DNA of 64,000 nt from a bacterium 336/3 (GTDB lineage Bacteria; Bacteroidota; Bacteroidia; Cytophagales; Thermonemataceae): contig LJIE01000001.1 of assembly GCA_001281695.1 (NCBI GenBank), forward strand, positions 3,433,521 through 3,497,520. Direction: 5' to 3'. How positions within the stretch are numbered: position 1 is the first letter of the stretch; each line of letters opens with the position of its first letter. Made by a program: the position numbers and the translations under genes. Below are positions 1 through 64,000 of the stretch, one piece after another. The notes beneath the pieces were generated by a model that saw only the letters and a program-made list of their open reading frames with translations, was not told where the DNA came from and did not search any database.

Positions 1-1
1 T

Positions 2-1147
2 TTTACTTTTTCAGAGCAAGATAATAAAGATATATTCGTACTAGTATTTTTAAGAGGAGGTTGTGATGCTTTAAATATGGTGGCTCCTATCAGTGATAAA
101 AATTACATTGATGCAAGGTCTCAAAATTTACGCATTACAGAAACTGGCGAAAACAAAGGCTGGTTATTAAAAAACACTCTCAATCAATTAGATTTTGCTC
201 TTCATAAATCTGCTAAACCTCTATTTGATCTTTATCAAAATCAAAATTTAGCAATCATTCATGCCTGTGGGCTACCTAATGGCACTAGAAGTCATTTTGA
301 TGCCCAAGACCTCATTGAAAAAGGTATCACAAAAAAACAAAATATCAGTGATGGATGGCTTGCTCGCTATCTAAATCAAAAACAGTTAGATGGAGCTATT
401 CCAGCATTGGCAAGTTCAAATATACCTCTTTCATTATTGGGTAGCTCACAAGCTATTTCTATGAGCAAGCCTCAAGATTTTAATTTAAAAGGAGACCCTC
501 GTCTGAAAGGTTTACTTAAAAGTTTATACAATGGAGATACATTATTAGATAAAACCGTACAAAATACGCTCAAAAATATTAAAACTATTCAACAAAAACA
601 GCCCAAAGAATATATATCCTCTACAGATTACCCCAATGCTTGGTATGCACAAAGCTTTAGTAATTCGCTCAAAACAATAGCCCAAACAATAAAAATGGAT
701 GTAGGATTACAAGTAGCTACTGTCGATTTTGGAGGATGGGATACACACGAAAATCAGTCTTGGACATTTGATTTGCTCACCAAAGCTTTATCTGAAGGAT
801 TAATGGCTTTTTATAATGACTTATCAGGATATCATAACAAGCTTTCCATTTTAGTGATGAGTGAATTTGGCAGACGTGTAAAAAGCAATTATAGTAATGG
901 TACAGACCACGGATTTGGAGGAGTTATGTTTGCTTTGGGTAAAAATGTAAAAGGTGGGAAAATGTATGGTAAGTGGAATGGTTTAGCCACTGAACAACTT
1001 GATAATGGAGTAGATTTGGCTGTTACTACAGATTATAGAACTATTCTTGGAGAAATTTTAACACAAAGATTAAACGTACCTGGTTCAGATTTAAAGAAAA
1101 TATTCCCTGATTTTAATTTATCCAATAAATTAGGTTTTATTAACTAA
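2..1147 (+). CDS. DUF1501 family protein (5' truncated by window edge)
   Basis: The reading frame is open from the first bases of the window, so the true start lies upstream and an internal ATG at 77 is not the start. Just before that ATG the frame encodes FVLVFLRGGCDALNM, which matches the N-terminal LRGGaDgLN signature of DUF1501 proteins. Other family signatures visible are HFDAQDLIEKG, DFGGWDTHENQ and SEFGRRVKSNYSNGTDHGFGG. Members are secreted or exported proteins of the alkaline-phosphatase/sulfatase-like superfamily, often next to a DUF1800 gene, which would lie off the left edge. The biochemical role is not established. The small residue usual after LRGG is Cys here. The family call is firm; the function is not. 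Confidence 0.85.
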   Translation, partial: FTFSEQDNKDIFVLVFLRGGCDALNMVAPISDKNYIDARSQNLRITETGENKGWLLKNTLNQLDFALHKSAKPLFDLYQNQNLAIIHACGLPNGTRSHFDAQDLIEKGITKKQNISDGWLARYLNQKQLDGAIPALASSNIPLSLLGSSQAISMSKPQDFNLKGDPRLKGLLKSLYNGDTLLDKTVQNTLKNIKTIQQKQPKEYISSTDYPNAWYAQSFSNSLKTIAQTIKMDVGLQVATVDFGGWDTHENQSWTFDLLTKALSEGLMAFYNDLSGYHNKLSILVMSEFGRRVKSNYSNGTDHGFGGVMFALGKNVKGGKMYGKWNGLATEQLDNGVDLAVTTDYRTILGEILTQRLNVPGSDLKKIFPDFNLSNKLGFIN

Positions 1148-1454
1148 TTCACCCAAGAATATTTTTTTTAACAAATATAAGAATATGAAATACCTGTATT
1201 TCTAAAGTTTTATAAATTAAACATTTAACTCTTTTTTAATTTTTAGCCTATCATTTGTATTTTAATTAGATAATTGTATATCTTGTTATTAAATTAATGT
1301 TAAAAAATAAAATTTTATTAAAATTAAGTTTATAAAAACATAACAAAACCTTTTTCTATAAAATCAATATAAAATTTTATATATCTTAATTTTGCACCTT
1401 TATTTTTTAGCAATAATGTAACACATAAACAATGCTTATTTAAAATCCATTTTC
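1148..1454. other. AT-rich intergenic region
   Basis: About 307 bases without a coding frame I can support. It is extremely AT-rich and contains no clear hairpin terminator for the upstream DUF1501 gene. The only recognisable element is a Bacteroidota -7 box near the right end, listed separately. Confidence 0.6.
1387..1394 (+). promoter_or_regulatory. Putative -7 box TAATTTTG for the endonuclease gene
   Basis: TAATTTTG fits the Bacteroidota TAnnTTTG consensus and lies about 60 bases before the ATG at 1455. No convincing TTG element is visible 18-21 bases upstream, so only half of the promoter is supported. Confidence 0.4.
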
Positions 1455-3284
1455 ATGACTAAAATCTCACTTTTAGGAGCTGTTTTTCTTATCACGTCCG
1501 TTGCATTTGGACAAGCTCCAGCAGGTTATTACAATACAGCCACCAGTACAGGCTATACGCTCAAAACACAACTCTACAATATCATTAAAGGGCATACAGA
1601 TAGGGGTTATAGTGGTCTTTGGACTACATACTCTACTTCTGACAGGGATAATCAGTATGAGAATGACAACACCATTATGGACATTTATTCTGAAAATCCA
1701 ATAGGTACAGACCCTTATACATTTATTTATGGAACTGAACAATGTGGAACTTACGCCAATGAGGGAGATTGCTATAATAGAGAGCATATCATCCCTCAAT
1801 CTGTTTTTGCGGAGGTTGCTCCAATGGTTTCTGATGCCCATTTCATCCCTCCTACTGATGGCAAAGTGAATGGAATTCGTTCTAATTATCCACATGGCAA
1901 AGTATCTGCATCAAGCTATGTATCTCGTAATGGAAGTAAATTAGGAACAAGTGCTGTTTCAGGTTATACAGGTACTGTTTTTGAACCTATTGATGCCTTC
2001 AAAGGTGATATAGCTCGTATGTATTTTTATTTTGCTACCAGATACGAAAATACAGTAGCTGGCTATTCGTATGCCATGTTTAACAGAACCAGTAATCAGG
2101 TATTTACACCAGCCTTTTTAAATATGCTTTTGCAGTGGCATGCCAATGACCCTGTAAGTGCAAGAGAAGTAGCTCGTAACAACGCTATTTATGCAAGACA
2201 AGGCAATAGAAACCCTTTTATCGATAACCCTAATTATGTGAATTTAATTTGGGGTGGAGGAAGCAGTTCAGATACGACACCTCCTTCTGTTCCCACAAGC
2301 TTAACTTCACCAAGTAAAACATCTACTTCTGTGGCTCTTTCTTGGAATGCTTCTACAGATAATGTAGGTGTAACAGGTTATGAAGTATATAGAAGTACAA
2401 CACTTGTGGCAACCGTAACTACTACCTCTTATAATGTTACTGGGCTTACAGCAAATACTACTTATAGTTTTTCTGTAAAAGCAAAAGATGTTGCTGGAAA
2501 TGTTTCAGCAAATAGTACAAGTCTTTCTGTTACAACCAATGCAACATCAACTACTACTCGTACAGATTTGTATCTATCTGAATATGTAGAAGGAAGCTCC
2601 AATAACAAAGCCTTAGAAATCAAAAATGAAACAGGAACATCTATATCCCTCTCAACATATTCTATCAGAAGACAAACCAATGGTTCAGGTTCTTGGAGTA
2701 CAGGACTTGCACTTACAGGTACAATTGCTAATGGAGGTAAATTTGTGATTGTCAATAGCTCTATTTCTTCTGCTTGTTATAGCACAGCTTCTGCAAATAT
2801 TTCTACATCTGCCACTGAAATGGCTTTTAATGGTAATGATGCAGTAGGTTTATTTAAAAATGGTGTTTTAATTGATGTGATTGGCACTTTTAATGGTGGT
2901 ACAGCTAATTTTGCTGCTGATATTACGCTAAGAAGAAAATCTACGGCTACTGCCCCCAAAGCTACTTATAGTGCTACTGACTGGGATACTTTTGCCAATG
3001 ATAACTGTTCGGGCTTAGGCAATAGAACAGCAAATAACAATTTAGCGAATCCTCTGAATAATTTTAGTGTATACCCTAACCCTTCTAAAGGATATTTCAT
3101 GATTGATTTCTTTGGTGTAGAAAAATATAATTTAGAGATATACTCTACTATGGGAAGAAAAGTGCATACACAATTGAATACAGACCAAAAAGAATATGAT
3201 TTCTCTCATTTACCTAAAGGTATTTATATTCTACGAATTGGTGTAGAAGGACAAGCTATTAGTAAAAAGATTATTATAGAATAG
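1455..3284 (+). CDS. Secreted endonuclease I with Fn3, lamin-tail and T9SS sorting domains
   Basis: 609 aa. Residues 1-20 form a signal peptide ending AFGQ. Residues about 25-270 are an endonuclease I (EndA/NucM) domain with the signatures NREHIIPQSVF and DAHFIPPTDGKVNGIRSNYP, the His-metal ββα-type active site. A fibronectin type III domain (about 275-362) follows, then a lamin-tail-like domain (about 366-520, beginning TDLYLSEYVEGSSNNKALEI). A T9SS C-terminal sorting tail starts at FSVYPNPSKGYF and ends in GIYILRIGVEG plus a basic end. It should cut extracellular DNA or RNA after export by type IX secretion, for nutrient scavenging or biofilm DNA removal. Monocistronic: a hairpin terminator follows directly. 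Confidence 0.92.
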   Translation: MTKISLLGAVFLITSVAFGQAPAGYYNTATSTGYTLKTQLYNIIKGHTDRGYSGLWTTYSTSDRDNQYENDNTIMDIYSENPIGTDPYTFIYGTEQCGTYANEGDCYNREHIIPQSVFAEVAPMVSDAHFIPPTDGKVNGIRSNYPHGKVSASSYVSRNGSKLGTSAVSGYTGTVFEPIDAFKGDIARMYFYFATRYENTVAGYSYAMFNRTSNQVFTPAFLNMLLQWHANDPVSAREVARNNAIYARQGNRNPFIDNPNYVNLIWGGGSSSDTTPPSVPTSLTSPSKTSTSVALSWNASTDNVGVTGYEVYRSTTLVATVTTTSYNVTGLTANTTYSFSVKAKDVAGNVSANSTSLSVTTNATSTTTRTDLYLSEYVEGSSNNKALEIKNETGTSISLSTYSIRRQTNGSGSWSTGLALTGTIANGGKFVIVNSSISSACYSTASANISTSATEMAFNGNDAVGLFKNGVLIDVIGTFNGGTANFAADITLRRKSTATAPKATYSATDWDTFANDNCSGLGNRTANNNLANPLNNFSVYPNPSKGYFMIDFFGVEKYNLEIYSTMGRKVHTQLNTDQKEYDFSHLPKGIYILRIGVEGQAISKKIIIE

Positions 3285-3287
3285 ATG

Positions 3288-3320
3288 AAAAAAGAGTGGT
3301 AGTTGTACCACTCTTTTTTT
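3288..3320 (+). terminator. Rho-independent terminator after the endonuclease gene
   Basis: AAAAGAGTGGTA, a GTTG loop, then TACCACTCTTTT and a T run. The perfect 12-bp stem makes an upstream start at 3303 for the next gene impossible in practice, supporting the later ATG at 3363. Confidence 0.85.
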
Positions 3321-3362
3321 GTAGCTTTTCTGAGTTTACTTAATTTTGAGAAATTAAAAAAC

Positions 3363-3965
3363 ATGAAAGTCATCTATCCATTTATTTTCTTTTTTGGTCT
3401 CTTTCTATGGAGTTGCAAATCAGACTCTAAAAATGCTCATTCTTCTCAAGCAAAACAAGATGATTTCAATTTTTCTCAGTTTACCATTCAAAAAGGACAA
3501 TTAGGAAACATCAAGTTAGGCATGACCATCCAAGAAGCTGAAAAACAATTTAGTGCTTTAGATAAAAAAATTGATTCTGCTAACGATTTTGGTCTTGATG
3601 GTGGTAGTTCTATTTATTTATATTACCACAAAAAAGAGGCTCTTTTTGGTTTGATACCTAAATTATTGACAGATACGCTGTATTCTATTATAGTTCTAGA
3701 CCCAAAATTTAAAACCATTGAAGGTTTGCATAAAGGTTCTTCTGTAAATGAAATTTTAAAAGTTTATCCTCACTCCAAAGCACAATTAAACTGGGTAAAT
3801 GGAAATGAAAATATTGTAGATACAACGAACCATTTGTATTTTGTATTTCAAACACAAAAAGGTAAACAAGTAGGTGATTACTCTCAAAGTTTACAACCTT
3901 CTGAACCTAAAAACCTATCTTTACAAACAGATTGGATTGAAATTGCACCCAAAAGATATTGGTAA
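3363..3965 (+). CDS. Hypothetical lipoprotein
   Basis: 200 aa from the ATG at 3363, where MKVIYPFIFFFGLFLWSC gives an immediate lipoprotein signal peptide with Cys18 as the lipidated residue, followed by a Ser/Lys linker. An in-frame start 20 codons earlier falls inside the terminator and is rejected. The mature part has a motif LGMTIQEAEKQF and a looser echo of it, KGSSVNEILKVYP, about 80 residues later, reminiscent of the repeated helix-turn motif of BamE-like lipoproteins; this is resemblance only. Its stop overlaps the start of the Crp/Fnr gene by one base, so the two are probably co-transcribed. Function unknown. Confidence 0.7.
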   Translation: MKVIYPFIFFFGLFLWSCKSDSKNAHSSQAKQDDFNFSQFTIQKGQLGNIKLGMTIQEAEKQFSALDKKIDSANDFGLDGGSSIYLYYHKKEALFGLIPKLLTDTLYSIIVLDPKFKTIEGLHKGSSVNEILKVYPHSKAQLNWVNGNENIVDTTNHLYFVFQTQKGKQVGDYSQSLQPSEPKNLSLQTDWIEIAPKRYW

Positions 3966-4549
3966 TGATGTATTATCCTATATTTCAACATATTGGCAAA
4001 TATATTCAACTTGATAGCCAAGAAATCGAGTATTTTTCAGTTCTATTACATCCAAGAAAATTAAAGAAAAAAGAGTTTCTTTTAAAACAAGGCGATATCT
4101 GTAAAACTGAAAATTTCATTGTCAAAGGTTGTCTGCGAGTTTATAACATTGATGCAAATGGTTATGAACATGTCATGATGTTTGGGATTGAGAATTGGTG
4201 GGTTGGGGATTTATACAGTTTTCTCACACAAACACCTTCTTCTTATTACATAGAAGCTCTTGAAGATACTGATATATTGCAAATCAGTAAGGATGATTTG
4301 GATAAACTCTATATCCAAGTACCAAAGTTTGAAAGATTTTTCAGAATTATTTTACAAAATGCTTTCATAGCACAACAAAATAGAATTAATCAGAACCTTT
4401 CATTGACAGCAGAGCAGAGATATTTAGAGTTTATCAAAAAATATCCCACACTAGAACAACGTATTTCTCAAAAGCATATTTCTGCCTATTTGGGCATTAC
4501 TCCTGTATTTTTGAGTATGCTTCGAAGAAAGATAGCTAAAAAGAAATAA
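3965..4549 (+). CDS. Crp/Fnr-family transcriptional regulator
   Basis: 194 aa from ATG 3965, which overlaps the upstream stop (TAATG). Residues about 15-120 form a cyclic-nucleotide-binding-type β-barrel (FLLKQGDICKTENFIVKGCL, then YEHVMMFGIENWWVGDL and YIEALEDTDILQI). A C-terminal winged helix includes KHISAYLGITPVFLSMLRRK. This is the short Crp/Fnr subfamily common in Bacteroidota, which usually lacks the Arg and Glu needed to bind cAMP and has no Fnr-type cysteine cluster; I see none here. It probably controls its neighbours, the flavodoxin-like and DoxX genes that begin 76 bases downstream. The effector is unknown. Confidence 0.88.
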   Translation: MMYYPIFQHIGKYIQLDSQEIEYFSVLLHPRKLKKKEFLLKQGDICKTENFIVKGCLRVYNIDANGYEHVMMFGIENWWVGDLYSFLTQTPSSYYIEALEDTDILQISKDDLDKLYIQVPKFERFFRIILQNAFIAQQNRINQNLSLTAEQRYLEFIKKYPTLEQRISQKHISAYLGITPVFLSMLRRKIAKKK

Positions 4550-4625
4550 TCAAAATTCATTAAACTACTTTAATTTTTATCTGCACTATTTTCTACTGTT
4601 TTGTAATAACAAAATAATAGAATTT

Positions 4626-5189
4626 ATGAGCATAGTTATTGTTTATCATAGTGGGTATGGACACACTAAAATTGTTGCAGAATATGTCTTAAAAGGAGTT
4701 TTAATCGAAACTCCTCAAGCCATTTTACTCACTACATCAGAAGCCCAAAGTAATATTGACTTATTACATCAGGCAGATACTATTGTATTTGGAAGTCCTA
4801 CTTACATGGGTAGTGTTTCTGCTGAATTTAAAAAATTCATGGAATTTACTGGAAAATTCTGGTACAAACAGCCTTGGAAAAATAAACTTGCAGCAGGGTT
4901 TACCAATTCTTCCACACTAAATGGGGATAAACTGAACACTCTTCAGCAAATTTGCCTTTTTGCAGCTCAACATAGTATGCTTTGGGTTTCAATGGGAATA
5001 CTTCCCAAATTTGAAAATGACAGGCAACTTGAAGAACCCAACGGACTTGGAAGCTATTTGGGACTTATGACTCTTTCTAACAATTCTACTCAAGAAATTA
5101 TTGCTCCAAAAGGTTTAGAAACAGCAGAATTATTTGGAAAACGCATTGCACAAATCACACACAAATTAAAAAACAATCACAATTTATGA
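4626..5189 (+). CDS. Flavodoxin family / WrbA-like NAD(P)H:quinone oxidoreductase
   Basis: 187 aa flavodoxin fold. The N-terminal IVIVYHSGYGHTKIVAEYV is the FMN phosphate loop, and FGSPTYMGSVSAEFKKFME is the WrbA-type isoalloxazine-contacting segment. The family reduces quinones or related electrophiles using FMN and NAD(P)H in the cytoplasm. Its stop overlaps the start of the DoxX gene by four bases (ATGA), so the pair is translationally coupled, a combination commonly seen in redox or electrophile-stress operons controlled by the adjacent regulator. The family is clear; the substrate is not. Confidence 0.85.
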   Translation: MSIVIVYHSGYGHTKIVAEYVLKGVLIETPQAILLTTSEAQSNIDLLHQADTIVFGSPTYMGSVSAEFKKFMEFTGKFWYKQPWKNKLAAGFTNSSTLNGDKLNTLQQICLFAAQHSMLWVSMGILPKFENDRQLEEPNGLGSYLGLMTLSNNSTQEIIAPKGLETAELFGKRIAQITHKLKNNHNL

Positions 5190-5629
5190 AAGATTTAATA
5201 TTTAAAAATCATGAAGATTGGGCAGGAGTAATAGCTCGAATAACAATAGGTTTGATTATACTACCTCATGGAGCTCAAAAACTATTGGGAATTTTTGGAG
5301 GCTTTGGTTTTGATGCTACCATGTCATTTTTTACAACCACCATGCAATTACCTTGGATAATTGGTTTTTTGGTAATTTTGATAGAATTTTTTGGTTCAAT
5401 ATTTTTAATTATGGGTTTCACAAGCAGAATATGGGCTTTATGTATGATTGTTTTGATGCTTGGAATTATTTTTACATCTCACCTTGACAATGGTTTTTTT
5501 ATGAATTGGCTGGGTAATCAGAAAGGTGAAGGTTTTGAATATCATTTATTGATTATTGGGCTATCATTGATTGTAACCATTCATGGAAGTGGTAAATATG
5601 CAGTAGATAATATGTTTTATCAAAAATAA
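5186..5629 (+). CDS. DoxX family membrane protein
   Basis: 147 aa with four predicted membrane helices. The first carries the DoxX signature ARITIGLIILPHGAQKLLGIFGGFG, and the following segments are ITTMQLPWIIGFLVILIEFFGSIFLIMGF and the Ile/Leu-rich C-terminal helix. DoxX proteins are inner-membrane proteins related to a thiosulfate:quinone oxidoreductase subunit, but most bacterial members have unknown, redox-associated roles. It is coupled to the flavodoxin gene by a four-base overlap and closes the operon before a bidirectional terminator. Confidence 0.88.
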   Translation: MKDLIFKNHEDWAGVIARITIGLIILPHGAQKLLGIFGGFGFDATMSFFTTTMQLPWIIGFLVILIEFFGSIFLIMGFTSRIWALCMIVLMLGIIFTSHLDNGFFMNWLGNQKGEGFEYHLLIIGLSLIVTIHGSGKYAVDNMFYQK

Positions 5630-5635
5630 ACAAAC

Positions 5636-5663
5636 AAAAAACCCTCTATTTCAGAGGGTTTTT
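5636..5663. terminator. Bidirectional terminator between DoxX and bacilliredoxin genes
   Basis: AAAACCCTCT, loop ATTTC, AGAGGGTTTT with A run on the left and T run on the right. It sits between two convergent genes and can serve both. Confidence 0.85.
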
Positions 5664-5666
5664 ATT

Positions 5667-6086
5667 TTAGCAAAATTCTTCAAATACTTGTTGTAAATGG
5701 GCTGCTATCATCTGAGCTGAACGTCCTTCGATATGATGGCGTTCTACAAAATGAACCAATTCTCCATTTTTAAATAAAGCAATGGCTGGAGAAGAGGGAG
5801 GGTAAGGCAAAGTATATTCTCTTACTTTTGCCACAGCATCTTTTTCCATACCAGCAAATACTGTCGCAAGTGTTGTAGGTTTTTTCTCTGTTCCACTTAA
5901 AGCCAATTTAACTCCAGGACGAGCCGTTCCAGCAGCACAGCCACAAACAGAGTTAATCACCATTAGGATAGTTCCTTCTTGTTGAGTATTCATCAAATTT
6001 GCAACTTCTTCGGCTGTTTTGAGTTCTTGAAAACCTACATTCACCAAATCTTCACGCATGGGGCGTACCAATTCTTCAGGATACAT
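5667..6086 (-). CDS. BrxA/BrxB family bacilliredoxin
   Basis: 139 aa, the usual length for the YphP/YqiW (DUF1094) family. The active-site motif is CGC, in NSVCGCAAGTARPGV, where the first Cys attacks bacillithiolated proteins. The N-terminal MYPEELVRPMREDLVNVGF and the C-terminal FKNGELVHFVERHHIEGR are family hallmarks. It removes bacillithiol from proteins after oxidative stress in the cytoplasm, as shown for Bacillus. Many Bacteroidota encode bacillithiol synthesis, but those genes are not in this window. The start is well fixed by the conserved N-terminus. Confidence 0.92.
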   Translation of the reverse strand: MYPEELVRPMREDLVNVGFQELKTAEEVANLMNTQQEGTILMVINSVCGCAAGTARPGVKLALSGTEKKPTTLATVFAGMEKDAVAKVREYTLPYPPSSPAIALFKNGELVHFVERHHIEGRSAQMIAAHLQQVFEEFC

Positions 6087-6149
6087 ATTGAGTTATAAAT
6101 TATGAGTTATAAAATTGATATATTTTTATCTTCTGAACACTACAACAAT

Positions 6150-6785
6150 TTAGAATTGTAAAGGGTTCAAATTTTTAAAATGTCCATTCATTTTGACAAG
6201 TTCTTTGGTACGTTCTACCTCTTCTACTATAGGTAATGTTTTTTCTAAATGTTCTATGATAAACTCAAGGCGTTGGATTTCATCCATGATTTCAAGTAAT
6301 TGATATTCTTGATCTAAAGAAAAACCTATCTTATGAGCCACCTGAAATGACAATGGTTCTCTTGAGTAGTCAAAAGGATGACCTATATTCAATATTTGAT
6401 AAAGCTTATCTATCATTTCAATCGCTTTTGTACGAGTAAGCCAGTCGCTTTCAAAATCATTGTCTAAAAACTCTATTTCGCCACCTGAATACATTTTTTC
6501 AGGGATGGGATTTTGAAAAGAAAGTGCTCTAAAAGCTCTAATTCCTTCTGTTTTTATATCCATTCTACCATCAGGATAGAGATTTGAAAGCTCTAACACT
6601 TTCATTTCTGTTCCAATAGGTTTTACTTTGTTGTTGAGGTAGGCAGGTATCCCAAATGTTTTGTTTTCATCTATACACTCTCTAATGAGCTGACGATAAC
6701 GAGGTTCAAAAATATGTAAATTAAGCTTTTCTGTTGGAAAAGCAACTAAATTCAGAGGAAAAAATGGAAGAAATATAGTCATCAC
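6150..6785 (-). CDS. Stand-alone LON N-terminal (substrate-binding) domain protein
   Basis: 211 aa matching only the N-terminal domain of Lon protease: FLPFFPLNLVAFPTEKLNLHIFEPRYRQLI at the start, then a β-rich segment and a helical C-terminal half. No AAA+ or Ser-Lys protease domain follows, and length is normal for the stand-alone family. Such proteins are thought to bind unfolded proteins or act as adaptors; the precise role is not established. It is divergent from hslU, another protein-quality-control gene, with about 120 bases between the starts. Confidence 0.85.
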   Translation of the reverse strand: MMTIFLPFFPLNLVAFPTEKLNLHIFEPRYRQLIRECIDENKTFGIPAYLNNKVKPIGTEMKVLELSNLYPDGRMDIKTEGIRAFRALSFQNPIPEKMYSGGEIEFLDNDFESDWLTRTKAIEMIDKLYQILNIGHPFDYSREPLSFQVAHKIGFSLDQEYQLLEIMDEIQRLEFIIEHLEKTLPIVEEVERTKELVKMNGHFKNLNPLQF

Positions 6786-6905
6786 GTTTTTGCTAATATT
6801 TTGCTATCTCTATTACAACTCAATCTACAAAACATATCTATGATTAAAAAGTTTAGAATTGAAATAAATTTTGTAACTTTAGACCCTGAATTTTTAGCAT
6901 AAAAA

Positions 6906-8291
6906 ATGGAAACCTTCAAAATGAATCAAGAGCATTTGACCCCCAAGCAGATAGTTTTAGAATTAGATAAATACATCATTGGACAAAAAGACGCAAAAAA
7001 AAATGTAGCCATAGCCTTGCGTAATCGTTGGAGAAGAATGAACGCTCCAGTAGAAATTCAAAACGAAATTATCCCTAATAACATCCTGATGATTGGTTCT
7101 ACAGGTGTTGGTAAAACTGAAATAGCTCGCCGTTTGGCTAAATTATCGGATGCTCCTTTTGTAAAAGTAGAAGCCTCTAAATTCACGGAAGTGGGTTATG
7201 TGGGTAGAGATGTGGAAAGTATGGTAAGAGATTTGATTGAGCAAGCTGTAAATATGGTACGTTTGCAACGTCAAGAAGAAGTAAAACAAAAAGCTGCTGA
7301 AATCGTAGAAGATATTATCTTAGATGCCTTGATTCCTGCTGTAAAACAACCTAATACAGATGGAGGTATTGGTTTTGATGTAAAAAATGCTGATGATACT
7401 GAACTCAATGAGAAAACTCGTGAACGTTTCAGAGAAAAAATAAAAAATGGAGAATTAGACCATAGAAAAATTGAAATTTCTGTAAGACAAAATGTTTCTA
7501 ATGTAGGTGTCATGGGTCCAGGGATGGATGAAATGTCCATGATGAATATTCAAGAGATGCTTTCTAATATCATGCCTTCCAAAACCAAAAAACGCAAAGT
7601 TACTATTGCAGAAGCCAAAAAAATATTATTGGAAGAGGAAGCTGCCAAACTCATTGATATGGATGAAGTAAAGGAGGAGGCTATCAGAAAAACTGAGAAT
7701 GCAGGTATTATTTTTATTGATGAAATTGATAAAATTGCCTCTTCTGGCTCAAAATCTGGTCCTGATGTAAGTCGTGAGGGTGTACAAAGAGATTTACTTC
7801 CTATTGTTGAGGGTAGTTCTGTCAATACCAAATATGGAATTGTAAAAACAGACCACATTTTATTTATTGCAGCAGGAGCATTTCATGTATCTAAACCTTC
7901 AGATTTAATTCCTGAATTGCAAGGACGTTTCCCTATTCGAGTAGAGTTACAACCCCTTACCAAAGATGATTTTTTCCATATCTTGAAAGAGCCTAAGAAT
8001 GCTCTTACCAAACAATATGAAGCTCTTTTGAAATCCGAAGGTGTAGAACTTACCTTCAATGAAGATGCTTTAGAAAAACTAGCTGAAATTGCTTTTTATG
8101 TAAACTCAGAAGTAGAAAATATTGGTGCAAGAAGACTCCAAACTGTAATGAGTACTCTTTTGAACGATTTTCTGTTCGATATACCTGATAGCATTGGAGC
8201 AAACGCCAAAATCCTCATTACCAAAGAGATGGTAGAAGAAAAACTTGGTGTTTTGGTGAAAAACAGAGATTTGAGTCATTATATTTTGTAA
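6906..8291 (+). CDS. hslU: ATP-dependent protease ATPase subunit HslU
   Basis: 461 aa AAA+ unfoldase of the HslUV (ClpYQ) protease, which unfolds substrates and feeds them to HslV. Visible: N-terminal [21 protein letters not shown], Walker [30 protein letters not shown], the I-domain insert (about residues 110-240), Walker [11 protein letters not shown], and the C-terminal DLSHYIL that docks into HslV. The family alignment fits a start at ATG 6921 (MNQEHLTPK) slightly better than 6906. No hslV is in the window. A possible promoter box TAACTTTA is at 6874-6881. Certain on function. Confidence 0.97.
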
Positions 8292-8403
8292 ATTCACAAT
8301 CTTTATCTCTGTAAATTTCTCATTTAAGTATGTTTTTTGCTATGATTCATGCTGTTGGACTTGAGTTTGTTTATTTAATCAATCTGTTTATTTTGAGAAG
8401 ATT

Positions 8404-8859
8404 TTGGTTAAAAAAAGTTTAAAAAATCGTATTTTGGATCTTATACTTATTTTCAAAGATAATATCCAGAATATATTCATTGGAACGCTTTTAGTTGGTA
8501 TTTTGCTTGGAGGGGCTTATTATATTATGTTATCTCCTCAAAGTATTTATTCAGCTAATATTGATGACTTTCCTTATGAAAAAAAAGCTGTTGTACAAAA
8601 GATTACAACTACTGAGCGAATTCGATATACTAGAATGGGGAATCAGGTGGAAACAACCAGTTGGAATGTATATTGAAAAGATGACCATGAATATTTAGAT
8701 AGTAGCATTATTTATAAAACTCATATAAGTCTTAGAGAGATTATTTTTTTAAGAAATCTTAAACCAAAAGACACTTTAAAAGTCAAATATAAATCAGGTA
8801 GAGAAAATTTAGTTATTTTAAAATCAGAACATTATAACAGTATATATACACACAAATGA
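8404..8859 (+). pseudogene. Membrane-anchored protein gene interrupted by an in-frame TGA
   Basis: From a TTG at 8404 the frame encodes a basic start, a membrane helix (IFIGTLLVGILLGGAYYIML) and about 45 extracytoplasmic residues before TGA at 8674-8676. The same frame then continues without a stop for 60 codons (DDHEYLDSSIIYKTHISL, then FLRNLKPKDTLKVKYKSG) to a TGA at 8857-8859. That second TGA overlaps the glmM ATG at 8856 in the ATGA arrangement typical of coupled genes, which argues that the ancestral gene ended there. The simplest reading is a Trp TGG to TGA change in an otherwise intact gene of about 150 codons. There is no ATG; an ATG frame at 8330 stops after 30 codons, so a frameshift near the A run at 8408-8414 is also possible. 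I do not recognise the family. Confidence 0.55.
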
Positions 8860-10247
8860 CACTCATTAAATCTATTTCAGGCATTAGAGGAACTATTGGA
8901 GGGAAAGTTTCTGAAAATCTTACTCCTATTGATATTGTAAAATATGCAGCTGCTTTTGGAGAATGGCTCAAAAGCAAATCCAACACTCAAGAAAATCTGA
9001 AAATTGTAATAGGCAGAGATGCTCGCCTTTCAGGACAAATGCTCTCTCAATTGGTTTGTGCTACCTTACAGAGTTTAGGCTTTGATGTAGTGGATTTAGG
9101 TTTGGCTACAACTCCCACAGTAGAGATAGCCGTTCCACTTGAAAATGCTCTTGGAGGAATTATTTTGACAGCTAGCCACAACCCTATCCAGTGGAATGCT
9201 CTAAAGCTACTCAACGAAAAAGGTGAATTTATTTCAGGAAAAGATGGTGAAGAACTTTTACAGATAGCAGAAAAAGAAGATTTTAACTTTGTTGATGTAA
9301 AAAAACTTGGTAAATACATCCAAAATGATGATTACCTGAAAAAACATATCGAAATGATTTTGGCTCTACCACTTGTAGATGTGGAAGCCATCAAATCTAA
9401 AAATTTTAAAATAGCAGTAGATGCAGTTAATTCTGTAGGTGGTGTGGCTGTTCCTGCTCTTTTGAGGGCTTTGGGCGTCAGCCAAATCACAGAATTTAAT
9501 TGTGAGCCTACTGGTAATTTTGCTCATAATCCAGAACCATTACCCGAAAATTTAATCCAGTTTTGTAAAGACGTTGGAAAAGGACACTTCGATTTAGGTA
9601 TTGTTGTTGACCCAGATGTAGACAGATTGGCTTTGATTTGTGAAAATGGAGAGCCTTTTGGAGAAGAATATACGCTTGTAGCTGTTGCTGATTATGTTTT
9701 AAAAACACAAAAAGGAAACACCGTATCAAATCTTTCTTCTACACAAGCCCTTAAAGTAGTAACAGAAAAACATGGACAAAGCTATTTTTCTTCAGCAGTA
9801 GGCGAAGTGAATGTGGTAGCCACCATGAAAATCTCAAAATCTGTGATTGGTGGTGAAGGTAATGGAGGTATTATTTACCCTGATTTACATTATGGACGTG
9901 ATGCTTTGGTTGGAATAGCTTTATTTTTATCACATTTGGCTCAATCTGGGAAGTCCGCAAGCCTTTTACGCTCTACATATCCAAATTTTTATATATCTAA
10001 AAATAAAATTGAACTCTCTCAAGGAATCAATGTAGATGATATACTTGAAAAAATGCAACGTAAATATTCTAAATTCAATACTAATATTATTGATGGTCTG
10101 AAAGTTACTTTTGATAATGCATGGGTACATTTACGTAAAAGCAATACAGAGCCTATCATTCGTATTTATGCTGAAGCAGATAGTATAAGTACTGCTGATA
10201 ATTTGGCAGAAAAAGTAATGGCAGATATTAGAGAATTTAGTAAATAA
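8856..10247 (+). CDS. glmM: Phosphoglucosamine mutase
   Basis: 463 aa α-D-phosphohexomutase that interconverts glucosamine-6-phosphate and glucosamine-1-phosphate for UDP-GlcNAc and hence peptidoglycan and LPS. Visible: N-terminal SISGIRGTIGG, the phosphoserine loop TASHNPIQWNALK, the Mg-binding DPDVDR, the sugar-binding GGEGNGG and the phosphate-binding RKSNTEPIIRIYAEA. The DPDVDR and GGEGNGG forms match the Bacteroidota GlmM-type group; phosphomannomutase activity cannot be excluded from sequence. Its start overlaps the stop of the interrupted upstream frame. Confidence 0.92.
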   Translation: MTLIKSISGIRGTIGGKVSENLTPIDIVKYAAAFGEWLKSKSNTQENLKIVIGRDARLSGQMLSQLVCATLQSLGFDVVDLGLATTPTVEIAVPLENALGGIILTASHNPIQWNALKLLNEKGEFISGKDGEELLQIAEKEDFNFVDVKKLGKYIQNDDYLKKHIEMILALPLVDVEAIKSKNFKIAVDAVNSVGGVAVPALLRALGVSQITEFNCEPTGNFAHNPEPLPENLIQFCKDVGKGHFDLGIVVDPDVDRLALICENGEPFGEEYTLVAVADYVLKTQKGNTVSNLSSTQALKVVTEKHGQSYFSSAVGEVNVVATMKISKSVIGGEGNGGIIYPDLHYGRDALVGIALFLSHLAQSGKSASLLRSTYPNFYISKNKIELSQGINVDDILEKMQRKYSKFNTNIIDGLKVTFDNAWVHLRKSNTEPIIRIYAEADSISTADNLAEKVMADIREFSK

Positions 10248-10344
10248 TAACAGAAACCTTATAGGTTTTTAGGTGTTTTTTTTATGATTGTATATACTGA
10301 TTAACAATTATTTACAATAATAAACCTATCAGGTTTTAATATAA

Positions 10345-12600
10345 ATGAAAAAGTATATTTTTTTCTTTTTGTTCTTTAGCTTCTCTCTTGCTCTTTGGGC
10401 TCAAGAGGCAAATATTCCCTTGGGTGCATGGCGAACACACCTACCCTACCGAAATGTGCTTTCTGTAGCATTTGCAGAAAATAAAGTCTATGCTGTTGCA
10501 GAATCGGGTATTTTTGTTTTTGATAAATCGGATAATGCAACCAAAATTTTAGGTAAATCTGATGGACTTTCTGAAGCTCAAGCCTCTCAAATTGCTTATT
10601 CCACTGAAAGTCAAAAACTTATTATTTCTTATGCCAATGGCAATATTGATTTGCTTTACAACAATACCATCAAGAATATTGCTACTATCAAAAATGCAAC
10701 GAGTATCACTGGTGATAAACGTACCAATCATATTTTTATCCGAAATAACTTAGCTTATTTATCTACGAATTTTGGTGTTGTCGTCTTAGATTTAGCAAAA
10801 GAAGAAATCAAAGAAACTTGGAAAAACTTAGGAGCAGGTGGTATAAGTCTTTCTGTATCAGCTTGTACAGCAGTCAATAATGTTTTTTATTTAGCTACTC
10901 CACAAGGTGTACTTTTTGCCAATCAAAATTTGAATCTTCAAGATTTTAACAATTGGCAAAAATTCGGGTTGCCCAGTGGTTTGCCACAAGTAGCTGTTCA
11001 GCAAGTTGTTAATTTTCAAAATATTGTGTATGCATCACTCAATGGACAAGGCATTTATAAACTTATTGGTACCAACTGGACAAAAATAAATAGTATCATA
11101 GATTTAAACTTTACCTCTTTACAAACCATTGTAAATGAGCTTTATATTTGCTCAGGCAATAAAGTTTTCATTTTAAATACTTCTGACCAAACAAATATTC
11201 TTCAAAACACTTCCATCAAGAAACCAAATGCTATTTTAAAAGAAAATAGCAATACATGGGTTGCTGATGGAGAAACTGGCTTGATTTCAGATTTTGAGGG
11301 TTCTTATAAAAGTTATAGTCCTAATGGTATATTTAGTAACCGAAACTGGAAAACATTTTATTTTGATGACAAAATAGTAGCTCTTTCTGGGGGATATGCT
11401 ACAAACTATACAAACTTGTCGAAAACAGATGGTTTTGATATTTTTGAAAATGGCTTTTGGAAAACTTTTAATACCTCAGGGTTTGTAGATGTACAACCAG
11501 CTCCTTTCGCATTCGATTTAACTTCAGCTACTTACAATGCTTCTAAAAAGCTTTTAACACTTGGTTCGTTTGGCAACGGAATGATGCAACAAGATGCTCA
11601 AGGCAATTTTAATACAATAGACGAAACCACCCAACAAACACCCTTTTTTGGAGGTTCGGACATTAAAATTTCTGATGTACTTGCTGATAATAGAGGTAAT
11701 TTATGGGTTGCTCAGTATGGTGTCACCAACTCTCTGCATCAACAACGTTCTGATGGCTCTTGGCTTTCGTTTAGTTTTAATACTGCTACTCGTTTTCCTC
11801 TCCAAATACTCATTGACAACAACCGATACAAGTGGGTACGCCTTGCCCCTACTTCGTTTGCTGGTGGTGTTTGGGTGATAGATACAGAAGGAGGACAAAA
11901 CAAACACCTTACACCCAGCAATAGCAAACTCACAAATGGTAATATTTTATCTATGGCAATGGATAAAGATGGTATAATTTGGTTGGGTTCAGAAAGTGGA
12001 ATCATGACTGTTTTCAACTCTTTTGATGTTTTCAAAGCTAATTTTGAAGTAACCTTCCCTATTTTTGACAGAAGGCAACTTTTAGAAAATATTGCTGTTA
12101 CAAGCATTGCCATTGATGGAGCGAATAGAAAGTGGTTTGGGACTCGTAATAATGGTATTTTTGTTTTTGATGAAGATATTACCAAACTTGTTGCTCAATA
12201 TACAACAGAAAACTCTCCTCTTATTTCCAACGAAATCAGGAATTTAACTATACATCCCAAAACTGGTGAAGTATTTATTACAACTAATCAAGGTATTTCC
12301 TCTTTTAGAGAAGGTGTTAGTGTTGCTTCTGAAAATTTTGGAAATGTAAAAGTATTTCCCAATCCTGTACGCCCTAATTTTGAAGGTTTGGTGGGCATTG
12401 AGGGTCTTGCTGAAAATGCTGAGGTAAAAATCACGGATATTTCAGGTAAACTTATTTATCAAACCATTGCCAAAGGAGGAACAGCCACATGGAATGTTCG
12501 AGATTACAATGGAAGAAGGGCTGCATCAGGCATTTATCTTGTATTTTCAGGCAATGCACAAGGCGAACAACTGCAAGTTGCTAAAATAGCTGTTCTATAG
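10345..12600 (+). CDS. porZ: PorZ-like type IX secretion protein
   Basis: 751 aa. A signal peptide (1-19, ending LWAQ) is followed by PLGAWRTHLPYRNVLSVAFAE, a highly typical PorZ start. Two β-propeller domains built from two-component-regulator-propeller repeats follow (for example GVLFANQNL, DNRGNLWVAQYG, DKDGIIWLGSESGIM, IDGANRKWFGTRNNGIFVFDED). The C-terminal domain starts KVFPNPVRPNFEGLVGI and ends GIYLVFSGN, a T9SS-CTD-like fold. In Porphyromonas, PorZ is part of the surface attachment complex that delivers A-LPS to the sortase PorU. No porU neighbour is present. Function is by homology. Confidence 0.85.
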   Translation: MKKYIFFFLFFSFSLALWAQEANIPLGAWRTHLPYRNVLSVAFAENKVYAVAESGIFVFDKSDNATKILGKSDGLSEAQASQIAYSTESQKLIISYANGNIDLLYNNTIKNIATIKNATSITGDKRTNHIFIRNNLAYLSTNFGVVVLDLAKEEIKETWKNLGAGGISLSVSACTAVNNVFYLATPQGVLFANQNLNLQDFNNWQKFGLPSGLPQVAVQQVVNFQNIVYASLNGQGIYKLIGTNWTKINSIIDLNFTSLQTIVNELYICSGNKVFILNTSDQTNILQNTSIKKPNAILKENSNTWVADGETGLISDFEGSYKSYSPNGIFSNRNWKTFYFDDKIVALSGGYATNYTNLSKTDGFDIFENGFWKTFNTSGFVDVQPAPFAFDLTSATYNASKKLLTLGSFGNGMMQQDAQGNFNTIDETTQQTPFFGGSDIKISDVLADNRGNLWVAQYGVTNSLHQQRSDGSWLSFSFNTATRFPLQILIDNNRYKWVRLAPTSFAGGVWVIDTEGGQNKHLTPSNSKLTNGNILSMAMDKDGIIWLGSESGIMTVFNSFDVFKANFEVTFPIFDRRQLLENIAVTSIAIDGANRKWFGTRNNGIFVFDEDITKLVAQYTTENSPLISNEIRNLTIHPKTGEVFITTNQGISSFREGVSVASENFGNVKVFPNPVRPNFEGLVGIEGLAENAEVKITDISGKLIYQTIAKGGTATWNVRDYNGRRAASGIYLVFSGNAQGEQLQVAKIAVL

Positions 12601-12679
12601 ATGATACTTTTTAGCACATATATCTCCAATTTATGAGGCTTTCTCACAAACTTTTTCATACAAAAGATATTTTTTTTAT

Positions 12680-12687
12680 TAGTTTTG
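12680..12687 (+). promoter_or_regulatory. Putative -7 box TAGTTTTG for lepB
   Basis: TAGTTTTG fits TAnnTTTG and lies 35 bases upstream of the lepB ATG. The upstream TTG element is not evident. Confidence 0.4.
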
Positions 12688-12722
12688 CGTTCTGTTAAAG
12701 AATTTTCAATTATATAGACATC

Positions 12723-13940
12723 ATGAAATTTCAGTTTCCGTTTTTTAAGAAAAAAGAATCTACTACTACAAAACCTAAATCTAAATTACGAGAATGGGTA
12801 GATGCCATTGTATTTGCAGTAGTCGTAGCCACCTTTCTTCGTTGGTTACTTTTAGAAGCCTATACCATTCCCACATCATCTATGGAAGGCTCTTTACTCA
12901 CAGGTGATTTTTTATTTGTAAGTAAACTACATTATGGAGCAAGAACACCCAAAACTCCTCTTCAGATGCCTCTTACACATCAAAAAATATGGTTTACAAA
13001 TTTGCCTTCTTATTTAACTTGGATACAACTGCCTCAATACCGTTTGCCTCATTTTTCGGAAGTGAAAAGCGGAGATGCTGTGGTATTTAACTATCCTGGA
13101 TTAGAACCAAAAATACATCGCTATCCAACAGATTTAAGAACCAATTATATCAAACGTTGTGTTGGGGCTGCTGGCGATTCGTTAGAAGTAAGAGATACCA
13201 AAGTTTTTCTAAATGGGAAACAGTTCCAAAATCACGAAAAGGTTCAGCATAGATATTATGTATATGTAAAAGAAGAAATTCCTATTGAAACTTTCCAAGA
13301 GATGAATCTATTCAGTGCTGATGATGAAAAAGTAGAAGCCAATGAGCATGATATTGAAAGTTTTGATAGCGACAAAAAACGATATGTAGCTTATATCAAT
13401 GAGAAAACGGTGGAAATTTTCAAGAAAATGCCACAAGTAACAAAAGTTGAATTAGAAATTGAACCTAAAAACCAGATAGAGCAAAACTCAGGATATTTGG
13501 TTGTAAATGAAGATGATATCGCAGATTATGTAGCTGGCAATCCTGTTTTCCCTAATCATCCTAAATTTACTTGGAATAGAGATAATTTTGGTCCCGTATG
13601 GATTCCTAAAAAAGGTGCAAAAATTTCTATCAATGAAAATACACTTATTTTGTATGGTTTCACCATCAAAGAATTTGAGGGTTATGACAGAAAAGATGTC
13701 AAAATAGAGAAAAATCAGTTAATCATTGAAGGCAAAGCTGTTACAGAATATACTTTCAAGCAAGATTATTATTTTATGATGGGAGATAACAGACACAGGT
13801 CTTCAGATTCAAGGTATTGGGGTTTTGTCCCTGCTGACCATGTAGTTGGGAAAGCATTATTCATCTGGATGTCATGGGAAGGAAGAGCTAAATGGTACAA
13901 AAAAATCAGATGGGGAAGATTATTCAATGGTATTAATTAA
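12723..13940 (+). CDS. lepB: Signal peptidase I
   Basis: 405 aa inner-membrane protease that removes signal peptides from Sec and Tat substrates. One N-terminal membrane helix (about 26-45) precedes the catalytic box PTSSMEGSLLTGD with Ser53 as nucleophile. The general base is Lys144 in NYIKRCVGAAGD, and the C-terminal box is MMGDNRHRSSDSRYWGFVP. Between the Lys box and the final box lies a long insertion (about residues 160-345) rich in charged residues, typical of the long Bacteroidota LepB form. A strong bidirectional terminator follows. Confidence 0.95.
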   Translation: MKFQFPFFKKKESTTTKPKSKLREWVDAIVFAVVVATFLRWLLLEAYTIPTSSMEGSLLTGDFLFVSKLHYGARTPKTPLQMPLTHQKIWFTNLPSYLTWIQLPQYRLPHFSEVKSGDAVVFNYPGLEPKIHRYPTDLRTNYIKRCVGAAGDSLEVRDTKVFLNGKQFQNHEKVQHRYYVYVKEEIPIETFQEMNLFSADDEKVEANEHDIESFDSDKKRYVAYINEKTVEIFKKMPQVTKVELEIEPKNQIEQNSGYLVVNEDDIADYVAGNPVFPNHPKFTWNRDNFGPVWIPKKGAKISINENTLILYGFTIKEFEGYDRKDVKIEKNQLIIEGKAVTEYTFKQDYYFMMGDNRHRSSDSRYWGFVPADHVVGKALFIWMSWEGRAKWYKKIRWGRLFNGIN

Positions 13941-13941
13941 G

Positions 13942-13970
13942 CAAAAGCCTCTCATTTTGAGAGGCTTTTG
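13942..13970. terminator. Bidirectional terminator between lepB and serpin genes
   Basis: CAAAAGCCTCTCA, loop TTT, TGAGAGGCTTTTG: a perfect 13-bp stem with A/T runs on both sides, between convergent genes. Confidence 0.9.
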
Positions 13971-15149
13971 TTATTTGATGGGTTTCTGAACTGTACCAAT
14001 AAATAATATTTCCTGTGTTTCTGAGTGTTCTATCACAAACAAAAACGGATGGTCAGCTTTAAAAATAAAAGGCACTTGAAGTTCAGATTGATGTGAGCTA
14101 CTTTTTGGTGTCATGACTACTGCTGTAGCTGCTGCTGCCTCTGTTCCTTTTTCTTCTACTTTTACTTTGGCTTGGTGAATTACCTCTGAGATTTTAAGAC
14201 TTGTTTTTTGAGAAATTCCTGAAAATTGAGCTACATCCCCAAAAGCTGTAGGCATTCCCATTGCCTTTAGATTATTAGATAACATATATTTTGTTTCAAA
14301 TTCAAAAACAGGCAAATACAACCTTACATCTTTTTTAGATACAGCATTTTTCAAAGCTGTCCATAGGTTTGCATCTATATTTTTAAGTAGTTCTGGGAGT
14401 TTTTTATCCTTGGGCAAAACGACCCACATTGAAACCTTATTACCTTTGTAAGGCAACTGGATTACAGAATTGCCATCTAAAATACCCGCTTTAAAAAATT
14501 TTTCCTGATACATCATATCTACTTTTTCATCTTTCTCTCCATTGACTTTAAAATCAAGTTTATGGGTGTTTTTTTTATCAAAACCATATTCCCAATTTGC
14601 TTTAAAATAAATAGTATTGGTTAAAACCATTTTGGTTTCTTTGGTTATTACACCCATAGGAAGTAGATTCTTAATCATTTTATTCGTTTTTTCTTCCACA
14701 AATAAATTGATTTTCTTTCGAGCATTTTCAGGGTTTTCTTTAAATCCTAAAACCTCTGCACCAGCCATATAAAAATCTTTAGCTATTTTTTGATATGTAT
14801 CCAATACTTCCAAGCTTTTTTCTATCCATAACATATTGGTTGTAACCAATTGAAAATCTTTTACATTCGATATTTTTTTGATAATATCCTGCATTTCTTT
14901 TTGCCTTTTGGTAGCATCAGTTTCTAAGGATAAAGTTTTTTGCATTTCTTCAAGTGTTGCACCACTAGCTCCCTCTGCACACAAACTCAGAATAGTACGA
15001 ATACTATAGGGAGAGAGAAAAGTATTTTCATTTTTGGCTAAGTTTTTCAGCATACTGAAAGCAAACTTATCAGAATTTCTTAATTCTTGGCTAAATAATT
15101 GGCTTATAGAATAATAGAAAAACAATGAGGTTAAAATAAATTTTTTCAT
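13971..15149 (-). CDS. Secreted serpin (serine protease inhibitor)
   Basis: 392 aa, the standard serpin length, with a signal peptide (1-21). Family signatures include FAFSMLKNLAKNENTFLSPYSI near the N-terminus, the MVLTNTIYFKANWEYGF breach segment, and the C-terminal HPFLFVIEHSETQEILFIGTV. The reactive-centre hinge is EEKGTEAAAATAVVMTPK, with the small-residue run expected of an inhibitory serpin. Counting from the hinge as in antitrypsin puts Lys at P1 (cleavage PK|SSS), predicting trypsin-like targets, but the distal side is about eight residues longer than in antitrypsin, so this is tentative. It would act in the periplasm or outside the cell. Confidence 0.93.
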   Translation of the reverse strand: MKKFILTSLFFYYSISQLFSQELRNSDKFAFSMLKNLAKNENTFLSPYSIRTILSLCAEGASGATLEEMQKTLSLETDATKRQKEMQDIIKKISNVKDFQLVTTNMLWIEKSLEVLDTYQKIAKDFYMAGAEVLGFKENPENARKKINLFVEEKTNKMIKNLLPMGVITKETKMVLTNTIYFKANWEYGFDKKNTHKLDFKVNGEKDEKVDMMYQEKFFKAGILDGNSVIQLPYKGNKVSMWVVLPKDKKLPELLKNIDANLWTALKNAVSKKDVRLYLPVFEFETKYMLSNNLKAMGMPTAFGDVAQFSGISQKTSLKISEVIHQAKVKVEEKGTEAAAATAVVMTPKSSSHQSELQVPFIFKADHPFLFVIEHSETQEILFIGTVQKPIK

Positions 15150-15217
15150 ACTTAAACAGTGTTAGTTTTTTATTATTAACCAAACCTTATGCCGAAATTC
15201 TTTATTTATGATAATTC

Positions 15218-15248
15218 TTGGCTTAAATCTTTTTATTCTTTATTTTTG
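15218..15248 (+). promoter_or_regulatory. Bacteroidota-type promoter for nhaD
   Basis: TTG at 15218-15220, a 20-base spacer, then TATTTTTG at 15241-15248. This matches the TTG/TAnnTTTG consensus with ideal spacing, 39 bases before the ATG at 15288. Confidence 0.65.
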
Positions 15249-15287
15249 GGGCTTTGAACATTTTATATACCTAAATTTATAATTGCT

Positions 15288-16541
15288 ATGATTGCACTAC
15301 TAATAGGGATTTTTGTAGTAGGATATTTACTGATTGCTTTAGAACACAATATTCGTTTAAACAAAACAGCCTCTGCCCTCATTACAGGTGTACTTTGTTG
15401 GGTTGTTTACATTGTATTTTCCGAAAATAAAGAAGTCGTTTCTGAACATTTAGCACACCATTTATCAGAAATAGCACAAATCCTATTTTTCTTGATGGGA
15501 GCTATGACTATTGTAGAGCTTATTGATGCTCATGATGGTTTTGATATTGTAAAAAGTCAAATCAATACTCCCAATAACAAACGCCTGATGTGGGTGATGA
15601 GCCTTTTGGCATTCTTTTTATCTGCTATTATTGATAACCTTACCACAGCCATTGTGATGGTTTCTATTCTAAGAAAAATCATCAAAGACAAAGAGCAAAG
15701 AATGTTGCTTGTGGGTATTATGATTATTGCTGCCAATGCTGGAGGAGCTTGGTCACCTATCGGAGATGTAACTACCACCATGCTTTGGATAAAAGGACAG
15801 ATTTCTGCTTCTGCAATTATTACCAAAGTTTTTATACCAAGTTTAGTATGTACCCTCATTCCTTTAATCTATTATCAATTCCGATTACCCAAACAAGAGT
15901 TGGAGAAAATGGAACGAAATACAGAAGCTAATCCTGATGGAAAGAAAATGTTAATTTTTGGTGTGAGTATTTTATTGTTAGTCCCTGTATTTAAGACAGT
16001 TACACATTTACCTCCTTATATGGGTATTTTATTAGGCTTGGGTTTGGTTTGGGTATTTTCTGAAATTATTCATAGCAATAAAGATGATGAGCGTAGGAGA
16101 CCTCTTTCTGTAGCTCATGCCCTTTCAAAAATTGATACTTCCAGCATTTTGTTTTTCTTAGGTATTTTATTGGCTGTGGGAGCCTTAGAATCTACAAATT
16201 TACTAAAAAGTTTTGCAGGCTTTTTAAATGAATCTGTTGGAAACTTAGACATTATCATAACCATTATTGGTGTAGCATCTTCTGTGGTAGATAACGTTCC
16301 ATTGCTTGCAGCAGCTCAAAATATGTATTCTTTGGCAGATTTCCCAATGGATAGTAAATTGTGGCTATTTTTAGCATATTCTACAGGTACTGGTGGTAGT
16401 ATTTTGATTATTGGTTCTGCTGCTGGAGTGGCAGCTATGGGCATGGAAAATATTAGCTTTACTTGGTATTTGCGTAGAATCTCACTATTTGCTCTTTTAG
16501 GTTTTTTGGCTGGAGCATTGGCTTTTGTATTAATCAATTAA
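15288..16541 (+). CDS. nhaD: NhaD-type Na+/H+ antiporter
   Basis: 417 aa polytopic inner-membrane protein with about 11-12 helices. NhaD/ArsB-superfamily signatures include FFLMGAMTIVELIDAHDGFD, FFLSAIIDNLTTAIVMVSIL (the conserved Asp-Asn of the ion site), ANAGGAWSPIGDVTTTMLW and a second inverted-repeat copy ASSVVDNVPLLAAAQNM with STGTGGSILIIGSAAGVAAMGM. It exports Na+ (or Li+) in exchange for protons, consistent with a marine or brackish lifestyle. It has its own promoter and is divergent from the serpin gene. Confidence 0.92.
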   Translation: MIALLIGIFVVGYLLIALEHNIRLNKTASALITGVLCWVVYIVFSENKEVVSEHLAHHLSEIAQILFFLMGAMTIVELIDAHDGFDIVKSQINTPNNKRLMWVMSLLAFFLSAIIDNLTTAIVMVSILRKIIKDKEQRMLLVGIMIIAANAGGAWSPIGDVTTTMLWIKGQISASAIITKVFIPSLVCTLIPLIYYQFRLPKQELEKMERNTEANPDGKKMLIFGVSILLLVPVFKTVTHLPPYMGILLGLGLVWVFSEIIHSNKDDERRRPLSVAHALSKIDTSSILFFLGILLAVGALESTNLLKSFAGFLNESVGNLDIIITIIGVASSVVDNVPLLAAAQNMYSLADFPMDSKLWLFLAYSTGTGGSILIIGSAAGVAAMGMENISFTWYLRRISLFALLGFLAGALAFVLIN

Positions 16542-16605
16542 CAATGAACAATTATCAATTTTGTACTTATTACGAATATCTTTCTACTTAATTCATCACT
16601 AAAAT

Positions 16606-17037
16606 ATGTCTTGGCTTTGTCTCAATTGCGAAACTGTAAACTTTGATGCTGAAACACGCTGCATTGTTTGTGGAGATGAACGTTATTACACAGCCTCTGA
16701 AATGAAACTTTTGTTAGACAATCATCCTGAAGCCAAACAACTTAGAGATGAAAACAAACGCCTCAACACGCAAACAAAGTGGTTACAAACACGAAACAAG
16801 AATTTAACTCAAGAAAATAAACTACTCAAAGAGCAAAATACTCCAAAGCAAGAAGAAATATCCATACCAAAAGAAGAAATCATAGATTCTACTCAAGAAT
16901 CTATGATTCAACCTCTTATAATTAAAGATGCAATACAACAAAAAAAGATTTTTTGGACTCACAAAGTGGTATTTTGGCAAATTACAACAGCCGTTGCTAC
17001 GCTTTCTGCCATCTTAATTGCTGTTTTTAAGCGGTAA
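16606..17037 (+). CDS. RanBP2-type zinc-finger, coiled-coil, tail-anchored protein
   Basis: 143 aa. Residues 3-23 give WLCLNCETVNFDAETRCIVC, exactly the RanBP2 zinc-finger pattern W-x-C-x2-C-x3-N-x6-C-x2-C. Residues about 45-85 are a heptad-like, Lys/Glu/Asn-rich coiled coil, and the C-terminus is one membrane helix (VFWQITTAVATLSAILIAVF) ending in KR. This predicts a protein anchored by its tail with the zinc finger in the cytoplasm. In eukaryotes this finger binds ubiquitin or single-stranded RNA; the bacterial role is unknown. The 3' end overlaps the convergent transporter gene by 11 bases. Confidence 0.75.
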   Translation: MSWLCLNCETVNFDAETRCIVCGDERYYTASEMKLLLDNHPEAKQLRDENKRLNTQTKWLQTRNKNLTQENKLLKEQNTPKQEEISIPKEEIIDSTQESMIQPLIIKDAIQQKKIFWTHKVVFWQITTAVATLSAILIAVFKR

Positions 17038-18346
17038 ATTCTTTTTGGTACGATTTTTTAGAAGGAACAAGAAACAAAACCAACAAACCTATTATAAAAA
17101 ATCCCATCAGAGCAAGTACACTGTTTCGCATACTTCCTGTAAAATGATGAATGGCTCCATAAACAAAAATGCCTAAAGCTGTTGAAATTTTATCGGCTGC
17201 ATCATAAAAACTAAAAAATGAAGCTGTATCTGTTGTTTCGGGCATGAGTTTAGCGTATGTCGAACGAGAAAGAGATTGAACGCCTCCCATCACAAAACCT
17301 ACAACACCTGCCAATCCATAGAAGCTCATTTTATCTTTCACAAAATAAGCCCAAATACAAATTCCAATCCAAATAATAACAGCTATTCTTAGTGAATAAG
17401 TGTTCCCCTTCCTATTTGAAATGGCAGAAAAGAAATAAGAACCTACAATAGCAACCAACTGAATGATTAATACTACCATAATGAGGGCTTGTTCTTCCAT
17501 TTTTACCTCTTCTTTGGCAAAAAAAGGAGCTAAGTACATCACACTTTGTACAGCCATGTTATAGAAAAAGAAAGCTACTACAAACATCTTCAGGTATTTG
17601 AGTGGGCGTACTTGCTTCCAAACATTGCCCAATTCTTTAAATCCATTCAAAAGCCAATTTCCTTTTGCCTCTTTCTGATAAACATTGTTGGGCATATAAT
17701 AAAAGCTGTATTGAGCAAAACCTATCCACCATAAACCTGTAAGTGCAAATGAAATCCGAGGGGCTATGCTTCCATCTTCAATTCCTAAATCTTTTCTAAA
17801 AATAATCAGGGCTAATGAGAATACTAATAGAATCACACTACCAATATAACCTCTTGCAAAGGCTTTGGCACTTAATCTGTCAAATTGGTCATCTGTAGCT
17901 ATATCAGGCAAATAAGAATTATTAAAAACTACACTGCCGGCATAACCTATCAACCCCAACATATACCCCAAAATCCCCCAATGAATGGTTGATAGATCTT
18001 TAAATAAAATAAGTATAAAACAAGCGATACTTCCTATAATACAAAAAAACTGCATAAATGCTTTTTTACGGCCACTATAGTCGGCGATTGCTGTAAGAAT
18101 AGGACTGATAAGAGCTATCAAAAAAAATGCTAAAGAAGCAGCATATTCAAAGATAACGGTATTCTTGATGGTAGAGCCTAAAAACAAAATTTCTGATGTT
18201 CCATCAGGATTTCTTGTAATACTATCACTATATCCAGGGAAAACAGCTGAGGCTATTACAAGTGAAAAAGCTGAGTTTGCCCAATCGTACATTGTCCAAG
18301 CATTCGTGATTTTAGGGTCATTTTTAGGAACAGATGTTTTTAACAT
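17027..18346 (-). CDS. MFS transporter, UMF1 (Atg22-like) family
   Basis: 439 aa with 11-12 predicted membrane helices. The N-terminal AWTMYDWANSAFSLVIASAVFPGY is the UMF1/Atg22 signature (YDWANSAF), and later segments SDYSGRKKAFMQFFCIIG and GGVQSLSRSTYAKLMPETTDTASFFSFYD match the conserved loops of the family. Yeast Atg22 exports amino acids from the vacuole; bacterial substrates are not known. It is a single gene, divergent from scpA and convergent with the zinc-finger gene. Confidence 0.88.
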   Translation of the reverse strand: MLKTSVPKNDPKITNAWTMYDWANSAFSLVIASAVFPGYSDSITRNPDGTSEILFLGSTIKNTVIFEYAASLAFFLIALISPILTAIADYSGRKKAFMQFFCIIGSIACFILILFKDLSTIHWGILGYMLGLIGYAGSVVFNNSYLPDIATDDQFDRLSAKAFARGYIGSVILLVFSLALIIFRKDLGIEDGSIAPRISFALTGLWWIGFAQYSFYYMPNNVYQKEAKGNWLLNGFKELGNVWKQVRPLKYLKMFVVAFFFYNMAVQSVMYLAPFFAKEEVKMEEQALIMVVLIIQLVAIVGSYFFSAISNRKGNTYSLRIAVIIWIGICIWAYFVKDKMSFYGLAGVVGFVMGGVQSLSRSTYAKLMPETTDTASFFSFYDAADKISTALGIFVYGAIHHFTGSMRNSVLALMGFFIIGLLVLFLVPSKKSYQKEFTA

Positions 18347-18483
18347 AGTATAAAATATCGGTTTTAAATATTTAAGTGTAAGATCCTTAAAACAAGAATA
18401 ATGAATTATTTTGACAATATGCTACTTACAGATAAACTTTTCGTTAAATCTCAAGATGCTATCCATATCTCAGAAAAAATAGC

Positions 18484-18491
18484 TACATTTG
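18484..18491 (+). promoter_or_regulatory. Putative -7 box TACATTTG for scpA
   Basis: TACATTTG fits TAnnTTTG and lies 23 bases before the ATG at 18515. It falls inside the longer in-frame extension, which supports 18515 as the real start of scpA. Confidence 0.5.
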
Positions 18492-18514
18492 CATGTATAT
18501 TTTGTCTTTGTTAT

Positions 18515-19279
18515 ATGAATTTTGAAATAAAATTACCTCTCTTTGAAGGACCATTCGATTTGTTGTTGTTTTTTATTGAAAGGGATGAATTAGATATTTA
18601 TGATATTCCTATCTCACAGATAACCAAAGAGTTTCTCTATTATATTCAACACCTAGAACGCCTAAACATTGAAATTGCTAGTGAGTTTATCTTAGTAGCA
18701 GGAACACTTGTACGAATTAAGGCGAAAATGCTTTTACCAAGACCCGAATTGGATGAGCAAGGTAATGAAATAGACCCTCGTGATGAGCTTGTTAAACATC
18801 TTTTAGAGTATAAAAAATATAAGAGTGTCATTTCTGAATTTGCTCGTATGGAAGAAGAACGCATGCAGAAAGATGTTCGTGGAAATATTGTAAGTGAACT
18901 CAAAAAAATATCCGCAGTCAGTAATGTAGAAGCTGAATTGCAAGATTTGGACTTATATAAATTGCTCAAAGTCTATGAAAAAGTAAATGAGCGTTATAAA
19001 AACAATAGCAGAGTTGGGCAACACACTATTTTTCAGTATCCTTATACTATTGAAGGGCAAAAGAAGTTCTTAATAAACAGTATTAAAACGCTAAGAAGAG
19101 TTTCTTTTGAAGATTTGATTCATGCAGATTTGGGCAAAGTGGGTTTCATTTATAACTTTTTAGCTATTTTGGAGATGCTTCAAGAAGGTAATATTAGCAT
19201 TAGTATTGGGTTGGGTTACAATAATTTCTGGATAGAAGAATACAAAGCTCAGGAAATCCCTGACGAAGTTGCTGTTTAG
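18515..19279 (+). CDS. scpA: Segregation and condensation protein A
   Basis: 254 aa kleisin subunit that bridges SMC dimers in chromosome condensation and segregation. The start MNFEIKLPLFEGPFDLLLFF is diagnostic, followed by IERDELDIYDIPISQITKEFL. A middle acidic segment and the C-terminal winged helix (LLEMLQEGNISISI) are present. The open frame extends 38 codons further upstream, but family alignment and the promoter box at 18484 place the start at 18515. No smc or scpB lies beside it. Confidence 0.93.
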   Translation: MNFEIKLPLFEGPFDLLLFFIERDELDIYDIPISQITKEFLYYIQHLERLNIEIASEFILVAGTLVRIKAKMLLPRPELDEQGNEIDPRDELVKHLLEYKKYKSVISEFARMEEERMQKDVRGNIVSELKKISAVSNVEAELQDLDLYKLLKVYEKVNERYKNNSRVGQHTIFQYPYTIEGQKKFLINSIKTLRRVSFEDLIHADLGKVGFIYNFLAILEMLQEGNISISIGLGYNNFWIEEYKAQEIPDEVAV

Positions 19280-19326
19280 TTTTTATATAAAATTTTGATA
19301 TTCAAGACAATAGAATTTATATATTT

Positions 19327-19962
19327 ATGGATGAGTTTTTTGCATTTTTTAAGACCCTTACAGATTCTAAAGAAGCCATACAAACAGGTGGTTTATTGCT
19401 CATTACCATTATTGTATATTTAGAAACTGGCTGGTTTTTTGGTTTTTTTCTCCCAGGCGATTATTTACTTTTTCTTTCAGGGATGCTCTGTGATGCTTAT
19501 TTGGGAGGAAACGTACTAGGTGTTTTTGCTGGAATTTGTGGAGCTGCTATTTTAGGTAATTTTTCTGGATATATTTTTGGAAAAATCGTAGGGAAAAATT
19601 TTGAAAATCGGAGAGAAACTTGGTTTTTTAAGAAGAAATATATTGAAAATACTCGTGGTTTTTTTGATAAAAATGGTGGAAAAGCCTTGATTATTGGTCG
19701 TTTTCTACCTATTATAAGAACTTTCGCTCCACTTCTTGCAGGAATGGCTCGTATGCCTTTAGGCATTTTTGCAATTTATAATATTATAGGAGCTTTACTT
19801 TGGTCTGGTCTTTTAGTTTTTGGAGGTTATTATCTTGGTAAACAGTTTCCTGAACTTGTCAATTATGTAGAATATATTATTATTTTCTTTTTAGCAATCA
19901 CAACTTTTACAGTTATTAGAGGCTATCTAAAAATAAGGCAAGAACATAAAAAAGTAAGTTAA
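19327..19962 (+). CDS. DedA family inner-membrane protein
   Basis: 211 aa with about five membrane segments. DedA/VTT signatures: ETGWFFGFFLPGDYLLFLSG and GRFLPIIRTFAPLLAGMARM, then a C-terminal membrane helix pair. Recent work shows that members flip undecaprenyl phosphate or phosphatidylethanolamine across the membrane; which lipid applies here cannot be told. Monocistronic, with a strong terminator after it. Confidence 0.9.
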   Translation: MDEFFAFFKTLTDSKEAIQTGGLLLITIIVYLETGWFFGFFLPGDYLLFLSGMLCDAYLGGNVLGVFAGICGAAILGNFSGYIFGKIVGKNFENRRETWFFKKKYIENTRGFFDKNGGKALIIGRFLPIIRTFAPLLAGMARMPLGIFAIYNIIGALLWSGLLVFGGYYLGKQFPELVNYVEYIIIFFLAITTFTVIRGYLKIRQEHKKVS

Positions 19963-19990
19963 AAAACAAATATTATTGTATTTTTCTAAG

Positions 19991-20025
19991 AAGCCTTATT
20001 GTTATTTTTAGCAATAAGGCTTTTG
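19991..20025 (+). terminator. Terminator after the DedA gene
   Basis: AAGCCTTATTG, a 10-base loop, CAATAAGGCTT and TTTG: a perfect 11-bp stem with a short T run. Confidence 0.85.
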
Positions 20026-20127
20026 TCCTCTTAAAGTCCACCTCTTTTTTTTATCTGTCTATTTCGTGTCTACTCTATTTTTTAGGATTAATAGACCTGC
20101 ACCCATACTTTTGTATCGTCTTGCAAG
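20023..20127 (+). promoter_or_regulatory. Shared promoter module, copy A (subtilase gene)
   Basis: In order: TTGTCC at 20023; three direct-repeat boxes TCCACC (20037), TCTATT (20058) and TCTACT (20069), spaced 21 and 11 bp, so all face one side of the helix; a weak TTTA at 20081-20084; the -7 box TACTTTTG (20106-20113); and the perfect palindrome CTTGCAAG (20120-20127) at the expected transcription start. The same elements with the same spacings precede the amidase gene at 21912-22015. This is best read as a binding site for an activator acting at a Bacteroidota promoter. The regulator is unknown. Confidence 0.7.
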
Positions 20128-20179
20128 GCTTGTACTTTTATCAGTAAAAAAATTAATTAATCCTAAAAAATTTAATCGT

Positions 20180-21805
20180 ATGTTCTCACGTAAAATTTAT
20201 TTCCTAACATTAGCAGGCATGATGAGCTTGGTAGCTTGTAAAAAGACAGATCTCGTACCTAATACCTCTCAAAATCAATCTATAACTCTCCAAGCATTAT
20301 CTGTTAATCAATTAAATGAGGTTATTAAAAAACAATTAACAAGTACACATCAATCTTTTGATTGGAATAAGGCTTCTGATGATGAACTCTGGAGTGGTAT
20401 TAAAAACTCTCAGGATGGTAATTTATTAGTAGGTTATAAACCTAGCAATATTTCTATTACTCAAGCAAATGATTTAGTTGTAAAAGGAGATATTCAATCG
20501 TCTGCTTGGAAAGATGCTCATAATCAGATTATTCAATTGATTTTAGAAACAGAAAGACAACTAAATCCTGAAATTAAAATTGAAGATATTATTAGTTTTG
20601 ATAATGAAGCTTATGCTGTATTTAGTGCAAAGGTTAATAATCCTGCTGTTATTAGAAAAATCAGAATGAGTCCTTTTTACAAATATGCAGAATCTACTTA
20701 CGAGCCTAAAGCTGAAGCTGATATAAATTCAAGAAATCCAAGTGGGCAAGAAGTAGGCTGTGCTGGTGGATATCAAGCAAATCCTGATATAAGATTGGGT
20801 ATGCACTACGATAAAATAAATACTACATCTCAATCTTTAATGTCTTGGAATTATAAATATCATAAAATTAAAGATGCTTGGGCTACTGCTTTTACAGGAA
20901 AAGGCATTGGTGTGATGGTATTTGATACAGGTTTAAATCCTAATCAGAGTTTATTAGTAAGCAAATTCAATAGTGGTTTGATTACAGGTAGAACAAGAGG
21001 AAATGTATCTTTCTTAAAAAATTCTGCTGGTACATTGTTACCATCTGCTGATGAGTGTGGACATGGCACTTCTCTTTCTGGAGTGGTAGGTGCTCCAAGA
21101 ATTGATAATCTTGCTTCTACAGCAGGAGTAGCTTATGGATGTAATCTTTTGGTTGCTCGTGTAACGTATGATGTATACATTGATTCTGCTGAAGAAATTA
21201 ATGCTGTTGCAGCTGGTTTTGACGCTTTTGCCCAAAATAATAGTATGAGAATTGCAAGTATGAGTTTAGGAAGAGTTGGCAACAATACACTCATTGCCAA
21301 TGCTATACAAAGAGCATACAATACAGGTAGAAAACTAATTTTTGTTGCTTCTGGAACAGCTCCTTTTTTAGTCTCTGGTTCTGGTAGTGCTGTAGGTCAG
21401 GATGAGTTGGTATTTCCTGCTAATATGGGTACTCCCACCATTGCAGTATCTGGTATTGCTACAGATTATTTACGTTGTGAGCAGTGTGTGGTTGGAAATC
21501 AAACTGATTTTGTTGTAGTAATGGAGAAAGTACTTGCTGGTACAGCAGAGGTGAAGGTGCATCCACTTGGTACTGCTAATAGTAGTAGCACACAACCAAA
21601 CAATATTGGTGGTTCTTCTGTAGCAACTGCAACAATGGCAGGTATGGCAGCTATTGTATGGTCTAAATTCCCAAATGAGTCTGCTATTTCTATATTCTTC
21701 AGGCTTCAAAAAGCTGCTGATAAATATAGAAATGGTATCTCAAAACCTAATCCTTATGGTTGGGGAATAGTAGATGTAAGCAAAGCTCTTACTCAACCTC
21801 TATAA
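20180..21805 (+). CDS. Subtilase (S8) family serine protease, lipoprotein
   Basis: 541 aa from ATG 20180; a longer in-frame extension would run into the promoter and is rejected. MFSRKIYFLTLAGMMSLVAC is a lipoprotein signal with Cys20. A propeptide-like region (about 25-200) precedes the catalytic domain with Asp249 (GVMVFDTG), His295 (ECGHGTS) and Ser480 (GGSSVATA). The oxyanion-hole Asn of subtilisins (AAGN) appears to be Thr here (VASGT), which is unusual. There is no T9SS tail. It should be an outer-membrane or surface-anchored protease. It shares promoter and signal-peptide start with the next gene, so the two are probably co-regulated. Confidence 0.88.
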   Translation: MFSRKIYFLTLAGMMSLVACKKTDLVPNTSQNQSITLQALSVNQLNEVIKKQLTSTHQSFDWNKASDDELWSGIKNSQDGNLLVGYKPSNISITQANDLVVKGDIQSSAWKDAHNQIIQLILETERQLNPEIKIEDIISFDNEAYAVFSAKVNNPAVIRKIRMSPFYKYAESTYEPKAEADINSRNPSGQEVGCAGGYQANPDIRLGMHYDKINTTSQSLMSWNYKYHKIKDAWATAFTGKGIGVMVFDTGLNPNQSLLVSKFNSGLITGRTRGNVSFLKNSAGTLLPSADECGHGTSLSGVVGAPRIDNLASTAGVAYGCNLLVARVTYDVYIDSAEEINAVAAGFDAFAQNNSMRIASMSLGRVGNNTLIANAIQRAYNTGRKLIFVASGTAPFLVSGSGSAVGQDELVFPANMGTPTIAVSGIATDYLRCEQCVVGNQTDFVVVMEKVLAGTAEVKVHPLGTANSSSTQPNNIGGSSVATATMAGMAAIVWSKFPNESAISIFFRLQKAADKYRNGISKPNPYGWGIVDVSKALTQPL

Positions 21806-21826
21806 TATTCTTTCATTTATTCCATA

Positions 21827-21866
21827 AAAACCTTTAAGAATAAACTCTATATTCTTAAAGGTTTTT
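21827..21866 (+). terminator. Terminator after the subtilase gene
   Basis: AAAACCTTTAAGAATA, a 7-base loop, TATTCTTAAAGGTTTTT. A perfect 16-bp stem with T run, directly upstream of promoter module copy B. Confidence 0.88.
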
Positions 21867-21911
21867 GTACTTATTATACAATAAATATAACTTTTTTTAT
21901 ATTTATAAGTA

Positions 21912-22015
21912 TTGTCCGCCTAAAGTCTACCTATCAAAAAGGCCTGTCTACTTTGTATCTACCTATATTTTTTGGTTTGGAAGTATGTACACATACATTT
22001 GTGATGTCTTGCAAG
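21912..22015 (+). promoter_or_regulatory. Shared promoter module, copy B (amidase gene)
   Basis: In order: TTGTCC at 21912; direct-repeat boxes TCTACC (21926), TCTACT (21947) and TCTACC (21958), spaced 21 and 11 bp; TTTG at 21971-21974; a 19-base spacer; TACATTTG (21994-22001); and the palindrome CTTGCAAG (22008-22015), 14 bases from the start of the -7 box. Every spacing equals that of copy A within one base. The promoter itself fits the Bacteroidota consensus well. Confidence 0.72.
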
Positions 22016-22050
22016 ATCAAATAATTAAACAACTTAAATCTTTATTGTCT

Positions 22051-24360
22051 ATGTTTCGTAAAATTTATTTCCTCGCTTTATTTACCTTAACACTTCTTCA
22101 GGCAAAAGCACAAGATGAAAGAAGTTTCCAAAAATTGATGGATTTGTCTATCCAAAAGATTGAAAAAAATGGTGACTTATATTTGAAAGGTGATTTCACA
22201 GAAATCTTAATTGGTAAATCTCTAAGTGCTCTCAAAGCTAGTAGCACAAAAGGACACGATCTTGAAGATTATGAGATATATTATAAGACTCTCAATAGTG
22301 CTCATCCTAGTATCAAAACTATTCAAAAACATCTAAAACAGGCTTCTCAAGAGTTCAATGTGCCTTATGAAATTTTAAATTCTATTGCAAAAAGTTACAA
22401 TAATTATTGTATGGCTGGTCCTTCTATGTATAACTCATGGGGAGTTATGGGGCTTGTGGATGGAACTCTCAGCAACACACTCTCCGATGGAGCTAAACTT
22501 ATTGGAACTACTAAAGATAAAGTAAAATTCGACGTACGCCAAAATATTAGAGCAACTGCAGCTTTACTTTCTCATTATTATGGTCAAAATAAAACCAGAA
22601 ATCATGAAGACATTTTGAGTTGGCTTGATGCTCTAAAAATGATTACAGGTTTAAGAGAACCAGAACTTAGAGAAATGCAAGCTATCGCTTATTTAAAAGT
22701 TTTAAATAATGGTAGCCAAGGTGAAATTACTCTTTGGAAAGAAAAAACTGATTTTAATGGTAGAAAAGATAATGCAATTGCTAATTTGATTAACAACTAT
22801 GAGGAAAGAATAGCAAAAGTAGGTTTGTTTCCTCAAAAAACTAACCAAGAAGGTGTTACAACAGAAGGAGCTACAACAGGAACACCTGATTATTCTGGAG
22901 CAATTGCCTCATTTACAGATTGTAACCAAGGTTCAAGAGGGGGTACAGATATAGATACTTGGGTAAATCATTATTTAGCTACGGGTACAGTACCTGGTGC
23001 TATTAGCTGGTTTAGACAGTGTCGTCCATCAGCCACTACTTCTTCTGCACATTTTATTGTAGATACTGATGGAAAAATTTATCAATGTGTAAAGGTATCT
23101 GCAAATGCTTATCATGCAGGAGCGAGTGGAACAACCAACAATTCTCGTTCTATTGGTACAGAACATGCTGTGTATTCTTCTAATCCATCCGCTTGGAATA
23201 ACCAAACCCTTCTAAAAGCTTCTACAGATATGGCAAGATTTTTTTGTAATAAATATGCTATCTCTAAAACAAGGTCATTACCAGGTATCAGAGGACACAA
23301 AGAAATGCCTGGAACAAGTACAGATTGTCCTAATATTCTTCCTTGGACTACTTGGATGGACATGTTGAACAATGGTAGTGGAACAACAAACAACACTCCT
23401 ACCACTGTAAATCCAGCCAATAACGCTACTGGAACTGCAAGACCTGTTACTTTCACTTGGACTACTCCTGTCAATGCCACTCAATTCAGATTACAAGTTT
23501 CTACTGCTAACTCGGGTTGGAACGAGACTGATGGTTTTACCTCTGCTACAACAACTTCTTCTACTATTGTGGTTAATGCTAGTCTTTCTAACACTTTGAG
23601 TTTCTCTTGGATTGATGGAGTGGTTGGTTCTTTTGAAGGTCCTAGACCCAACACAACTTACTATTATACTCTCAGAAGCTTTGACCAAACTACTGGAACA
23701 TCTAAATATACTGCTGTGAAGAAATTTACCACTGACCAAGGCGTTTTGGCTATTTCTCCTGCCCCAAATGCAAATGCTGCTACTCCTGTTAAACTTTCTT
23801 GGAACAGTACTATTTCTGGAGGTTCTTACAGATTACAAATCTCTAAAACTAACTCTGGTTGGACTGCTGCCAATGGTTTTACTACTGAAGCCAATCCAAC
23901 TGCCAATGTTCCTGTCAATATCAGTGGGGGTGGGTTACTCAACTATACTTGGCAATCTGGTTCTGCTGGCTCTAATGCTGCTCCTGTGGTTGGTACTTCT
24001 TATTTCTGGACTGTCAGAGTTTTCTCTTCTGCTACTGGAACTTCTGATTATTCTCCTGTTAGAAAATTCACTGTAACTGCTACCGCTGCAAGAATTATTC
24101 AAGATTCTCAGTCTGATTCTAAAGACTTAATCGTTTATCCTAACCCTGCTCAAAATGATTTGCAGGTTCAAATAGTGGGAGATAATTTAGGCAAATCTAA
24201 TATCCAAATTATTGACTTTCAAGGAAATATTTTAAAATCTGCTGATACAACCTCAAACACCACCTCTCTCAATGTCCAAAACATCAAAGATGGTATCTAT
24301 ATCTTGAGAGTTGTAAACAACAAAGGGGTTAAAACGACCAATATCATTATTAAAAAATAA
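22051..24360 (+). CDS. Secreted N-acetylmuramoyl-L-alanine amidase (PGRP type) with T9SS tail
   Basis: 769 aa from ATG 22051. Signal peptide MFRKIYFLALFTLTLLQAKA. Residues about 90-225 resemble a lysozyme/transglycosylase-like helical domain (FNVPYEILNSIAKSYNN, WGVMGLVDG, DVRQNIRATAALLSHYYG), but the catalytic Glu expected in the ES motif is absent. Residues about 280-440 are a PGRP/amidase_2 domain with likely zinc ligands His307, His416 (GIRGHKEMPG) and Cys426, plus SAHFIVDTDGKIYQ. Two similar β-sandwich repeats of about 105 aa follow (each with FRLQVS/YRLQIS and NSGW), then a T9SS tail starting LIVYPNPAQNDLQV. It should cut stem peptides from peptidoglycan outside the cell. Confidence 0.9.
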   Translation: MFRKIYFLALFTLTLLQAKAQDERSFQKLMDLSIQKIEKNGDLYLKGDFTEILIGKSLSALKASSTKGHDLEDYEIYYKTLNSAHPSIKTIQKHLKQASQEFNVPYEILNSIAKSYNNYCMAGPSMYNSWGVMGLVDGTLSNTLSDGAKLIGTTKDKVKFDVRQNIRATAALLSHYYGQNKTRNHEDILSWLDALKMITGLREPELREMQAIAYLKVLNNGSQGEITLWKEKTDFNGRKDNAIANLINNYEERIAKVGLFPQKTNQEGVTTEGATTGTPDYSGAIASFTDCNQGSRGGTDIDTWVNHYLATGTVPGAISWFRQCRPSATTSSAHFIVDTDGKIYQCVKVSANAYHAGASGTTNNSRSIGTEHAVYSSNPSAWNNQTLLKASTDMARFFCNKYAISKTRSLPGIRGHKEMPGTSTDCPNILPWTTWMDMLNNGSGTTNNTPTTVNPANNATGTARPVTFTWTTPVNATQFRLQVSTANSGWNETDGFTSATTTSSTIVVNASLSNTLSFSWIDGVVGSFEGPRPNTTYYYTLRSFDQTTGTSKYTAVKKFTTDQGVLAISPAPNANAATPVKLSWNSTISGGSYRLQISKTNSGWTAANGFTTEANPTANVPVNISGGGLLNYTWQSGSAGSNAAPVVGTSYFWTVRVFSSATGTSDYSPVRKFTVTATAARIIQDSQSDSKDLIVYPNPAQNDLQVQIVGDNLGKSNIQIIDFQGNILKSADTTSNTTSLNVQNIKDGIYILRVVNNKGVKTTNIIIKK

Positions 24361-24370
24361 AAGCTTATTT

Positions 24371-24405
24371 GCACTTATCCATAATTTTATGGATAAGTGC
24401 TTTTT
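24371..24405 (+). terminator. Terminator after the amidase gene
   Basis: GCACTTATCCATAA and TTATGGATAAGTGC form a perfect 12- to 14-bp stem with a very short loop, followed by TTTTTA. Confidence 0.8.
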
Positions 24406-24636
24406 ATGTATTTTAATATTTTGTTTTATGACCAATTCTCATGCATAATCATTGATCACGATATGCTTTTGAAGAAAACATTGGAAATTTATTATCTTTA
24501 TTCAAATATCAGTTTTTTTACAGACATATCTCAAACTATCCTCTATTTGCAAGACTTTAAAAATTTCATACCATCTGCATTTTTGGATGAAGAAGATTTG
24601 AAAAAGATATATTCTCCATATAAAAAAGTATTTTGA
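24406..24636 (+). CDS. Small orphan ORF resembling the start of a response-regulator receiver
   Basis: 76 aa from ATG 24406, which lies right at the end of the preceding terminator. The segment CIIIDHDMLLKKTLEIYYLY resembles β1-α1 of receiver domains (CIIIDDD...), with one acidic residue changed to His, and FLQ/YLQDF resembles the α2 region. The phosphoacceptor Asp strand and the rest of the domain are missing. It may be a decayed LytTR-regulator fragment or a chance frame. Codon use is compatible with coding. Low certainty. Confidence 0.3.
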   Translation: MYFNILFYDQFSCIIIDHDMLLKKTLEIYYLYSNISFFTDISQTILYLQDFKNFIPSAFLDEEDLKKIYSPYKKVF

Positions 24637-24690
24637 AAAGCATTTAACAATAGAGAACATCAATAAAATCATTCATATACTTTCATCTCA

Positions 24691-26535
24691 TTAGGTTTCT
24701 TCAATTTTCATCAAAAAACCTACTAAATTTTCATCCTGTTCCAAATTAAGCTTCTTACGCAAACGATAACGAGCTTTTTTTACACTATCCTCAGATATAC
24801 TTAAAAAAGAGGCTATTTCTTTGGATGAAAAATTTAATCTTAACAAAGCTGAGAGCTTTAAATCGTAGGGTGTTATATCTGGGTATTGTTGTTGGAGATT
24901 ATTGAAAAAGGTTTTATGAACTTGTTCAAAGGCTACTCTAAAATTCTCCCATTGTTTATCACTTTGATCATTACTTTGGATATTTTGTTTTAATCTTTGT
25001 AATGGCTGAATAACTGATTTATCTTCTGATTTACTAATTAAGTCCTCAACTTGTCCTTTCAATTCATTTAAAAGTTCATTTTTTTGTATCATATTGAGTG
25101 TAAAGCTTGTAAGTTCTTTGTCTTTACCTTCTAATTGCAGTCTGGTATTGCTTAGTTCTAATTGGGTTTGCATTTGTTCTTCCTTGAGCATAGCCTGCTC
25201 TAATTCCATCAAGACTTTGTCTTTTTTAGCTTTTAACTGTTTTTGCTTAATGAGTAAATAACTTATTAAAACTGTACTAAGTAAAGCAACTATGAGTAAT
25301 ACTGTAAAAAGGAATCCTATTTTATTTTGTTTTTTTAGGTCTTCTATTTCATATTTCTGTTTTAAAACTTGTTCTTCTTTTTTATAGTTTTCATATTGAT
25401 TTTGAACTTGTAATATTTGTTTATGCTTTTCAGCGTTATATAGTGTATCTTCTAACTCCTTAGCCTTTTTAAAATAATCTAAAGCTTCTTGAGGTTGTTT
25501 TTTTGCTTCATATATATCAGCTAGCACCTTATATGCTTCTTTAATATTTTGTAAGTTATTGAGCTTTAGTGCTATTTCTAACCCTTCAGAAGCTGTTGTT
25601 TGGGCATCTCTCAAGTTTCCTTTTATAGTGTATGCATTCGCTATTCCAAGCATAGAATTGGCTATTCCTACAGAGTCTGATAATGTCTCACTAATTTTTT
25701 TACTTTCTATATAATAGTTAAGTGATGAGTCAGCTTGGTTTTGAATCTGGTAAATTTCTCCTATATCACCTAATAAATCTGCTCGAAGACGTTCATAATG
25801 ATTTTTATTCGCTAGTTCTAAACTTTTTCGAAGATATTCCATAGCCTTAGCATAGTTCTTCATTTTTCTATAGGTTCCTCCCAAACCATTATAGTTGTAG
25901 CTTAACCCTAATTCATAGTTGATTTCTTTACATTTATTACTTGATTTTTCAAAGAAGCTAATAGCTTTATCATAGTCATCTTGCTCAAAATAAATTACTC
26001 CAATAGCTTGTGTTATATTACAATACTGAACATTACTTTCTTTAGTTTTTACTTGAATTGTTTCTAAAACTTTTAAAGCCTCTAAATAATAATCTAATCC
26101 TTTGGGTTGATTACCACTTCTTCTATTTACTACCCCTAAATCATATAAAATGGGGACAGTTTCCATAGTATATTTTCCCTTTGCAAGTAGTAATGCTTTA
26201 TTAAGATATTCTTTTGCTTCATCATATTTGCCTTGAGCTATCAAAAAAGTACCTTTGTTGTGTGTAGCCCAAACCAAACCTCTCTGATAATTAATTTTTG
26301 TAGAAAGTTCGAATGCTTGATCATTATATTCTACGGCTTGTTTTTCACCTGAGTGAAAATAAACTTGACATAGACGAATCAGAGCTTGTACTTTCAAAGT
26401 ATCAACAATATCTTTTTTCAAAACACCTTTAAGACTATCCAATTTGGCTTGCTGCTTTGGAGTCAATTTTTGAGCTTGTAAAGAGAAAATTAATACATTA
26501 AAAAAAATAGATAATTGTAAAATTTTGTAGTTCAT
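24691..26535 (-). CDS. TPR protein with membrane helix, coiled coil and LuxR-type HTH
   Basis: 614 aa. A signal peptide (MNYKILQLSIFFNVLIFSLQAQ) and about seven tetratricopeptide repeats (residues about 30-375, for example AISFFEKSSNKCKEINYELG and ALDYFKKAKELEDTLYN) lie outside the cytoplasm. One membrane helix (about 405-427, FTVLLIVALLSTVLISYLLI) leads to a long coiled coil (about 430-500). The C-terminus is a LuxR/GerE-like helix-turn-helix (LRLNFSSKEIASFLSISEDSVKKARYRLRKKL). It therefore looks like a one-component membrane-bound transcription regulator that senses through TPRs, a Bacteroidota-specific design. Targets are unknown; the convergent secreted amidase gene is nearby. Confidence 0.85.
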   Translation of the reverse strand: MNYKILQLSIFFNVLIFSLQAQKLTPKQQAKLDSLKGVLKKDIVDTLKVQALIRLCQVYFHSGEKQAVEYNDQAFELSTKINYQRGLVWATHNKGTFLIAQGKYDEAKEYLNKALLLAKGKYTMETVPILYDLGVVNRRSGNQPKGLDYYLEALKVLETIQVKTKESNVQYCNITQAIGVIYFEQDDYDKAISFFEKSSNKCKEINYELGLSYNYNGLGGTYRKMKNYAKAMEYLRKSLELANKNHYERLRADLLGDIGEIYQIQNQADSSLNYYIESKKISETLSDSVGIANSMLGIANAYTIKGNLRDAQTTASEGLEIALKLNNLQNIKEAYKVLADIYEAKKQPQEALDYFKKAKELEDTLYNAEKHKQILQVQNQYENYKKEEQVLKQKYEIEDLKKQNKIGFLFTVLLIVALLSTVLISYLLIKQKQLKAKKDKVLMELEQAMLKEEQMQTQLELSNTRLQLEGKDKELTSFTLNMIQKNELLNELKGQVEDLISKSEDKSVIQPLQRLKQNIQSNDQSDKQWENFRVAFEQVHKTFFNNLQQQYPDITPYDLKLSALLRLNFSSKEIASFLSISEDSVKKARYRLRKKLNLEQDENLVGFLMKIEET

Positions 26536-26588
26536 AAATGCACACTAATAAAATGAATAATAGAGCTTAAAATTTTAATAGAAAGCTT

Positions 26589-27929
26589 TTAAAAACCCCA
26601 AGCATTATCTTTTAAAAGTTTATTTTGAGAACCAATAATATCATATATACGATATTTACCCACTACTGGAGCATCGGCCTTGCTTCTCCCACCAAAAGTT
26701 GCTCCTTTTGTAAAAAACACACAATTTGGCTCACCAGTGTATTCTCCTTTTTTTTCTTTTCCACCCCATTGTACTTTTACATTATTTAAATCTTGAGGAA
26801 AATCATCTTTTTTATTATTATACATTAAATCACCTTCATAAATCACCCATTCATCTTTTCCATACTTAAAATATTCTAAAACCTTTACATTTACAGGTAT
26901 TTGCGTGTTTTTGGAACTTTGGATTTTTACTAATCGTTCATCCCACATTTTTTGATTTAAAATAGTTGCTTTAGGGTTTTTCTTTTTTTCTTCTTCTACC
27001 AAATACCCCCCATAATATATATTTACAAGCTCCTGTTTATGAAATTTTTGGTACATTTTTTTGATTTCTGCCATGTCTACAAGTGGTAAATGCATTGTAA
27101 AATATCCTGTAATGCCTATACTCTGATAGCCGTCTGGCATAGAAAATTGTATCAGAAATAGATTTACTGCTTGACTTTCAATAGAGACTTTCGCTGTATA
27201 ATAAATAGAAACACTTGTAGGCTCTTGATTGTAATATTCTTTTAAGTATTTTGTAAAATGAAGGATTGCATTATTTTTATTTATTACCTCTTCAGTTGAA
27301 ACATTACCCACAACTTCTATAAGAAAACCTAAGTTTTTTTCAATGTAATCAATGAGTTTATTATAAAAGATAGCTTTATAATCCTCCTTATAAAAATATT
27401 TCTCAATCACTCTACCCATAGGAATATATTCATATCCCTTACGAAAAGCTTCCCAGCGTTCTTCAAAGGAAAGATTTTCATTGTTCCACTGAGTATCTAT
27501 TTCTGCAAAAGTGCCATTATTTAAAATAGTCATCAGTTCTTTAAATGCTTTTCTATAATCGAGTTTTATGTACTCATTGCTGGAATACACATTGAGTTCT
27601 TCCAAAGCTTCGCCAGCAATTCCCGTAAATTCAAGTTTATTGAACATAAACTGCCAAACACCTCCATTATTAACTTGAGAAATGAATGCACCTAAGGCAT
27701 ACATCATTTTTTGAGGTTTTGTAAGCTTTTTCCAAGTATCCTCAAGGCTTTTTTTTGTTGGAACTTTTTCAAAGGGTTTTGTAATAGCCCAATCATAATA
27801 TTGCCAAAAAGCTTCTTCTTTTGTTATTTTATTTTGAGCATACTGTTCTTGTAGGTTTTGTATATCTGCTAAGGGTATGGCAATGCCATAGTTGAGCTTT
27901 TTAGCCCCCGTTTTTAAAGAATACATCAT
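26589..27929 (-). CDS. DMP19/DUF4375-like protein with uncharacterised C-terminal region
   Basis: 446 aa, no signal peptide. Residues about 75-140 carry the DUF4375/DMP19 signature (FISQVNNGGVWQFMFN, then GEALEELNVYSSNEYIKLDYRKAF). DMP19 of Neisseria is a DNA mimic that binds a transcription factor, but most homologs are unstudied and the acidic surface cannot be judged here. The remaining 300 residues, including a β-rich C-terminal part (VNVKVLEYFKYGKDEWVIYEGDLM), are not recognised. Monocistronic between the TPR regulator and ung. Confidence 0.6.
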   Translation of the reverse strand: MMYSLKTGAKKLNYGIAIPLADIQNLQEQYAQNKITKEEAFWQYYDWAITKPFEKVPTKKSLEDTWKKLTKPQKMMYALGAFISQVNNGGVWQFMFNKLEFTGIAGEALEELNVYSSNEYIKLDYRKAFKELMTILNNGTFAEIDTQWNNENLSFEERWEAFRKGYEYIPMGRVIEKYFYKEDYKAIFYNKLIDYIEKNLGFLIEVVGNVSTEEVINKNNAILHFTKYLKEYYNQEPTSVSIYYTAKVSIESQAVNLFLIQFSMPDGYQSIGITGYFTMHLPLVDMAEIKKMYQKFHKQELVNIYYGGYLVEEEKKKNPKATILNQKMWDERLVKIQSSKNTQIPVNVKVLEYFKYGKDEWVIYEGDLMYNNKKDDFPQDLNNVKVQWGGKEKKGEYTGEPNCVFFTKGATFGGRSKADAPVVGKYRIYDIIGSQNKLLKDNAWGF

Positions 27930-28113
27930 GTTGTTTAAGAATTATGAACAATTATTATTTAAGTATTGCAATAAATTTGTTCATTTCTGTTTTGATACTA
28001 TTATTTAGTCTTGGTATTCATAGTTAAGATACATTATTTTTATGATATACCATTTTTGCTATTAAGATATGTTAATAAGAATATGATTAAAGCATACTAT
28101 TTTGAACTTTATA

Positions 28114-28770
28114 TTACCATTCGATTTTTTTAAATCCTTTTGATTCTAAATAATCGTTCGTTTTGCTGAAGTGTTTATTTCCTGCGAAACCTCTTGCCAA
28201 TGGTGAGGGATGTGGAGCTTCTAAAATCAAATGCTTTGTTTTATCCACAACAGCCCCTTTTTTCTGAGCATATGAACCCCACAACAAGAAAACAACATTT
28301 TCTTTTTGTTCTGAGATAATTTTCACGATAGCATCTGTAAACTCTTCCCAACCCTTTTTTTGATGAGAGCCTGCTTCTGCTGCTCTTACGGTGAGTGTTG
28401 CATTGAGGAGTAATACTCCCTGCTCCGCCCAACGTTCCAAATTACCACTTTTGGGAACCGCTATTCCTAAATCTTCTTTAATTTCTTTAAAAATATTAAC
28501 CAATGAAGGTGGTACTTTGATACCATCTGCCACAGAAAAGCATAATCCATTAGCCTGCCCTTCCCCATGATAAGGATCTTGACCTAAAATAACAACTCTA
28601 CAATCTTCAAACGAGCATTTATCAAAGGCATTAAAAATCTGATTACCTGCAGGATAAACTTTTTTTGTTTTATACTCTTCCTTGATAAACTCTACTAATT
28701 TCTTAAAATAATCCTTTTCAAATTCTTCATTTAAGTATTTTTTCCAAGATTCAGCTATTTTTACTTCCAT
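28114..28770 (-). CDS. ung: Uracil-DNA glycosylase (family 1)
   Basis: 218 aa. Catalytic motif A VVILGQDPYHGEGQANGLCF contains the water-activating Asp, then NATLTVRAAEAGSHQKKGWE, and motif B HPSPLARGF carries the catalytic His. It removes uracil from DNA arising by cytosine deamination or dUTP misincorporation, starting base excision repair. Length and motifs are canonical. A good promoter is present upstream. Confidence 0.97.
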   Translation of the reverse strand: MEVKIAESWKKYLNEEFEKDYFKKLVEFIKEEYKTKKVYPAGNQIFNAFDKCSFEDCRVVILGQDPYHGEGQANGLCFSVADGIKVPPSLVNIFKEIKEDLGIAVPKSGNLERWAEQGVLLLNATLTVRAAEAGSHQKKGWEEFTDAIVKIISEQKENVVFLLWGSYAQKKGAVVDKTKHLILEAPHPSPLARGFAGNKHFSKTNDYLESKGFKKIEW

Positions 28771-28826
28771 AAAAAAAAGATATTTTTGTTACCTAATATA
28801 AATAAAGTTTGTCTAATTGACTAGCT

Positions 28827-28858
28827 CAAATATAAAAGATTTTTCCATTTTTCTACAA
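28827..28858 (-). promoter_or_regulatory. Bacteroidota-type promoter for ung
   Basis: On the minus strand, TTG (28858-28856), a 21-base spacer and TATATTTG (28834-28827), 57 bases before the ung start. Confidence 0.55.
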
Positions 28859-28902
28859 TAATTCGTTTTATTTTCACGTATTGATAAAAAAAAGTTACAG
28901 TT

Positions 28903-30333
28903 ATGAAATATTCACTCTTATTAGTTTTACTAAGTCTTATTTCCACAAGCTATGCACAAGAAACTTGGTCTTTACAGAAATGTATTAATTATGGCATAGA
29001 AAATAATATTACTATAAAACAAAGACAAGTCCAAGTAGAAGCTACAAGTAGCACCTTACAACAATCTAAAGAAAGCCGTTTTGCCCCGCAATTAAGTGCT
29101 TCTGGTTCACAAGTTCGTCGCTCTGGTCGTTCTATCAATCCTTTCAACAACCAATTTGTTACACAAAGTGTAAATTCTACCAGTGTATCCTTAAATGGTA
29201 ACATCACACTTTTTAATGGCTTTAGTACTGTCAATAGTATTGAACAAAACAAATTAGACCAAAAAGCTGCTACATTGGATGTAGAACAAACCAAAAGGGA
29301 TATATCTTTGAATATCGCCAATGCTTATTTACAGGTTCTTTTGGCTCAAGAGCTTTTAGAAGCCAACAAAGCACAAATCGAAGTTACAAAAAATCAGTTG
29401 GATAGAACAGAAAAACTCTTTAAGGCTGGCTCTGTTGCCGAAACACAAGTTTTAAATCTTAAAGCTCAATTAGCTAATGATGAGGTAAATATGGTTACTG
29501 CACAAAATCAGGTTTCTTTAACAAAACTTAACCTGATGCAACAAATGAATATGCCTGCTGTACAAAGCATTGAAGCAGAAAAAGTACAAATTGCGACCAT
29601 TACCAACGAATATGCAACAACAACAACTTCTCAAATTTTTGAAGTAGCTGAAAAAAATCAGTATAATTTACAAAGTGCTGATTTACGCATACAAAGTGCT
29701 GAAAGAAGTATAGAAATAGCTCGTGCAGGCTTATATCCAACTCTTACACTCAGTGGAGGTCTTTCTTCTGCTTATTCGAGTGCAGCCCCCGATCGTCTGC
29801 CTGATGGTACCGAAACCATTTCTGTTCCTGTAACCATTGGTACTTTGGCAAGCAATCCTAACGAATCTGTTATTGCTTTTCAACAAATTCCTGTAAAATT
29901 TAAAGAAAATGGTTTTTTCAATCAAATGAATTTTAACAGAAGTACTTTTGTAGCCTTGAATCTGAATGTTCCTATTTATTCGCAAGGCAGAACAAGAAAT
30001 GCGACTACACAAGCTAAAATTCAACAAAAGAACCAGACATATCAGTCTCAGCTACTTCGTCAGCAATTACGCCAAACTATTGAACAAGCTTTCAACGACA
30101 TGAAGCTTTCTCAAAGTAATTTTGAAGCTCGCCAGAAACAAGTAGAATCGTTGGATTTAAACTTTAAAGCCGTAGAGAACCGTTTCAATGCTGGAGCAAC
30201 CAATATTATTGACTATAATTTAGCAAAAATAAATTTAGACCAAGCCAAAACAAATCTTATCAGGTCCAAATATGAGTATATTTTTAGAATAAAAGTATTA
30301 GATTTCTATTTAAACAAACCCTTAAATTTATAA
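28903..30333 (+). CDS. TolC-family outer-membrane efflux channel
   Basis: 476 aa. Signal peptide MKYSLLLVLLSLISTSYAQ, then the TolC-type start ETWSLQKCINYGIENNITIKQ. The two-fold repeated helical barrel is visible as DVEQTKRDISLNIANAYLQVLLAQELLEANKAQIEVTKNQL in the first half and QLRQTIEQAFNDMKLSQSNFEARQKQVESLDLNFKAVENRFNAGA in the second. It forms the outer-membrane duct of a tripartite exporter. No adaptor or pump gene is beside it, so the partner must be elsewhere. Confidence 0.92.
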   Translation: MKYSLLLVLLSLISTSYAQETWSLQKCINYGIENNITIKQRQVQVEATSSTLQQSKESRFAPQLSASGSQVRRSGRSINPFNNQFVTQSVNSTSVSLNGNITLFNGFSTVNSIEQNKLDQKAATLDVEQTKRDISLNIANAYLQVLLAQELLEANKAQIEVTKNQLDRTEKLFKAGSVAETQVLNLKAQLANDEVNMVTAQNQVSLTKLNLMQQMNMPAVQSIEAEKVQIATITNEYATTTTSQIFEVAEKNQYNLQSADLRIQSAERSIEIARAGLYPTLTLSGGLSSAYSSAAPDRLPDGTETISVPVTIGTLASNPNESVIAFQQIPVKFKENGFFNQMNFNRSTFVALNLNVPIYSQGRTRNATTQAKIQQKNQTYQSQLLRQQLRQTIEQAFNDMKLSQSNFEARQKQVESLDLNFKAVENRFNAGATNIIDYNLAKINLDQAKTNLIRSKYEYIFRIKVLDFYLNKPLNL

Positions 30334-30355
30334 TCAAATATTTTTTTTTCAATCT

Positions 30356-30391
30356 ACAAAAAGGTTCAAACAATTGTTTGAACCTTTTTGT
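30356..30391 (+). terminator. Terminator after the TolC-like gene
   Basis: ACAAAAAGGTTCAAACAA and TTGTTTGAACCTTTTTGT form a perfect inverted repeat, followed by A/T sequence. Confidence 0.88.
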
Positions 30392-30496
30392 ATTTTTTTA
30401 TCCTTTTATAAAATTATAAAAGTGCTTACAGGATAATTTTTCATTTATAATTAAAAAATTGTAATTTTAACCGATACTTTTTATATTAAAGCTATT

Positions 30497-31552
30497 ATGT
30501 GCCTCAAAATAGATATTCATACACACATCATTCCTGAACACTTACCTGATTTTAGAAAAAAATATGGCTATACAGGTTTTGTAAACCTTGACCACCATAA
30601 ACCTGGTTGTGCTCGTATGATGATTGATGGCAAGTTTTTTAGAGAAATTTATGCCAATTGTTGGGACCCTCAGGTCAGGTTCAAAGAATGTGCAGCTCAC
30701 AATGTAGATGTACAAGTCATTTCTACTATTCCTGTCATGTTTAGTTATTGGGCAAGTGCATTTGATGCCTTAGACTTATCTATGTATCTTAATGACCATA
30801 TTGCAGATTTGGTACACACATTTCCTACTCAATTTGTAGGTTTGGGAACAGTTCCTTTGCAAGAACCTAAATTAGCTATTCAGGAGCTTGAGAGATGTAT
30901 GAAAATTGGTTTGGCTGGTGTACAAATTGGTTCACATATTAATCAATGGAATTTATCCGAAGAAGTGCTTTTTCCTTTTTTCCAAGCTGCTGAAGAACTC
31001 GGAGCAGCTATTTTTGTGCATCCTTGGGATATGATGGGGAAAGAAAAAATGCCTAAATATTGGCTTCCTTGGCTTGTTGGTATGCCTGCAGAAAGCTCTC
31101 TAGCTATTTGTTCTATGATTTTTGGAGGAATTTTTGAGAGACTACCTCGGCTTAGAGTGGCTTTTGCTCATGGAGGAGGTTCATTTCCTGCAACTATTGG
31201 GAGAATTAGTCATGGTTTTGAGGTACGCCCCGACTTGTGTGCGATTGATAACAATGTACATCCAAGAGAATATTTGGGTAAATTTTATGTAGATTCGCTG
31301 GTACATGATAACCATGCTATGAATTTGTTGCTGTCAGTTATTGGAGAAGATAAAATTGTTTTAGGTACAGATTATCCATTTCCTTTAGGCGAATTAGAAC
31401 CTGGTAAGTTGATAGAATCTATGCAAGATTTTAGCCAAAATACCAAAGAGAAAATGTTAGGTTTAAATGCATTAAATTGGTTAAATTTAGGAATTGATAA
31501 ATTTTTAGACAATAAAAAACCTGATTTTAAGAGTAAAATTAATACTATATAG
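30497..31552 (+). CDS. 2-amino-3-carboxymuconate-6-semialdehyde decarboxylase (ACMSD)
   Basis: 351 aa amidohydrolase-fold decarboxylase. Metal ligands are visible as the N-terminal His8/His10 (IDIHTHIIPEH), FVHPWDMM, FAHGGGSFPATIGRISHGF and GTDYPFPLGELEPGKLIES. Several stretches (STIPVMFSYWA, YWLPWLVGMPAE, GRISHGF, RPDLCA) are those I associate with animal and bacterial ACMSD of the kynurenine branch. The enzyme diverts ACMS from quinolinate/NAD synthesis towards 2-aminomuconate and acetyl-CoA. No other kynurenine gene is in the window. The next gene starts three bases after its stop. Confidence 0.9.
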   Translation: MCLKIDIHTHIIPEHLPDFRKKYGYTGFVNLDHHKPGCARMMIDGKFFREIYANCWDPQVRFKECAAHNVDVQVISTIPVMFSYWASAFDALDLSMYLNDHIADLVHTFPTQFVGLGTVPLQEPKLAIQELERCMKIGLAGVQIGSHINQWNLSEEVLFPFFQAAEELGAAIFVHPWDMMGKEKMPKYWLPWLVGMPAESSLAICSMIFGGIFERLPRLRVAFAHGGGSFPATIGRISHGFEVRPDLCAIDNNVHPREYLGKFYVDSLVHDNHAMNLLLSVIGEDKIVLGTDYPFPLGELEPGKLIESMQDFSQNTKEKMLGLNALNWLNLGIDKFLDNKKPDFKSKINTI

Positions 31553-31555
31553 ATT

Positions 31556-34500
31556 ATGGTAGAACAAAAACAAAATCCTGTTATCAGAAACAGCCTTTTC
31601 TTACTATTAGGTGTTTTCTTAATAATCCTTTTATTGAATTATGTTCTGACAAGCTATTTCTTTAATGCTATTGAACAAGGACAATACTTGGTAAATATTG
31701 CAGGGAAAAACAGAACACTTTCACAGCTTATTTTGGTAGATGCCCAAAAAGTAAGTGAAGGAAATGAAAATATGAAAATTATTTTGCGAGAGCATATTAC
31801 AGAACATGCTCGTATCTTGAGAGCTTTGAGAGATGGAGGAACTATTACTGTTGACAGGCAAGAAGTTACTATTCAAGAAAAAGCTGATAAAAGTATTTTA
31901 TCTAGTATTAGGAGTGTTGAACAACTTTGGAAACCCTACCAAGATTCTGCCAGTACAGTAGTATCAGAACCCATCAAAATTACTATAAAAGTAGAAAAAG
32001 AGGAAAAGAAAGTTAATATTGAAACAGATATTGCAGATTTAGATAAAGTAGATAATGATGAAAAGCAAATTATAAATCCCAGAGTACTGAGTGCTATTAA
32101 TTATTTACGTTCTAAATCAAATGAAATGCTTTTACTCAATGAACAGTTGGTAAGAGAATACTTGGAGTATCTTGATAAAAAACGTCAAAATGCTGATTTA
32201 ATCATCTTGATACTTACACTTGTTAATATTGGTGCTATCATAGTTGCTTTTTTTGTTGTGAAAGATGTTGTTCTAAAACCTCTCAACCTAATAGCTTATG
32301 CTGCTGAAGAAATTGCAGAAGGACATAATAGTAGACTTATTAATTATGAATTTAATAATGAAGTAGGTTCTGTTGTAAAAGCTATCAACAAAATGGTAGG
32401 TAGTTTAGAAAATGCAACCAACTTCATTCAAGATATAGGAAACGGAAACCTACAAGCTCAATACAAAGGTATTGATACTCAGACAGATTTAGAAAAAGAA
32501 ACGCTTGCAGGTGCTTTGCTTGACATGCGAGAGCGTATGATTAATGTTGCTCAAAGTGAACGAAATCGTGAATGGAGTAATATAGGTCTTACAAAGTTTG
32601 TGGAGATTTTACGTCAGAATAACGATGACTTGCGTAAACTTTCATATAGTGTACTTGTAGAGCTTATTCATTATGTAGAAGCTGCCCAAGGAGGTTTGTA
32701 TATTATAAATGATGATATAGAAAATGATTATCATGCAGAATTGGTAGCTGCTTATGCCTTTGAAAAACAGAAGTTTATTAATCAAAAGGTATATCCTCAT
32801 GAAGGTGTTATTGGACAGCTTTTGATAGATGGAGATACTATTTACTTAAATGATATTCCTGAAAATTATGCTGACATAACTTCTGGTTTAGGAGGTGCTC
32901 GCCCTAATAGTGTGTTACTTGTACCTCTCAAACTCAATGAAAAACTCATTGGTTTAGTAGAACTTACTTCATTTCACCCTTTCGAAGATTATAAAGTAGA
33001 GTTTATTGAACGTTTAGCAAACAACATTGCTTCCACAATCTCTAATGTGAAAGTAAATGAAAGAACTCGTTTACTATTGGAAGAGCAACAAAGAATTACA
33101 CTTCAAATGCGTTTGCAAGAAGATGACATGAAAACAAACATGTTACAACTGCAATCTACACAAGAAGAAATGCGTAAAAATGAAGAAGCTCTAAAATCGC
33201 AATCTTTTGCCATTGCCTCTACACTTGTAGAAGCTGAATACGATATGGAAGGAAGACTTATCAATGCAAATGGGCAATTTTTAGCCAAACTCAAATACAA
33301 ACTATCAGATATAAAAGGAAAAAATCACAGAATTTTATTAGATACTCAAAGTTCATATAGTGAAGAATATTTAAAGTTTTGGGATAATCTAAGGGCTGGA
33401 AAAACACAAATTGGTGAATATAAAAGAGTTGCCAAAGATGGCTCAGAGATTTGGCTCAGAGCAACTTATGTACCTATTCCTAATAGAAATGATGAGCTTT
33501 ATAAAGTTACTTGTTTAGCTTTTGACGTAACAGAGGAAAAACAACAAGTAATTGACTACCAAGGGCAAGTAGAAGCTCTAAGGCGTTCTTCTATGGTGGT
33601 AGAGTTTGATTTACAGGGCTTTATTATTGATATTAATAGCACAGCTCTTAATTTCTTTAAATATACAAAAGAAGAGCTTCTCAGTAAACATTATAATACC
33701 TTGATGCTTTTGGAAGAGTTTGAAGATGATAATTACAAAGTAAGATGGAGACAACTAAAAGGTGGTAAGTATGAATCAGGAGAATATGAATATAAAACAA
33801 AAGATAATGAAAAAGTTTGGATTTCTGGTAGTTTTAACCCCATTTTCGATTTGAATGGTAATACCACAAAAATATTAATGTTGGCAGATGATATTACCAA
33901 GAGAAAAGAAACTGAATACCAAATTCAAGAAGTACAACAAAAAACAAAAGTACAACAAGAAAATCTAACAGCCCTTATTAATAATACAGATGAACGTATT
34001 TTATCTATTGATAAATACTATTATGTAACTATCATTAATGAAAACGTTCGTAAAGTGTTCCAACAAATGGGTAGAGAAGTTGAAATTGGTACAAATATTT
34101 TGGATACATTTCCTGATAGAACCTATAATAAACTTAAAGACCCTTATGATAGAGCTTTGACGGGCGAGAAAGTTCGTGTAGAAGAAACTTATTTGGGTGC
34201 AAAAGGCGAAGATATTCTGTTACTTGTAACTTACAACCCTATTCTTGATGATAGTGATAATGTACAAGGGGTTACCGTCTTTGCAAAGGACATTACAGAA
34301 ATCAAGAAAAATCAAGAAGAATTAATTCGCATTCAACAAGAAATGGAAGAAAAAGAAGCTGATTTGAGAGCTCTTATTAATAATTTGGAAGATTGCGTTT
34401 TTGCTATTGATAATAAATACAATTTTGTGGTATTCAATGAGTCATTTACGAATCTCCTAAAAGAAAAGAAAAATTATGATTTAAAAATTGGTGAAACTAT

Positions 34501-34690
34501 TGAAAAAATTTATGCTCCTAACGAATGGGAAAGTTGGAAGGCTATTTTAGACAGAGCCTTAGCTGGAGAGAAGTTCAAACAAAATGTAAGCCTTTTTGAT
34601 GATTTGTATGAGCTTGCAGCCAATACAATCTTTGATAAACAAGGAAAAATTATTGGAGTAGCATTGGATATGCAAAAAATTGAGCTTTAG
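31556..34690 (+). CDS. Large membrane receptor: HAMP-GAF-PAS(x4) without output domain
   Basis: 1044 aa. Two membrane helices (about 17-36 and 216-236) flank a helical extracytoplasmic domain with GQYLVNIAGKNRTLSQLIL, which resembles the PilJ/NIT type-IV-pili chemoreceptor sensor. Then HAMP (about 237-300), a GAF domain (about 355-500), a coiled coil (about 500-550) and four PAS/PAC domains (about 555-670, 680-790, 805-925, 935-1044). The protein ends in the last PAS. I see no HisKA, HATPase, GGDEF, EAL or chemotaxis signalling domain. Output must pass through a partner protein. It lies three bases after ACMSD, so a shared transcript is likely. Confidence 0.85.
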   Translation: MVEQKQNPVIRNSLFLLLGVFLIILLLNYVLTSYFFNAIEQGQYLVNIAGKNRTLSQLILVDAQKVSEGNENMKIILREHITEHARILRALRDGGTITVDRQEVTIQEKADKSILSSIRSVEQLWKPYQDSASTVVSEPIKITIKVEKEEKKVNIETDIADLDKVDNDEKQIINPRVLSAINYLRSKSNEMLLLNEQLVREYLEYLDKKRQNADLIILILTLVNIGAIIVAFFVVKDVVLKPLNLIAYAAEEIAEGHNSRLINYEFNNEVGSVVKAINKMVGSLENATNFIQDIGNGNLQAQYKGIDTQTDLEKETLAGALLDMRERMINVAQSERNREWSNIGLTKFVEILRQNNDDLRKLSYSVLVELIHYVEAAQGGLYIINDDIENDYHAELVAAYAFEKQKFINQKVYPHEGVIGQLLIDGDTIYLNDIPENYADITSGLGGARPNSVLLVPLKLNEKLIGLVELTSFHPFEDYKVEFIERLANNIASTISNVKVNERTRLLLEEQQRITLQMRLQEDDMKTNMLQLQSTQEEMRKNEEALKSQSFAIASTLVEAEYDMEGRLINANGQFLAKLKYKLSDIKGKNHRILLDTQSSYSEEYLKFWDNLRAGKTQIGEYKRVAKDGSEIWLRATYVPIPNRNDELYKVTCLAFDVTEEKQQVIDYQGQVEALRRSSMVVEFDLQGFIIDINSTALNFFKYTKEELLSKHYNTLMLLEEFEDDNYKVRWRQLKGGKYESGEYEYKTKDNEKVWISGSFNPIFDLNGNTTKILMLADDITKRKETEYQIQEVQQKTKVQQENLTALINNTDERILSIDKYYYVTIINENVRKVFQQMGREVEIGTNILDTFPDRTYNKLKDPYDRALTGEKVRVEETYLGAKGEDILLLVTYNPILDDSDNVQGVTVFAKDITEIKKNQEELIRIQQEMEEKEADLRALINNLEDCVFAIDNKYNFVVFNESFTNLLKEKKNYDLKIGETIEKIYAPNEWESWKAILDRALAGEKFKQNVSLFDDLYELAANTIFDKQGKIIGVALDMQKIEL

Positions 34691-34715
34691 TTATAAAAAA
34701 TTGTATCTAATTGAT

Positions 34716-34745
34716 TAAGCCCATAAATTTTATGGGCTTTTTTAT
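34716..34745 (+). terminator. Terminator after the PAS receptor gene
   Basis: AAGCCCATAAA, short loop, TTTATGGGCTT and a T run; an 11-bp stem. Confidence 0.85.
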
Positions 34746-35338
34746 ATCCATCCTACTTTTTTTTGCCACTTCACAAATTCTTTTTTCTTGACTTGATAGT
34801 TTTGAGGTGGGGTCTGCCCTTCTTTTTGAACAAATTCTCTTATTAATATAATTTGTTCTTCAAGAGTATTTAGCCCCAATGCTATTCTTCTTTTATTAAT
34901 CGATTTGATGTATTTTATGGGATTTGGGCTTAACTCTGCATTTTCATCCCAGTCAAACTGAGTCCCATACAACTGTTTTTTATTACTCAAGACAGCTATT
35001 CTGTCTGTTAGATATGCCCAATCTTTTTTATAGGCATTACCTGATTTCACTTCTAAATCCAATAACTCAGCACAATTTTTCATAAAAGCTGGTATGCTGA
35101 TAGCATGCTGAATCACTAGCCATGTTGCATAAGAAGCTTTTTCTCCGACCTTACTCGCTGTTGGATAACCTATTTGGTCTATTATTTTTTCTAATTTTTC
35201 AGCATTTTGTTTATGTAATGCTTCCATTTCAACATGGTAACTTTCTGACAATACCCCCTCTTTCAGCAATTTATCTCGCAACGCCAAATCTTTTTTTTGC
35301 ATTTGGATAATTTTTCTTGCAAAATGAGGGTACAGCAT
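34742..35338 (-). CDS. DUF6624 domain protein
   Basis: 198 aa, no signal peptide. It matches the DUF6624 pattern: QKKDLALRDKLLKEG near the start, HVEMEALHKQNAEKLEKII, then GYPTASKVGEKASYATWLVIQHA, AYLTDRIAVL and the strongly conserved LYGTQFDWDENAELSPNPI, followed by RRIALGLNTLEEQ. Family members are widespread in bacteria and uncharacterised. It sits four bases downstream of the carotenoid-protein gene on the same strand and is probably co-transcribed with it. Confidence 0.75.
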   Translation of the reverse strand: MLYPHFARKIIQMQKKDLALRDKLLKEGVLSESYHVEMEALHKQNAEKLEKIIDQIGYPTASKVGEKASYATWLVIQHAISIPAFMKNCAELLDLEVKSGNAYKKDWAYLTDRIAVLSNKKQLYGTQFDWDENAELSPNPIKYIKSINKRRIALGLNTLEEQIILIREFVQKEGQTPPQNYQVKKKEFVKWQKKVGWI

Positions 35339-35342
35339 AATT

Positions 35343-36017
35343 TTATAAAATCAACCCTAAAACCAAAAAAAATACTAACTCACAAAAATACAGAACAATT
35401 GCTACTTTATTTTTCTTTTCAAAAGGTAGAAACACAAATATCAAATGTAGAATCAGTGCTGTTACAAACCAACCTACATAATTTTGTAAGGGAATGATAC
35501 CATTCTGCCAATCCCAGAAATTGAGTTTGATAGCAATAGGCTCAATAAAAAAATCTAATCCAACTGTTAAAAATGTTGCTAAAAGAGCTTTTAATCCTTT
35601 AGGAATTTTTATCTCAGCGACGCAAGAAGATGTCGTATAAATTACTATTAACCAATTAATTGCAATAAGAATTGGCACCTCCAAAACTTTATATCCCAAA
35701 GTAGTTTTATACCAATAGTTTCCAAAAATAGCACCTGTATGTACCCCTAAAACTTCTATTCCAAAACCCACAAACATAGTTATTACCAATGCTACTATTA
35801 AATATTTATTCCATTGCTTTTGGAAGAATAATATCAGCAAAGCATTGGTTATCAGATTAAAGGGGACTAACAATTTGAAGAAACTTTGTATTTCAGGCAA
35901 TGCCAAACCTATAATGCCAGCTATATGCATGGCTATGAGTAGCAGGATAGTATTTTTTTCTGTAAAAAACTCTTTAATTTTCTGGATTTTATTTTTAGAA
36001 ATAACAGGATTATTCAT
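35343..36017 (-). CDS. CruF-like carotenoid biosynthesis membrane protein
   Basis: 224 aa from ATG at 36017; an in-frame ATG at 36053 would add 12 residues and a larger overlap with the upstream gene. About seven membrane helices. Family signatures (carotenoid biosynthesis protein / CruF): FGIEVLGVHTGAIFGNYWY, YKVLEVPILIAINWLIV and VGLDFFIEPIAIKLNFWDW. CruF hydrates the 1,2 double bond of acyclic or monocyclic carotenoid ends. This fits the lycopene cyclase encoded at 51.4 kb. It overlaps the PorE-like gene by eight bases, so it belongs to the same minus-strand transcript. Confidence 0.8.
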   Translation of the reverse strand: MNNPVISKNKIQKIKEFFTEKNTILLLIAMHIAGIIGLALPEIQSFFKLLVPFNLITNALLILFFQKQWNKYLIVALVITMFVGFGIEVLGVHTGAIFGNYWYKTTLGYKVLEVPILIAINWLIVIYTTSSCVAEIKIPKGLKALLATFLTVGLDFFIEPIAIKLNFWDWQNGIIPLQNYVGWFVTALILHLIFVFLPFEKKNKVAIVLYFCELVFFLVLGLIL

Positions 36018-38133
36018 CAAAGATGGATTTGACGGGCTGTTCTTGGTTTTCATTTGGATTATCTTCTGTATCTAAAATTTCTATTTCAATACTAGTACTT
36101 TTTGAAGTCTTACCTATAATATTCAAACGTTTTTTAGCAATTTGTTTACTTACTAAATAGTCTTGGATAAATTTAGCTCTTTTCTCTGCCAAATTTTTAT
36201 TGACTACATCTTGTTTACTATCTTGGCTGTAACCAATAATTTTTATACTCAGTTTAGGGTTGTCTTCCAAAAGTTTTTGTAGAGTTTCTAACTCTGTAAC
36301 TGATTTTTTGTTTGGTTTATACTCGTGTTTTTCGTAGAGAACTTTGGTAGTAAAAACTGACTGCTTTTTGAGAACTTTCAAATAGATATTTTTCTGTGTT
36401 TTGGCATCTTTATCAGCAACCTGTAATGTATCTATTTGGTAAATATAGCCTTTGGCAGTAGCTCGGATTTCATACAACCCTTTATCCAAAGGTTTTTCCC
36501 ATTTTCCTTCTGTTTGCCAAGAAGCTATCATTTTTTGAGTATTTCTTTCTAAGATAATGATATTTACTTCTACAGGCTGATTGGTAATTTCATCCAAAAA
36601 TTTAATAATTGTAACAGCTTTTTTTTCAGGAGCTAAATCTATTTCTAAGGTGTCGTCTTCTTGATGACTAGCAATTTGTTCAGGGATAAAAGTCATGTGT
36701 TTGAGTTCATATCCTTCTTTTTTAGCAGTTATTTCATAATGGAATTTTTTATTGAAATAATATTTGATATTGCCATTAGCATCTGAAAAATTTAATGTTG
36801 TTTTTTGGTCTGATTTAATTTGTACTTCAGTAGATGGGATAATAGCCTCTGTATCATCATTTCGAGTAGCTAAAATCAGTTCACTAAAATTATTAAGATT
36901 TCTTTTGGCTACTATTTCGTAAATATCGTCTTTCCCCACACCTCCTGCTCTATTTGATGAAAAATATCCCTTTTTTATTTTAGCATTAAATATAAACCCA
37001 AAATCGTCTTTGATAGAATTGACTGGATAACCCAAATTAAAAGGAGTTATGAGTTTATTTTCTACATTTTCAGCCATAAAAATATCTAAACCACCCAATC
37101 CACTATGCCCATTAGATGCAAAATATAAGCTACCTCTGTTATCAATGAATGGGAATGCCTCATTTCCTCGTGTATTGATGTTTTCACCTAAATTTTGAGG
37201 GGTTGTCCATTTACTATTTTCAAGATAACACACCCAAATATCCATACCTCCTAAACTCCCTACTCTATCTGAAACAAAATAAAGCGTTTTACCATCTGAG
37301 GAAAGTGCTGGATGCATGGTAGAAAACTCTTCGCTATTGTGTATAAATTCTTTTTCTTTACCCCATGTACCATCTGCTTGTTTATAAGCAATATAAAGTT
37401 TCAAACGATTCACTTTTTCGCTTTTGCTTGCTTTTTTGGAGCTATTACGAGTAAATATTACAGAATCTCCTTTAGGAAAAAATGCCAGAGGGCCTTCGTG
37501 ATAAGGAGTATTCAAGCGTTCCTGAAAAGGCTTTACTTTACCACTTTCATAGATGTATAAATCTAAAAAAGAAGAATTATCCCATTTAAACTTTTCTGTT
37601 TGATTGTGTCTGTTTGAAACAAAAACGATTTTTCTTCCAAAAAATGCAGGGCTAAAATCATCTTCTGGAGAATTGAAAGGAGCTAAATTAATTTGAAAAG
37701 TTACTGAGTCCTTATAAAAACTTTCTAAATCTTGATATGCCAAAGAAAAAGCCATAGGACGACTATCATCTTTTACTTGCTTGGCATAAGCATTGTACCA
37801 CAACTGAGCGTCTTGGTGCTTGTTGTTACTAGCCAAAGCCTGAGCATAATACAATTTATCTTCAGGGTCTGTAAGTGGAGACTTTACTACTTTTGCATAC
37901 CAAATTTCAGCTTGCTCCGAATTTTGTAGTTTTTTATAGCAATGAGCTATTTTTTCCTTAATCAGAAGTGAACCTGTATCTGCTTCTAAGGCTTTTTTGT
38001 AGAGAGGCAAAGCCTCTGCAAATATCATTTTCTTGTATAGCTTTTGGGCATCATCATAAGCCTTATTTGTTTTTTGGGAAAAGCCCCTCAATGAAAAACA
38101 AAAAATTACCCACAGAATCATAAACCTTTTCAT
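36010..38133 (-). CDS. PorE-like OmpA-family protein (TPR, β-propeller, CRD, OmpA)
   Basis: 707 aa. Signal peptide (1-19). N-terminal TPRs (about 22-130, YDDAQKLYKKMIFAEALPLYKKALE), a WD40-like/PD40 propeller (about 150-410, with HPALSSDGKTLYFVSDRVGSLGGMDIWV and FPFIDNRGSLYFASNGHSGLGGLDIFMA), one or two carboxypeptidase-regulatory-like β-sandwiches (about 430-590), and a C-terminal OmpA peptidoglycan-binding domain (about 600-695, NLAEKRAKFIQDYL). This exact order is that of PorE, which links the T9SS to peptidoglycan in Porphyromonas; Bacteroidota have many paralogs, so the T9SS role is inferred. Confidence 0.82.
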   Translation of the reverse strand: MKRFMILWVIFCFSLRGFSQKTNKAYDDAQKLYKKMIFAEALPLYKKALEADTGSLLIKEKIAHCYKKLQNSEQAEIWYAKVVKSPLTDPEDKLYYAQALASNNKHQDAQLWYNAYAKQVKDDSRPMAFSLAYQDLESFYKDSVTFQINLAPFNSPEDDFSPAFFGRKIVFVSNRHNQTEKFKWDNSSFLDLYIYESGKVKPFQERLNTPYHEGPLAFFPKGDSVIFTRNSSKKASKSEKVNRLKLYIAYKQADGTWGKEKEFIHNSEEFSTMHPALSSDGKTLYFVSDRVGSLGGMDIWVCYLENSKWTTPQNLGENINTRGNEAFPFIDNRGSLYFASNGHSGLGGLDIFMAENVENKLITPFNLGYPVNSIKDDFGFIFNAKIKKGYFSSNRAGGVGKDDIYEIVAKRNLNNFSELILATRNDDTEAIIPSTEVQIKSDQKTTLNFSDANGNIKYYFNKKFHYEITAKKEGYELKHMTFIPEQIASHQEDDTLEIDLAPEKKAVTIIKFLDEITNQPVEVNIIILERNTQKMIASWQTEGKWEKPLDKGLYEIRATAKGYIYQIDTLQVADKDAKTQKNIYLKVLKKQSVFTTKVLYEKHEYKPNKKSVTELETLQKLLEDNPKLSIKIIGYSQDSKQDVVNKNLAEKRAKFIQDYLVSKQIAKKRLNIIGKTSKSTSIEIEILDTEDNPNENQEQPVKSIFDE

Positions 38134-38254
38134 AGAACAGCAGTTTTAATAATTATTTTGATTTTTTCCACAAAAACATTTGTTTTGTAGCGATAAAATT
38201 CTATTTTCACAAAGTAAAAACAATAATATTCCTTTTCAAATTTTTTTTACAAAA

Positions 38255-39094
38255 ATGCAATTTCAACATTCTATTGTTGGCGAGCTTTTTAAGAAAGACT
38301 ATCGCATCTCTCGTGATATACTTCTAGAAATTAAGGATCTTGGTTCAGAAGTAGAAAAAGATTTATTGGCTATCGTAGATGATGCCATCAGTAATCCCGA
38401 TTATTATTCGGATGATATTGAAGATGATGAAGGAGGTTTCGCTCCTATGCATGCTATATTGCTCTTGCGAGAAATCAAGAGTAAAGAAGTGGCTAAAAGA
38501 GTCATCCAAATGCTACAAGGTGATGTATTACAAATGGATAGAGTTTTTTATCCAGATTTCTTAACAGAGGAAGTTTGGACATATATCTGTCATTTGGGAC
38601 ATCAAGAAATAGACACCTGCAAAAAAATACTTTTTGAAGGCAACGCCGATGTGTATGCTCGTGTAGCTATTTCTACTGGGCTTGCTCAATTGGCTGTACA
38701 TTATCCCGAACATCGAGAAAAAGTGATGCAAATATTCACCAAACTTCTTGAATTCATTTTGAGTGATGAAAGTATGGAAGCTTTTGATGAAGAAGAAGGT
38801 TCTTTCGGAGAAGATCCTGATTTTGAAGCAGATATAGAGTTTATTTCAAATTTTGCTTGTGATTTATTGGATTTAGATGCCAAAGAGAAACGAAAAGAAT
38901 TAGATGCTCTTTTTGAAAATGGCTTGATTGATGAAGAGATTTTAGAAGAGAGCAAAGCTGTATTCAAGAAAAATCAAATGTCTTATAAAAATATTTTAGA
39001 AATTTATATGGACATGGAAATTGGTGAAAATGCGGAACTTATAGAAGAAGACGAGGATGAAGATGAGCCAAAAGTTAAAAAAATGAAAGATTAA
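38255..39094 (+). CDS. DUF1186-like HEAT-repeat protein
   Basis: 279 aa from ATG 38255; a longer frame beginning at 38180 covers AT-rich leader and is not used. The sequence is helical and acidic and fits the DUF1186 pattern: ISRDILLEIKDLGSEVEKDLLAIVDDA, HAILLLREIKSKEVAKRVIQML, DVYARVAISTGLAQLAVHYPEHREKVMQIFTKLLEFIL and ALFENGLIDEEILEE. The C-terminus is a run of Glu/Asp. Probably a cytoplasmic HEAT-like scaffold; function unknown. The tRNA-Cys gene follows on the same strand. Confidence 0.7.
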   Translation: MQFQHSIVGELFKKDYRISRDILLEIKDLGSEVEKDLLAIVDDAISNPDYYSDDIEDDEGGFAPMHAILLLREIKSKEVAKRVIQMLQGDVLQMDRVFYPDFLTEEVWTYICHLGHQEIDTCKKILFEGNADVYARVAISTGLAQLAVHYPEHREKVMQIFTKLLEFILSDESMEAFDEEEGSFGEDPDFEADIEFISNFACDLLDLDAKEKRKELDALFENGLIDEEILEESKAVFKKNQMSYKNILEIYMDMEIGENAELIEEDEDEDEPKVKKMKD

Positions 39095-39095
39095 A

Positions 39096-39127
39096 TTTGG
39101 ATATTATTTTGGTTTTGCCTATTATTG
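39096..39127 (+). promoter_or_regulatory. Possible promoter of tRNA-Cys
   Basis: TTTG at 39096-39099, a 20-base spacer, then TATTATTG (39120-39127), one mismatch from TAnnTTTG, 16 bases before the tRNA. A second TAAATTTG at 39092-39099 overlaps it. Confidence 0.35.
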
Positions 39128-39142
39128 CACTCCAAAATTTAT

Positions 39143-39213
39143 GGTCGGATGGCCGAGAGGCTAGGCAGGGCTCTGCAAAAGCCCCTACAGCGGTTCGAAT
39201 CCGCTTCCGACCT
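39143..39213 (+). tRNA. tRNA-Cys (anticodon GCA)
   Basis: 71 nt cloverleaf. Acceptor stem GGTCGGA/TCCGACC with discriminator T, as expected for Cys. D arm GCCG...GGC, anticodon stem GGGCT/AGCCC with loop CTGCAAA giving anticodon GCA, and T arm AGCGG-TTCGAAT-CCGCT. The CCA end is not encoded. Confidence 0.95.
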
Positions 39214-39220
39214 CTCAAAA

Positions 39221-39254
39221 AGCTACACTAAATATCCATTGGTGTGGCTTTTTT
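39221..39254 (+). terminator. Terminator after tRNA-Cys
   Basis: AGCTACAC at 39221-39228 pairs with GTGTGGCT at 39242-39249 (one G-T pair), followed by a T run. Confidence 0.65.
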
Positions 39255-39256
39255 AT

Positions 39257-39264
39257 TATCTTTG
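39257..39264 (+). promoter_or_regulatory. Putative -7 box TATCTTTG for nuoA
   Basis: TATCTTTG fits TAnnTTTG, 16 bases before the ATG at 39281; the upstream TTG is only 15 bases away, shorter than ideal. Confidence 0.35.
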
Positions 39265-39280
39265 AAGAAATATCAATAAT

Positions 39281-39763
39281 ATGCTTTCTGAATTTGGTAA
39301 AATATTGGTTTTTATTGTTGGTGCTACTTTATTTGTTTTGGTAGCATTGACTGTATCATACCTAATTCGCCCCAAACGCCCCAATGCAGAAAAACTAAGC
39401 ACTTATGAGTGTGGTGAAGAAGCCATTGGTTCAGCTTGGCGTTTTTTCAATATTCGTTTTTATATTGTTGCTCTTATTTTTATTTTGTTTGATGTAGAAA
39501 TTGTTTTTTTATTTCCTTGGGCTACTGTTTTTGGACGAAAGGAATTGCATGATGCAACACAAGGCTCTTGGACATGGTTTGCAATTGCAGAAATGTTTAT
39601 TTTTATATTTATTTTAGGCCTTGGACTTGCATACGTATGGGCAAAAGGCTATTTAGACTGGGTTCGCCCTAAGGTTATCATACCTGAAGTAAAAAATGTT
39701 GTTCCAAAACAACTTTACGAAAATATCAATCAAAAATACTCTGAAAAACCTAACCTCTCATAA
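39281..39763 (+). CDS. nuoA: NADH-quinone oxidoreductase subunit A
   Basis: 160 aa with three membrane helices. Signature of NuoA/ND3: the loop [40 protein letters not shown], including the conserved Cys. It is part of the membrane arm of respiratory complex I. The next gene is not nuoB, so this subunit is separated from the rest of the nuo cluster, at least on this side. The C-terminal extension after the last helix is about 35 residues. Confidence 0.95.
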
Positions 39764-39780
39764 AATCATTCATTGTTCAC

Positions 39781-40302
39781 ATGGAAAAAATTTGGGATTT
39801 ATTAAAGATGATTCTGCCTGCAGGCTTTGTACTCATTGGGATGTACCTTACTTCAAGAAATTTTTTACAAAAAGAGTTTGAAAGAAGACTGGCTGAAATA
39901 AAATTGAAAAACTCAGAAGCCATTACTGCTATTCGTTTACAAGCTTATGAACGTATGTGTCTGTTTTTAGAGCGTATTCTTCCAGATAATATGCTTTTAC
40001 GTATTCAAGCTCATGAATTTACTTCTGAAGAATTACATCATATTATTATGCTTGAAATTCGTAGCGAATTTTCACATAACTTCTCTCAACAAATGTATAT
40101 GAGCCATGAGGCTTGGACAATGGTAAAAAATGCCAAAGAAGAAATTATCACCCTGATTAACAATACAATGGCTCAAGTTTCTTTACAAAGTAATGGTGTT
40201 GAACTTGCAAAAAAAATATTGGAAAATGTTAGAGAATATAATCTCAATCCTTCTGTTCCAGCTATTGCATTTTTAAAAGAAGAATTGAAACAATTGTTTT
40301 AA
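39781..40302 (+). CDS. Conserved Bacteroidota membrane-anchored protein of unknown function
   Basis: 173 aa. One N-terminal membrane helix (ILPAGFVLIGMYLTS) followed by a helical cytoplasmic part: RLAEIKLKNSEAITAIRLQAYERMCLFLERILPDNMLLRI, LEIRSEFSHNFSQQMYMSHEAWTMVKNAKEEIITLIN. I recall this layout as a widespread uncharacterised Bacteroidota family, but give no function. It begins 17 bases after nuoA and is likely in the same transcript. Confidence 0.7.
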   Translation: MEKIWDLLKMILPAGFVLIGMYLTSRNFLQKEFERRLAEIKLKNSEAITAIRLQAYERMCLFLERILPDNMLLRIQAHEFTSEELHHIIMLEIRSEFSHNFSQQMYMSHEAWTMVKNAKEEIITLINNTMAQVSLQSNGVELAKKILENVREYNLNPSVPAIAFLKEELKQLF

Positions 40303-40359
40303 TCATCAAGACAATTTTTTAGCATCATTTTTGTCTTAGTGGTTTGTAAAAATATCTCC

Positions 40360-41022
40360 ATGAAAAAGTTAATTATTTTTATCTTCATTTTTTTAGGAAT
40401 TTCGAGACTAGAAGCTCAAAATCAGCTTTTTGAAGGTGCAGTCAAATATACTCACTATCTTGAAATTACAGACTCAACAATGAAAAAACAAGATATGGCT
40501 CTTTCATTGTACTTTGGAAGTGCTTCTATTTTGTATATCAAACAAGGGCATTATCATTGGAAGTTTGCAGATTGTAGTCAAGAATCTCAAACGTATATCC
40601 CTACAACCAATACCCTTTATGATAAATTCACCAAAAATGATACGCTTTATACGACCAATGCAGGCATAGCTAATGAAACCATTGCACAAGAAGAACTTAA
40701 AGATTCTAAAACAGTTGTTCTGGGTGAAAAGTGTAAAGTATTGATTGTAAAATCTAAGTTTCCAAGCTCAGGCGATAAAAGAATTAGGCTTTATTATTTT
40801 GGTAAAAAACATACTTTACACCCTGATTTTTACCAAAAATACAAGATGAATGCTAATGATAAGATTTTTGCAAAAATGGGAACAATTCCTTTGCGTTTTA
40901 CAGTAGTATATCCAAGTTTCAAAATTACTTATGTAGCAGCCGAAATAAAACGAACTCCTGTGGATATAAAACTGTTTGATGTAAAGGGGAAAAAAACAAA
41001 ACCCCTTCCCACTCAAAAATAA
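40360..41022 (+). CDS. Secreted protein of unknown function
   Basis: 220 aa from ATG 40360, which gives signal peptide MKKLIIFIFIFLGISRLEAQ at once. The mature part is β-rich: LFEGAVKYTHYLEITD, SASILYIKQGHYHWKF and KTVVLGEKCKVLIVKSKF, a pattern loosely like DUF4412/GLPGLI-type periplasmic proteins of Bacteroidota; not a firm assignment. Its stop overlaps the radical SAM start by one base (TAATG), so the two are co-translated. Confidence 0.65.
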   Translation: MKKLIIFIFIFLGISRLEAQNQLFEGAVKYTHYLEITDSTMKKQDMALSLYFGSASILYIKQGHYHWKFADCSQESQTYIPTTNTLYDKFTKNDTLYTTNAGIANETIAQEELKDSKTVVLGEKCKVLIVKSKFPSSGDKRIRLYYFGKKHTLHPDFYQKYKMNANDKIFAKMGTIPLRFTVVYPSFKITYVAAEIKRTPVDIKLFDVKGKKTKPLPTQK

Positions 41023-42044
41023 TGAAAGGTTCTTGGCAAGATACACTCAATTTAGGCAGTAAATTAAGCATTAAAAAAGTTTGGAACATAGCCAAAACAC
41101 TCAGCAGTTTTTATGTTTCTAAATGGAAAGGCATACCATCACATTGGGGTTTGCCTTTTAGCATTTCTGTTGAACCTACAACAGCCTGCAATCTACGTTG
41201 TCCTGAATGCCCCAGTGGTTTAAGAGCTTTCACACGCCCCACAGGTTTATTACAAGAAGATCTCTATAAAAAAATTATTGATGAACTTGCTGATTATCTG
41301 GTGTATCTGATTTTGTATTTTCAGGGAGAGCCTTATTTACATCCCAAGTTTTTTGAGTTGGTAGAATATGCTTCTCAGAAAAACATCTATACAGCTACTT
41401 CTACCAATGCTCATTATCTTCACGAAAAAAATGCCATCAAAACAGTAGAAAGTGGATTGGATAGGCTCATCATTTCAATTGATGGTACGACCCAAGAAAC
41501 CTATGAAGCTTACCGAATAGGTGGCAATTTAGAAAAAGTGATTAAAGGAACAGAAACTTTGTTGAATGTGAGAAGTCGTTTGAAAGCTAAAAAGCCTTAT
41601 ACTATTTTTCAGTTTTTGGTGGTAGCCCCAAATGAACACCAAATTGAAGAGGTGAAGCTACTTGCTAAAAATCTAGGTGTGGATAAAGTTGCTTTCAAAA
41701 CGGCTCAAATTTATGACTATGAACAAGGTTCACCTCTTTTGCCTCAACAACAACAATATAGCCGATATAAAAAGCAGGAAGATGGTACTTTCCAGATTAA
41801 AAACCAACTTCTAAATGAATGTTGGAAAATGTGGCATTCGTGTGTCATTACTTGGGATGGAAAAGTTGTTCCTTGTTGTTTTGATAAAGATGCAACCCAT
41901 CAATTAGGAAATTTGGCTTCTGAAGATTTTAAAAAAGTTTGGCAATCAGAATCTTACCATGCTTTTAGACAAAGCCTTTTGCGTTCGAGAAGCGAAATAG
42001 ATATTTGTAAAAACTGTACCGAAGGCACAAAAGTATGGGCATAA
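41022..42044 (+). CDS. Radical SAM protein with SPASM domain
   Basis: 340 aa. The [4Fe-4S]-SAM motif is TTACNLRCPECPSG (CxxxCxxC), followed by a TIM-barrel with ILYFQGEPYLHPKFFELVEYA and ISIDGTTQETYEAYRIGG. The C-terminal SPASM domain has CWKMWHSCVITWDGKVVPCCFDKD and the final CKNC, for auxiliary clusters. Such enzymes modify peptides, sugars or other substrates; the substrate is not evident. The upstream gene is coupled by a one-base overlap. No typical Cys-rich RiPP precursor is adjacent. Confidence 0.9.
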   Translation: MKGSWQDTLNLGSKLSIKKVWNIAKTLSSFYVSKWKGIPSHWGLPFSISVEPTTACNLRCPECPSGLRAFTRPTGLLQEDLYKKIIDELADYLVYLILYFQGEPYLHPKFFELVEYASQKNIYTATSTNAHYLHEKNAIKTVESGLDRLIISIDGTTQETYEAYRIGGNLEKVIKGTETLLNVRSRLKAKKPYTIFQFLVVAPNEHQIEEVKLLAKNLGVDKVAFKTAQIYDYEQGSPLLPQQQQYSRYKKQEDGTFQIKNQLLNECWKMWHSCVITWDGKVVPCCFDKDATHQLGNLASEDFKKVWQSESYHAFRQSLLRSRSEIDICKNCTEGTKVWA

Positions 42045-42049
42045 AAAAA

Positions 42050-42075
42050 TATCCTAAACTTTTGAGTTTAGGATA
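42050..42075 (+). terminator. Hairpin after the radical SAM gene
   Basis: ATCCTAAACT, loop TTTG, AGTTTAGGAT; a perfect 10-bp stem. The A run lies upstream, so it may also serve the minus strand. Confidence 0.7.
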
Positions 42076-42131
42076 CTATAATATTTTAAAAGTGAATAAT
42101 AAACTATGTTGGTGTGCAGACTTAGAAGAAA

Positions 42132-42257
42132 TTAATCAACTCTTGGTTTGTAAGTTTCTTCTGCTTTTTTAGAACGGCCTTGTTCTATGTCTGCCTTTTT
42201 GTCTTGTTGAGGCACTGTAGGCACTACAGTAGCTGCTCTTTGCTGAAAGGATGTCAT
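42132..42257 (-). CDS. Small 41-residue basic/charged protein (hypothetical)
   Basis: A short frame from ATG at 42257 to TAA: MTSFQQRAATVVPTVPQQ then a charged DKKADIEQGRSKKAEETYKPRVD end. No cysteine, signal peptide or membrane helix. It occupies a 266-base stretch otherwise empty, on the same strand as the genes to its right. Amino-acid composition looks protein-like, but length makes chance possible. Confidence 0.4.
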   Translation of the reverse strand: MTSFQQRAATVVPTVPQQDKKADIEQGRSKKAEETYKPRVD

Positions 42258-42310
42258 AGTAATAAGAATGTTTAGATGGTTGCATGTATTTTTTGTTACG
42301 TATTTCCTTT

Positions 42311-42523
42311 CTATAATTCCTTTTTGAGTCTTCTAGAAAGTTCTTGAATCAAAGCCTCTTGCCTCTGTATTTTTAGTTTGAGCAAAGAAGCATCTAGTGT
42401 TTTTTTGTTTGCTTCTGTTAATGAAAATACAAATTCTTTGCCAAAGTTTCTAGTATTCTTTTTAATAATACTTTCGAAGGCAAAACTAACGTTGCTGTTG
42501 ATGTAAGTTTCTACGCTTTCCAT
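42311..42523 (-). CDS. Small helical hypothetical protein
   Basis: 70 aa. It ends in an amphipathic, coiled-coil-like helix (LKLKIQRQEALIQELSRRLKKEL). No signal peptide. The ATG at 42523 is followed by well-formed codons and no other gene covers the region on either strand. Family not recognised. Confidence 0.5.
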   Translation of the reverse strand: MESVETYINSNVSFAFESIIKKNTRNFGKEFVFSLTEANKKTLDASLLKLKIQRQEALIQELSRRLKKEL

Positions 42524-42608
42524 AAACTTTTTTACTATGTTTTTGATGAAACAAAGTAAAAAATTCAGTCCGTAATTTTTTGGAGGAGCAGTGAAAAAGA
42601 AAGTTTTA

Positions 42609-43163
42609 TTATTTTCTTTTCGCTTTTATTTCAAAATATTCAGGGTCGGAGAATATCATTTTTTGTCTTCCCTTAATGTAGTAGCTTTGGAGTTTGTTGT
42701 TGCTACAATACATTTTGAGTTCTTTTTGAGTGGAATACAGATAGTTATCGGAAGAGATTTTAGCTTGTACACTCCAAAATTCTTGCGTACTTTTAGATAC
42801 TCCAATAATTAGTTTTTCAACTTTTAAATTAGGATTGGTGGCTTCATACGTTTTAAAAAGAGTATCACCACTTGTCATTTGAGTTTCTTTGTATAATCCA
42901 CGAAGAGCCGATTTATTAATATTGGCATGTAAGAAAAAAGCTAATTCTTTTTCCCAACTAATATCATTTATATCACGCATTTCTGTTCTTCCTTCAGCAA
43001 AAGTAGCTTTTTGAAACATGACAGGTGAGCTTTTGAGCAGTTTTATCTGTTCATTCACTTTTTGCTCCAAATCGTAATAATAATTTACTTTTGTTGTAGA
43101 TTCTGGAGTTTGACAAGCTTGTAAAAAAGCAAGAAGGCTAAATAAGACAAATATATGTTTCAT
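42609..43163 (-). CDS. Hypothetical lipoprotein
   Basis: 184 aa from the ATG at 43163, where MKHIFVLFSLLAFLQAC gives a lipoprotein signal with Cys17; a longer frame to 43274 would cover the terminator of the upstream gene and is rejected. The mature part has INKSALRGLYKETQ and KLIIGVSKSTQEFWSVQAKISSDNYLYSTQKELKMYC. It lies immediately downstream of the four-member CxC lipoprotein array but lacks that domain. Function unknown. Confidence 0.65.
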   Translation of the reverse strand: MKHIFVLFSLLAFLQACQTPESTTKVNYYYDLEQKVNEQIKLLKSSPVMFQKATFAEGRTEMRDINDISWEKELAFFLHANINKSALRGLYKETQMTSGDTLFKTYEATNPNLKVEKLIIGVSKSTQEFWSVQAKISSDNYLYSTQKELKMYCSNNKLQSYYIKGRQKMIFSDPEYFEIKAKRK

Positions 43164-43182
43164 AGTAGTGGTATAAAAAATT

Positions 43183-43212
43183 AATCTCCAAATTTGGGAA
43201 AATTTGGAGATT
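43183..43212 (-). terminator. Terminator after CxC lipoprotein 1
   Basis: AATCTCCAAATTT, loop GGGA, AAATTTGGAGATT; perfect 13-bp stem with a T run in the minus direction. Confidence 0.85.
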
Positions 43213-43234
43213 ATTGGAAATAAAAGTTGGATTT

Positions 43235-43654
43235 TTATTTTTTCATCAATTCTTTCATCACTGCTCCTCCACATTCTGAACCTATTTTGGTAAGTCCTTC
43301 CGTATCTTTGCTTGCTTCTGTAACATTTTCATAATTTTGTTCTACTTTCTTAATAGCACAATCACAAGATTTTTTAGCAAACTCCTCAATATTTACTCCC
43401 ATAGATTGGATGGTCTTACCATCAGGGGTATCTTTCAAAGCCATTATTTCAGCCTCACAAGATTCTACAAATTTTTTCTTTTCTTGTTCATTCCAACCAC
43501 CTTTTTTGGACACTTCTTCTTTTTTAGCTACAGCTGCTTTGGTTGTTGCTGTCGTTGCATTGCTATTTGAGCTTGTAGTAGCTACTTTTTTAGAGGTATT
43601 GCATGCCTGTAATACTACAAAACAAGCGAACACTGTATAAATAATTTTTTGCAT
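43235..43654 (-). CDS. CxC lipoprotein, array member 1
   Basis: 139 aa from ATG 43654. Lipoprotein signal MQKIIYTVFACFVVLQAC (Cys18), a Ser/Thr/Ala/Lys linker of about 35 residues, then the 90-residue array domain: KKGGWNEQEKKKFVESCEAE, LKDTPDGKTIQSMGVNIEEF, SCDCAIKKVEQNYEN and IGSECGGAVMKELMKK. Four cysteines (one, a CxC pair, one) are conserved in all members. The domain is probably all-helical and periplasmic or outer-membrane attached. Function unknown. It has its own terminator. Confidence 0.75.
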   Translation of the reverse strand: MQKIIYTVFACFVVLQACNTSKKVATTSSNSNATTATTKAAVAKKEEVSKKGGWNEQEKKKFVESCEAEIMALKDTPDGKTIQSMGVNIEEFAKKSCDCAIKKVEQNYENVTEASKDTEGLTKIGSECGGAVMKELMKK

Positions 43655-43674
43655 GACAATATATGATAAAACAA

Positions 43675-43706
43675 GAATGCTCAAATTTCAGAAAACTTGA
43701 GCATTC
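43675..43706 (-). terminator. Terminator after CxC lipoprotein 2
   Basis: GAATGCTCAA, a 12-base loop, TTGAGCATTC; a 10-bp stem with a moderate T tract in the minus direction. Confidence 0.65.
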
Positions 43707-43726
43707 AAAAAAATATTCATACAAAT

Positions 43727-44137
43727 TTATTTTTTCTTCATCAGCTCTATCATTACTTCTTTGCCACAACTTTCTCCAATTTCATTTATTCCTTTTATAT
43801 CTTTATTGGCATCTATAATATTTTCATAGTTTTTTTCTACTTTATCCAATGCACAACTACAAGACTTTTTGGCAAACTCATCAATATCTACCCCTGCTGC
43901 TTGAATTGTTTTACCATCAGGAGAATCTTTTAGACTCATAATTTCACCTTCACATGCTTTTTTAAATTCTTCTTCGTGTGCTGTTGTCCAATAGCCTTTT
44001 TTAGACTCAGGTTCTGAACTTTTAACATCTTCTTTCTTTTCAGTGGAAGAAGAACTCGAAGATTCTTTATTCTCTTTTGATTTACAAGCTTGTACAATTA
44101 TCAAACAAGCAAATAAAAAATAAGTTAGTTTTTTCAT
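43727..44137 (-). CDS. CxC lipoprotein, array member 2
   Basis: 136 aa. Lipoprotein signal MKKLTYFLFACLIIVQAC, a Ser/Glu/Lys linker including a run of Ser, then the array domain: KKGYWTTAHEEEFKKACEGE, LKDSPDGKTIQAAGVDIDEF, SCSCALDKVEKNYEN and IGESCGKEVMIELMKKK. The CxC pair is CSC here instead of CDC. No insertion or deletion relative to its paralogs across the 90-residue domain. Function unknown. Confidence 0.75.
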   Translation of the reverse strand: MKKLTYFLFACLIIVQACKSKENKESSSSSSTEKKEDVKSSEPESKKGYWTTAHEEEFKKACEGEIMSLKDSPDGKTIQAAGVDIDEFAKKSCSCALDKVEKNYENIIDANKDIKGINEIGESCGKEVMIELMKKK

Positions 44138-44163
44138 AAAAAATTGGTTTAAAGATTATAAAT

Positions 44164-44583
44164 TTATTTTTTCATCAATTCTATCATTACATCTCTACCA
44201 CAATCACTACCTATATTTGTTAAGCCTTCGTTATCTTTGTTGGCTTCTTTAGGGTCTTGATATTTTTGTTCTACCTTTTTCATGGCACAATCACAAGCTT
44301 TTTGAGCAAACTCTTCAATGTTTACTCCTGCTCCTTGGATTGTTTTACCATTAGGTGTGTCTTTCAATTTATTAATTTCATCTTCACAACCTTTTGTAAA
44401 TGCTTTTCTATCTTTTTCAGACCATTTTCCTCTTCTTGAGATATTTTCATAGGGCATTAAAATTCCTCTAATACCTCTATAAACATTTGTATAAAAACCA
44501 TTGGATTCTATTACAGCATTTATGGAACTACAACTTTGCAATACAGTAAGTAGCAAAAGTCCCACATATAATTTTTTTCTCAT
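44164..44583 (-). CDS. CxC lipoprotein, array member 3
   Basis: 139 aa from ATG 44583. Lipoprotein signal MRKKLYVGLLLLTVLQSC, a linker of about 30 residues with no Ser run (SSINAVIESNGFYTNVYRG), then RRGKWSEKDRKAFTKGCEDE, LKDTPNGKTIQGAGVNIEEF, ACDCAMKKVEQKYQD and IGSDCGRDVMIELMKK. Only 26 bases separate it from member 2, and no hairpin lies between, so members 3 and 2 may share a transcript. Function unknown. Confidence 0.75.
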   Translation of the reverse strand: MRKKLYVGLLLLTVLQSCSSINAVIESNGFYTNVYRGIRGILMPYENISRRGKWSEKDRKAFTKGCEDEINKLKDTPNGKTIQGAGVNIEEFAQKACDCAMKKVEQKYQDPKEANKDNEGLTNIGSDCGRDVMIELMKK

Positions 44584-44595
44584 AGTGCTATAAAA

Positions 44596-44624
44596 AATCC
44601 CCAAACTTTTAGACTTTGGGGATT
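44596..44624 (-). terminator. Terminator after CxC lipoprotein 4
   Basis: AATCCCCAAA, a 9-base loop, TTTGGGGATT; a 10-bp stem with a T run in the minus direction. Confidence 0.8.
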
Positions 44625-44641
44625 GAATTTGAATATTTTTC

Positions 44642-44980
44642 TTATTTTTTCATCAATTCTTTCATTGCTTCAGCTCCACATTCTGTACCTATAGCCTTTG
44701 TTCCTTTTGAATCTTTATCTGCTTCTTTAAGGTTTTCATAATTAGATTCTATTTTTTTGATAGCACAATCACAAGCTTTTTGAGCTAAATCTTCGATTTT
44801 AACTCCCATTGACTCAATAGTTTTACCATCGGGAGTATCTTTTACTTTAACAATTTCAGCTTCACAATCTTTTGTAAATGATTTTTTATCGCCATCAGTC
44901 CAAGCACCTTTTTTAGAAGACTTACAAGAACCCATCAAAGCCATTGAAGCTACTGCTAAAATAAATAATCCTTTTTTCAT
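44642..44980 (-). CDS. CxC lipoprotein, array member 4
   Basis: 112 aa from ATG 44980, the shortest member: lipoprotein signal MKKGLFILAVASMALMGSC followed by only three linker residues before the array domain KKGAWTDGDKKSFTKDCEAE, VKDTPDGKTIESMGVKIEDL, ACDCAIKKIESNYEN and IGTECGAEAMKELMKK. It is the first gene in transcription direction. The near absence of a linker shows that the domain is self-contained. Function unknown. Confidence 0.75.
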   Translation of the reverse strand: MKKGLFILAVASMALMGSCKSSKKGAWTDGDKKSFTKDCEAEIVKVKDTPDGKTIESMGVKIEDLAQKACDCAIKKIESNYENLKEADKDSKGTKAIGTECGAEAMKELMKK

Positions 44981-45075
44981 AAATTTTAGATGTTTAAAAA
45001 TGTAAAATGTGTCTTTTATTTTAAGCAATATATAATTTTTTGAGTATAAAACTCAATTAAATAAATATTTTTTTA

Positions 45076-45699
45076 CTATTTATTTAATATTTTCTTTTGA
45101 AGATAAGATACTACCATTTCCAAAGGTTTTTGATAATGAAAATTATTAGGTATAATGATATCTGCTTCATTTTTAAATGGCTCTATATATCGTTCGTAGG
45201 TGGGAGAAACATGCTTTTCGTAACGATACAACACATCTGCAATGTCGTAACCACGTTCAATTTGGTCTCTGTGTATACGTCTTTTTAGCTTAATATGTTC
45301 TTTAGCATCTATATAAATCTTAAAATCAAGCAATTCTGCAATTTCAGAAAAATAAAACACAAAAATACCCTCTACCACAATAATGGGAGCAGGTTTGAAT
45401 ACCAATGTTTGAGGGACAACATCTGGGTTATTGTAAGTATATTCTAATCTATAGACTGTTTCTCCATTTCTAAGTTTCTGTATATCACGAGCATACTCAT
45501 GAGCATTAATAGATTCGGGTAGGTCAAAATTATGAACACCATTTTCATCAGTAGGCTGTTCATCTTTAGAACGATAATAATTATCCTGAGAAATCAAACA
45601 GATTTCATCACTATCAAAAGAATTGATAAGATTTTTAAGAAAAGATGTTTTGCCTGAAGCACTTCCCCCAGTGATGCCGATGATAAAGGGTTTTTCCAT
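45076..45699 (-). CDS. udk: Uridine kinase
   Basis: 207 aa P-loop kinase. Walker A GITGGSASGKTSFLKNLI, the nucleoside-binding ISQDNYYRSKDEQPTDENGVHNFDLPESI, and KRRIHRDQIERGYDIADVLYRYEKHVSPTYERYIEP are diagnostic. It phosphorylates uridine and cytidine to monophosphates for pyrimidine salvage. It follows rdgB by 51 bases on the same strand, so it may be the last gene of the ndh/trpF-like/rdgB transcript. Confidence 0.94.
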   Translation of the reverse strand: MEKPFIIGITGGSASGKTSFLKNLINSFDSDEICLISQDNYYRSKDEQPTDENGVHNFDLPESINAHEYARDIQKLRNGETVYRLEYTYNNPDVVPQTLVFKPAPIIVVEGIFVFYFSEIAELLDFKIYIDAKEHIKLKRRIHRDQIERGYDIADVLYRYEKHVSPTYERYIEPFKNEADIIIPNNFHYQKPLEMVVSYLQKKILNK

Positions 45700-45750
45700 T
45701 TGGTATAGATTGTCAATTGCTGTTGTTTAGTTTTTTACAAAAGTGCAATT

Positions 45751-46338
45751 TTACAACAAATCTATGTTCTTTTGTAAAAAGTCTATAATTTTTTTTACAG
45801 CAATGGCTCTGTGGCTAATCTGATTCTTGGCTTCAATATCCATTTCTGCAAAAGTTTTATCATAACCATTGGGCAAAAAAACAGGGTCATAGCCAAAGCC
45901 TTTTTCTCCTCTTTTCTCATTTAAAATTGTTCCGTGTATTGTCCCTTCAAATTGCCACTCTCCATGCTTAGTTACCAAAGTAATGCAAGTTCTGAATTGG
46001 GCATTTCGATTAGTGTAGTTTTCTAAATTCCTGAGTAATAACTGAATATTATTTTCATCATTTTTGGGAATACCTGCATAACGAGCCGAATACACACCTG
46101 GAGCTCCTTTGAGAGCTTCTACCTCCAAACCACTATCATCAGCAAAACAAGCAACTCCAAAATGTTCCCAAACATATTGAGCTTTTTGAGCAGAATTGGC
46201 AGGGATAGTATCTTGTGTTTCAGGGAGTTCTTCAAAACAGCCAATAGACTCCAAACTTACAAGCTCCACTGAATTGCCCAACAATGTTTGTACTTCGTAA
46301 ATTTTATTTTTGTTATTAGTTGCAAAACAAATTTTCAT
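45751..46338 (-). CDS. rdgB: XTP/dITP pyrophosphatase (RdgB/HAM1)
   Basis: 195 aa. Signatures: FATNNKNKIYEVQTLLG at the start, CFADDSGLEVEALKGAPGVYSARYAG, GEWQFEGTIHGTI, GEKGFGYDPVFLP and AEMDIEAKNQISHRAIAV. It hydrolyses non-canonical purine nucleoside triphosphates such as ITP, dITP and XTP, keeping them out of DNA and RNA. It starts 11 bases after the TrpF-like gene in the same transcript. Confidence 0.95.
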   Translation of the reverse strand: MKICFATNNKNKIYEVQTLLGNSVELVSLESIGCFEELPETQDTIPANSAQKAQYVWEHFGVACFADDSGLEVEALKGAPGVYSARYAGIPKNDENNIQLLLRNLENYTNRNAQFRTCITLVTKHGEWQFEGTIHGTILNEKRGEKGFGYDPVFLPNGYDKTFAEMDIEAKNQISHRAIAVKKIIDFLQKNIDLL

Positions 46339-46349
46339 ATAATTTTTGA

Positions 46350-46964
46350 TTAGTCTATCTCAAGAGCTTCTAAAATCTCGGCAAGGTTTCCAAAATCTTT
46401 TAAACCTGATTTTTCTTCAAGACTTCCTTGTAAACCAACTCCTTTGATTTTCGTATTAGAAAGTAAATCTGTTATTATTTCTTGTGAAAAATCTCCTTCA
46501 ACCAATAAATTACATTTTTCTGAAAGATTTTTTAAAACTTTTAAAGTATTGTCTTCTGCATCAGTCAATAAAAAATAATTGACCAGATGATTATATCTTG
46601 TGGATAGTTTTTCTATTTGTTCAGCACTTTGAGATCTAAAAATCAAGCCAATAGGCAAATTATCTAATTCTTTAGCTTTATCAGCCAACTCTTCCAGTAC
46701 ATCTTCTCTTTCTATTTGCAAGGCATGAATGGGATATTCTTGTAGAATTTCATTCATTTCTGCAAGGCTTGCCGTAGAAAACTCTGCTACAAACTTCACT
46801 CCTACTATCCAACTAATCATTTCAGCATAGCTTTGTGGACTCACATAGTCTATTTTATCTTTTTCTACCTGAAAACCTAGCATATCTACGCCCATGCCTG
46901 CACAATAGCGTGCATCACTCAAGCTACTGATATTTCCTACTTTTACAAAAGTTTTAAGTGCCAT
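46350..46964 (-). CDS. TrpF-like (phosphoribosylanthranilate isomerase-like) protein without catalytic Cys
   Basis: 204 aa of the PRAI TIM-barrel type: TFVKVGNISSLSDARYCAGMGVDMLGFQ aligns with the TrpF start vKICGit..DA..A...GaD..GFvF, and KGVGLQGSLEEKSGLKDFGNLAEIL with the TrpF end vDvSSGVE..pGvKD. The catalytic Cys of KICG is replaced (KVGN), and the SSGVE motif is degenerate. It is therefore unlikely to isomerise PRA and may have taken another role. It begins at the base after the ndh stop, so the two are tightly coupled. No other trp gene is present. Confidence 0.7.
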   Translation of the reverse strand: MALKTFVKVGNISSLSDARYCAGMGVDMLGFQVEKDKIDYVSPQSYAEMISWIVGVKFVAEFSTASLAEMNEILQEYPIHALQIEREDVLEELADKAKELDNLPIGLIFRSQSAEQIEKLSTRYNHLVNYFLLTDAEDNTLKVLKNLSEKCNLLVEGDFSQEIITDLLSNTKIKGVGLQGSLEEKSGLKDFGNLAEILEALEID

Positions 46965-48281
46965 TTATGTATTATTTTGTTTATCAATTATATGATTTTC
47001 TATTTTTTCTTTATCTCCAATAATCAGTCGGTTGCTTTTATCGTAGCTGAAATAGCTTGAAAACCAGCTAAAAAACACAAAAAATCTATTTCTAAAACCT
47101 ACTAAAGCCATTAAGTGTACAAAAAGCCATGTTACCCAAGCAAAAAACCCTTGAAATTTCATAAATGTTAAATCTACAACGGCCTTGTTACGCCCAATGG
47201 TTGCCATGCTACCTAAATCTTTGTAAGTAAAAGGTTTGAGAGATGTATCTTTTTTAAAGATTTTTTTGAGGTTTTTTGCCAAATTTACAGCTTGTTGGAT
47301 GGCTGGTTGAGCCACCATAGGATGCCCTTTGGGTGTAGTTTCTGTGGTTACAGCAGCTATATCACCAATAGCAAAAATATTCTGATAGCCTTCTATCTTA
47401 TTAAATCCATCTGTTTTGATGCGTTTATTAGGCAAAATAGCTTGTTCATTCAATCCTGCAATAGGGTTTCCAGCTACACCAGCTGCCCAAAGAAGTGTCT
47501 GACTGATAAATTTTTCGCCATTACTTAAGGTTACGGTATAACCATCATAACTTTTTACAGAAACACCCAAATGAACTTTTACACCCATTTTTTGTAAATA
47601 TTCCAATGCTTTTTTAGAAGACTCCTCAGACATTGCACCCAAAAGTTTTGGAGAAGCCTCGACCAAATGGATATCCATTTCCACAATATTGAGTTCTTTG
47701 TAATCTATGGGAAACACATGTTTTTTTAATTCAGCTAATGCTCCTGCAACTTCTACTCCAGTAGGTCCACCACCTACAATTACATAATCCATGAGGCTAT
47801 TGCGTTGCTCATCATCTGAAGTAAGTACAGCCTCTTCAAAATTTCGGAGTACATGGTTTCGAAGTTTGATAGCATCTTCAATGGTTTTAAGAGCAAAAGA
47901 GCGTTCTTCTATTTCTTTCATACCATAATAGTTGGTAGTAGCTCCTGTTGCTATCACCAAATAATCGTATGTAATTTCTCCTACTGAAGTTTCAAGAGTA
48001 TTGGTTTCTGTGATAATTTTCTGGACTTCAGCAAATCTGAAAATAAAATTTTTCTGTTTGCCAAAAGCCTTTCGGAATGGATAAATAATAGAAGAAGTTT
48101 CCAAACCTGATGTTGCAACCTGATATAATAGTGGTTGAAATGTATGATGATTGTGTTTATCTAAAAGAACAACTTGGCAGTCTGCATTTGCAAGTGATTT
48201 TACTAGCTGTAAACCACCGAAACCACCACCTACAATGACCACACGAGGTTTGTCGGTTTTAGGAATCTGTGCTGATTTCAT
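46965..48281 (-). CDS. ndh: Type II NADH dehydrogenase (NDH-2)
   Basis: 438 aa from ATG 48281 (MKSAQIPKTDKPRVVIVGGG); a start 12 codons earlier is possible. FAD-binding GGGFGGLQLVKSLANAD, the quinone-site region HTFQPLLYQVATSGLE, NAD-binding VIVGGGPTGVEVAGALAEL and a second FAD motif NIFAIGDIAAV. The hydrophobic C-terminus (GFFAWVTWLFVHLMALVGF) anchors the enzyme at the membrane. It oxidises NADH and reduces quinone without pumping protons. It is first gene of a likely four-gene transcript with the TrpF-like gene, rdgB and udk. Confidence 0.92.
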   Translation of the reverse strand: MKSAQIPKTDKPRVVIVGGGFGGLQLVKSLANADCQVVLLDKHNHHTFQPLLYQVATSGLETSSIIYPFRKAFGKQKNFIFRFAEVQKIITETNTLETSVGEITYDYLVIATGATTNYYGMKEIEERSFALKTIEDAIKLRNHVLRNFEEAVLTSDDEQRNSLMDYVIVGGGPTGVEVAGALAELKKHVFPIDYKELNIVEMDIHLVEASPKLLGAMSEESSKKALEYLQKMGVKVHLGVSVKSYDGYTVTLSNGEKFISQTLLWAAGVAGNPIAGLNEQAILPNKRIKTDGFNKIEGYQNIFAIGDIAAVTTETTPKGHPMVAQPAIQQAVNLAKNLKKIFKKDTSLKPFTYKDLGSMATIGRNKAVVDLTFMKFQGFFAWVTWLFVHLMALVGFRNRFFVFFSWFSSYFSYDKSNRLIIGDKEKIENHIIDKQNNT

Positions 48282-48356
48282 AAATATAGGATGAGAATAT
48301 GAGCCGTAATTATACAAAAAAAATCAGGAACATAATGTTTTTTTCGCAACAAGTCT

Positions 48357-48364
48357 TAAATTTG
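48357..48364 (+). promoter_or_regulatory. Putative -7 box TAAATTTG for the YebC gene
   Basis: TAAATTTG fits TAnnTTTG, 35 bases before the ATG at 48400. A clear upstream TTG is not seen. Confidence 0.4.
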
Positions 48365-48399
48365 AGTCTAAAAAATATAAAATTAAGATTATAAAAATT

Positions 48400-49110
48400 A
48401 TGGGAAGAGCATTTGAATTCCGTAAAGGCAGAAAAATGAAGCGTTGGGGGCAAATGGCAAAAACTTTTACCAAATATGCCCGTGAAATAGCTATGGCTGT
48501 AAAATCTGGTGGTTCAGAACCAGAATACAATTCTCGTTTGAGAGCTATTTTACAAAATGCTAAACAAGATAACGTTCCAAAGGATAATATTGAAAGAGCT
48601 ATTAAGAAAGCCTCTTCAAAAGACCAAGAAGACTATAAAGAATTGGTTTATGAAGGCTATGGCCCTCATGGAATTGCTGTAGTTATTGAGACTGCTACAG
48701 ATAACCCTACTCGTACAGTTGCCAATATTCGTAGCTACTTCAATAAGACAGGTGGTTCTTTAGGAACAACAGGATCTTTAGACTTTTTATTTGAAAGACA
48801 ATCCATTTTTCAAGTAACCAAAAAAGCGAATGTAGATTTAGAAGAATTGGAATTAGAATTGATTGATTTTGGTTTAAACGAAATGGAAGCCGAAGAAGGT
48901 GAGGTTTTTATCTATGGTACTTTTGAAGCCTTCGGGAAAATACAAAAATACCTTGAGGACAATGGTTATGAAATAAAAAGTGCTAAATTGGAACGCATCC
49001 CACACGAAGCCAAAGAGCTTACACCTGAACAAGAAGCTGATGTAGAAAAATTATTGGAAAAGCTTGAAGAAGATGAAGATGTGCAAGAAGTTTTTCACAA
49101 CATGAAGTAA
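48400..49110 (+). CDS. YebC/PmpR family protein
   Basis: 236 aa. The start MGRAFEFRKGRKMKRWGQMAKTFTKYAREIAMAVKSGG is the Bacteroidota version of the YebC/TACO1 N-terminus, followed by NIERAIKKASS, LVYEGYGPHGIAVVIETATDN and NKTGGSLGTTGSLDFLFE. Members were annotated as transcription regulators (PmpR); recent work indicates a role in translation of proline-rich or difficult sequences, as for human TACO1. Length is normal. Divergent from ndh. Confidence 0.93.
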   Translation: MGRAFEFRKGRKMKRWGQMAKTFTKYAREIAMAVKSGGSEPEYNSRLRAILQNAKQDNVPKDNIERAIKKASSKDQEDYKELVYEGYGPHGIAVVIETATDNPTRTVANIRSYFNKTGGSLGTTGSLDFLFERQSIFQVTKKANVDLEELELELIDFGLNEMEAEEGEVFIYGTFEAFGKIQKYLEDNGYEIKSAKLERIPHEAKELTPEQEADVEKLLEKLEEDEDVQEVFHNMK

Positions 49111-49192
49111 AAAGGCATCAGATTTGAGATGCTTAGAAGCAAGAAATTATTTATTAACACACTTATTTTTATATCTAAATTTCCAAAACCTT

Positions 49193-49588
49193 ATGAAAAA
49201 AACAACCTTAATACTGACATTTTTTGCTTTGTTCGCATTAGCAAATCAGTGTAAAAAAAGTGCTGATTTATCAGCTATTACTGATAAAACTTGGTTACGC
49301 TCTCAAGAAGAAGATAAAAGTGATGGTGTTGAGGTTTATCGCCCAGAGAATTATAGTTTTCCTATGAGCAGAGGACCCAGACAAGGTTTTAAAATGTCTA
49401 AAAATGGAGAATTCACTCAAATGATAGCCCCTGCCGATGCTCCTATGCAACTCAAAGGTTCTTGGAAATTGGTTGATAAAAACAAAATTTCTATCAATTT
49501 AGAAAAAAATGATTTTATAGCAAATACCTCCAGCACTTACGAACTCATAGAATACAACGATAAAATTGTAAAAATTAAAAAACAATAA
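49193..49588 (+). CDS. Small exported protein, possible lipocalin-like lipoprotein
   Basis: 131 aa from ATG 49193, which starts a signal peptide MKKTTLILTFFALFALANQC; a start at 49124 would lie in the leader. Cys20 could be lipidated although Gln before it is unusual. The mature part is β-rich with DKTWLRSQEEDKSDG, FKMSKNGEFTQM, LKGSWKLVDKNKISINL and KIVKIKK, a layout typical of small lipocalin-like Bacteroidota lipoproteins. Function unknown. Confidence 0.65.
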   Translation: MKKTTLILTFFALFALANQCKKSADLSAITDKTWLRSQEEDKSDGVEVYRPENYSFPMSRGPRQGFKMSKNGEFTQMIAPADAPMQLKGSWKLVDKNKISINLEKNDFIANTSSTYELIEYNDKIVKIKKQ

Positions 49589-49644
49589 TTTTCTGAATAC
49601 CTTTTAGAACTTTGTTTTACACTTAAAATTGTTCACTAACACTT

Positions 49645-50775
49645 ATGGATAGAAGAACACACACACCCCCTGAAGACAAATCTGAGCTTTTTATAAACTA
49701 TAAGAAAACTCAAGGAGCTTACCCTGGGTATTTTGAAGGTTTAGAATCTAACAAACATCCTGAATTACGTGTTTTTTCTTATGATAGTGATACATGCAAA
49801 GAATATGTTTTTAACAATTTACCAGATTTATTCAAATATTTAGATGAAAATCAAAGTCTAAAACATTGGATAGATATGGAGGGGATTGGAAATACAGTCT
49901 TTTTCCAAGACCTTCAAACAAAATTCCATTTGCATAATCTGGCTATTGAAGACACTGTAAGCGGACATCAAAGACCTAAAGTAGAAACCTACGATGAACA
50001 TCTGTTTATTATTTCCAGAATGTTGTATTTCATGGGAGATGATAAAAAACTTATCAATGAGCAGATTGCATTTTTTGTTTTTGATAGTATTCTTATTACC
50101 ATTCAAGATGAGTACGAGGATTGTTTAGAGCCTGTAAGAGAACGCCTTAGAAAAGGAAAAGGAACGATGCGTTCATCTGGTATTTTCTATCTTACCTATG
50201 CCCTTGTGGATGCTATTGTAGATAATTATTTTCCAATGGCAGAGGAGATACACCAACACTTACATGATTTGGAAGTCCAAATTATGAAAGATGTAAACTC
50301 TGTAAATATTCAGGAAATTATGCATCTGAAAAGAGAAATTTTACAAATTAGAAAAGCAGCTTTGGCAGAAAGAGACAAAATTAGTGAACTAATAAGATGT
50401 GTACACCCTCAAAAAGATGAAAAAGTAGATATTTATCTTAGAGATACTTACGACCATTGTTTACAAATATTGGAAATTTTGGATGATGAAAAAGAAATAG
50501 CTTATAGTTTGGTGGAAGCCTATAATTCCAGCCTCAATAATAAAACCAACGAGGTAATGAAAGTTCTTACCATTATATCTGCTATTTTTATCCCTCTTAC
50601 CTTTATTGTAGGGGTTTATGGGATGAACTTTGCTCAAGAAAATCACGACCATGGTTATTTGCCTTTCAATATGCCCGAATTATATCATCCTTATGGTTAT
50701 GTGGGTGTTTGGATTGTGATGATTAGTATTGGAATAGGAGCTTTTCTGTTTTTTAAACGAAAGAAGTGGTTATAG
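49645..50775 (+). CDS. corA: CorA-type magnesium/cobalt transporter
   Basis: 376 aa. A long cytoplasmic N-terminal funnel (about 1-310, IDMEGIGNTVFFQDL, FHLHNLAIEDTVSGHQRPKVETYDEHLFII) precedes two C-terminal membrane helices with the signature YGMNF (GMN) at the pore entrance. It forms a pentameric Mg2+ channel in the inner membrane. The loop after GMN is longer than in E. coli CorA (ENHDHGYLPFNMPELYHPYG) and His/acid rich. Single gene followed by a terminator. Confidence 0.94.
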   Translation: MDRRTHTPPEDKSELFINYKKTQGAYPGYFEGLESNKHPELRVFSYDSDTCKEYVFNNLPDLFKYLDENQSLKHWIDMEGIGNTVFFQDLQTKFHLHNLAIEDTVSGHQRPKVETYDEHLFIISRMLYFMGDDKKLINEQIAFFVFDSILITIQDEYEDCLEPVRERLRKGKGTMRSSGIFYLTYALVDAIVDNYFPMAEEIHQHLHDLEVQIMKDVNSVNIQEIMHLKREILQIRKAALAERDKISELIRCVHPQKDEKVDIYLRDTYDHCLQILEILDDEKEIAYSLVEAYNSSLNNKTNEVMKVLTIISAIFIPLTFIVGVYGMNFAQENHDHGYLPFNMPELYHPYGYVGVWIVMISIGIGAFLFFKRKKWL

Positions 50776-50789
50776 ATCATTAAACATAA

Positions 50790-50823
50790 AAAAGCGTTGA
50801 AGTTAACTTCAACGCTTTTTCTT
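50790..50823. terminator. Bidirectional terminator after corA
   Basis: AAAAAGCGTTGAAGTT directly followed by AACTTCAACGCTTTTT, a perfect 16-base inverted repeat, between corA and the convergent small gene. Confidence 0.88.
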
Positions 50824-50844
50824 TATACTTTTGAATTGAAAATG

Positions 50845-51231
50845 TTAATTAATGTTACGCATGAAAAACAAGATAACCTGAATTGCTACCAAAAATATTG
50901 GGCTTACTTGGTTTTCTTCATCTCTATTTTCTGCTAAAGAGAGTGTAGAGACCTTTGATTTTTTTTCTATCCCCTTTTCTATAATTTTGGAGTCTTTTAC
51001 ATTTTGACCATTAGATTTCTCTGTTTTCAAAGCTGGTACAGTTACAGTGCCTTTTTGCTTCAAAGACTTTTGTTGTACGTCTTTATCTTTCAATAGTTTA
51101 TTTGATTTCTTAGGAATACCTTCCTGCTCAAATATTTCATTTCCACTCATCACCAACGATTGCCCCCCCGTAGGCATTGTGGCTAACAAGCAGAATATTA
51201 TGACGAATATGGAAAGTTTAAAAAATCGCAT
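50845..51231 (-). CDS. Hypothetical protein with signal/anchor and C-terminal membrane helix
   Basis: 128 aa. An N-terminal hydrophobic signal (MRFFKLSIFVIIFCLLATMP), a 75-residue Lys/Glu/Gln-rich hydrophilic middle with repeats of KSLKQK/KSNKLLKDK type, and a C-terminal hydrophobic helix (SPIFLVAIQVILFFM). No recognised domain. The low-complexity middle suggests a linker or poorly ordered periplasmic segment. Real expression is uncertain. Confidence 0.5.
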   Translation of the reverse strand: MRFFKLSIFVIIFCLLATMPTGGQSLVMSGNEIFEQEGIPKKSNKLLKDKDVQQKSLKQKGTVTVPALKTEKSNGQNVKDSKIIEKGIEKKSKVSTLSLAENRDEENQVSPIFLVAIQVILFFMRNIN

Positions 51232-51430
51232 CAGACAAGCTTTTTAGTTTTTTTATTATAGACAACTGAAGTGGGGATTTGGTTGCATCAAAAATCTATT
51301 TTTTTAAAATATTTTTTTTAAAATTCATTTTAATCCGCATAAAACTAAGAAAATCAGGCTATAAAAACAAATATTTTTTGATAAATATTTTCTAAAGTAA
51401 ACTTTCTAAAAATATTTATGTTACACAAGT

Positions 51431-52582
51431 ATGGAGACCTACGATTACATTATTGCAGGCACAGGAGCTGCAGGTTTGAGCCTTGCTTTTTATTTGGCTC
51501 AAAGCCCTTTAAAAGACAAAAAAATTCTTTTAATAGATAAGAATATCAAAAACCAAAATGATAGAACTTGGTCTTTTTGGCAAAAAGATGTCTCACCTTT
51601 TGAGGAAATTATACAGCAACAATGGAAAAACATATATTTATTTTCTAAAAAAGAATCGGCAAAAATTAATATTGCCCCCTATACTTACAAAACCATCAAG
51701 GGAATTGATTTTTATAATTTTACACAAAATTTTATCAGAGAACATACTTCTTTCAAGTGGCTTCAAGCTGATATACAAAATTTAGATATAAATCAGAAAC
51801 AACCTTTTCTTCAGACAGAAAATCAAACATTTCAGGCTCAATATATTTTCGATGGTACTTGGAAAGTTTCGGAAACTTACAAGAAAAAACAAGGTTATCA
51901 TTATCTGTATCAGCATTTTAAAGGTTGGTTTATTGAAAGTCAAGAACCTATTTTTGATGCTGATACTATGCATTACATGGATTTTAGAGTACCTCAGAAA
52001 GACAGTGAGGTTCGCTTTGGATATGTTTTACCTTTCAGTGCCCATAAAGGTTTGGTAGAGTTTACGGTTTTTTCAGATAATTTACTTTCAGAAGAACAAT
52101 ACATTCAAGAACTTAAAAATTATCTTGAAAATATTTTAAAAATAACGAAGTACTCTATTTATGATGAAGAGTTTGGTGTAATTCCTATGTTTGATCAACC
52201 TTTTCCAAAATCTGATCATCCCAATATTATTCCTATTGGAACAAAAGCAGGTTGTGCCAAAGCTAGTACTGGTTTTGCTTTTGACAGAATTCAACGCCAC
52301 AGTAAGCAAATTGTCGAAAATTTGATCAAAGGTAAAAAAGATATTCAGCCAATATTTACGAAAAAATACTCTTTATACGATAGTGCTTTGCTCAATGTAA
52401 TTCATAAAAACAGGTTACCCAGCGAAGAAATTTTTGGAAGAATGTTTCAAAAGCATCCTGTTCAGCGTATCTTTCGTTTTTTGGATGAAGAAAGTTCACT
52501 TTGGGAAGATATCCAAATCATGAATAGTATGCCTTGGTTACCTTTTATCAAAGCTATTGGACAAAACATTTTGAGAGAATAA
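51431..52582 (+). CDS. crtY: Lycopene β-cyclase
   Basis: 383 aa FAD/NAD-dependent cyclase. The N-terminal dinucleotide fold DYIIAGTGAAGLSLAFYLAQS, then NDRTWSFWQKD, the typical CrtY sequence. DTMHYMDFRVPQ, FGYVLPFSAHKGLVEFT and IPIGTKAGCAKASTGFAFDRIQRHS are further family motifs. It cyclises the ends of lycopene to β-rings, giving γ- or β-carotene. With the CruF-like gene at 35 kb it indicates carotenoid pigments, probably of the flexixanthin or myxol/saproxanthin kind. No other crt gene is nearby. Confidence 0.92.
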   Translation: METYDYIIAGTGAAGLSLAFYLAQSPLKDKKILLIDKNIKNQNDRTWSFWQKDVSPFEEIIQQQWKNIYLFSKKESAKINIAPYTYKTIKGIDFYNFTQNFIREHTSFKWLQADIQNLDINQKQPFLQTENQTFQAQYIFDGTWKVSETYKKKQGYHYLYQHFKGWFIESQEPIFDADTMHYMDFRVPQKDSEVRFGYVLPFSAHKGLVEFTVFSDNLLSEEQYIQELKNYLENILKITKYSIYDEEFGVIPMFDQPFPKSDHPNIIPIGTKAGCAKASTGFAFDRIQRHSKQIVENLIKGKKDIQPIFTKKYSLYDSALLNVIHKNRLPSEEIFGRMFQKHPVQRIFRFLDEESSLWEDIQIMNSMPWLPFIKAIGQNILRE

Positions 52583-52599
52583 TTTTTTCTCTAAATTTG
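52570..52599 (+). promoter_or_regulatory. Bacteroidota-type promoter for the aminotransferase gene
   Basis: TTTG at 52570-52573, an 18-base spacer and TAAATTTG at 52592-52599, 28 bases before the ATG. The TTTG element lies in the last codons of crtY. Confidence 0.6.
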
Positions 52600-52627
52600 A
52601 AGAAAATTAATTTTTTACAATAATTGT

Positions 52628-53839
52628 ATGAACAGTACTTCTAGTAAAACCCTTTTATCTCAAAGAGTTATTGAATTACACGAATCTCAAACTTTGGAAA
52701 TGGCTGCCAAAGCTCGTGAATTAGAAGCAAAAGGCGTTGATGTGATTAAATTAAGTTTAGGAGAGCCTGATTTTAATACTCCTGACCATATCAAAGCTGC
52801 TGCAAAAAAAGCCATAGACGATAATTTTTCTTTTTATACCCCTGTTCCTGCTATTTTAGATCTTCGTAAAGCAATTGCTGAAAAACTCAATAGAGATAAT
52901 CAGTTAGATATGAAAGCTGAGAACATTGTAGTTTCTACTGGAGCAAAGCAGGCTCTTATCAATGCTATTTTGGCACTTATAAACCCTGGTGATGAGGTGA
53001 TTGTATTTGCACCTTATTGGGTAAGTTATATCCCAATGATACAACTTGCTGAAGGAAAAGCCGTTATTGTAAACGGAAAAATAGAAAATGGCTTTAAAGT
53101 AAACCCTGATGATCTAAAAAAAGCCATTACGCCCAAAACAAAAGCTGTTTTATATTCTTCGCCTTCAAATCCAACAGGTACCGTTTATACCAAAGAAGAA
53201 CTAAAAGCTTTTGCTGATATTATAGCACCTCACGAAAATATTTATATTATTGCTGATGAAATTTATGAATACATCACTTTCGAGGGAAATTATTGGAGTA
53301 TTGGAGCTTTTGAGAATGTGAAAAATAGAACTGTAACTGTAAACGGTTTTTCTAAAGGCTATGCCATGACAGGCTGGAGAGTGGGTTATTTGGCAGCCCC
53401 TAAAGAAATTGCTGATGCCTGTAACAAAATCCAAGGGCAATTTACTTCTGCAACTTGCTCTATTGCCCAAAAAGCTGCTTTGGCTGCTATTACTGGTGGT
53501 ACAGAGTCTATTCATGTTATGAAAGAAGCTTATTTACGTAGAAGAAATTTAGTTTTAGAACTTATCAAAGAAATTCCTGCTATCAAAACGTATGTACCTC
53601 AAGGAGCATTTTATTTATTTCCTGATGTAAGTGCGTATTTTGGAAAATCGGATGGTGAAACCACCATTAAGACATCTAATGATTTGTGTATGTATCTACT
53701 CAATAAAGCTCATGTAGCACTTGTAGATGGTGAAGGTTTTGGAGCTCCTGAGTGTATCCGTATTTCTTTTGCAGCTTCTGATGAAAGTCTCAAGGAAGCC
53801 ATCAGAAGAATGAAAGAAGCTTTGGATAAATTAAAATAA
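52628..53839 (+). CDS. Class I pyridoxal-phosphate aminotransferase (aspartate-type)
   Basis: 403 aa. Fold-type I signatures: VIKLSLGEPDFNTPDHIKAAA, FYTPVPAILDLRKAIAEKL, STGAKQALINAILAL, YSSPSNPTGTVYTKEEL, IIADEIYEYITF and the PLP-lysine segment VNGFSKGYAMTGWRVGY. This is the subgroup Iγ to which thermophile aspartate and aspartate/prephenate aminotransferases belong. It transfers amino groups between aspartate (or arogenate precursor) and 2-oxoglutarate. Substrate breadth cannot be told from sequence. Confidence 0.9.
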   Translation: MNSTSSKTLLSQRVIELHESQTLEMAAKARELEAKGVDVIKLSLGEPDFNTPDHIKAAAKKAIDDNFSFYTPVPAILDLRKAIAEKLNRDNQLDMKAENIVVSTGAKQALINAILALINPGDEVIVFAPYWVSYIPMIQLAEGKAVIVNGKIENGFKVNPDDLKKAITPKTKAVLYSSPSNPTGTVYTKEELKAFADIIAPHENIYIIADEIYEYITFEGNYWSIGAFENVKNRTVTVNGFSKGYAMTGWRVGYLAAPKEIADACNKIQGQFTSATCSIAQKAALAAITGGTESIHVMKEAYLRRRNLVLELIKEIPAIKTYVPQGAFYLFPDVSAYFGKSDGETTIKTSNDLCMYLLNKAHVALVDGEGFGAPECIRISFAASDESLKEAIRRMKEALDKLK

Positions 53840-53900
53840 TTAGATTCCAATATTGTTTCTTGATAATTACAACTTAATTTTCACTAAAAAATTTATTTTT

Positions 53901-54182
53901 ATGAGCGATAAACATGGCGATTCTCGCAAAGGACTAATGGTCAATTCTGGTTTGTTTTTAGGTGCAGGAGCATTTTTAGTAGCGACTTCCATTACAGAAA
54001 TTACTACAGATTCTACATTTCTTGGAATTCTCACTTTGGTAGCAGGAGCAGGCATTGGCATACCTTATATGCTGAAAGCGTGGAAATCTTTTTCCAACTT
54101 AGAATATGGAGAAACCATGAAAAATGGCATTATCTCATGGATTGCTCCTGCAGGAGCAGCACTCATTAACTTTTTAACTTAA
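53901..54182 (+). CDS. Small Bacteroidota membrane protein of unknown function
   Basis: 93 aa from ATG 53901. A charged start (MSDKHGDSRKGL) followed by three hydrophobic segments: SGLFLGAGAFLVATSI, FLGILTLVAGAGIGIPYML and GIISWIAPAGAALINFL. A promoter-like pair TTG (53853) and TAATTTTC (53875) with a 19-base spacer lies just before it and argues against the longer frame at 53853. Family not recognised; probably an inner-membrane protein. Confidence 0.6.
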   Translation: MSDKHGDSRKGLMVNSGLFLGAGAFLVATSITEITTDSTFLGILTLVAGAGIGIPYMLKAWKSFSNLEYGETMKNGIISWIAPAGAALINFLT

Positions 54183-54207
54183 TATTTGATAATCCATAAA
54201 TTACTAT

Positions 54208-54236
54208 AAACCTTCAAGAAATCTTGAAGGTTTTAA
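54208..54236 (+). terminator. Terminator upstream of lpdA
   Basis: AAACCTTCAAG, loop AAAT, CTTGAAGGTTTT. It ends the small membrane-protein gene and shows that an in-frame lpdA start at 54224 is not used. Confidence 0.8.
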
Positions 54237-54268
54237 AATGTTTTTTCACTTTTAATTTCAATCGTTCT

Positions 54269-55669
54269 ATGCAATATGATGTAACCGTGATAGGCTCAGG
54301 ACCAGGTGGTTATGTAGCTGCTATTCGTGCTGCTCAGCTTGGACTGAAAACAGCCATTATCGAAAAATACAATACTTTAGGAGGTACTTGTTTGAATGTG
54401 GGCTGTATCCCTTCAAAAGCTCTTTTAGATTCTTCTGAACACTACTACAATGCAACACATACTTTTGAGCAACATGGTATCAAAGTAAAAAGTGTAGATG
54501 TAGATTTTACCCAAATGATTAAGCGTAAAGCAGATGTCGTAAAAATGACTTGTGATGGCGTAAAATTCTTGATGGATAAAAACAAAATTACAGTCTATAC
54601 TGGTGTTGGCTCTTTCGTTGATAAAAACACAATCAAAATTACCAAAGCAGATGGCTCAACAGAGCAAATTACAACCAAAAATGTAATTATTGCCACTGGA
54701 TCTAAGCCTTCTACATTGCCAACCATGCCCATAGATAAAAAAAGAGTGATTACATCTACTGAGGCTTTAACTCTTGAAAAACAACCCAAATCCTTGATTG
54801 TCATTGGGGCTGGTGTTATTGGTGCTGAATTGGGTTCGGTGTATGCTCGTATTGGTACCAAAGTAACCATGATAGAGTATGCTGCATCTATGATTCCTAC
54901 CATGGATAGTACAATGGGCAAAGAACTTTTCAAAGCAACTAAAAAACTGGGTATAGATTTTTATTTCAGTCATAAAGTAACTTCTGTAGAAAATAAAGGA
55001 AAAGAAGTTGTTGTAAAAGCTGATAATGCAAAAGGCGAAAGCGTAGAATTTAAAGCTGAATATTGTTTAATTTCTATTGGCAGAAAGCCCTATACTGAAG
55101 GTCTGGCATTGGAAAATGCAGGTTTACAAGTTGATGAAAAAGGTAGAATTCCTGTAAACGACCATTTAGAAACATCTGTACAAGGTATTTATGCCATTGG
55201 TGATGTGATAAAAGGTGCTATGCTTGCTCATAAAGCTGAAGAAGAAGGTGTGATGGTTGCTGAATTCTTAGCAGGACAAAAGCCTCATATCAATTATCTT
55301 CTTATTCCTAATGTGGTTTATACTTGGCCAGAAGTGGCTGGTGTAGGCTACACAGAAGAAGAACTCAAGAAAAACGGAACACCTTACAAAGTGGGACAAT
55401 TCCCTTACAGAGCTTTAGGAAGAGCCAGAGCATCTATGGATATTGATGGTCTTGTAAAAGTGCTTGCTCACAAAGATACAGACGAAATTTTAGGAATGCA
55501 TATCATTGGAGCTAGAGCTGCCGATATGATTGCCGTAGGCGTAACTGCTATGGAGTTTAGAGCCTCTGCTGAAGACATTGCTCGACAAAGCCATGCCCAC
55601 CCTACCTACATGGAAGCTGTAAAAGAAGCCTGCCTTGCAGCGACCGAAAACAGACCTATTCATATTTAA
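54269..55669 (+). CDS. lpdA: Dihydrolipoyl dehydrogenase
   Basis: 466 aa from ATG 54269 (MQYDVTVIGSGPGGYVAAIRAAQ). The redox-active disulfide is GGTCLNVGCIPSKALL, the NAD-binding motif is VIGAGVIGAELGSVYARIG, and the second FAD motif is GIYAIGDVIKG. The C-terminal dimerisation domain holds the catalytic His-Glu in SHAHPTYMEAVKEAC. It reoxidises dihydrolipoamide of the pyruvate and 2-oxoglutarate dehydrogenase complexes and the glycine cleavage system. Located alone, away from E1/E2 genes. Confidence 0.96.
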   Translation: MQYDVTVIGSGPGGYVAAIRAAQLGLKTAIIEKYNTLGGTCLNVGCIPSKALLDSSEHYYNATHTFEQHGIKVKSVDVDFTQMIKRKADVVKMTCDGVKFLMDKNKITVYTGVGSFVDKNTIKITKADGSTEQITTKNVIIATGSKPSTLPTMPIDKKRVITSTEALTLEKQPKSLIVIGAGVIGAELGSVYARIGTKVTMIEYAASMIPTMDSTMGKELFKATKKLGIDFYFSHKVTSVENKGKEVVVKADNAKGESVEFKAEYCLISIGRKPYTEGLALENAGLQVDEKGRIPVNDHLETSVQGIYAIGDVIKGAMLAHKAEEEGVMVAEFLAGQKPHINYLLIPNVVYTWPEVAGVGYTEEELKKNGTPYKVGQFPYRALGRARASMDIDGLVKVLAHKDTDEILGMHIIGARAADMIAVGVTAMEFRASAEDIARQSHAHPTYMEAVKEACLAATENRPIHI

Positions 55670-55680
55670 AAGTGATTCAA

Positions 55681-55710
55681 AAAGCGATTTAATAAATCGC
55701 TTTTTTTATT
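55681..55710 (+). terminator. Terminator after lpdA
   Basis: AAAGCGATTT, short loop, AAATCGCTTT followed by a T run. Confidence 0.82.
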
Positions 55711-55792
55711 TAATAAATTATTAAAAAATATTGTTTATTTGAATAAACATTGTTTTATTTAATATACTTATTTTCTGTAAAATATTCATTTT

Positions 55793-56935
55793 ATGAATAA
55801 TGATATTCAATATCTAACTCAAAAGTTAGAAGAAATACAAAAGCAACTTTCACACAAAGAGTTACTTGTTGATAATATTTTAGAAAGCACGCTGGCAGGT
55901 TATTGGGATTGGCATATCCCTGATAATTATGAATATTTAAGCCCTACATTCAAAAAAATGTTTGGTTATGAAGATGACGAAATGCCTAATGCTCCAGAAT
56001 CGTGGCAGAAAATTATTTATCCTGAAGATTTAAACGCATTATTTATGCTTTATGAAAAGCATGTTGAATCGAAAGGAATATTTCCTTTTGATATGGAAGC
56101 TCGTTATTTTCATAAAGATGGCTCTACTGTTTGGGTATATTGCAGAGGAAAAGTAATAGAATGGGATGACAATGGGAACCCTTTAAGGATGGTAGGTAGC
56201 CATATAGATATTACTAAATTAAAGAGAAGTGAAGAAATAGAAAAATATGCTCGCCAATTAGAACTTAAAAATAAAGAATTAGAGCAATTTGCTTATGTAA
56301 CCTCACACGATTTACAAGAGCCTTTAAGAACTATCAATAGTTTTACCCACTTACTTGAAGAACAGTACAAGGATCAGCTAGATGAGTCTGCCAATAAATA
56401 CTTATTCTATTTATCTCAAGCTTCTAATAGAATGAGTTCCCTTATTAAAGATTTATTAGACTACTCTAGAATTGGTGTAAATAAAGAAAAAAGTATAGTA
56501 GATTGTAATATCTTAATAAGATTGGTTCAAGAAGATTTTGAACCCAAAATTAATGAGATTGGAGCTACTCTAAAAATAGAAAATCTTCCTTTGGTTCATG
56601 GATATGAAACTGACTTACGTTTGTTGTTTCAAAATATTTTATCCAACGCTCTTAAGTTTAGAAGAAAAGAAGAGCCTCTTTCTATTAAGGTTTCAGCTAT
56701 ACAAGAAGATAAATTTTGGAAGTTTGCTTTTCAAGATAACGGGATAGGGATTGCTCCTAATCATAAAGAAAAAATTTTCACTATTTTTCAAAGACTTCAT
56801 AACCAAAGTGATTATGAAGGTACAGGAATTGGTCTAGCTCATTGTAAGAAAATAGTAGATTCACATGGTGGAAAAATTTGGGTTCAATCAGAGTTGAACG
56901 CAGGCAGTATTTTTTATTTTACTATACCTATTTAA
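55793..56935 (+). CDS. PAS-domain sensor histidine kinase
   Basis: 380 aa, no membrane helix, so cytoplasmic. A coiled coil (1-25) and one PAS/PAC domain (about 28-145, GYWDWHIPDNYEYLSPTFKKMFGY, GNPLRMVGSHIDITKLK) precede HisKA with the phospho-His in YVTSHDLQEPLRTINSFTHLL and a HATPase with N box LLFQNILSNALKFR, G1 FQDNGIGIAP and G2 YEGTGIGLAHCKKI. This is the kinase type found with phytochrome-like and Rcp1 receivers. The partner receiver gene starts five bases after the stop. Confidence 0.93.
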   Translation: MNNDIQYLTQKLEEIQKQLSHKELLVDNILESTLAGYWDWHIPDNYEYLSPTFKKMFGYEDDEMPNAPESWQKIIYPEDLNALFMLYEKHVESKGIFPFDMEARYFHKDGSTVWVYCRGKVIEWDDNGNPLRMVGSHIDITKLKRSEEIEKYARQLELKNKELEQFAYVTSHDLQEPLRTINSFTHLLEEQYKDQLDESANKYLFYLSQASNRMSSLIKDLLDYSRIGVNKEKSIVDCNILIRLVQEDFEPKINEIGATLKIENLPLVHGYETDLRLLFQNILSNALKFRRKEEPLSIKVSAIQEDKFWKFAFQDNGIGIAPNHKEKIFTIFQRLHNQSDYEGTGIGLAHCKKIVDSHGGKIWVQSELNAGSIFYFTIPI

Positions 56936-56940
56936 AATAT

Positions 56941-57333
56941 ATGAACAAGAAAATAAATTCAATTCTTTTAATTGATGATGATGAGCCAACCAACTTTCTT
57001 CATGAATTAGTTATAAAAAAGTCTAATTGTGTAGAAAACTGTGTTGTGATGCCTGGTGGTCAGAAAGCTCTTGATTATCTTCATGTTGGGAAAATTCCAA
57101 ACCTTATTTTTTTAGATATCAATATGCCTGCTATGAATGGTTGGGAGTTTTTAGAGGCTTTTAGAAATACCAATATATCTCAAAAAGATGAAATTGTGAT
57201 TATTATGCTTACCACCTCTTTGAATCCTGATGAAGAAGAAAAGTCGAAATCATTCAAAGAAGTTCAAGACTTTAAAAGAAAACCTCTTACTAACACTATG
57301 TTGCAGGAGATTATTGAAAAACATTTTAAATAG
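56941..57333 (+). CDS. Single-domain response regulator (Rcp1-like)
   Basis: 130 aa from ATG 56941 (MNKKINSILLIDDDEPTNFL). A CheY-like receiver with the acidic pair DDD in ILLIDDDEP, phosphoacceptor Asp in LIFLDINMPAMNGWEF, the switch residue Thr in IIMLTTSLNPDEE and Lys in DFKRKPLT. No output domain. It is the cognate partner of the adjacent kinase and should act by protein contact or phosphorelay. A start at 56878 would overlap the kinase and is rejected. Confidence 0.92.
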   Translation: MNKKINSILLIDDDEPTNFLHELVIKKSNCVENCVVMPGGQKALDYLHVGKIPNLIFLDINMPAMNGWEFLEAFRNTNISQKDEIVIIMLTTSLNPDEEEKSKSFKEVQDFKRKPLTNTMLQEIIEKHFK

Positions 57334-57389
57334 ACATTTTGATATCATTATGTTAAGACACAAAACTTTGTTTGGTATAAATATAATCT

Positions 57390-57420
57390 TTTGTCTTTTT
57401 CCTTAAAATCTATAAATTTG
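57390..57420 (+). promoter_or_regulatory. Bacteroidota-type promoter for the acyl-CoA dehydrogenase gene
   Basis: TTTG (57390-57393), a 19-base spacer and TAAATTTG (57413-57420), 36 bases before the ATG: one of the best matches in the window. Confidence 0.7.
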
Positions 57421-57456
57421 TTCCTGTTTTTTATTTAAACCTCAAATGCTAAAAAT

Positions 57457-58620
57457 ATGGCTGTTCAGACAATGCAAGGACTTAATTTTCATCTGACTGA
57501 AGAACAATTAGAAGTACAAAAAGCTGCAAAAGAATTTGCTCAAAGAGAGCTTCTCGCTGGTGTAATTGAAAGAGATGACCAACAAAAATTTCCTTATGAG
57601 CAAGTAAAAAAAATGGGAGAACTTGGTTTCATGGGTATGATGGTATCTCCTACCTACAATGGTGGTGGTATGGATACGATTTCGTATGTACTTGCTATGG
57701 AAGAAATTTCTAAAATAGATGCTTCTGCTTCTGTTTGTATGTCAGTAAACAACTCATTGGTTTGCTGGGGTTTAGAGAAATTTGGAACAGAAGAACAAAA
57801 ACAAAAATACTTAACAAAACTTGCTACTGGTGAAGTGATTGGGGCATTTTGCCTTTCAGAACCTGAAGCAGGTTCTGATGCAACTTCTCAGCGTACCACA
57901 GCAGAAGACAAAGGCGATTATTATCTTGTAAATGGTGTAAAAAACTGGATTACAAATGGTAACAGTGCTTCTGTGTACTTGGTAATGTGCCAGACACACC
58001 CCGAAAAAGCTCACAAGGGTATCAACTGCCTGATTGTAGAAAAAGGTATGGAAGGTTTTGTCGTTGGTAAAAAAGAAGATAAAATGGGTATCAGAGGTTC
58101 TGACACACATAGTTTGATGTTTACAGACGTAAAAGTACCTAAAGCCAACAGAATTGGTGAAGATGGCTTCGGATTCCGTTTTGCCATGGAAACACTCAAT
58201 GGTGGTCGTATAGGTATTGCTGCACAAGCTTTGGGTATTGCCTCTGGAGCTTATGAACTTGCTCTTGCATATTCTAAAGAGCGTAAAGCATTTGGTAAAT
58301 TATTACACGAACACCAAGGCATTCAGTTTAAATTGGCTGAAATGTACACCAAAATTGAAGCTGCAAGATTAATGATTTATAAAGCTGCTTTCTTGAAAGA
58401 TAACAAAGAAGATTTTGCTTTGGCTGCTGCTGCTGCTAAACTGTATGCTTCTGAAATTGCCCAAGAAGTAACTACGGAAGCTGTACAAATTCATGGTGGA
58501 TATGGTTATGTAAAAGAATTCCATGTTGAGCGTTTGATGCGTGATGCAAAAATTACACAAATCTATGAAGGAACATCAGAAGTGCAGAAAATCGTAATTG
58601 CTCGCAGTGTCTTGAAATAG
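57457..58620 (+). CDS. Acyl-CoA dehydrogenase
   Basis: 387 aa FAD enzyme. Signatures: GAFCLSEPEAGSDATSQRTTA and YVLAMEEISKIDASASVCMSVNN in the β-domain/N-terminal part, DKMGIRGSDTHSLMFTDV, and the C-terminal RKAFGKLLHEHQGIQFKLAEM and QIHGGYGYVKEFHVERLMRDAKITQIYEGTSEVQKIVIAR with the catalytic Glu in YEGTSE. This is the short/medium-chain (butyryl-CoA) group. It makes the first double bond in fatty-acid or branched-chain amino-acid catabolism. Single gene with a strong promoter and terminator. Confidence 0.95.
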   Translation: MAVQTMQGLNFHLTEEQLEVQKAAKEFAQRELLAGVIERDDQQKFPYEQVKKMGELGFMGMMVSPTYNGGGMDTISYVLAMEEISKIDASASVCMSVNNSLVCWGLEKFGTEEQKQKYLTKLATGEVIGAFCLSEPEAGSDATSQRTTAEDKGDYYLVNGVKNWITNGNSASVYLVMCQTHPEKAHKGINCLIVEKGMEGFVVGKKEDKMGIRGSDTHSLMFTDVKVPKANRIGEDGFGFRFAMETLNGGRIGIAAQALGIASGAYELALAYSKERKAFGKLLHEHQGIQFKLAEMYTKIEAARLMIYKAAFLKDNKEDFALAAAAAKLYASEIAQEVTTEAVQIHGGYGYVKEFHVERLMRDAKITQIYEGTSEVQKIVIARSVLK

Positions 58621-58645
58621 TCCTATAAAAATAGTTTTTAAATAT

Positions 58646-58687
58646 AAAAATCGGTATCAGATACTAAAAATATCTATACCGATTTTT
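58646..58687 (+). terminator. Terminator after the acyl-CoA dehydrogenase gene
   Basis: AAAAATCGGTATCAGATA, loop, TATCTATACCGATTTTT; a long stem with small mismatch, its T run merging into the next promoter. Confidence 0.82.
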
Positions 58688-58716
58688 GTTTTTTCAAAAA
58701 AATACAATTATATTTG
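58685..58716 (+). promoter_or_regulatory. Bacteroidota-type promoter for the AraC-family gene
   Basis: TTTG at 58685-58688 (inside the T run of the preceding terminator), a 20-base spacer and TATATTTG at 58709-58716, 39 bases before the ATG. Confidence 0.65.
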
Positions 58717-58755
58717 GGCAATAAAAATATAACAAAACAAAGATGAAAGCCCGTT

Positions 58756-59685
58756 ATGGAAGATTATAATAAAATCATAGAGTCTTTGAATGTGAAGTTT
58801 CTCAAAGCTAAAAACTTCAAATTGCTCAATCCTTTTTCTATCAGTAATTTTTATGATATAGAAAATACATTGTTACTATTACATGATGGAGATATTACCT
58901 TGAAACTTGGTGAGGAAGAATTAAAAGCCCGCCCTGGTGATATTTTGTTTGTTCCAGCAGGTAAACAAACTCACATTATTTATGGACAAGGTGAAAATAA
59001 TTTACTCAACAACGAAAAGTTTATAACCAGCCGAGAAAAATATTTTCAAGCAAACCAAGACCCCAAACTTGTTGGGAATATCAAGAACTCATTTAGTTAT
59101 ATCACCTTCAATGCAAAACTTTTCGACTCTGTCAATTTCTTTACAAGCTTGAATATCCCTGCATTTGTAATTCGTCAGAATCCTACAGTTTCTCACTTAA
59201 TTATTGAAGTGGTATTAGAATCTTTGGCTAATTCGTATGGAAAGGAACGCATCCAAAAAATAAAAACAGAATTGATAGTCATTGAGGTCATGCGTTATGT
59301 GCTTGAAAACAGCTTGTTTGTAGAGCAATTGGCTACCAACAGTACTTATTTCAAAGACCCTCGACTGCTCGAAATATTCAGTTATATCAAGAAGTATTTG
59401 GGTGGAGATTTATCTAATAAGGTGCTTGCCAGTGTTGCCAATGTATCGGAAGATTATGTTGGGCAATATTTTAAGTTTTTGACAGGCATCAATCCACAAG
59501 ATTATATTGAGTATCAGCGTATGGAAAAAGCTGTGGATTTACTCAAAACCACCAAGAAGAGTGTCCGAGAAATTGGTAAAGATGTAGGTTATAAAGATAC
59601 TGCTTATTTCTGTCGCCGTTTCAAAATGATGTTTGGCTTGCCCGCAGGTAAAATGCGTAAAAGAGAAGCTATCGCTGAGGACTAG
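58756..59685 (+). CDS. AraC-family transcriptional regulator
   Basis: 309 aa. An N-terminal cupin (about 35-100, LLLLHDGDITLKLGEEELKARPGDILFVPAG) and a C-terminal double HTH (about 205-305, LSNKVLASVANVSEDYVGQYFKFLTGINPQDYIEYQRMEKAVDLL, SVREIGKDVGYKDTAYFCRRFKMMFG). The first HTH lies in ASVANVSEDYVGQYF. Such regulators bind small ligands in the cupin and activate nearby genes. It stands alone with its own promoter; the TPR protein gene starts 54 bases downstream. Confidence 0.93.
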   Translation: MEDYNKIIESLNVKFLKAKNFKLLNPFSISNFYDIENTLLLLHDGDITLKLGEEELKARPGDILFVPAGKQTHIIYGQGENNLLNNEKFITSREKYFQANQDPKLVGNIKNSFSYITFNAKLFDSVNFFTSLNIPAFVIRQNPTVSHLIIEVVLESLANSYGKERIQKIKTELIVIEVMRYVLENSLFVEQLATNSTYFKDPRLLEIFSYIKKYLGGDLSNKVLASVANVSEDYVGQYFKFLTGINPQDYIEYQRMEKAVDLLKTTKKSVREIGKDVGYKDTAYFCRRFKMMFGLPAGKMRKREAIAED

Positions 59686-59739
59686 AAATTTAATGAAAAA
59701 CTTGAAATTCTTTAGTTTTCACAAAATCATTATAAATTC

Positions 59740-60696
59740 ATGAGACTTTTTTTATTGATTAGTGCCTTATTTTTATGTTCTATATCTGCTCAAGCCTGCT
59801 TGAATGGCGAAACAAAAATATTAAAGAATGGAGCTTTCATTTATGAAGATTATGAAGGCATGATACCTCATGGGCATCAGTTCGTTGGTATTTCTCAACT
59901 AGATGAAGTAAACCGTGAGTTGGATAGTCTTTATAAAAAAACAAAGGATATAGATTATCTTTCCGATAAAGGCTATGTATTGATTTTACAAGGCAAATAT
60001 CAAGAAGCTATTAATTTGTATTTAGAAATTGAAAAGATTAAACCCAATCGTTACTCTACAGCTTCTAATATTGGTACAGCTTATGAGCTAATTGGTAATA
60101 ATCAAAAAGCTTTAGAATGGATAAAAAAATCTGTTCAAATAGATAAAGAGTCTCATAATGGTTCGGAGTGGTTGCATGTTAAAATTTTAGAAGCAAAAAT
60201 TAAAGGAGATGCTTACATAACAAGTTCATTTCTTTTAAATACAGATTTTGGTACAAATGAAAAACCAATTACAAACCTATCAACAAAAGAGCTTTTAGAA
60301 TTACAAAAAGCTTTATATTACCAACTTAATGAGCGTGTTTCTTTTATCAAAAAAGAAAATAAAATTGTTGCGTTACTTATGTTTGATTTAGGCAATGTAT
60401 TTTTTCTTATTAATAACGATGTTGAATCAACTGAAACACTTTATCAAAAAGCTAAAGGATATGGTTTTTCCAACTCATTTCTTGAAAAACGTTTGGCTTT
60501 TATACAGAGTAAAATAAAAAAACATGATGAAAGTACAGACAAAGATATTCCTGTCATTGAGAAAAAAGAACCCATAAAACAAGAAAACACAAAATCCGAA
60601 GGCACAAATAATCTGTATATTTATCTTTTAGGAGCTGTTTTTGCTGTTGGAATTATCCTTTTCATTTTTAGAAAAAAATTCAAAAAGCAAGCTTAA
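59740..60696 (+). CDS. TPR protein with signal peptide and C-terminal membrane helix
   Basis: 318 aa. Signal peptide MRLFLLISALFLCSISAQA, then CLNGETKILKNG. Two or three tetratricopeptide units (about 60-130, DYLSDKGYVLILQGKYQEAINLYLEIEKI, ASNIGTAYELIGNNQKALEWI), a helical middle, and a C-terminal membrane helix (YLLGAVFAVGIILFIF) with a basic end. The bulk of the protein is predicted to be periplasmic, anchored at its C-terminus. The crystallin-J1-like gene starts two bases after the stop, so they are co-transcribed. Function unknown. Confidence 0.75.
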   Translation: MRLFLLISALFLCSISAQACLNGETKILKNGAFIYEDYEGMIPHGHQFVGISQLDEVNRELDSLYKKTKDIDYLSDKGYVLILQGKYQEAINLYLEIEKIKPNRYSTASNIGTAYELIGNNQKALEWIKKSVQIDKESHNGSEWLHVKILEAKIKGDAYITSSFLLNTDFGTNEKPITNLSTKELLELQKALYYQLNERVSFIKKENKIVALLMFDLGNVFFLINNDVESTETLYQKAKGYGFSNSFLEKRLAFIQSKIKKHDESTDKDIPVIEKKEPIKQENTKSEGTNNLYIYLLGAVFAVGIILFIFRKKFKKQA

Positions 60697-60697
60697 A

Positions 60698-61039
60698 ATG
60701 TCCACCACTACTTTATATCGTCCTGTAAGCCAAAAAGAGTTGGATTTAATAGCTCAAGCAGATTGGAAGGCTTTTCCTCCTCGCCTGCCCGAACAGCCTA
60801 TTTTTTATCCAGTTCTGAATGTAGAATATGCCCGTAGAATTACAGTAGAATGGAATATCCCTGCTTATGGCAAGAGTTATGTAACCAAATTTGAAGTAGA
60901 TACAGCGTATCTCTCAAAGTTTGAGGTACAAAATGTGGGTGGAGATGGTATTGATGAGCTTTGGATACCTGCTGAGGAATTAGCAGAATTTAATAGTCAT
61001 ATTGTGGGCAATATTGAAGTTATTGAAACCCACGAATAA
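60698..61039 (+). CDS. ADP-ribosylation/crystallin J1-type small protein
   Basis: 113 aa from ATG 60698, the usual length. It matches the small bacterial family named ADP-ribosylation/crystallin J1: TTLYRPVSQKELDLIAQADWKAFPPRLPEQPIFYPVLNVEYA, then SYVTKFEVDTAYLSKFEVQNVGG and ELWIPAEELAEFNSHIVGNIEVIE. Despite the name, it does not contain the ADP-ribosylglycohydrolase active site and its role is unknown; the fold resembles ART-like sandwiches in some databases. The preceding TPR gene is immediately upstream. Confidence 0.85.
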   Translation: MSTTTLYRPVSQKELDLIAQADWKAFPPRLPEQPIFYPVLNVEYARRITVEWNIPAYGKSYVTKFEVDTAYLSKFEVQNVGGDGIDELWIPAEELAEFNSHIVGNIEVIETHE

Positions 61040-61046
61040 AAAAGTA

Positions 61047-61073
61047 AGGGCGAATGATTATTCGCCCTATTTT
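61047..61073. terminator. Terminator between convergent genes
   Basis: AGGGCGAAT, loop GATT, ATTCGCCCT followed by ATTTTTATTT, between the crystallin-J1 gene and the YcxB-like gene. Confidence 0.82.
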
Positions 61074-61672
61074 TATTTCTTTCCTGTTTTTTGAGCTACT
61101 CCATTGTTCTGAACGTTTACTTTGGTTGTAACATTTTTGGTAGGAGTATTTTTATTATCTGTATTTTCTATTTTTTCAGTTGTCTGAATGAGGTTTTTTC
61201 TACCCAAAATGGCTTCTAAAAATTTCATTTCACCATCCGAATTAAATATTTTAAAAGGAAAATGTAAAAATTGAGCCTTAGAAATTACCAGTACAAATGC
61301 CTCTGCTGTTTTGTATGCCTCCTGAATCATTTCCCATTTAATTACCATACCTTCTTGTTGGGTTTTCTTAATCAAGATTTGCTGGCTTGTGATTTCATAC
61401 ATAAATTTCTCAAACATCACCTTATTTTGTGGCATCTGAGGGATACCTGTATATTGTATCCACCAAAAAAGATACCAACCCCAAGCACCAACAGGAGCAA
61501 GTGTATAAATCCACCAGTTTTTATACCCCAACACATTGATTAAAACATTGAGAAGTACGATACCCCCAAAAATTGCAGCAGGCAACCACCATTGTCTCTT
61601 GAACATATAACGCATACCTAAACGGCGATAGGTCTTTGTTGGCAATTCGTATTTTTTAGTTTTTATGAGCAT
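61073..61672 (-). CDS. YcxB-like membrane protein
   Basis: 199 aa from ATG 61672 (MLIKTKKYELPTKTYRRLG); a start 20 codons earlier is possible. Two membrane helices (WWLPAAIFGGIVLLNVLI and WWIYTLAPVGAWGWYLFWW), then the YcxB-like PH-type domain: FEKFMYEITSQQILIKKTQQEGMVIKWEMIQEAYKTAEAFVLVIS and FLHFPFKIFNSDGEMKFLEAIL. A Thr/Asn/Lys-rich tail ends the protein. Family function is unknown. Confidence 0.72.
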   Translation of the reverse strand: MLIKTKKYELPTKTYRRLGMRYMFKRQWWLPAAIFGGIVLLNVLINVLGYKNWWIYTLAPVGAWGWYLFWWIQYTGIPQMPQNKVMFEKFMYEITSQQILIKKTQQEGMVIKWEMIQEAYKTAEAFVLVISKAQFLHFPFKIFNSDGEMKFLEAILGRKNLIQTTEKIENTDNKNTPTKNVTTKVNVQNNGVAQKTGKK

Positions 61673-61766
61673 TTGTGTAAATATTTTCGCAAATTTAGGA
61701 AGATTTTTGAACATCTCTATACATCTTTGCAAAATAATCTGACACCATTTTTTAACTTATACAATT

Positions 61767-62357
61767 ATGATAACTAATGAAATCTATCCTACCACTGTAC
61801 TCGAACGTCCTCAAAAAGAAATCTTACTACAACAAAAAGCTTGTGTCATTTGGCTCATGGGACTTTCAGGAGCTGGAAAAAGTACTTTATCACATCATTT
61901 AGCACAAAAGTTACACCAAGAAGGTTTCTTGACTCAAAGCCTTGATGGGGACAACCTTAGAACAGGTTTGAACAGCAATTTAGGATTTTCGGAGGCCGAC
62001 CGTCTCGAAAATATTCGTAGAGCTGCTGAAGTAGCAAAACTTTTTTTAAATTGTGGTATCATTGTCATAGCTTCATTTATTTGCCCAACTCAAGCTACAC
62101 AAAATATGGTTAGAGATATTGTGGGGGCAGATTTTGTGGAAATTTTCATAAACTGTCCTTTGGAAATTTGCGAAGCCAGAGACGTAAAAGGCTTGTATGC
62201 AAAAGCCAGAGCAGGTGTAATCAAAGACTTTACAGGTATTGATAGCCCTTTTGAAGCCCCTCAATCTCCCGAATTGATAATCAATACACACTTAAATAGT
62301 TTAGAAGAGTGTATTGAGCAAATCTATGAGTTAGTTTTGCCAAAAATTAAGGCCTGA
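61767..62357 (+). CDS. cysC: Adenylylsulfate kinase (APS kinase)
   Basis: 196 aa P-loop kinase that converts APS to PAPS. Walker A WLMGLSGAGKSTLSHHLA, SLDGDNLRTGLNSNLGFSEADRLENIRRAAEVAKLF, ASFICPTQATQNMVRDIV, and the C-terminal DVKGLYAKARAGVIKDFTGIDSPFEAP are all canonical. No sulfurylase, APS reductase or transporter gene is beside it; the next gene, two bases later, encodes a MurG-like glycosyltransferase. PAPS made here might feed a sulfotransferase for a sulfated glycan or lipid; that is inference. Confidence 0.94.
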   Translation: MITNEIYPTTVLERPQKEILLQQKACVIWLMGLSGAGKSTLSHHLAQKLHQEGFLTQSLDGDNLRTGLNSNLGFSEADRLENIRRAAEVAKLFLNCGIIVIASFICPTQATQNMVRDIVGADFVEIFINCPLEICEARDVKGLYAKARAGVIKDFTGIDSPFEAPQSPELIINTHLNSLEECIEQIYELVLPKIKA

Positions 62358-62359
62358 GT

Positions 62360-63199
62360 ATGATTCTTTATTATGCCGTAGGTGGTGGCATGGGGCATTT
62401 GGCAAGAGCTTCTGCTGTTTTAAATACTCTACAAATACCCAAAGAGGCTGTAAAAGTACTTACAGCCTCTCCTTTTGCATCTTTATATTTCCAAGATTTA
62501 CCCGTTTTACCATTACCTGCTCACCTGAATAACGACCCAGAATTTTATGAAATTTGGCTCAAACAGCAATGTAAAAAATATGAGTTTACAGAAATTTGGG
62601 TTGATAGTTTTCCTTGTGGCATTTTGGGTGAACTTGGATGCTTGTTAGATTTACCTCTAAAATGGACATATCTTGCAAGAATCTTACATTGGGAAAACTA
62701 TTGTGGGCTTATTAAATTTACTCCTCCATTTCAAAGAGTTATTCAGCTGGAAATGCTTGAAACCTCACACCAAGATTTCTTAAAATCATTAGAGTGTCCT
62801 ATAGAGCATATATCTTTAGAATATCCTGTTTATCAAGATAATACAAAGAAAATATTTTCTCAAAACGATTGGTTAGTTGTTCATTCTGAACCTCAAACTG
62901 AAGTAGAAGAACTACTCGCCTATGCTCAAGACCAAGCCAATTTAGAAAATATTAAACCCCGATTTTGTTTGATTAGTCCTATCAAAAAAATAGATTTAGA
63001 CATTGATTTTGAACACTTTAACTTGTATCCCAGTCATCCATATTTCAATCAGGCAGGTAGAATTTTTACTGCTTGTGGATTCAATTCTATGACTCAAACC
63101 CTCCCCTTTCGAGAAAAACATCATTTTTTACCGTTTTTACGTCGTTTTGACAACCAATTTTTAAGAGCAACTTTACATAAAAAAGATAAATATTTTTAG
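62360..63199 (+). CDS. MurG-like (GT-B) glycosyltransferase
   Basis: 279 aa. The N-terminal LYYAVGGGMGHLARASAVLN is the GGxGH loop of MurG/GT28-type enzymes, and the C-terminal RIFTACGFNSMTQTLPFREKHHFLPFLRRFDNQF corresponds to the acceptor/donor-site region SGG.NT..E.L..g.P....P..DQ. It is shorter than MurG (about 350 aa), and the nucleotide-sugar signature is degenerate. It is two bases downstream of cysC and certainly co-transcribed. Donor and acceptor are unknown. Confidence 0.7.
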   Translation: MILYYAVGGGMGHLARASAVLNTLQIPKEAVKVLTASPFASLYFQDLPVLPLPAHLNNDPEFYEIWLKQQCKKYEFTEIWVDSFPCGILGELGCLLDLPLKWTYLARILHWENYCGLIKFTPPFQRVIQLEMLETSHQDFLKSLECPIEHISLEYPVYQDNTKKIFSQNDWLVVHSEPQTEVEELLAYAQDQANLENIKPRFCLISPIKKIDLDIDFEHFNLYPSHPYFNQAGRIFTACGFNSMTQTLPFREKHHFLPFLRRFDNQFLRATLHKKDKYF

Positions 63200-63204
63200 A
63201 AAAA

Positions 63205-63235
63205 TTGTATTTTTTAAATAAAAATCTTACCTTTG
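63205..63235 (+). promoter_or_regulatory. Bacteroidota-type promoter for the Lys-rich tailed protein
   Basis: TTG (63205-63207), a 20-base spacer and TACCTTTG (63228-63235), 34 bases before the ATG at 63270; TAnnTTTG consensus matched exactly. Confidence 0.68.
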
Positions 63236-63269
63236 CGGAAAATTTTTCATACTTTTAAAACTCTCTCTT

Positions 63270-63737
63270 ATGAAAGAACTATTGAAACACTTACCTGCCA
63301 TCAAAGGTTTTATTGAGGAGCGTACTACCGCTTTTCAAGAAATTAGTGATAATGTTCTTAAAAACTTCCTTAAAGAGGCTTATAAATTACCATTTCTTTT
63401 TCCTGTAAGAATTATCGTGAACGAAGATAAGTTTGTTAATTTTCTTTTTGATATGAGAAAAGACCTTTTTGAAGGAAAAAAGTTAGACATTGTAGATGAT
63501 TTAGAGAAGAAAGATGAGGTAAAAGAAAAAGATATTGTTGCTTCAAAAGAAGTTGTAGTAGAAGTACAAGAAAAGAAGCCTGTTGTAAAGAAAGAAGTTG
63601 CTAAAACTGTAGCAACTAAAACCAAAACAAAATCGAATGTAGTAGCAAAAGACACAAAAGTTGCTACAAACAATAAAAAAACCACCATAGCAAAAAATAC
63701 GAAAAGTACCACAAAAAAAGAAAAATTAGTGTCTTAA
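63270..63737 (+). CDS. Protein with histone-H1-like Lys/Thr/Val-rich tail
   Basis: 155 aa. Residues 1-78 form a folded-looking N-terminal part (KELLKHLPAIKGFIEERTTAFQEISDNVLKNFLKEAYKLPF, then FPVRIIVNEDKFVNFLFDM). Residues about 80-155 are low-complexity, rich in Lys, Thr, Val and Ala (VVKKEVAKTVATKTKTK, TTIAKNTKSTTKKEK), like the tails of histone-H1-like and AlgP proteins. The tail suggests binding to DNA, RNA or an acidic surface; no family is recognised for the N-terminal part. It has a strong promoter. Confidence 0.65.
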   Translation: MKELLKHLPAIKGFIEERTTAFQEISDNVLKNFLKEAYKLPFLFPVRIIVNEDKFVNFLFDMRKDLFEGKKLDIVDDLEKKDEVKEKDIVASKEVVVEVQEKKPVVKKEVAKTVATKTKTKSNVVAKDTKVATNNKKTTIAKNTKSTTKKEKLVS

Positions 63738-63750
63738 ACATAGATTTGTT

Positions 63751-64000
63751 TGGAAAAGTCTAACAAAAATATTTTCTATAAAATACGCATCAGCCTTCTA
63801 TTACTTGGAGGGCTGTTGGCGTTTTATTGGTTATATTTTTATTTTTTAGGTTTTTCTTTAGATGGTATCGACAGGGCCAATGCCCTCAAACAAGAATTAC
63901 CAGAACTTATTACTCAAAAGCAATACAATGAATCTATTAAAAAGAACTTTTATCTTTTATATTTGGATTCTTCACAGAGAGATGATAATTATTGGAATTT
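63751..64000 (+). CDS. Membrane protein of unknown function (5' part, cut by window edge)
   Basis: An open frame runs from a TTG at 63751 to the window end, 14 bases after the preceding stop. No ATG is available in frame after the in-frame stop at 63742-63744, so TTG (or ATT at 63745) is the likely start. It encodes EKSNKNIFYKIRISLLLL, a membrane helix (LGGLLAFYWLYFYFLGF), then LDGIDRANALKQELPELI and ESIKKNFYLLYLD. Predicted as a membrane-anchored protein with a periplasmic helical part. Family not recognised; the rest lies to the right. Confidence 0.6.

What the first reader, a model, noticed from the sequence alone, without database searches (positions are those of the whole stretch)
20023..22015. 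Duplicated promoter module with three phased direct repeats before two secreted lytic enzymes
Two regions 1.9 kb apart carry the same elements in the same order and spacing: TTGTCC; three TCYAYY boxes at +14, then 21 and 11 bp apart (20037/20058/20069 and 21926/21947/21958); the TAC(T/A)TTTG -7 box 36-37 bp after the third box; and a CTTGCAAG palindrome exactly 14 bp later. The intervening sequence has diverged, so the boxes look selected. Spacings of 21 and 11 bp (two turns and one) put every box on one DNA face, as expected for an activator array. The downstream genes encode a subtilase and a PGRP amidase with otherwise unrelated mature proteins. A regulon for lysing or digesting other cells is a reasonable hypothesis.
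Basis: partly seen in the sequence, partly recalled or inferred. Interest (0 to 1): 0.68.

Follow-up and report, generated by a model that had tools for sequence, protein, structure and literature searches.

The report
Operator arrays for membrane-anchored effector regulators
Two neighbouring genes for secreted lytic enzymes share a rigid four-box promoter array that recurs across the Bacteroidota next to one family of membrane-anchored regulators, and the boxes change when the regulator's DNA-reading residue changes, so this is very likely a widespread, undescribed switch for secreted effector proteins.

Summary
TTGTCC is itself a box: each array is four GTCYAYY boxes at 0/11/32/43 bp, i.e. 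two pairs of 11-bp direct repeats, with a TAnnTTTG -7 element 48-49 bp after the third box. Scanning the whole genome gives exactly three full arrays (both window copies and one before a DUF3370 lipoprotein) and none at 1-3 mismatches. A profile adds two weaker arrays (subtilase paralogue; esterase) with the same -7 spacing. CTTGCAAG is shared only by the two window copies.
The same architecture occurs in distant Bacteroidota. In 13 of 14 strong flavobacterial hits it starts 18-186 bp after the stop codon of a TPR-transmembrane-GerE (LuxR-type HTH) regulator and precedes a secreted lipoprotein, five of them CDC-like pore-forming proteins. The third-box-to--7 distance is 49 bp almost without exception. 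Paralogous regulators with another recognition-helix residue carry another box: Y/GTCYACC, Q/GTACCCC, N/GTCACCC. The window holds such a regulator (24691-26535, minus) beside the amidase gene.
Best explanation: the array is the operator of this membrane-tethered regulator family, activating secreted effector genes from a sigma-A promoter. Activation, signal and a predatory role are inferred.

The parts
20023..20074 (+). Array C1: four boxes GTCCTCT 20025, GTCCACC 20036, GTCTATT 20057, GTCTACT 20068 (spacing 11-21-11)
20106..20113 (+). -7 element TACTTTTG, 49 bp after the third box
   Evidence: the same spacing in relatives
20120..20127 (+). CTTGCAAG palindrome (only in C1 and C2)
20180..21805 (+). 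Subtilase-family (Peptidase_S8) lipoprotein with likely start ATG 20180 and lipobox LVAC
   Evidence: PF00082 E=1.2e-18
21912..21963 (+). Array C2: boxes GTCCGCC 21914, GTCTACC 21925, GTCTACT 21946, ATCTACC 21957
21994..22001 (+). -7 element TACATTTG, 48 bp after the third box; TTTG of the -33 region at 21971
22008..22015 (+). CTTGCAAG palindrome
22054..24360 (+). Secreted N-acetylmuramoyl-L-alanine amidase (Amidase_2) with T9SS C-terminal sorting domain, likely start ATG 22054
   Evidence: PF01510 E=1.4e-20, PF18962 E=1.6e-12
24691..26535 (-). Proposed cognate regulator: N-terminal signal sequence, TPRs, one transmembrane helix (residues 406-424), GerE/LuxR-type HTH with recognition helix VKKARYRLRKK
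   Evidence: (best of four in the genome)

Best explanation
The array is the operator of a family of membrane-tethered one-component regulators (outer TPR sensor, one transmembrane helix, cytoplasmic coiled coil and GerE/LuxR-type HTH). Two HTH domains bind side by side, head to tail, on each pair of 11-bp-spaced GTNNNCC boxes; a second pair lies three helical turns upstream on the same DNA face. Bound about 49 bp ahead of the TAnnTTTG -7 element, next to the -33 region, the regulator recruits the housekeeping Bacteroidota sigma factor and activates one or a few genes for surface lipoproteins or secreted enzymes. In this genome the regulator encoded at 24691-26535 most likely drives the subtilase and amidase beside it, and by the same box type the DUF3370 lipoprotein, a second subtilase and an esterase locus elsewhere. 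Shown by sequence: array, spacing, linkage to the regulator family, co-variation of box and recognition helix. Inferred: direct binding, activation rather than repression, the signal, and which of the four regulators serves C1/C2.
For: Exactly three full arrays in the genome, none at 1-3 mismatches. Two further arrays found with a model of the boxes only turned out to have TACTTTTG/TACTTTTA 48/49 bp after the third box. An 84,980-species scan found one more array, in Dokdonia, about 55 bp after the stop of a TPR-GerE gene, with TACTTTTG at 49 bp. In 397 flavobacterial genomes, 13 of 14 hits with E<1e-3 start 18-186 bp after a TPR-GerE stop codon. In the window's order, 15 of 19 loci examined have such a regulator within 5 kb, usually directly upstream. 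The genome has only four such regulators, and the one beside the amidase gene is the closest to array-linked ones with itself left out of the profile (142 bits vs 119, 97, 83). A pair of boxes plus a -7 element at 48-50 bp lies 3' of 32 of 93 regulators, against 1 on the reverse strand and 1.3 in shuffles. Recognition-helix residue and box co-vary: A at box position 5 in both boxes in 15 of 16 Y regulators and 0 of 13 Q/N regulators. N occurs in two separate clades with GTCACCC-type boxes.
Against: No binding or expression data. Y-type arrays in relatives were found through their boxes, and related sequences are not independent, so the Fisher value is descriptive; one Q regulator is also counted twice. 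One N regulator (L137) has GTAACCC/GTAAACT boxes. Three of the genome's four regulators carry Y, so the residue alone does not pick the window gene, and no array lies directly 3' of it. A model built without this genome's own arrays ranks C1 as the best site in the window (14 bits, E=0.004 in 114 kb) but C2 only marginally (E=0.37), and its genome-wide first look returned neither. The same-genus genomes have no array.
Confidence: 0.8

Rival explanations
1. The arrays are bound by another regulator type that uses 11-bp direct repeats (an OmpR/PhoB-like response regulator or a two-HTH AraC-type protein); the TPR-GerE genes are neighbours for other reasons.
For: 11-bp direct repeats are typical of Pho boxes, and AraC-family proteins place two HTHs about one turn apart (own knowledge).
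Against: No such gene was seen to recur next to the arrays; TPR-GerE genes do, in two orders of Bacteroidota, and the box changes with their recognition-helix residue.
Confidence: 0.1
2. C1 and C2 are a duplication of one promoter plus signal-peptide segment; the similarity is common descent without selection on the boxes.
For: The two genes share CGTAAAATTTATTTCCT at their starts and CTTGCAAG after the -7 box, and blastn aligns the regions at 67%.
Against: The third copy and distant genomes keep boxes and spacing but not the flanks; box identity is 23/27 against 12/25 outside. Duplication may explain why two adjacent genes have it, not why it is kept.
Confidence: 0.05
3. The same protein family binds, but as a repressor, or the true cognate of C1-C3 is one of the other three regulators in the genome.
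For: Two of the other three regulators also have Y in the recognition helix; a sixth array (3647668) is probably served by the regulator at 3642948, as in relatives.
Against: All boxes lie upstream of the -33 region at a fixed 48-49 bp from -7, the usual place of an activator. The window regulator is nearest and most similar to array-linked ones.
Confidence: 0.2

Closest known systems
NarL/FixJ/LuxR (GerE) HTH regulators
   Same: C-terminal GerE-type HTH: Pfam PF00196 above cut-off in the array-linked L073, marginal in the window gene. The profile matches the EL222 and EsrB HTH domains among solved structures. The co-varying residue falls in the recognition helix.
   Different: No receiver or ligand domain; a TPR region and a transmembrane helix instead; sites are head-to-tail 11-bp repeats with fixed promoter spacing rather than the inverted heptamers of NarL (last point own knowledge).
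ToxR/CadC-type membrane-bound one-component activators
   Same: Sensor outside, one membrane helix, DNA-binding domain inside, direct control of nearby genes.
   Different: ToxR/CadC carry the DNA-binding domain at the N terminus and it is an OmpR-type winged helix (own knowledge); here it is C-terminal and GerE-type.
Pho-box type operators (PhoB/OmpR)
   Same: 11-bp direct repeats on one DNA face just upstream of the core promoter.
   Different: Unrelated sequence; 11-21-11 spacing instead of a run of 11; linked to TPR-GerE, not response-regulator, genes.
CDC-like (CDCL) pore-forming proteins of Bacteroidota
   Same: Five array-controlled lipoproteins in flavobacteria match Thiol_cytolysin PF01289; CDCLs kill related bacteria (PMC11169675).
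   Different: That paper's text mentions no LuxR or TPR regulator. The window's array-controlled genes are enzymes, not CDCLs.

Membership tests
GerE/LuxR-type HTH regulators | GerE HTH domain at the C terminus | tested here: met
   PF00196 in array-linked L073 (24.2 bits, cut-off 23.5); window gene 21.4 bits, just under cut-off; profile matches EL222 and EsrB at E<0.01
Membrane-tethered one-component regulator (this group) | TPRs, a single transmembrane helix and a C-terminal HTH in one chain | tested here: met
   (hydropathy only for the helix)
Two-component response regulator (OmpR/PhoB or NarL type) | Receiver domain in the chain | tested here: not met
   No receiver domain in the Pfam scans of the window and array-linked regulators
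Bacteroidota sigma-A promoter | TAnnTTTG -7 box with a -33 TTTG-type element about 19-23 bp upstream | tested here: met
   C2: TTTG, 19 bp, TACATTTG; C1 has TACTTTTG with a weaker -33; C3 has GATCTTTG
Conserved operator of TPR-GerE regulators | Paired 11-bp direct repeats with the third box 48-50 bp before -7 | tested here: met
Conserved operator of TPR-GerE regulators | Direct binding by the adjacent regulator | not testable with these tools
   Only co-variation and linkage available
Predation/lysis regulon | Co-induction by prey and need for killing | not testable with these tools
   No expression data; the gene content is only compatible

The most novel reading that the evidence does not exclude
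Bacteroidota carry a large, undescribed class of membrane-tethered regulators, each wired to a private secreted effector by an orthogonal operator. A readable protein-DNA code (Y, Q, N, perhaps S in the recognition helix against GTCYACC, GTACCCC, GTCACCC, GTCCCCC) lets duplicated regulator-operator-effector cassettes, including pore-forming proteins and lytic enzymes, be switched independently in one cell.
Probability: 0.5. Interest if true: 0.85.

Novelty: new variant of a known kind. Interest (0 to 1): 0.74.

Why it matters
Activators and operators are poorly known in Bacteroidota. A fixed 49-bp architecture plus a recognition-helix code would let one read, from genome sequence alone, which regulator controls which secreted protease, pore former or lipoprotein across much of a phylum. 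It would also give orthogonal, tunable promoters for these bacteria, and it makes the control of interbacterial effectors such as CDC-like proteins directly testable.

Tried and rejected
CTTGCAAG as part of the module: not in the third copy nor in distant arrays, dropped. Known structured RNA: no Rfam match above gathering in 15 loci. A 19-aa query for regulators found nothing and was a wasted search. The model without own arrays also gave hits inside genes (G000:C3:91899, C1:1119590), judged false; it recovers C1 but hardly C2. A pattern search centred on the Dokdonia locus was not accepted. Literature searches for TPR-LuxR regulators of Bacteroidota, or for such direct repeats, returned nothing on point; only open-licence papers are held, so this is weak evidence of novelty. 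S with GTCCCCC rests on few cases (L085, L171, L175) and is left as a lead.

Full report
1. Observation. Both regions exist as described. Read as a series, TTGTCC is the first box: GTC(C/T) starts at offsets 2, 13, 34 and 45 from TTGTCC, so the spacing is 11-21-11, two pairs of 11-bp direct repeats three turns apart. The -7 element TAnnTTTG is 49 bp (C1) or 48 bp (C2) after the third box. Box positions agree at 23/27 between C1 and C2, other array positions at 12/25. The arrays lie partly or wholly inside the longest mechanical ORFs (GTG 20066, TTG 21865), but the signal-peptide starts ATG 20180 and ATG 22054 leave them intergenic. The genes encode a subtilase-family lipoprotein and an Amidase_2 enzyme with a type IX secretion tail.

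2. Not chance. A degenerate pattern of the four boxes matches the 4.7-Mb genome three times, with no match at 1-3 mismatches and none for the reversed pattern. The pattern was widened to admit the third copy, so its exact match is by construction; the absence of near-matches is not. The third copy (G000:C1:2085429) lies upstream of a lipoprotein with a DUF3370 domain. At up to 2 mismatches no other of 395 Bacteroidota genomes has it, nor do 38 relatives. A box-only profile of six arrays found two more in this genome (E about 8e-4), both of which then proved to have the -7 element at 48/49 bp. They precede a second subtilase, and a small secreted protein plus an esterase.

3. Distant relatives reveal the partner. 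A scan of 84,980 species gave one outside hit, in Dokdonia pacifica: intergenic, TACTTTTG at 49 bp, about 55 bp after the stop codon of a gene with TPRs and a LuxR-type HTH. Two further pattern hits in flavobacteria also follow such genes. The profile then found 14 arrays at E<1e-3 in 397 flavobacterial genomes; 13 start 18-186 bp after the stop codon of a TPR-GerE gene, on the same strand, mostly just before a lipoprotein gene. In the window's order, 15 of 19 loci examined have such a regulator within 5 kb, nine with it ending within about 240 bp of the array and two with the array upstream of the regulator itself, as if autoregulated. Position of the regulator was never a search criterion.

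4. The window has one too. 24691-26535 (minus), next to the amidase gene, encodes a 614-aa protein with an N-terminal signal sequence, TPRs, a transmembrane helix at 406-424 and the HTH. It is one of only four in the genome. Against a profile built without it, it scores 142 bits; the others 119, 97 and 83. A sixth array (3647668, minus; two boxes) precedes a gene whose homologues in two other genomes sit beside close homologues of the genome's regulator at 3642948, so that one is probably served separately.

5. Rigid geometry. In almost every array the third box to TAnnTTTG distance is exactly 49 bp. A box pair plus -7 at 48-50 bp lies 3' of 32 of 93 regulators collected; the reverse strand gives 1 and shuffles 1.3 (maximum 4). 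Part of that set was chosen for its arrays, but the pairs after Q- and N-type regulators were not.

6. A recognition code. Tandem paralogous units in one genome have the same geometry with different boxes. In the recognition helix KKAR-x-RLRKK, x=Y goes with GTCYACC, x=Q with GTACCCC (or GTATACC/GTCYCCC in a subgroup with [IM]PG before the helix, seen in two orders), x=N with GTCACCC. Regulators with KTARY or KVARY have GT[T/A][C/T]ACC boxes. A at box position 5 in both boxes: 15 of 16 Y, 0 of 13 Q/N. On a tree N occurs in two distant clades, both with GTCACCC-type boxes, and a Q regulator with GTACCCC nests beside an N regulator with GTCACCC. This is the strongest evidence that the adjacent protein reads the boxes. 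Caveats: Y arrays were ascertained by box, rows are related, one Q entry is duplicated, and L137 departs from the rule.

7. Mechanism. Most likely an outside signal read by the TPR region is passed through the membrane; HTH domains occupy the box pairs and contact RNA polymerase at the -33/-7 promoter, turning on a lipoprotein or secreted enzyme. Activation is inferred from box position. The signal is unknown. The effector side fits attack or digestion: subtilases, amidase and esterase here, Thiol_cytolysin-type lipoproteins in five relatives. CDC-like proteins of Bacteroidota kill related bacteria (PMC11169675), but no test links this regulon to predation.

8. Limits. A model without own arrays ranks C1 first in the window (E=0.004) but C2 only marginally (E=0.37), and its genome-wide first look returned neither. 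Same-genus genomes lack the array. Novelty rests on open-licence literature only.

Noticed in passing
L073, L074, L075, L076, L077, L078, L079, L080, L083, L086, L087, between the -7 element and the start codon: The flavobacterial array promoters share a conserved 5' leader (GTTTTGTGGTCTTGCTCGG...GGGCTGCAGACC...CCGGGCAGGTCACACAAAAC...CCACAAAAC) predicted to fold into a long hairpin; 6 of 23 pairs show two-sided changes, above shuffled and slid controls. No Rfam match. Possibly a new structured leader RNA.
   Followed up: partly
L073, L075, L078, L080, L081: Tandem regulator-lipoprotein units with different operator specificities in one genome, like duplicated effector cassettes.
   Followed up: partly
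G000:C1:3647668-3647742 (-), L212:4369-4443: Sixth, two-box array before a secreted protein (MKSNFKLLLLL...INLGKAKDK); the same gene family with array and a similar regulator recurs in L217 and L224.
   Followed up: partly
L074, L075, L076, L078, L081 downstream genes: CDC-like (Thiol_cytolysin PF01289) lipoproteins under the same promoter architecture in five flavobacterial genera.
   Followed up: yes
window 20180 and 22054: The N-termini of the subtilase and the amidase share CGTAAAATTTATTTCCT (RKIYFL), although the mature proteins are unrelated: a promoter plus signal-peptide duplication is likely.
   Followed up: no
L085 and other G520 loci: Genome G520 has 25 HTH matches of this regulator family, several in clusters, with S, N, H and L at the reading position: a good place to extend the code.
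   Followed up: no
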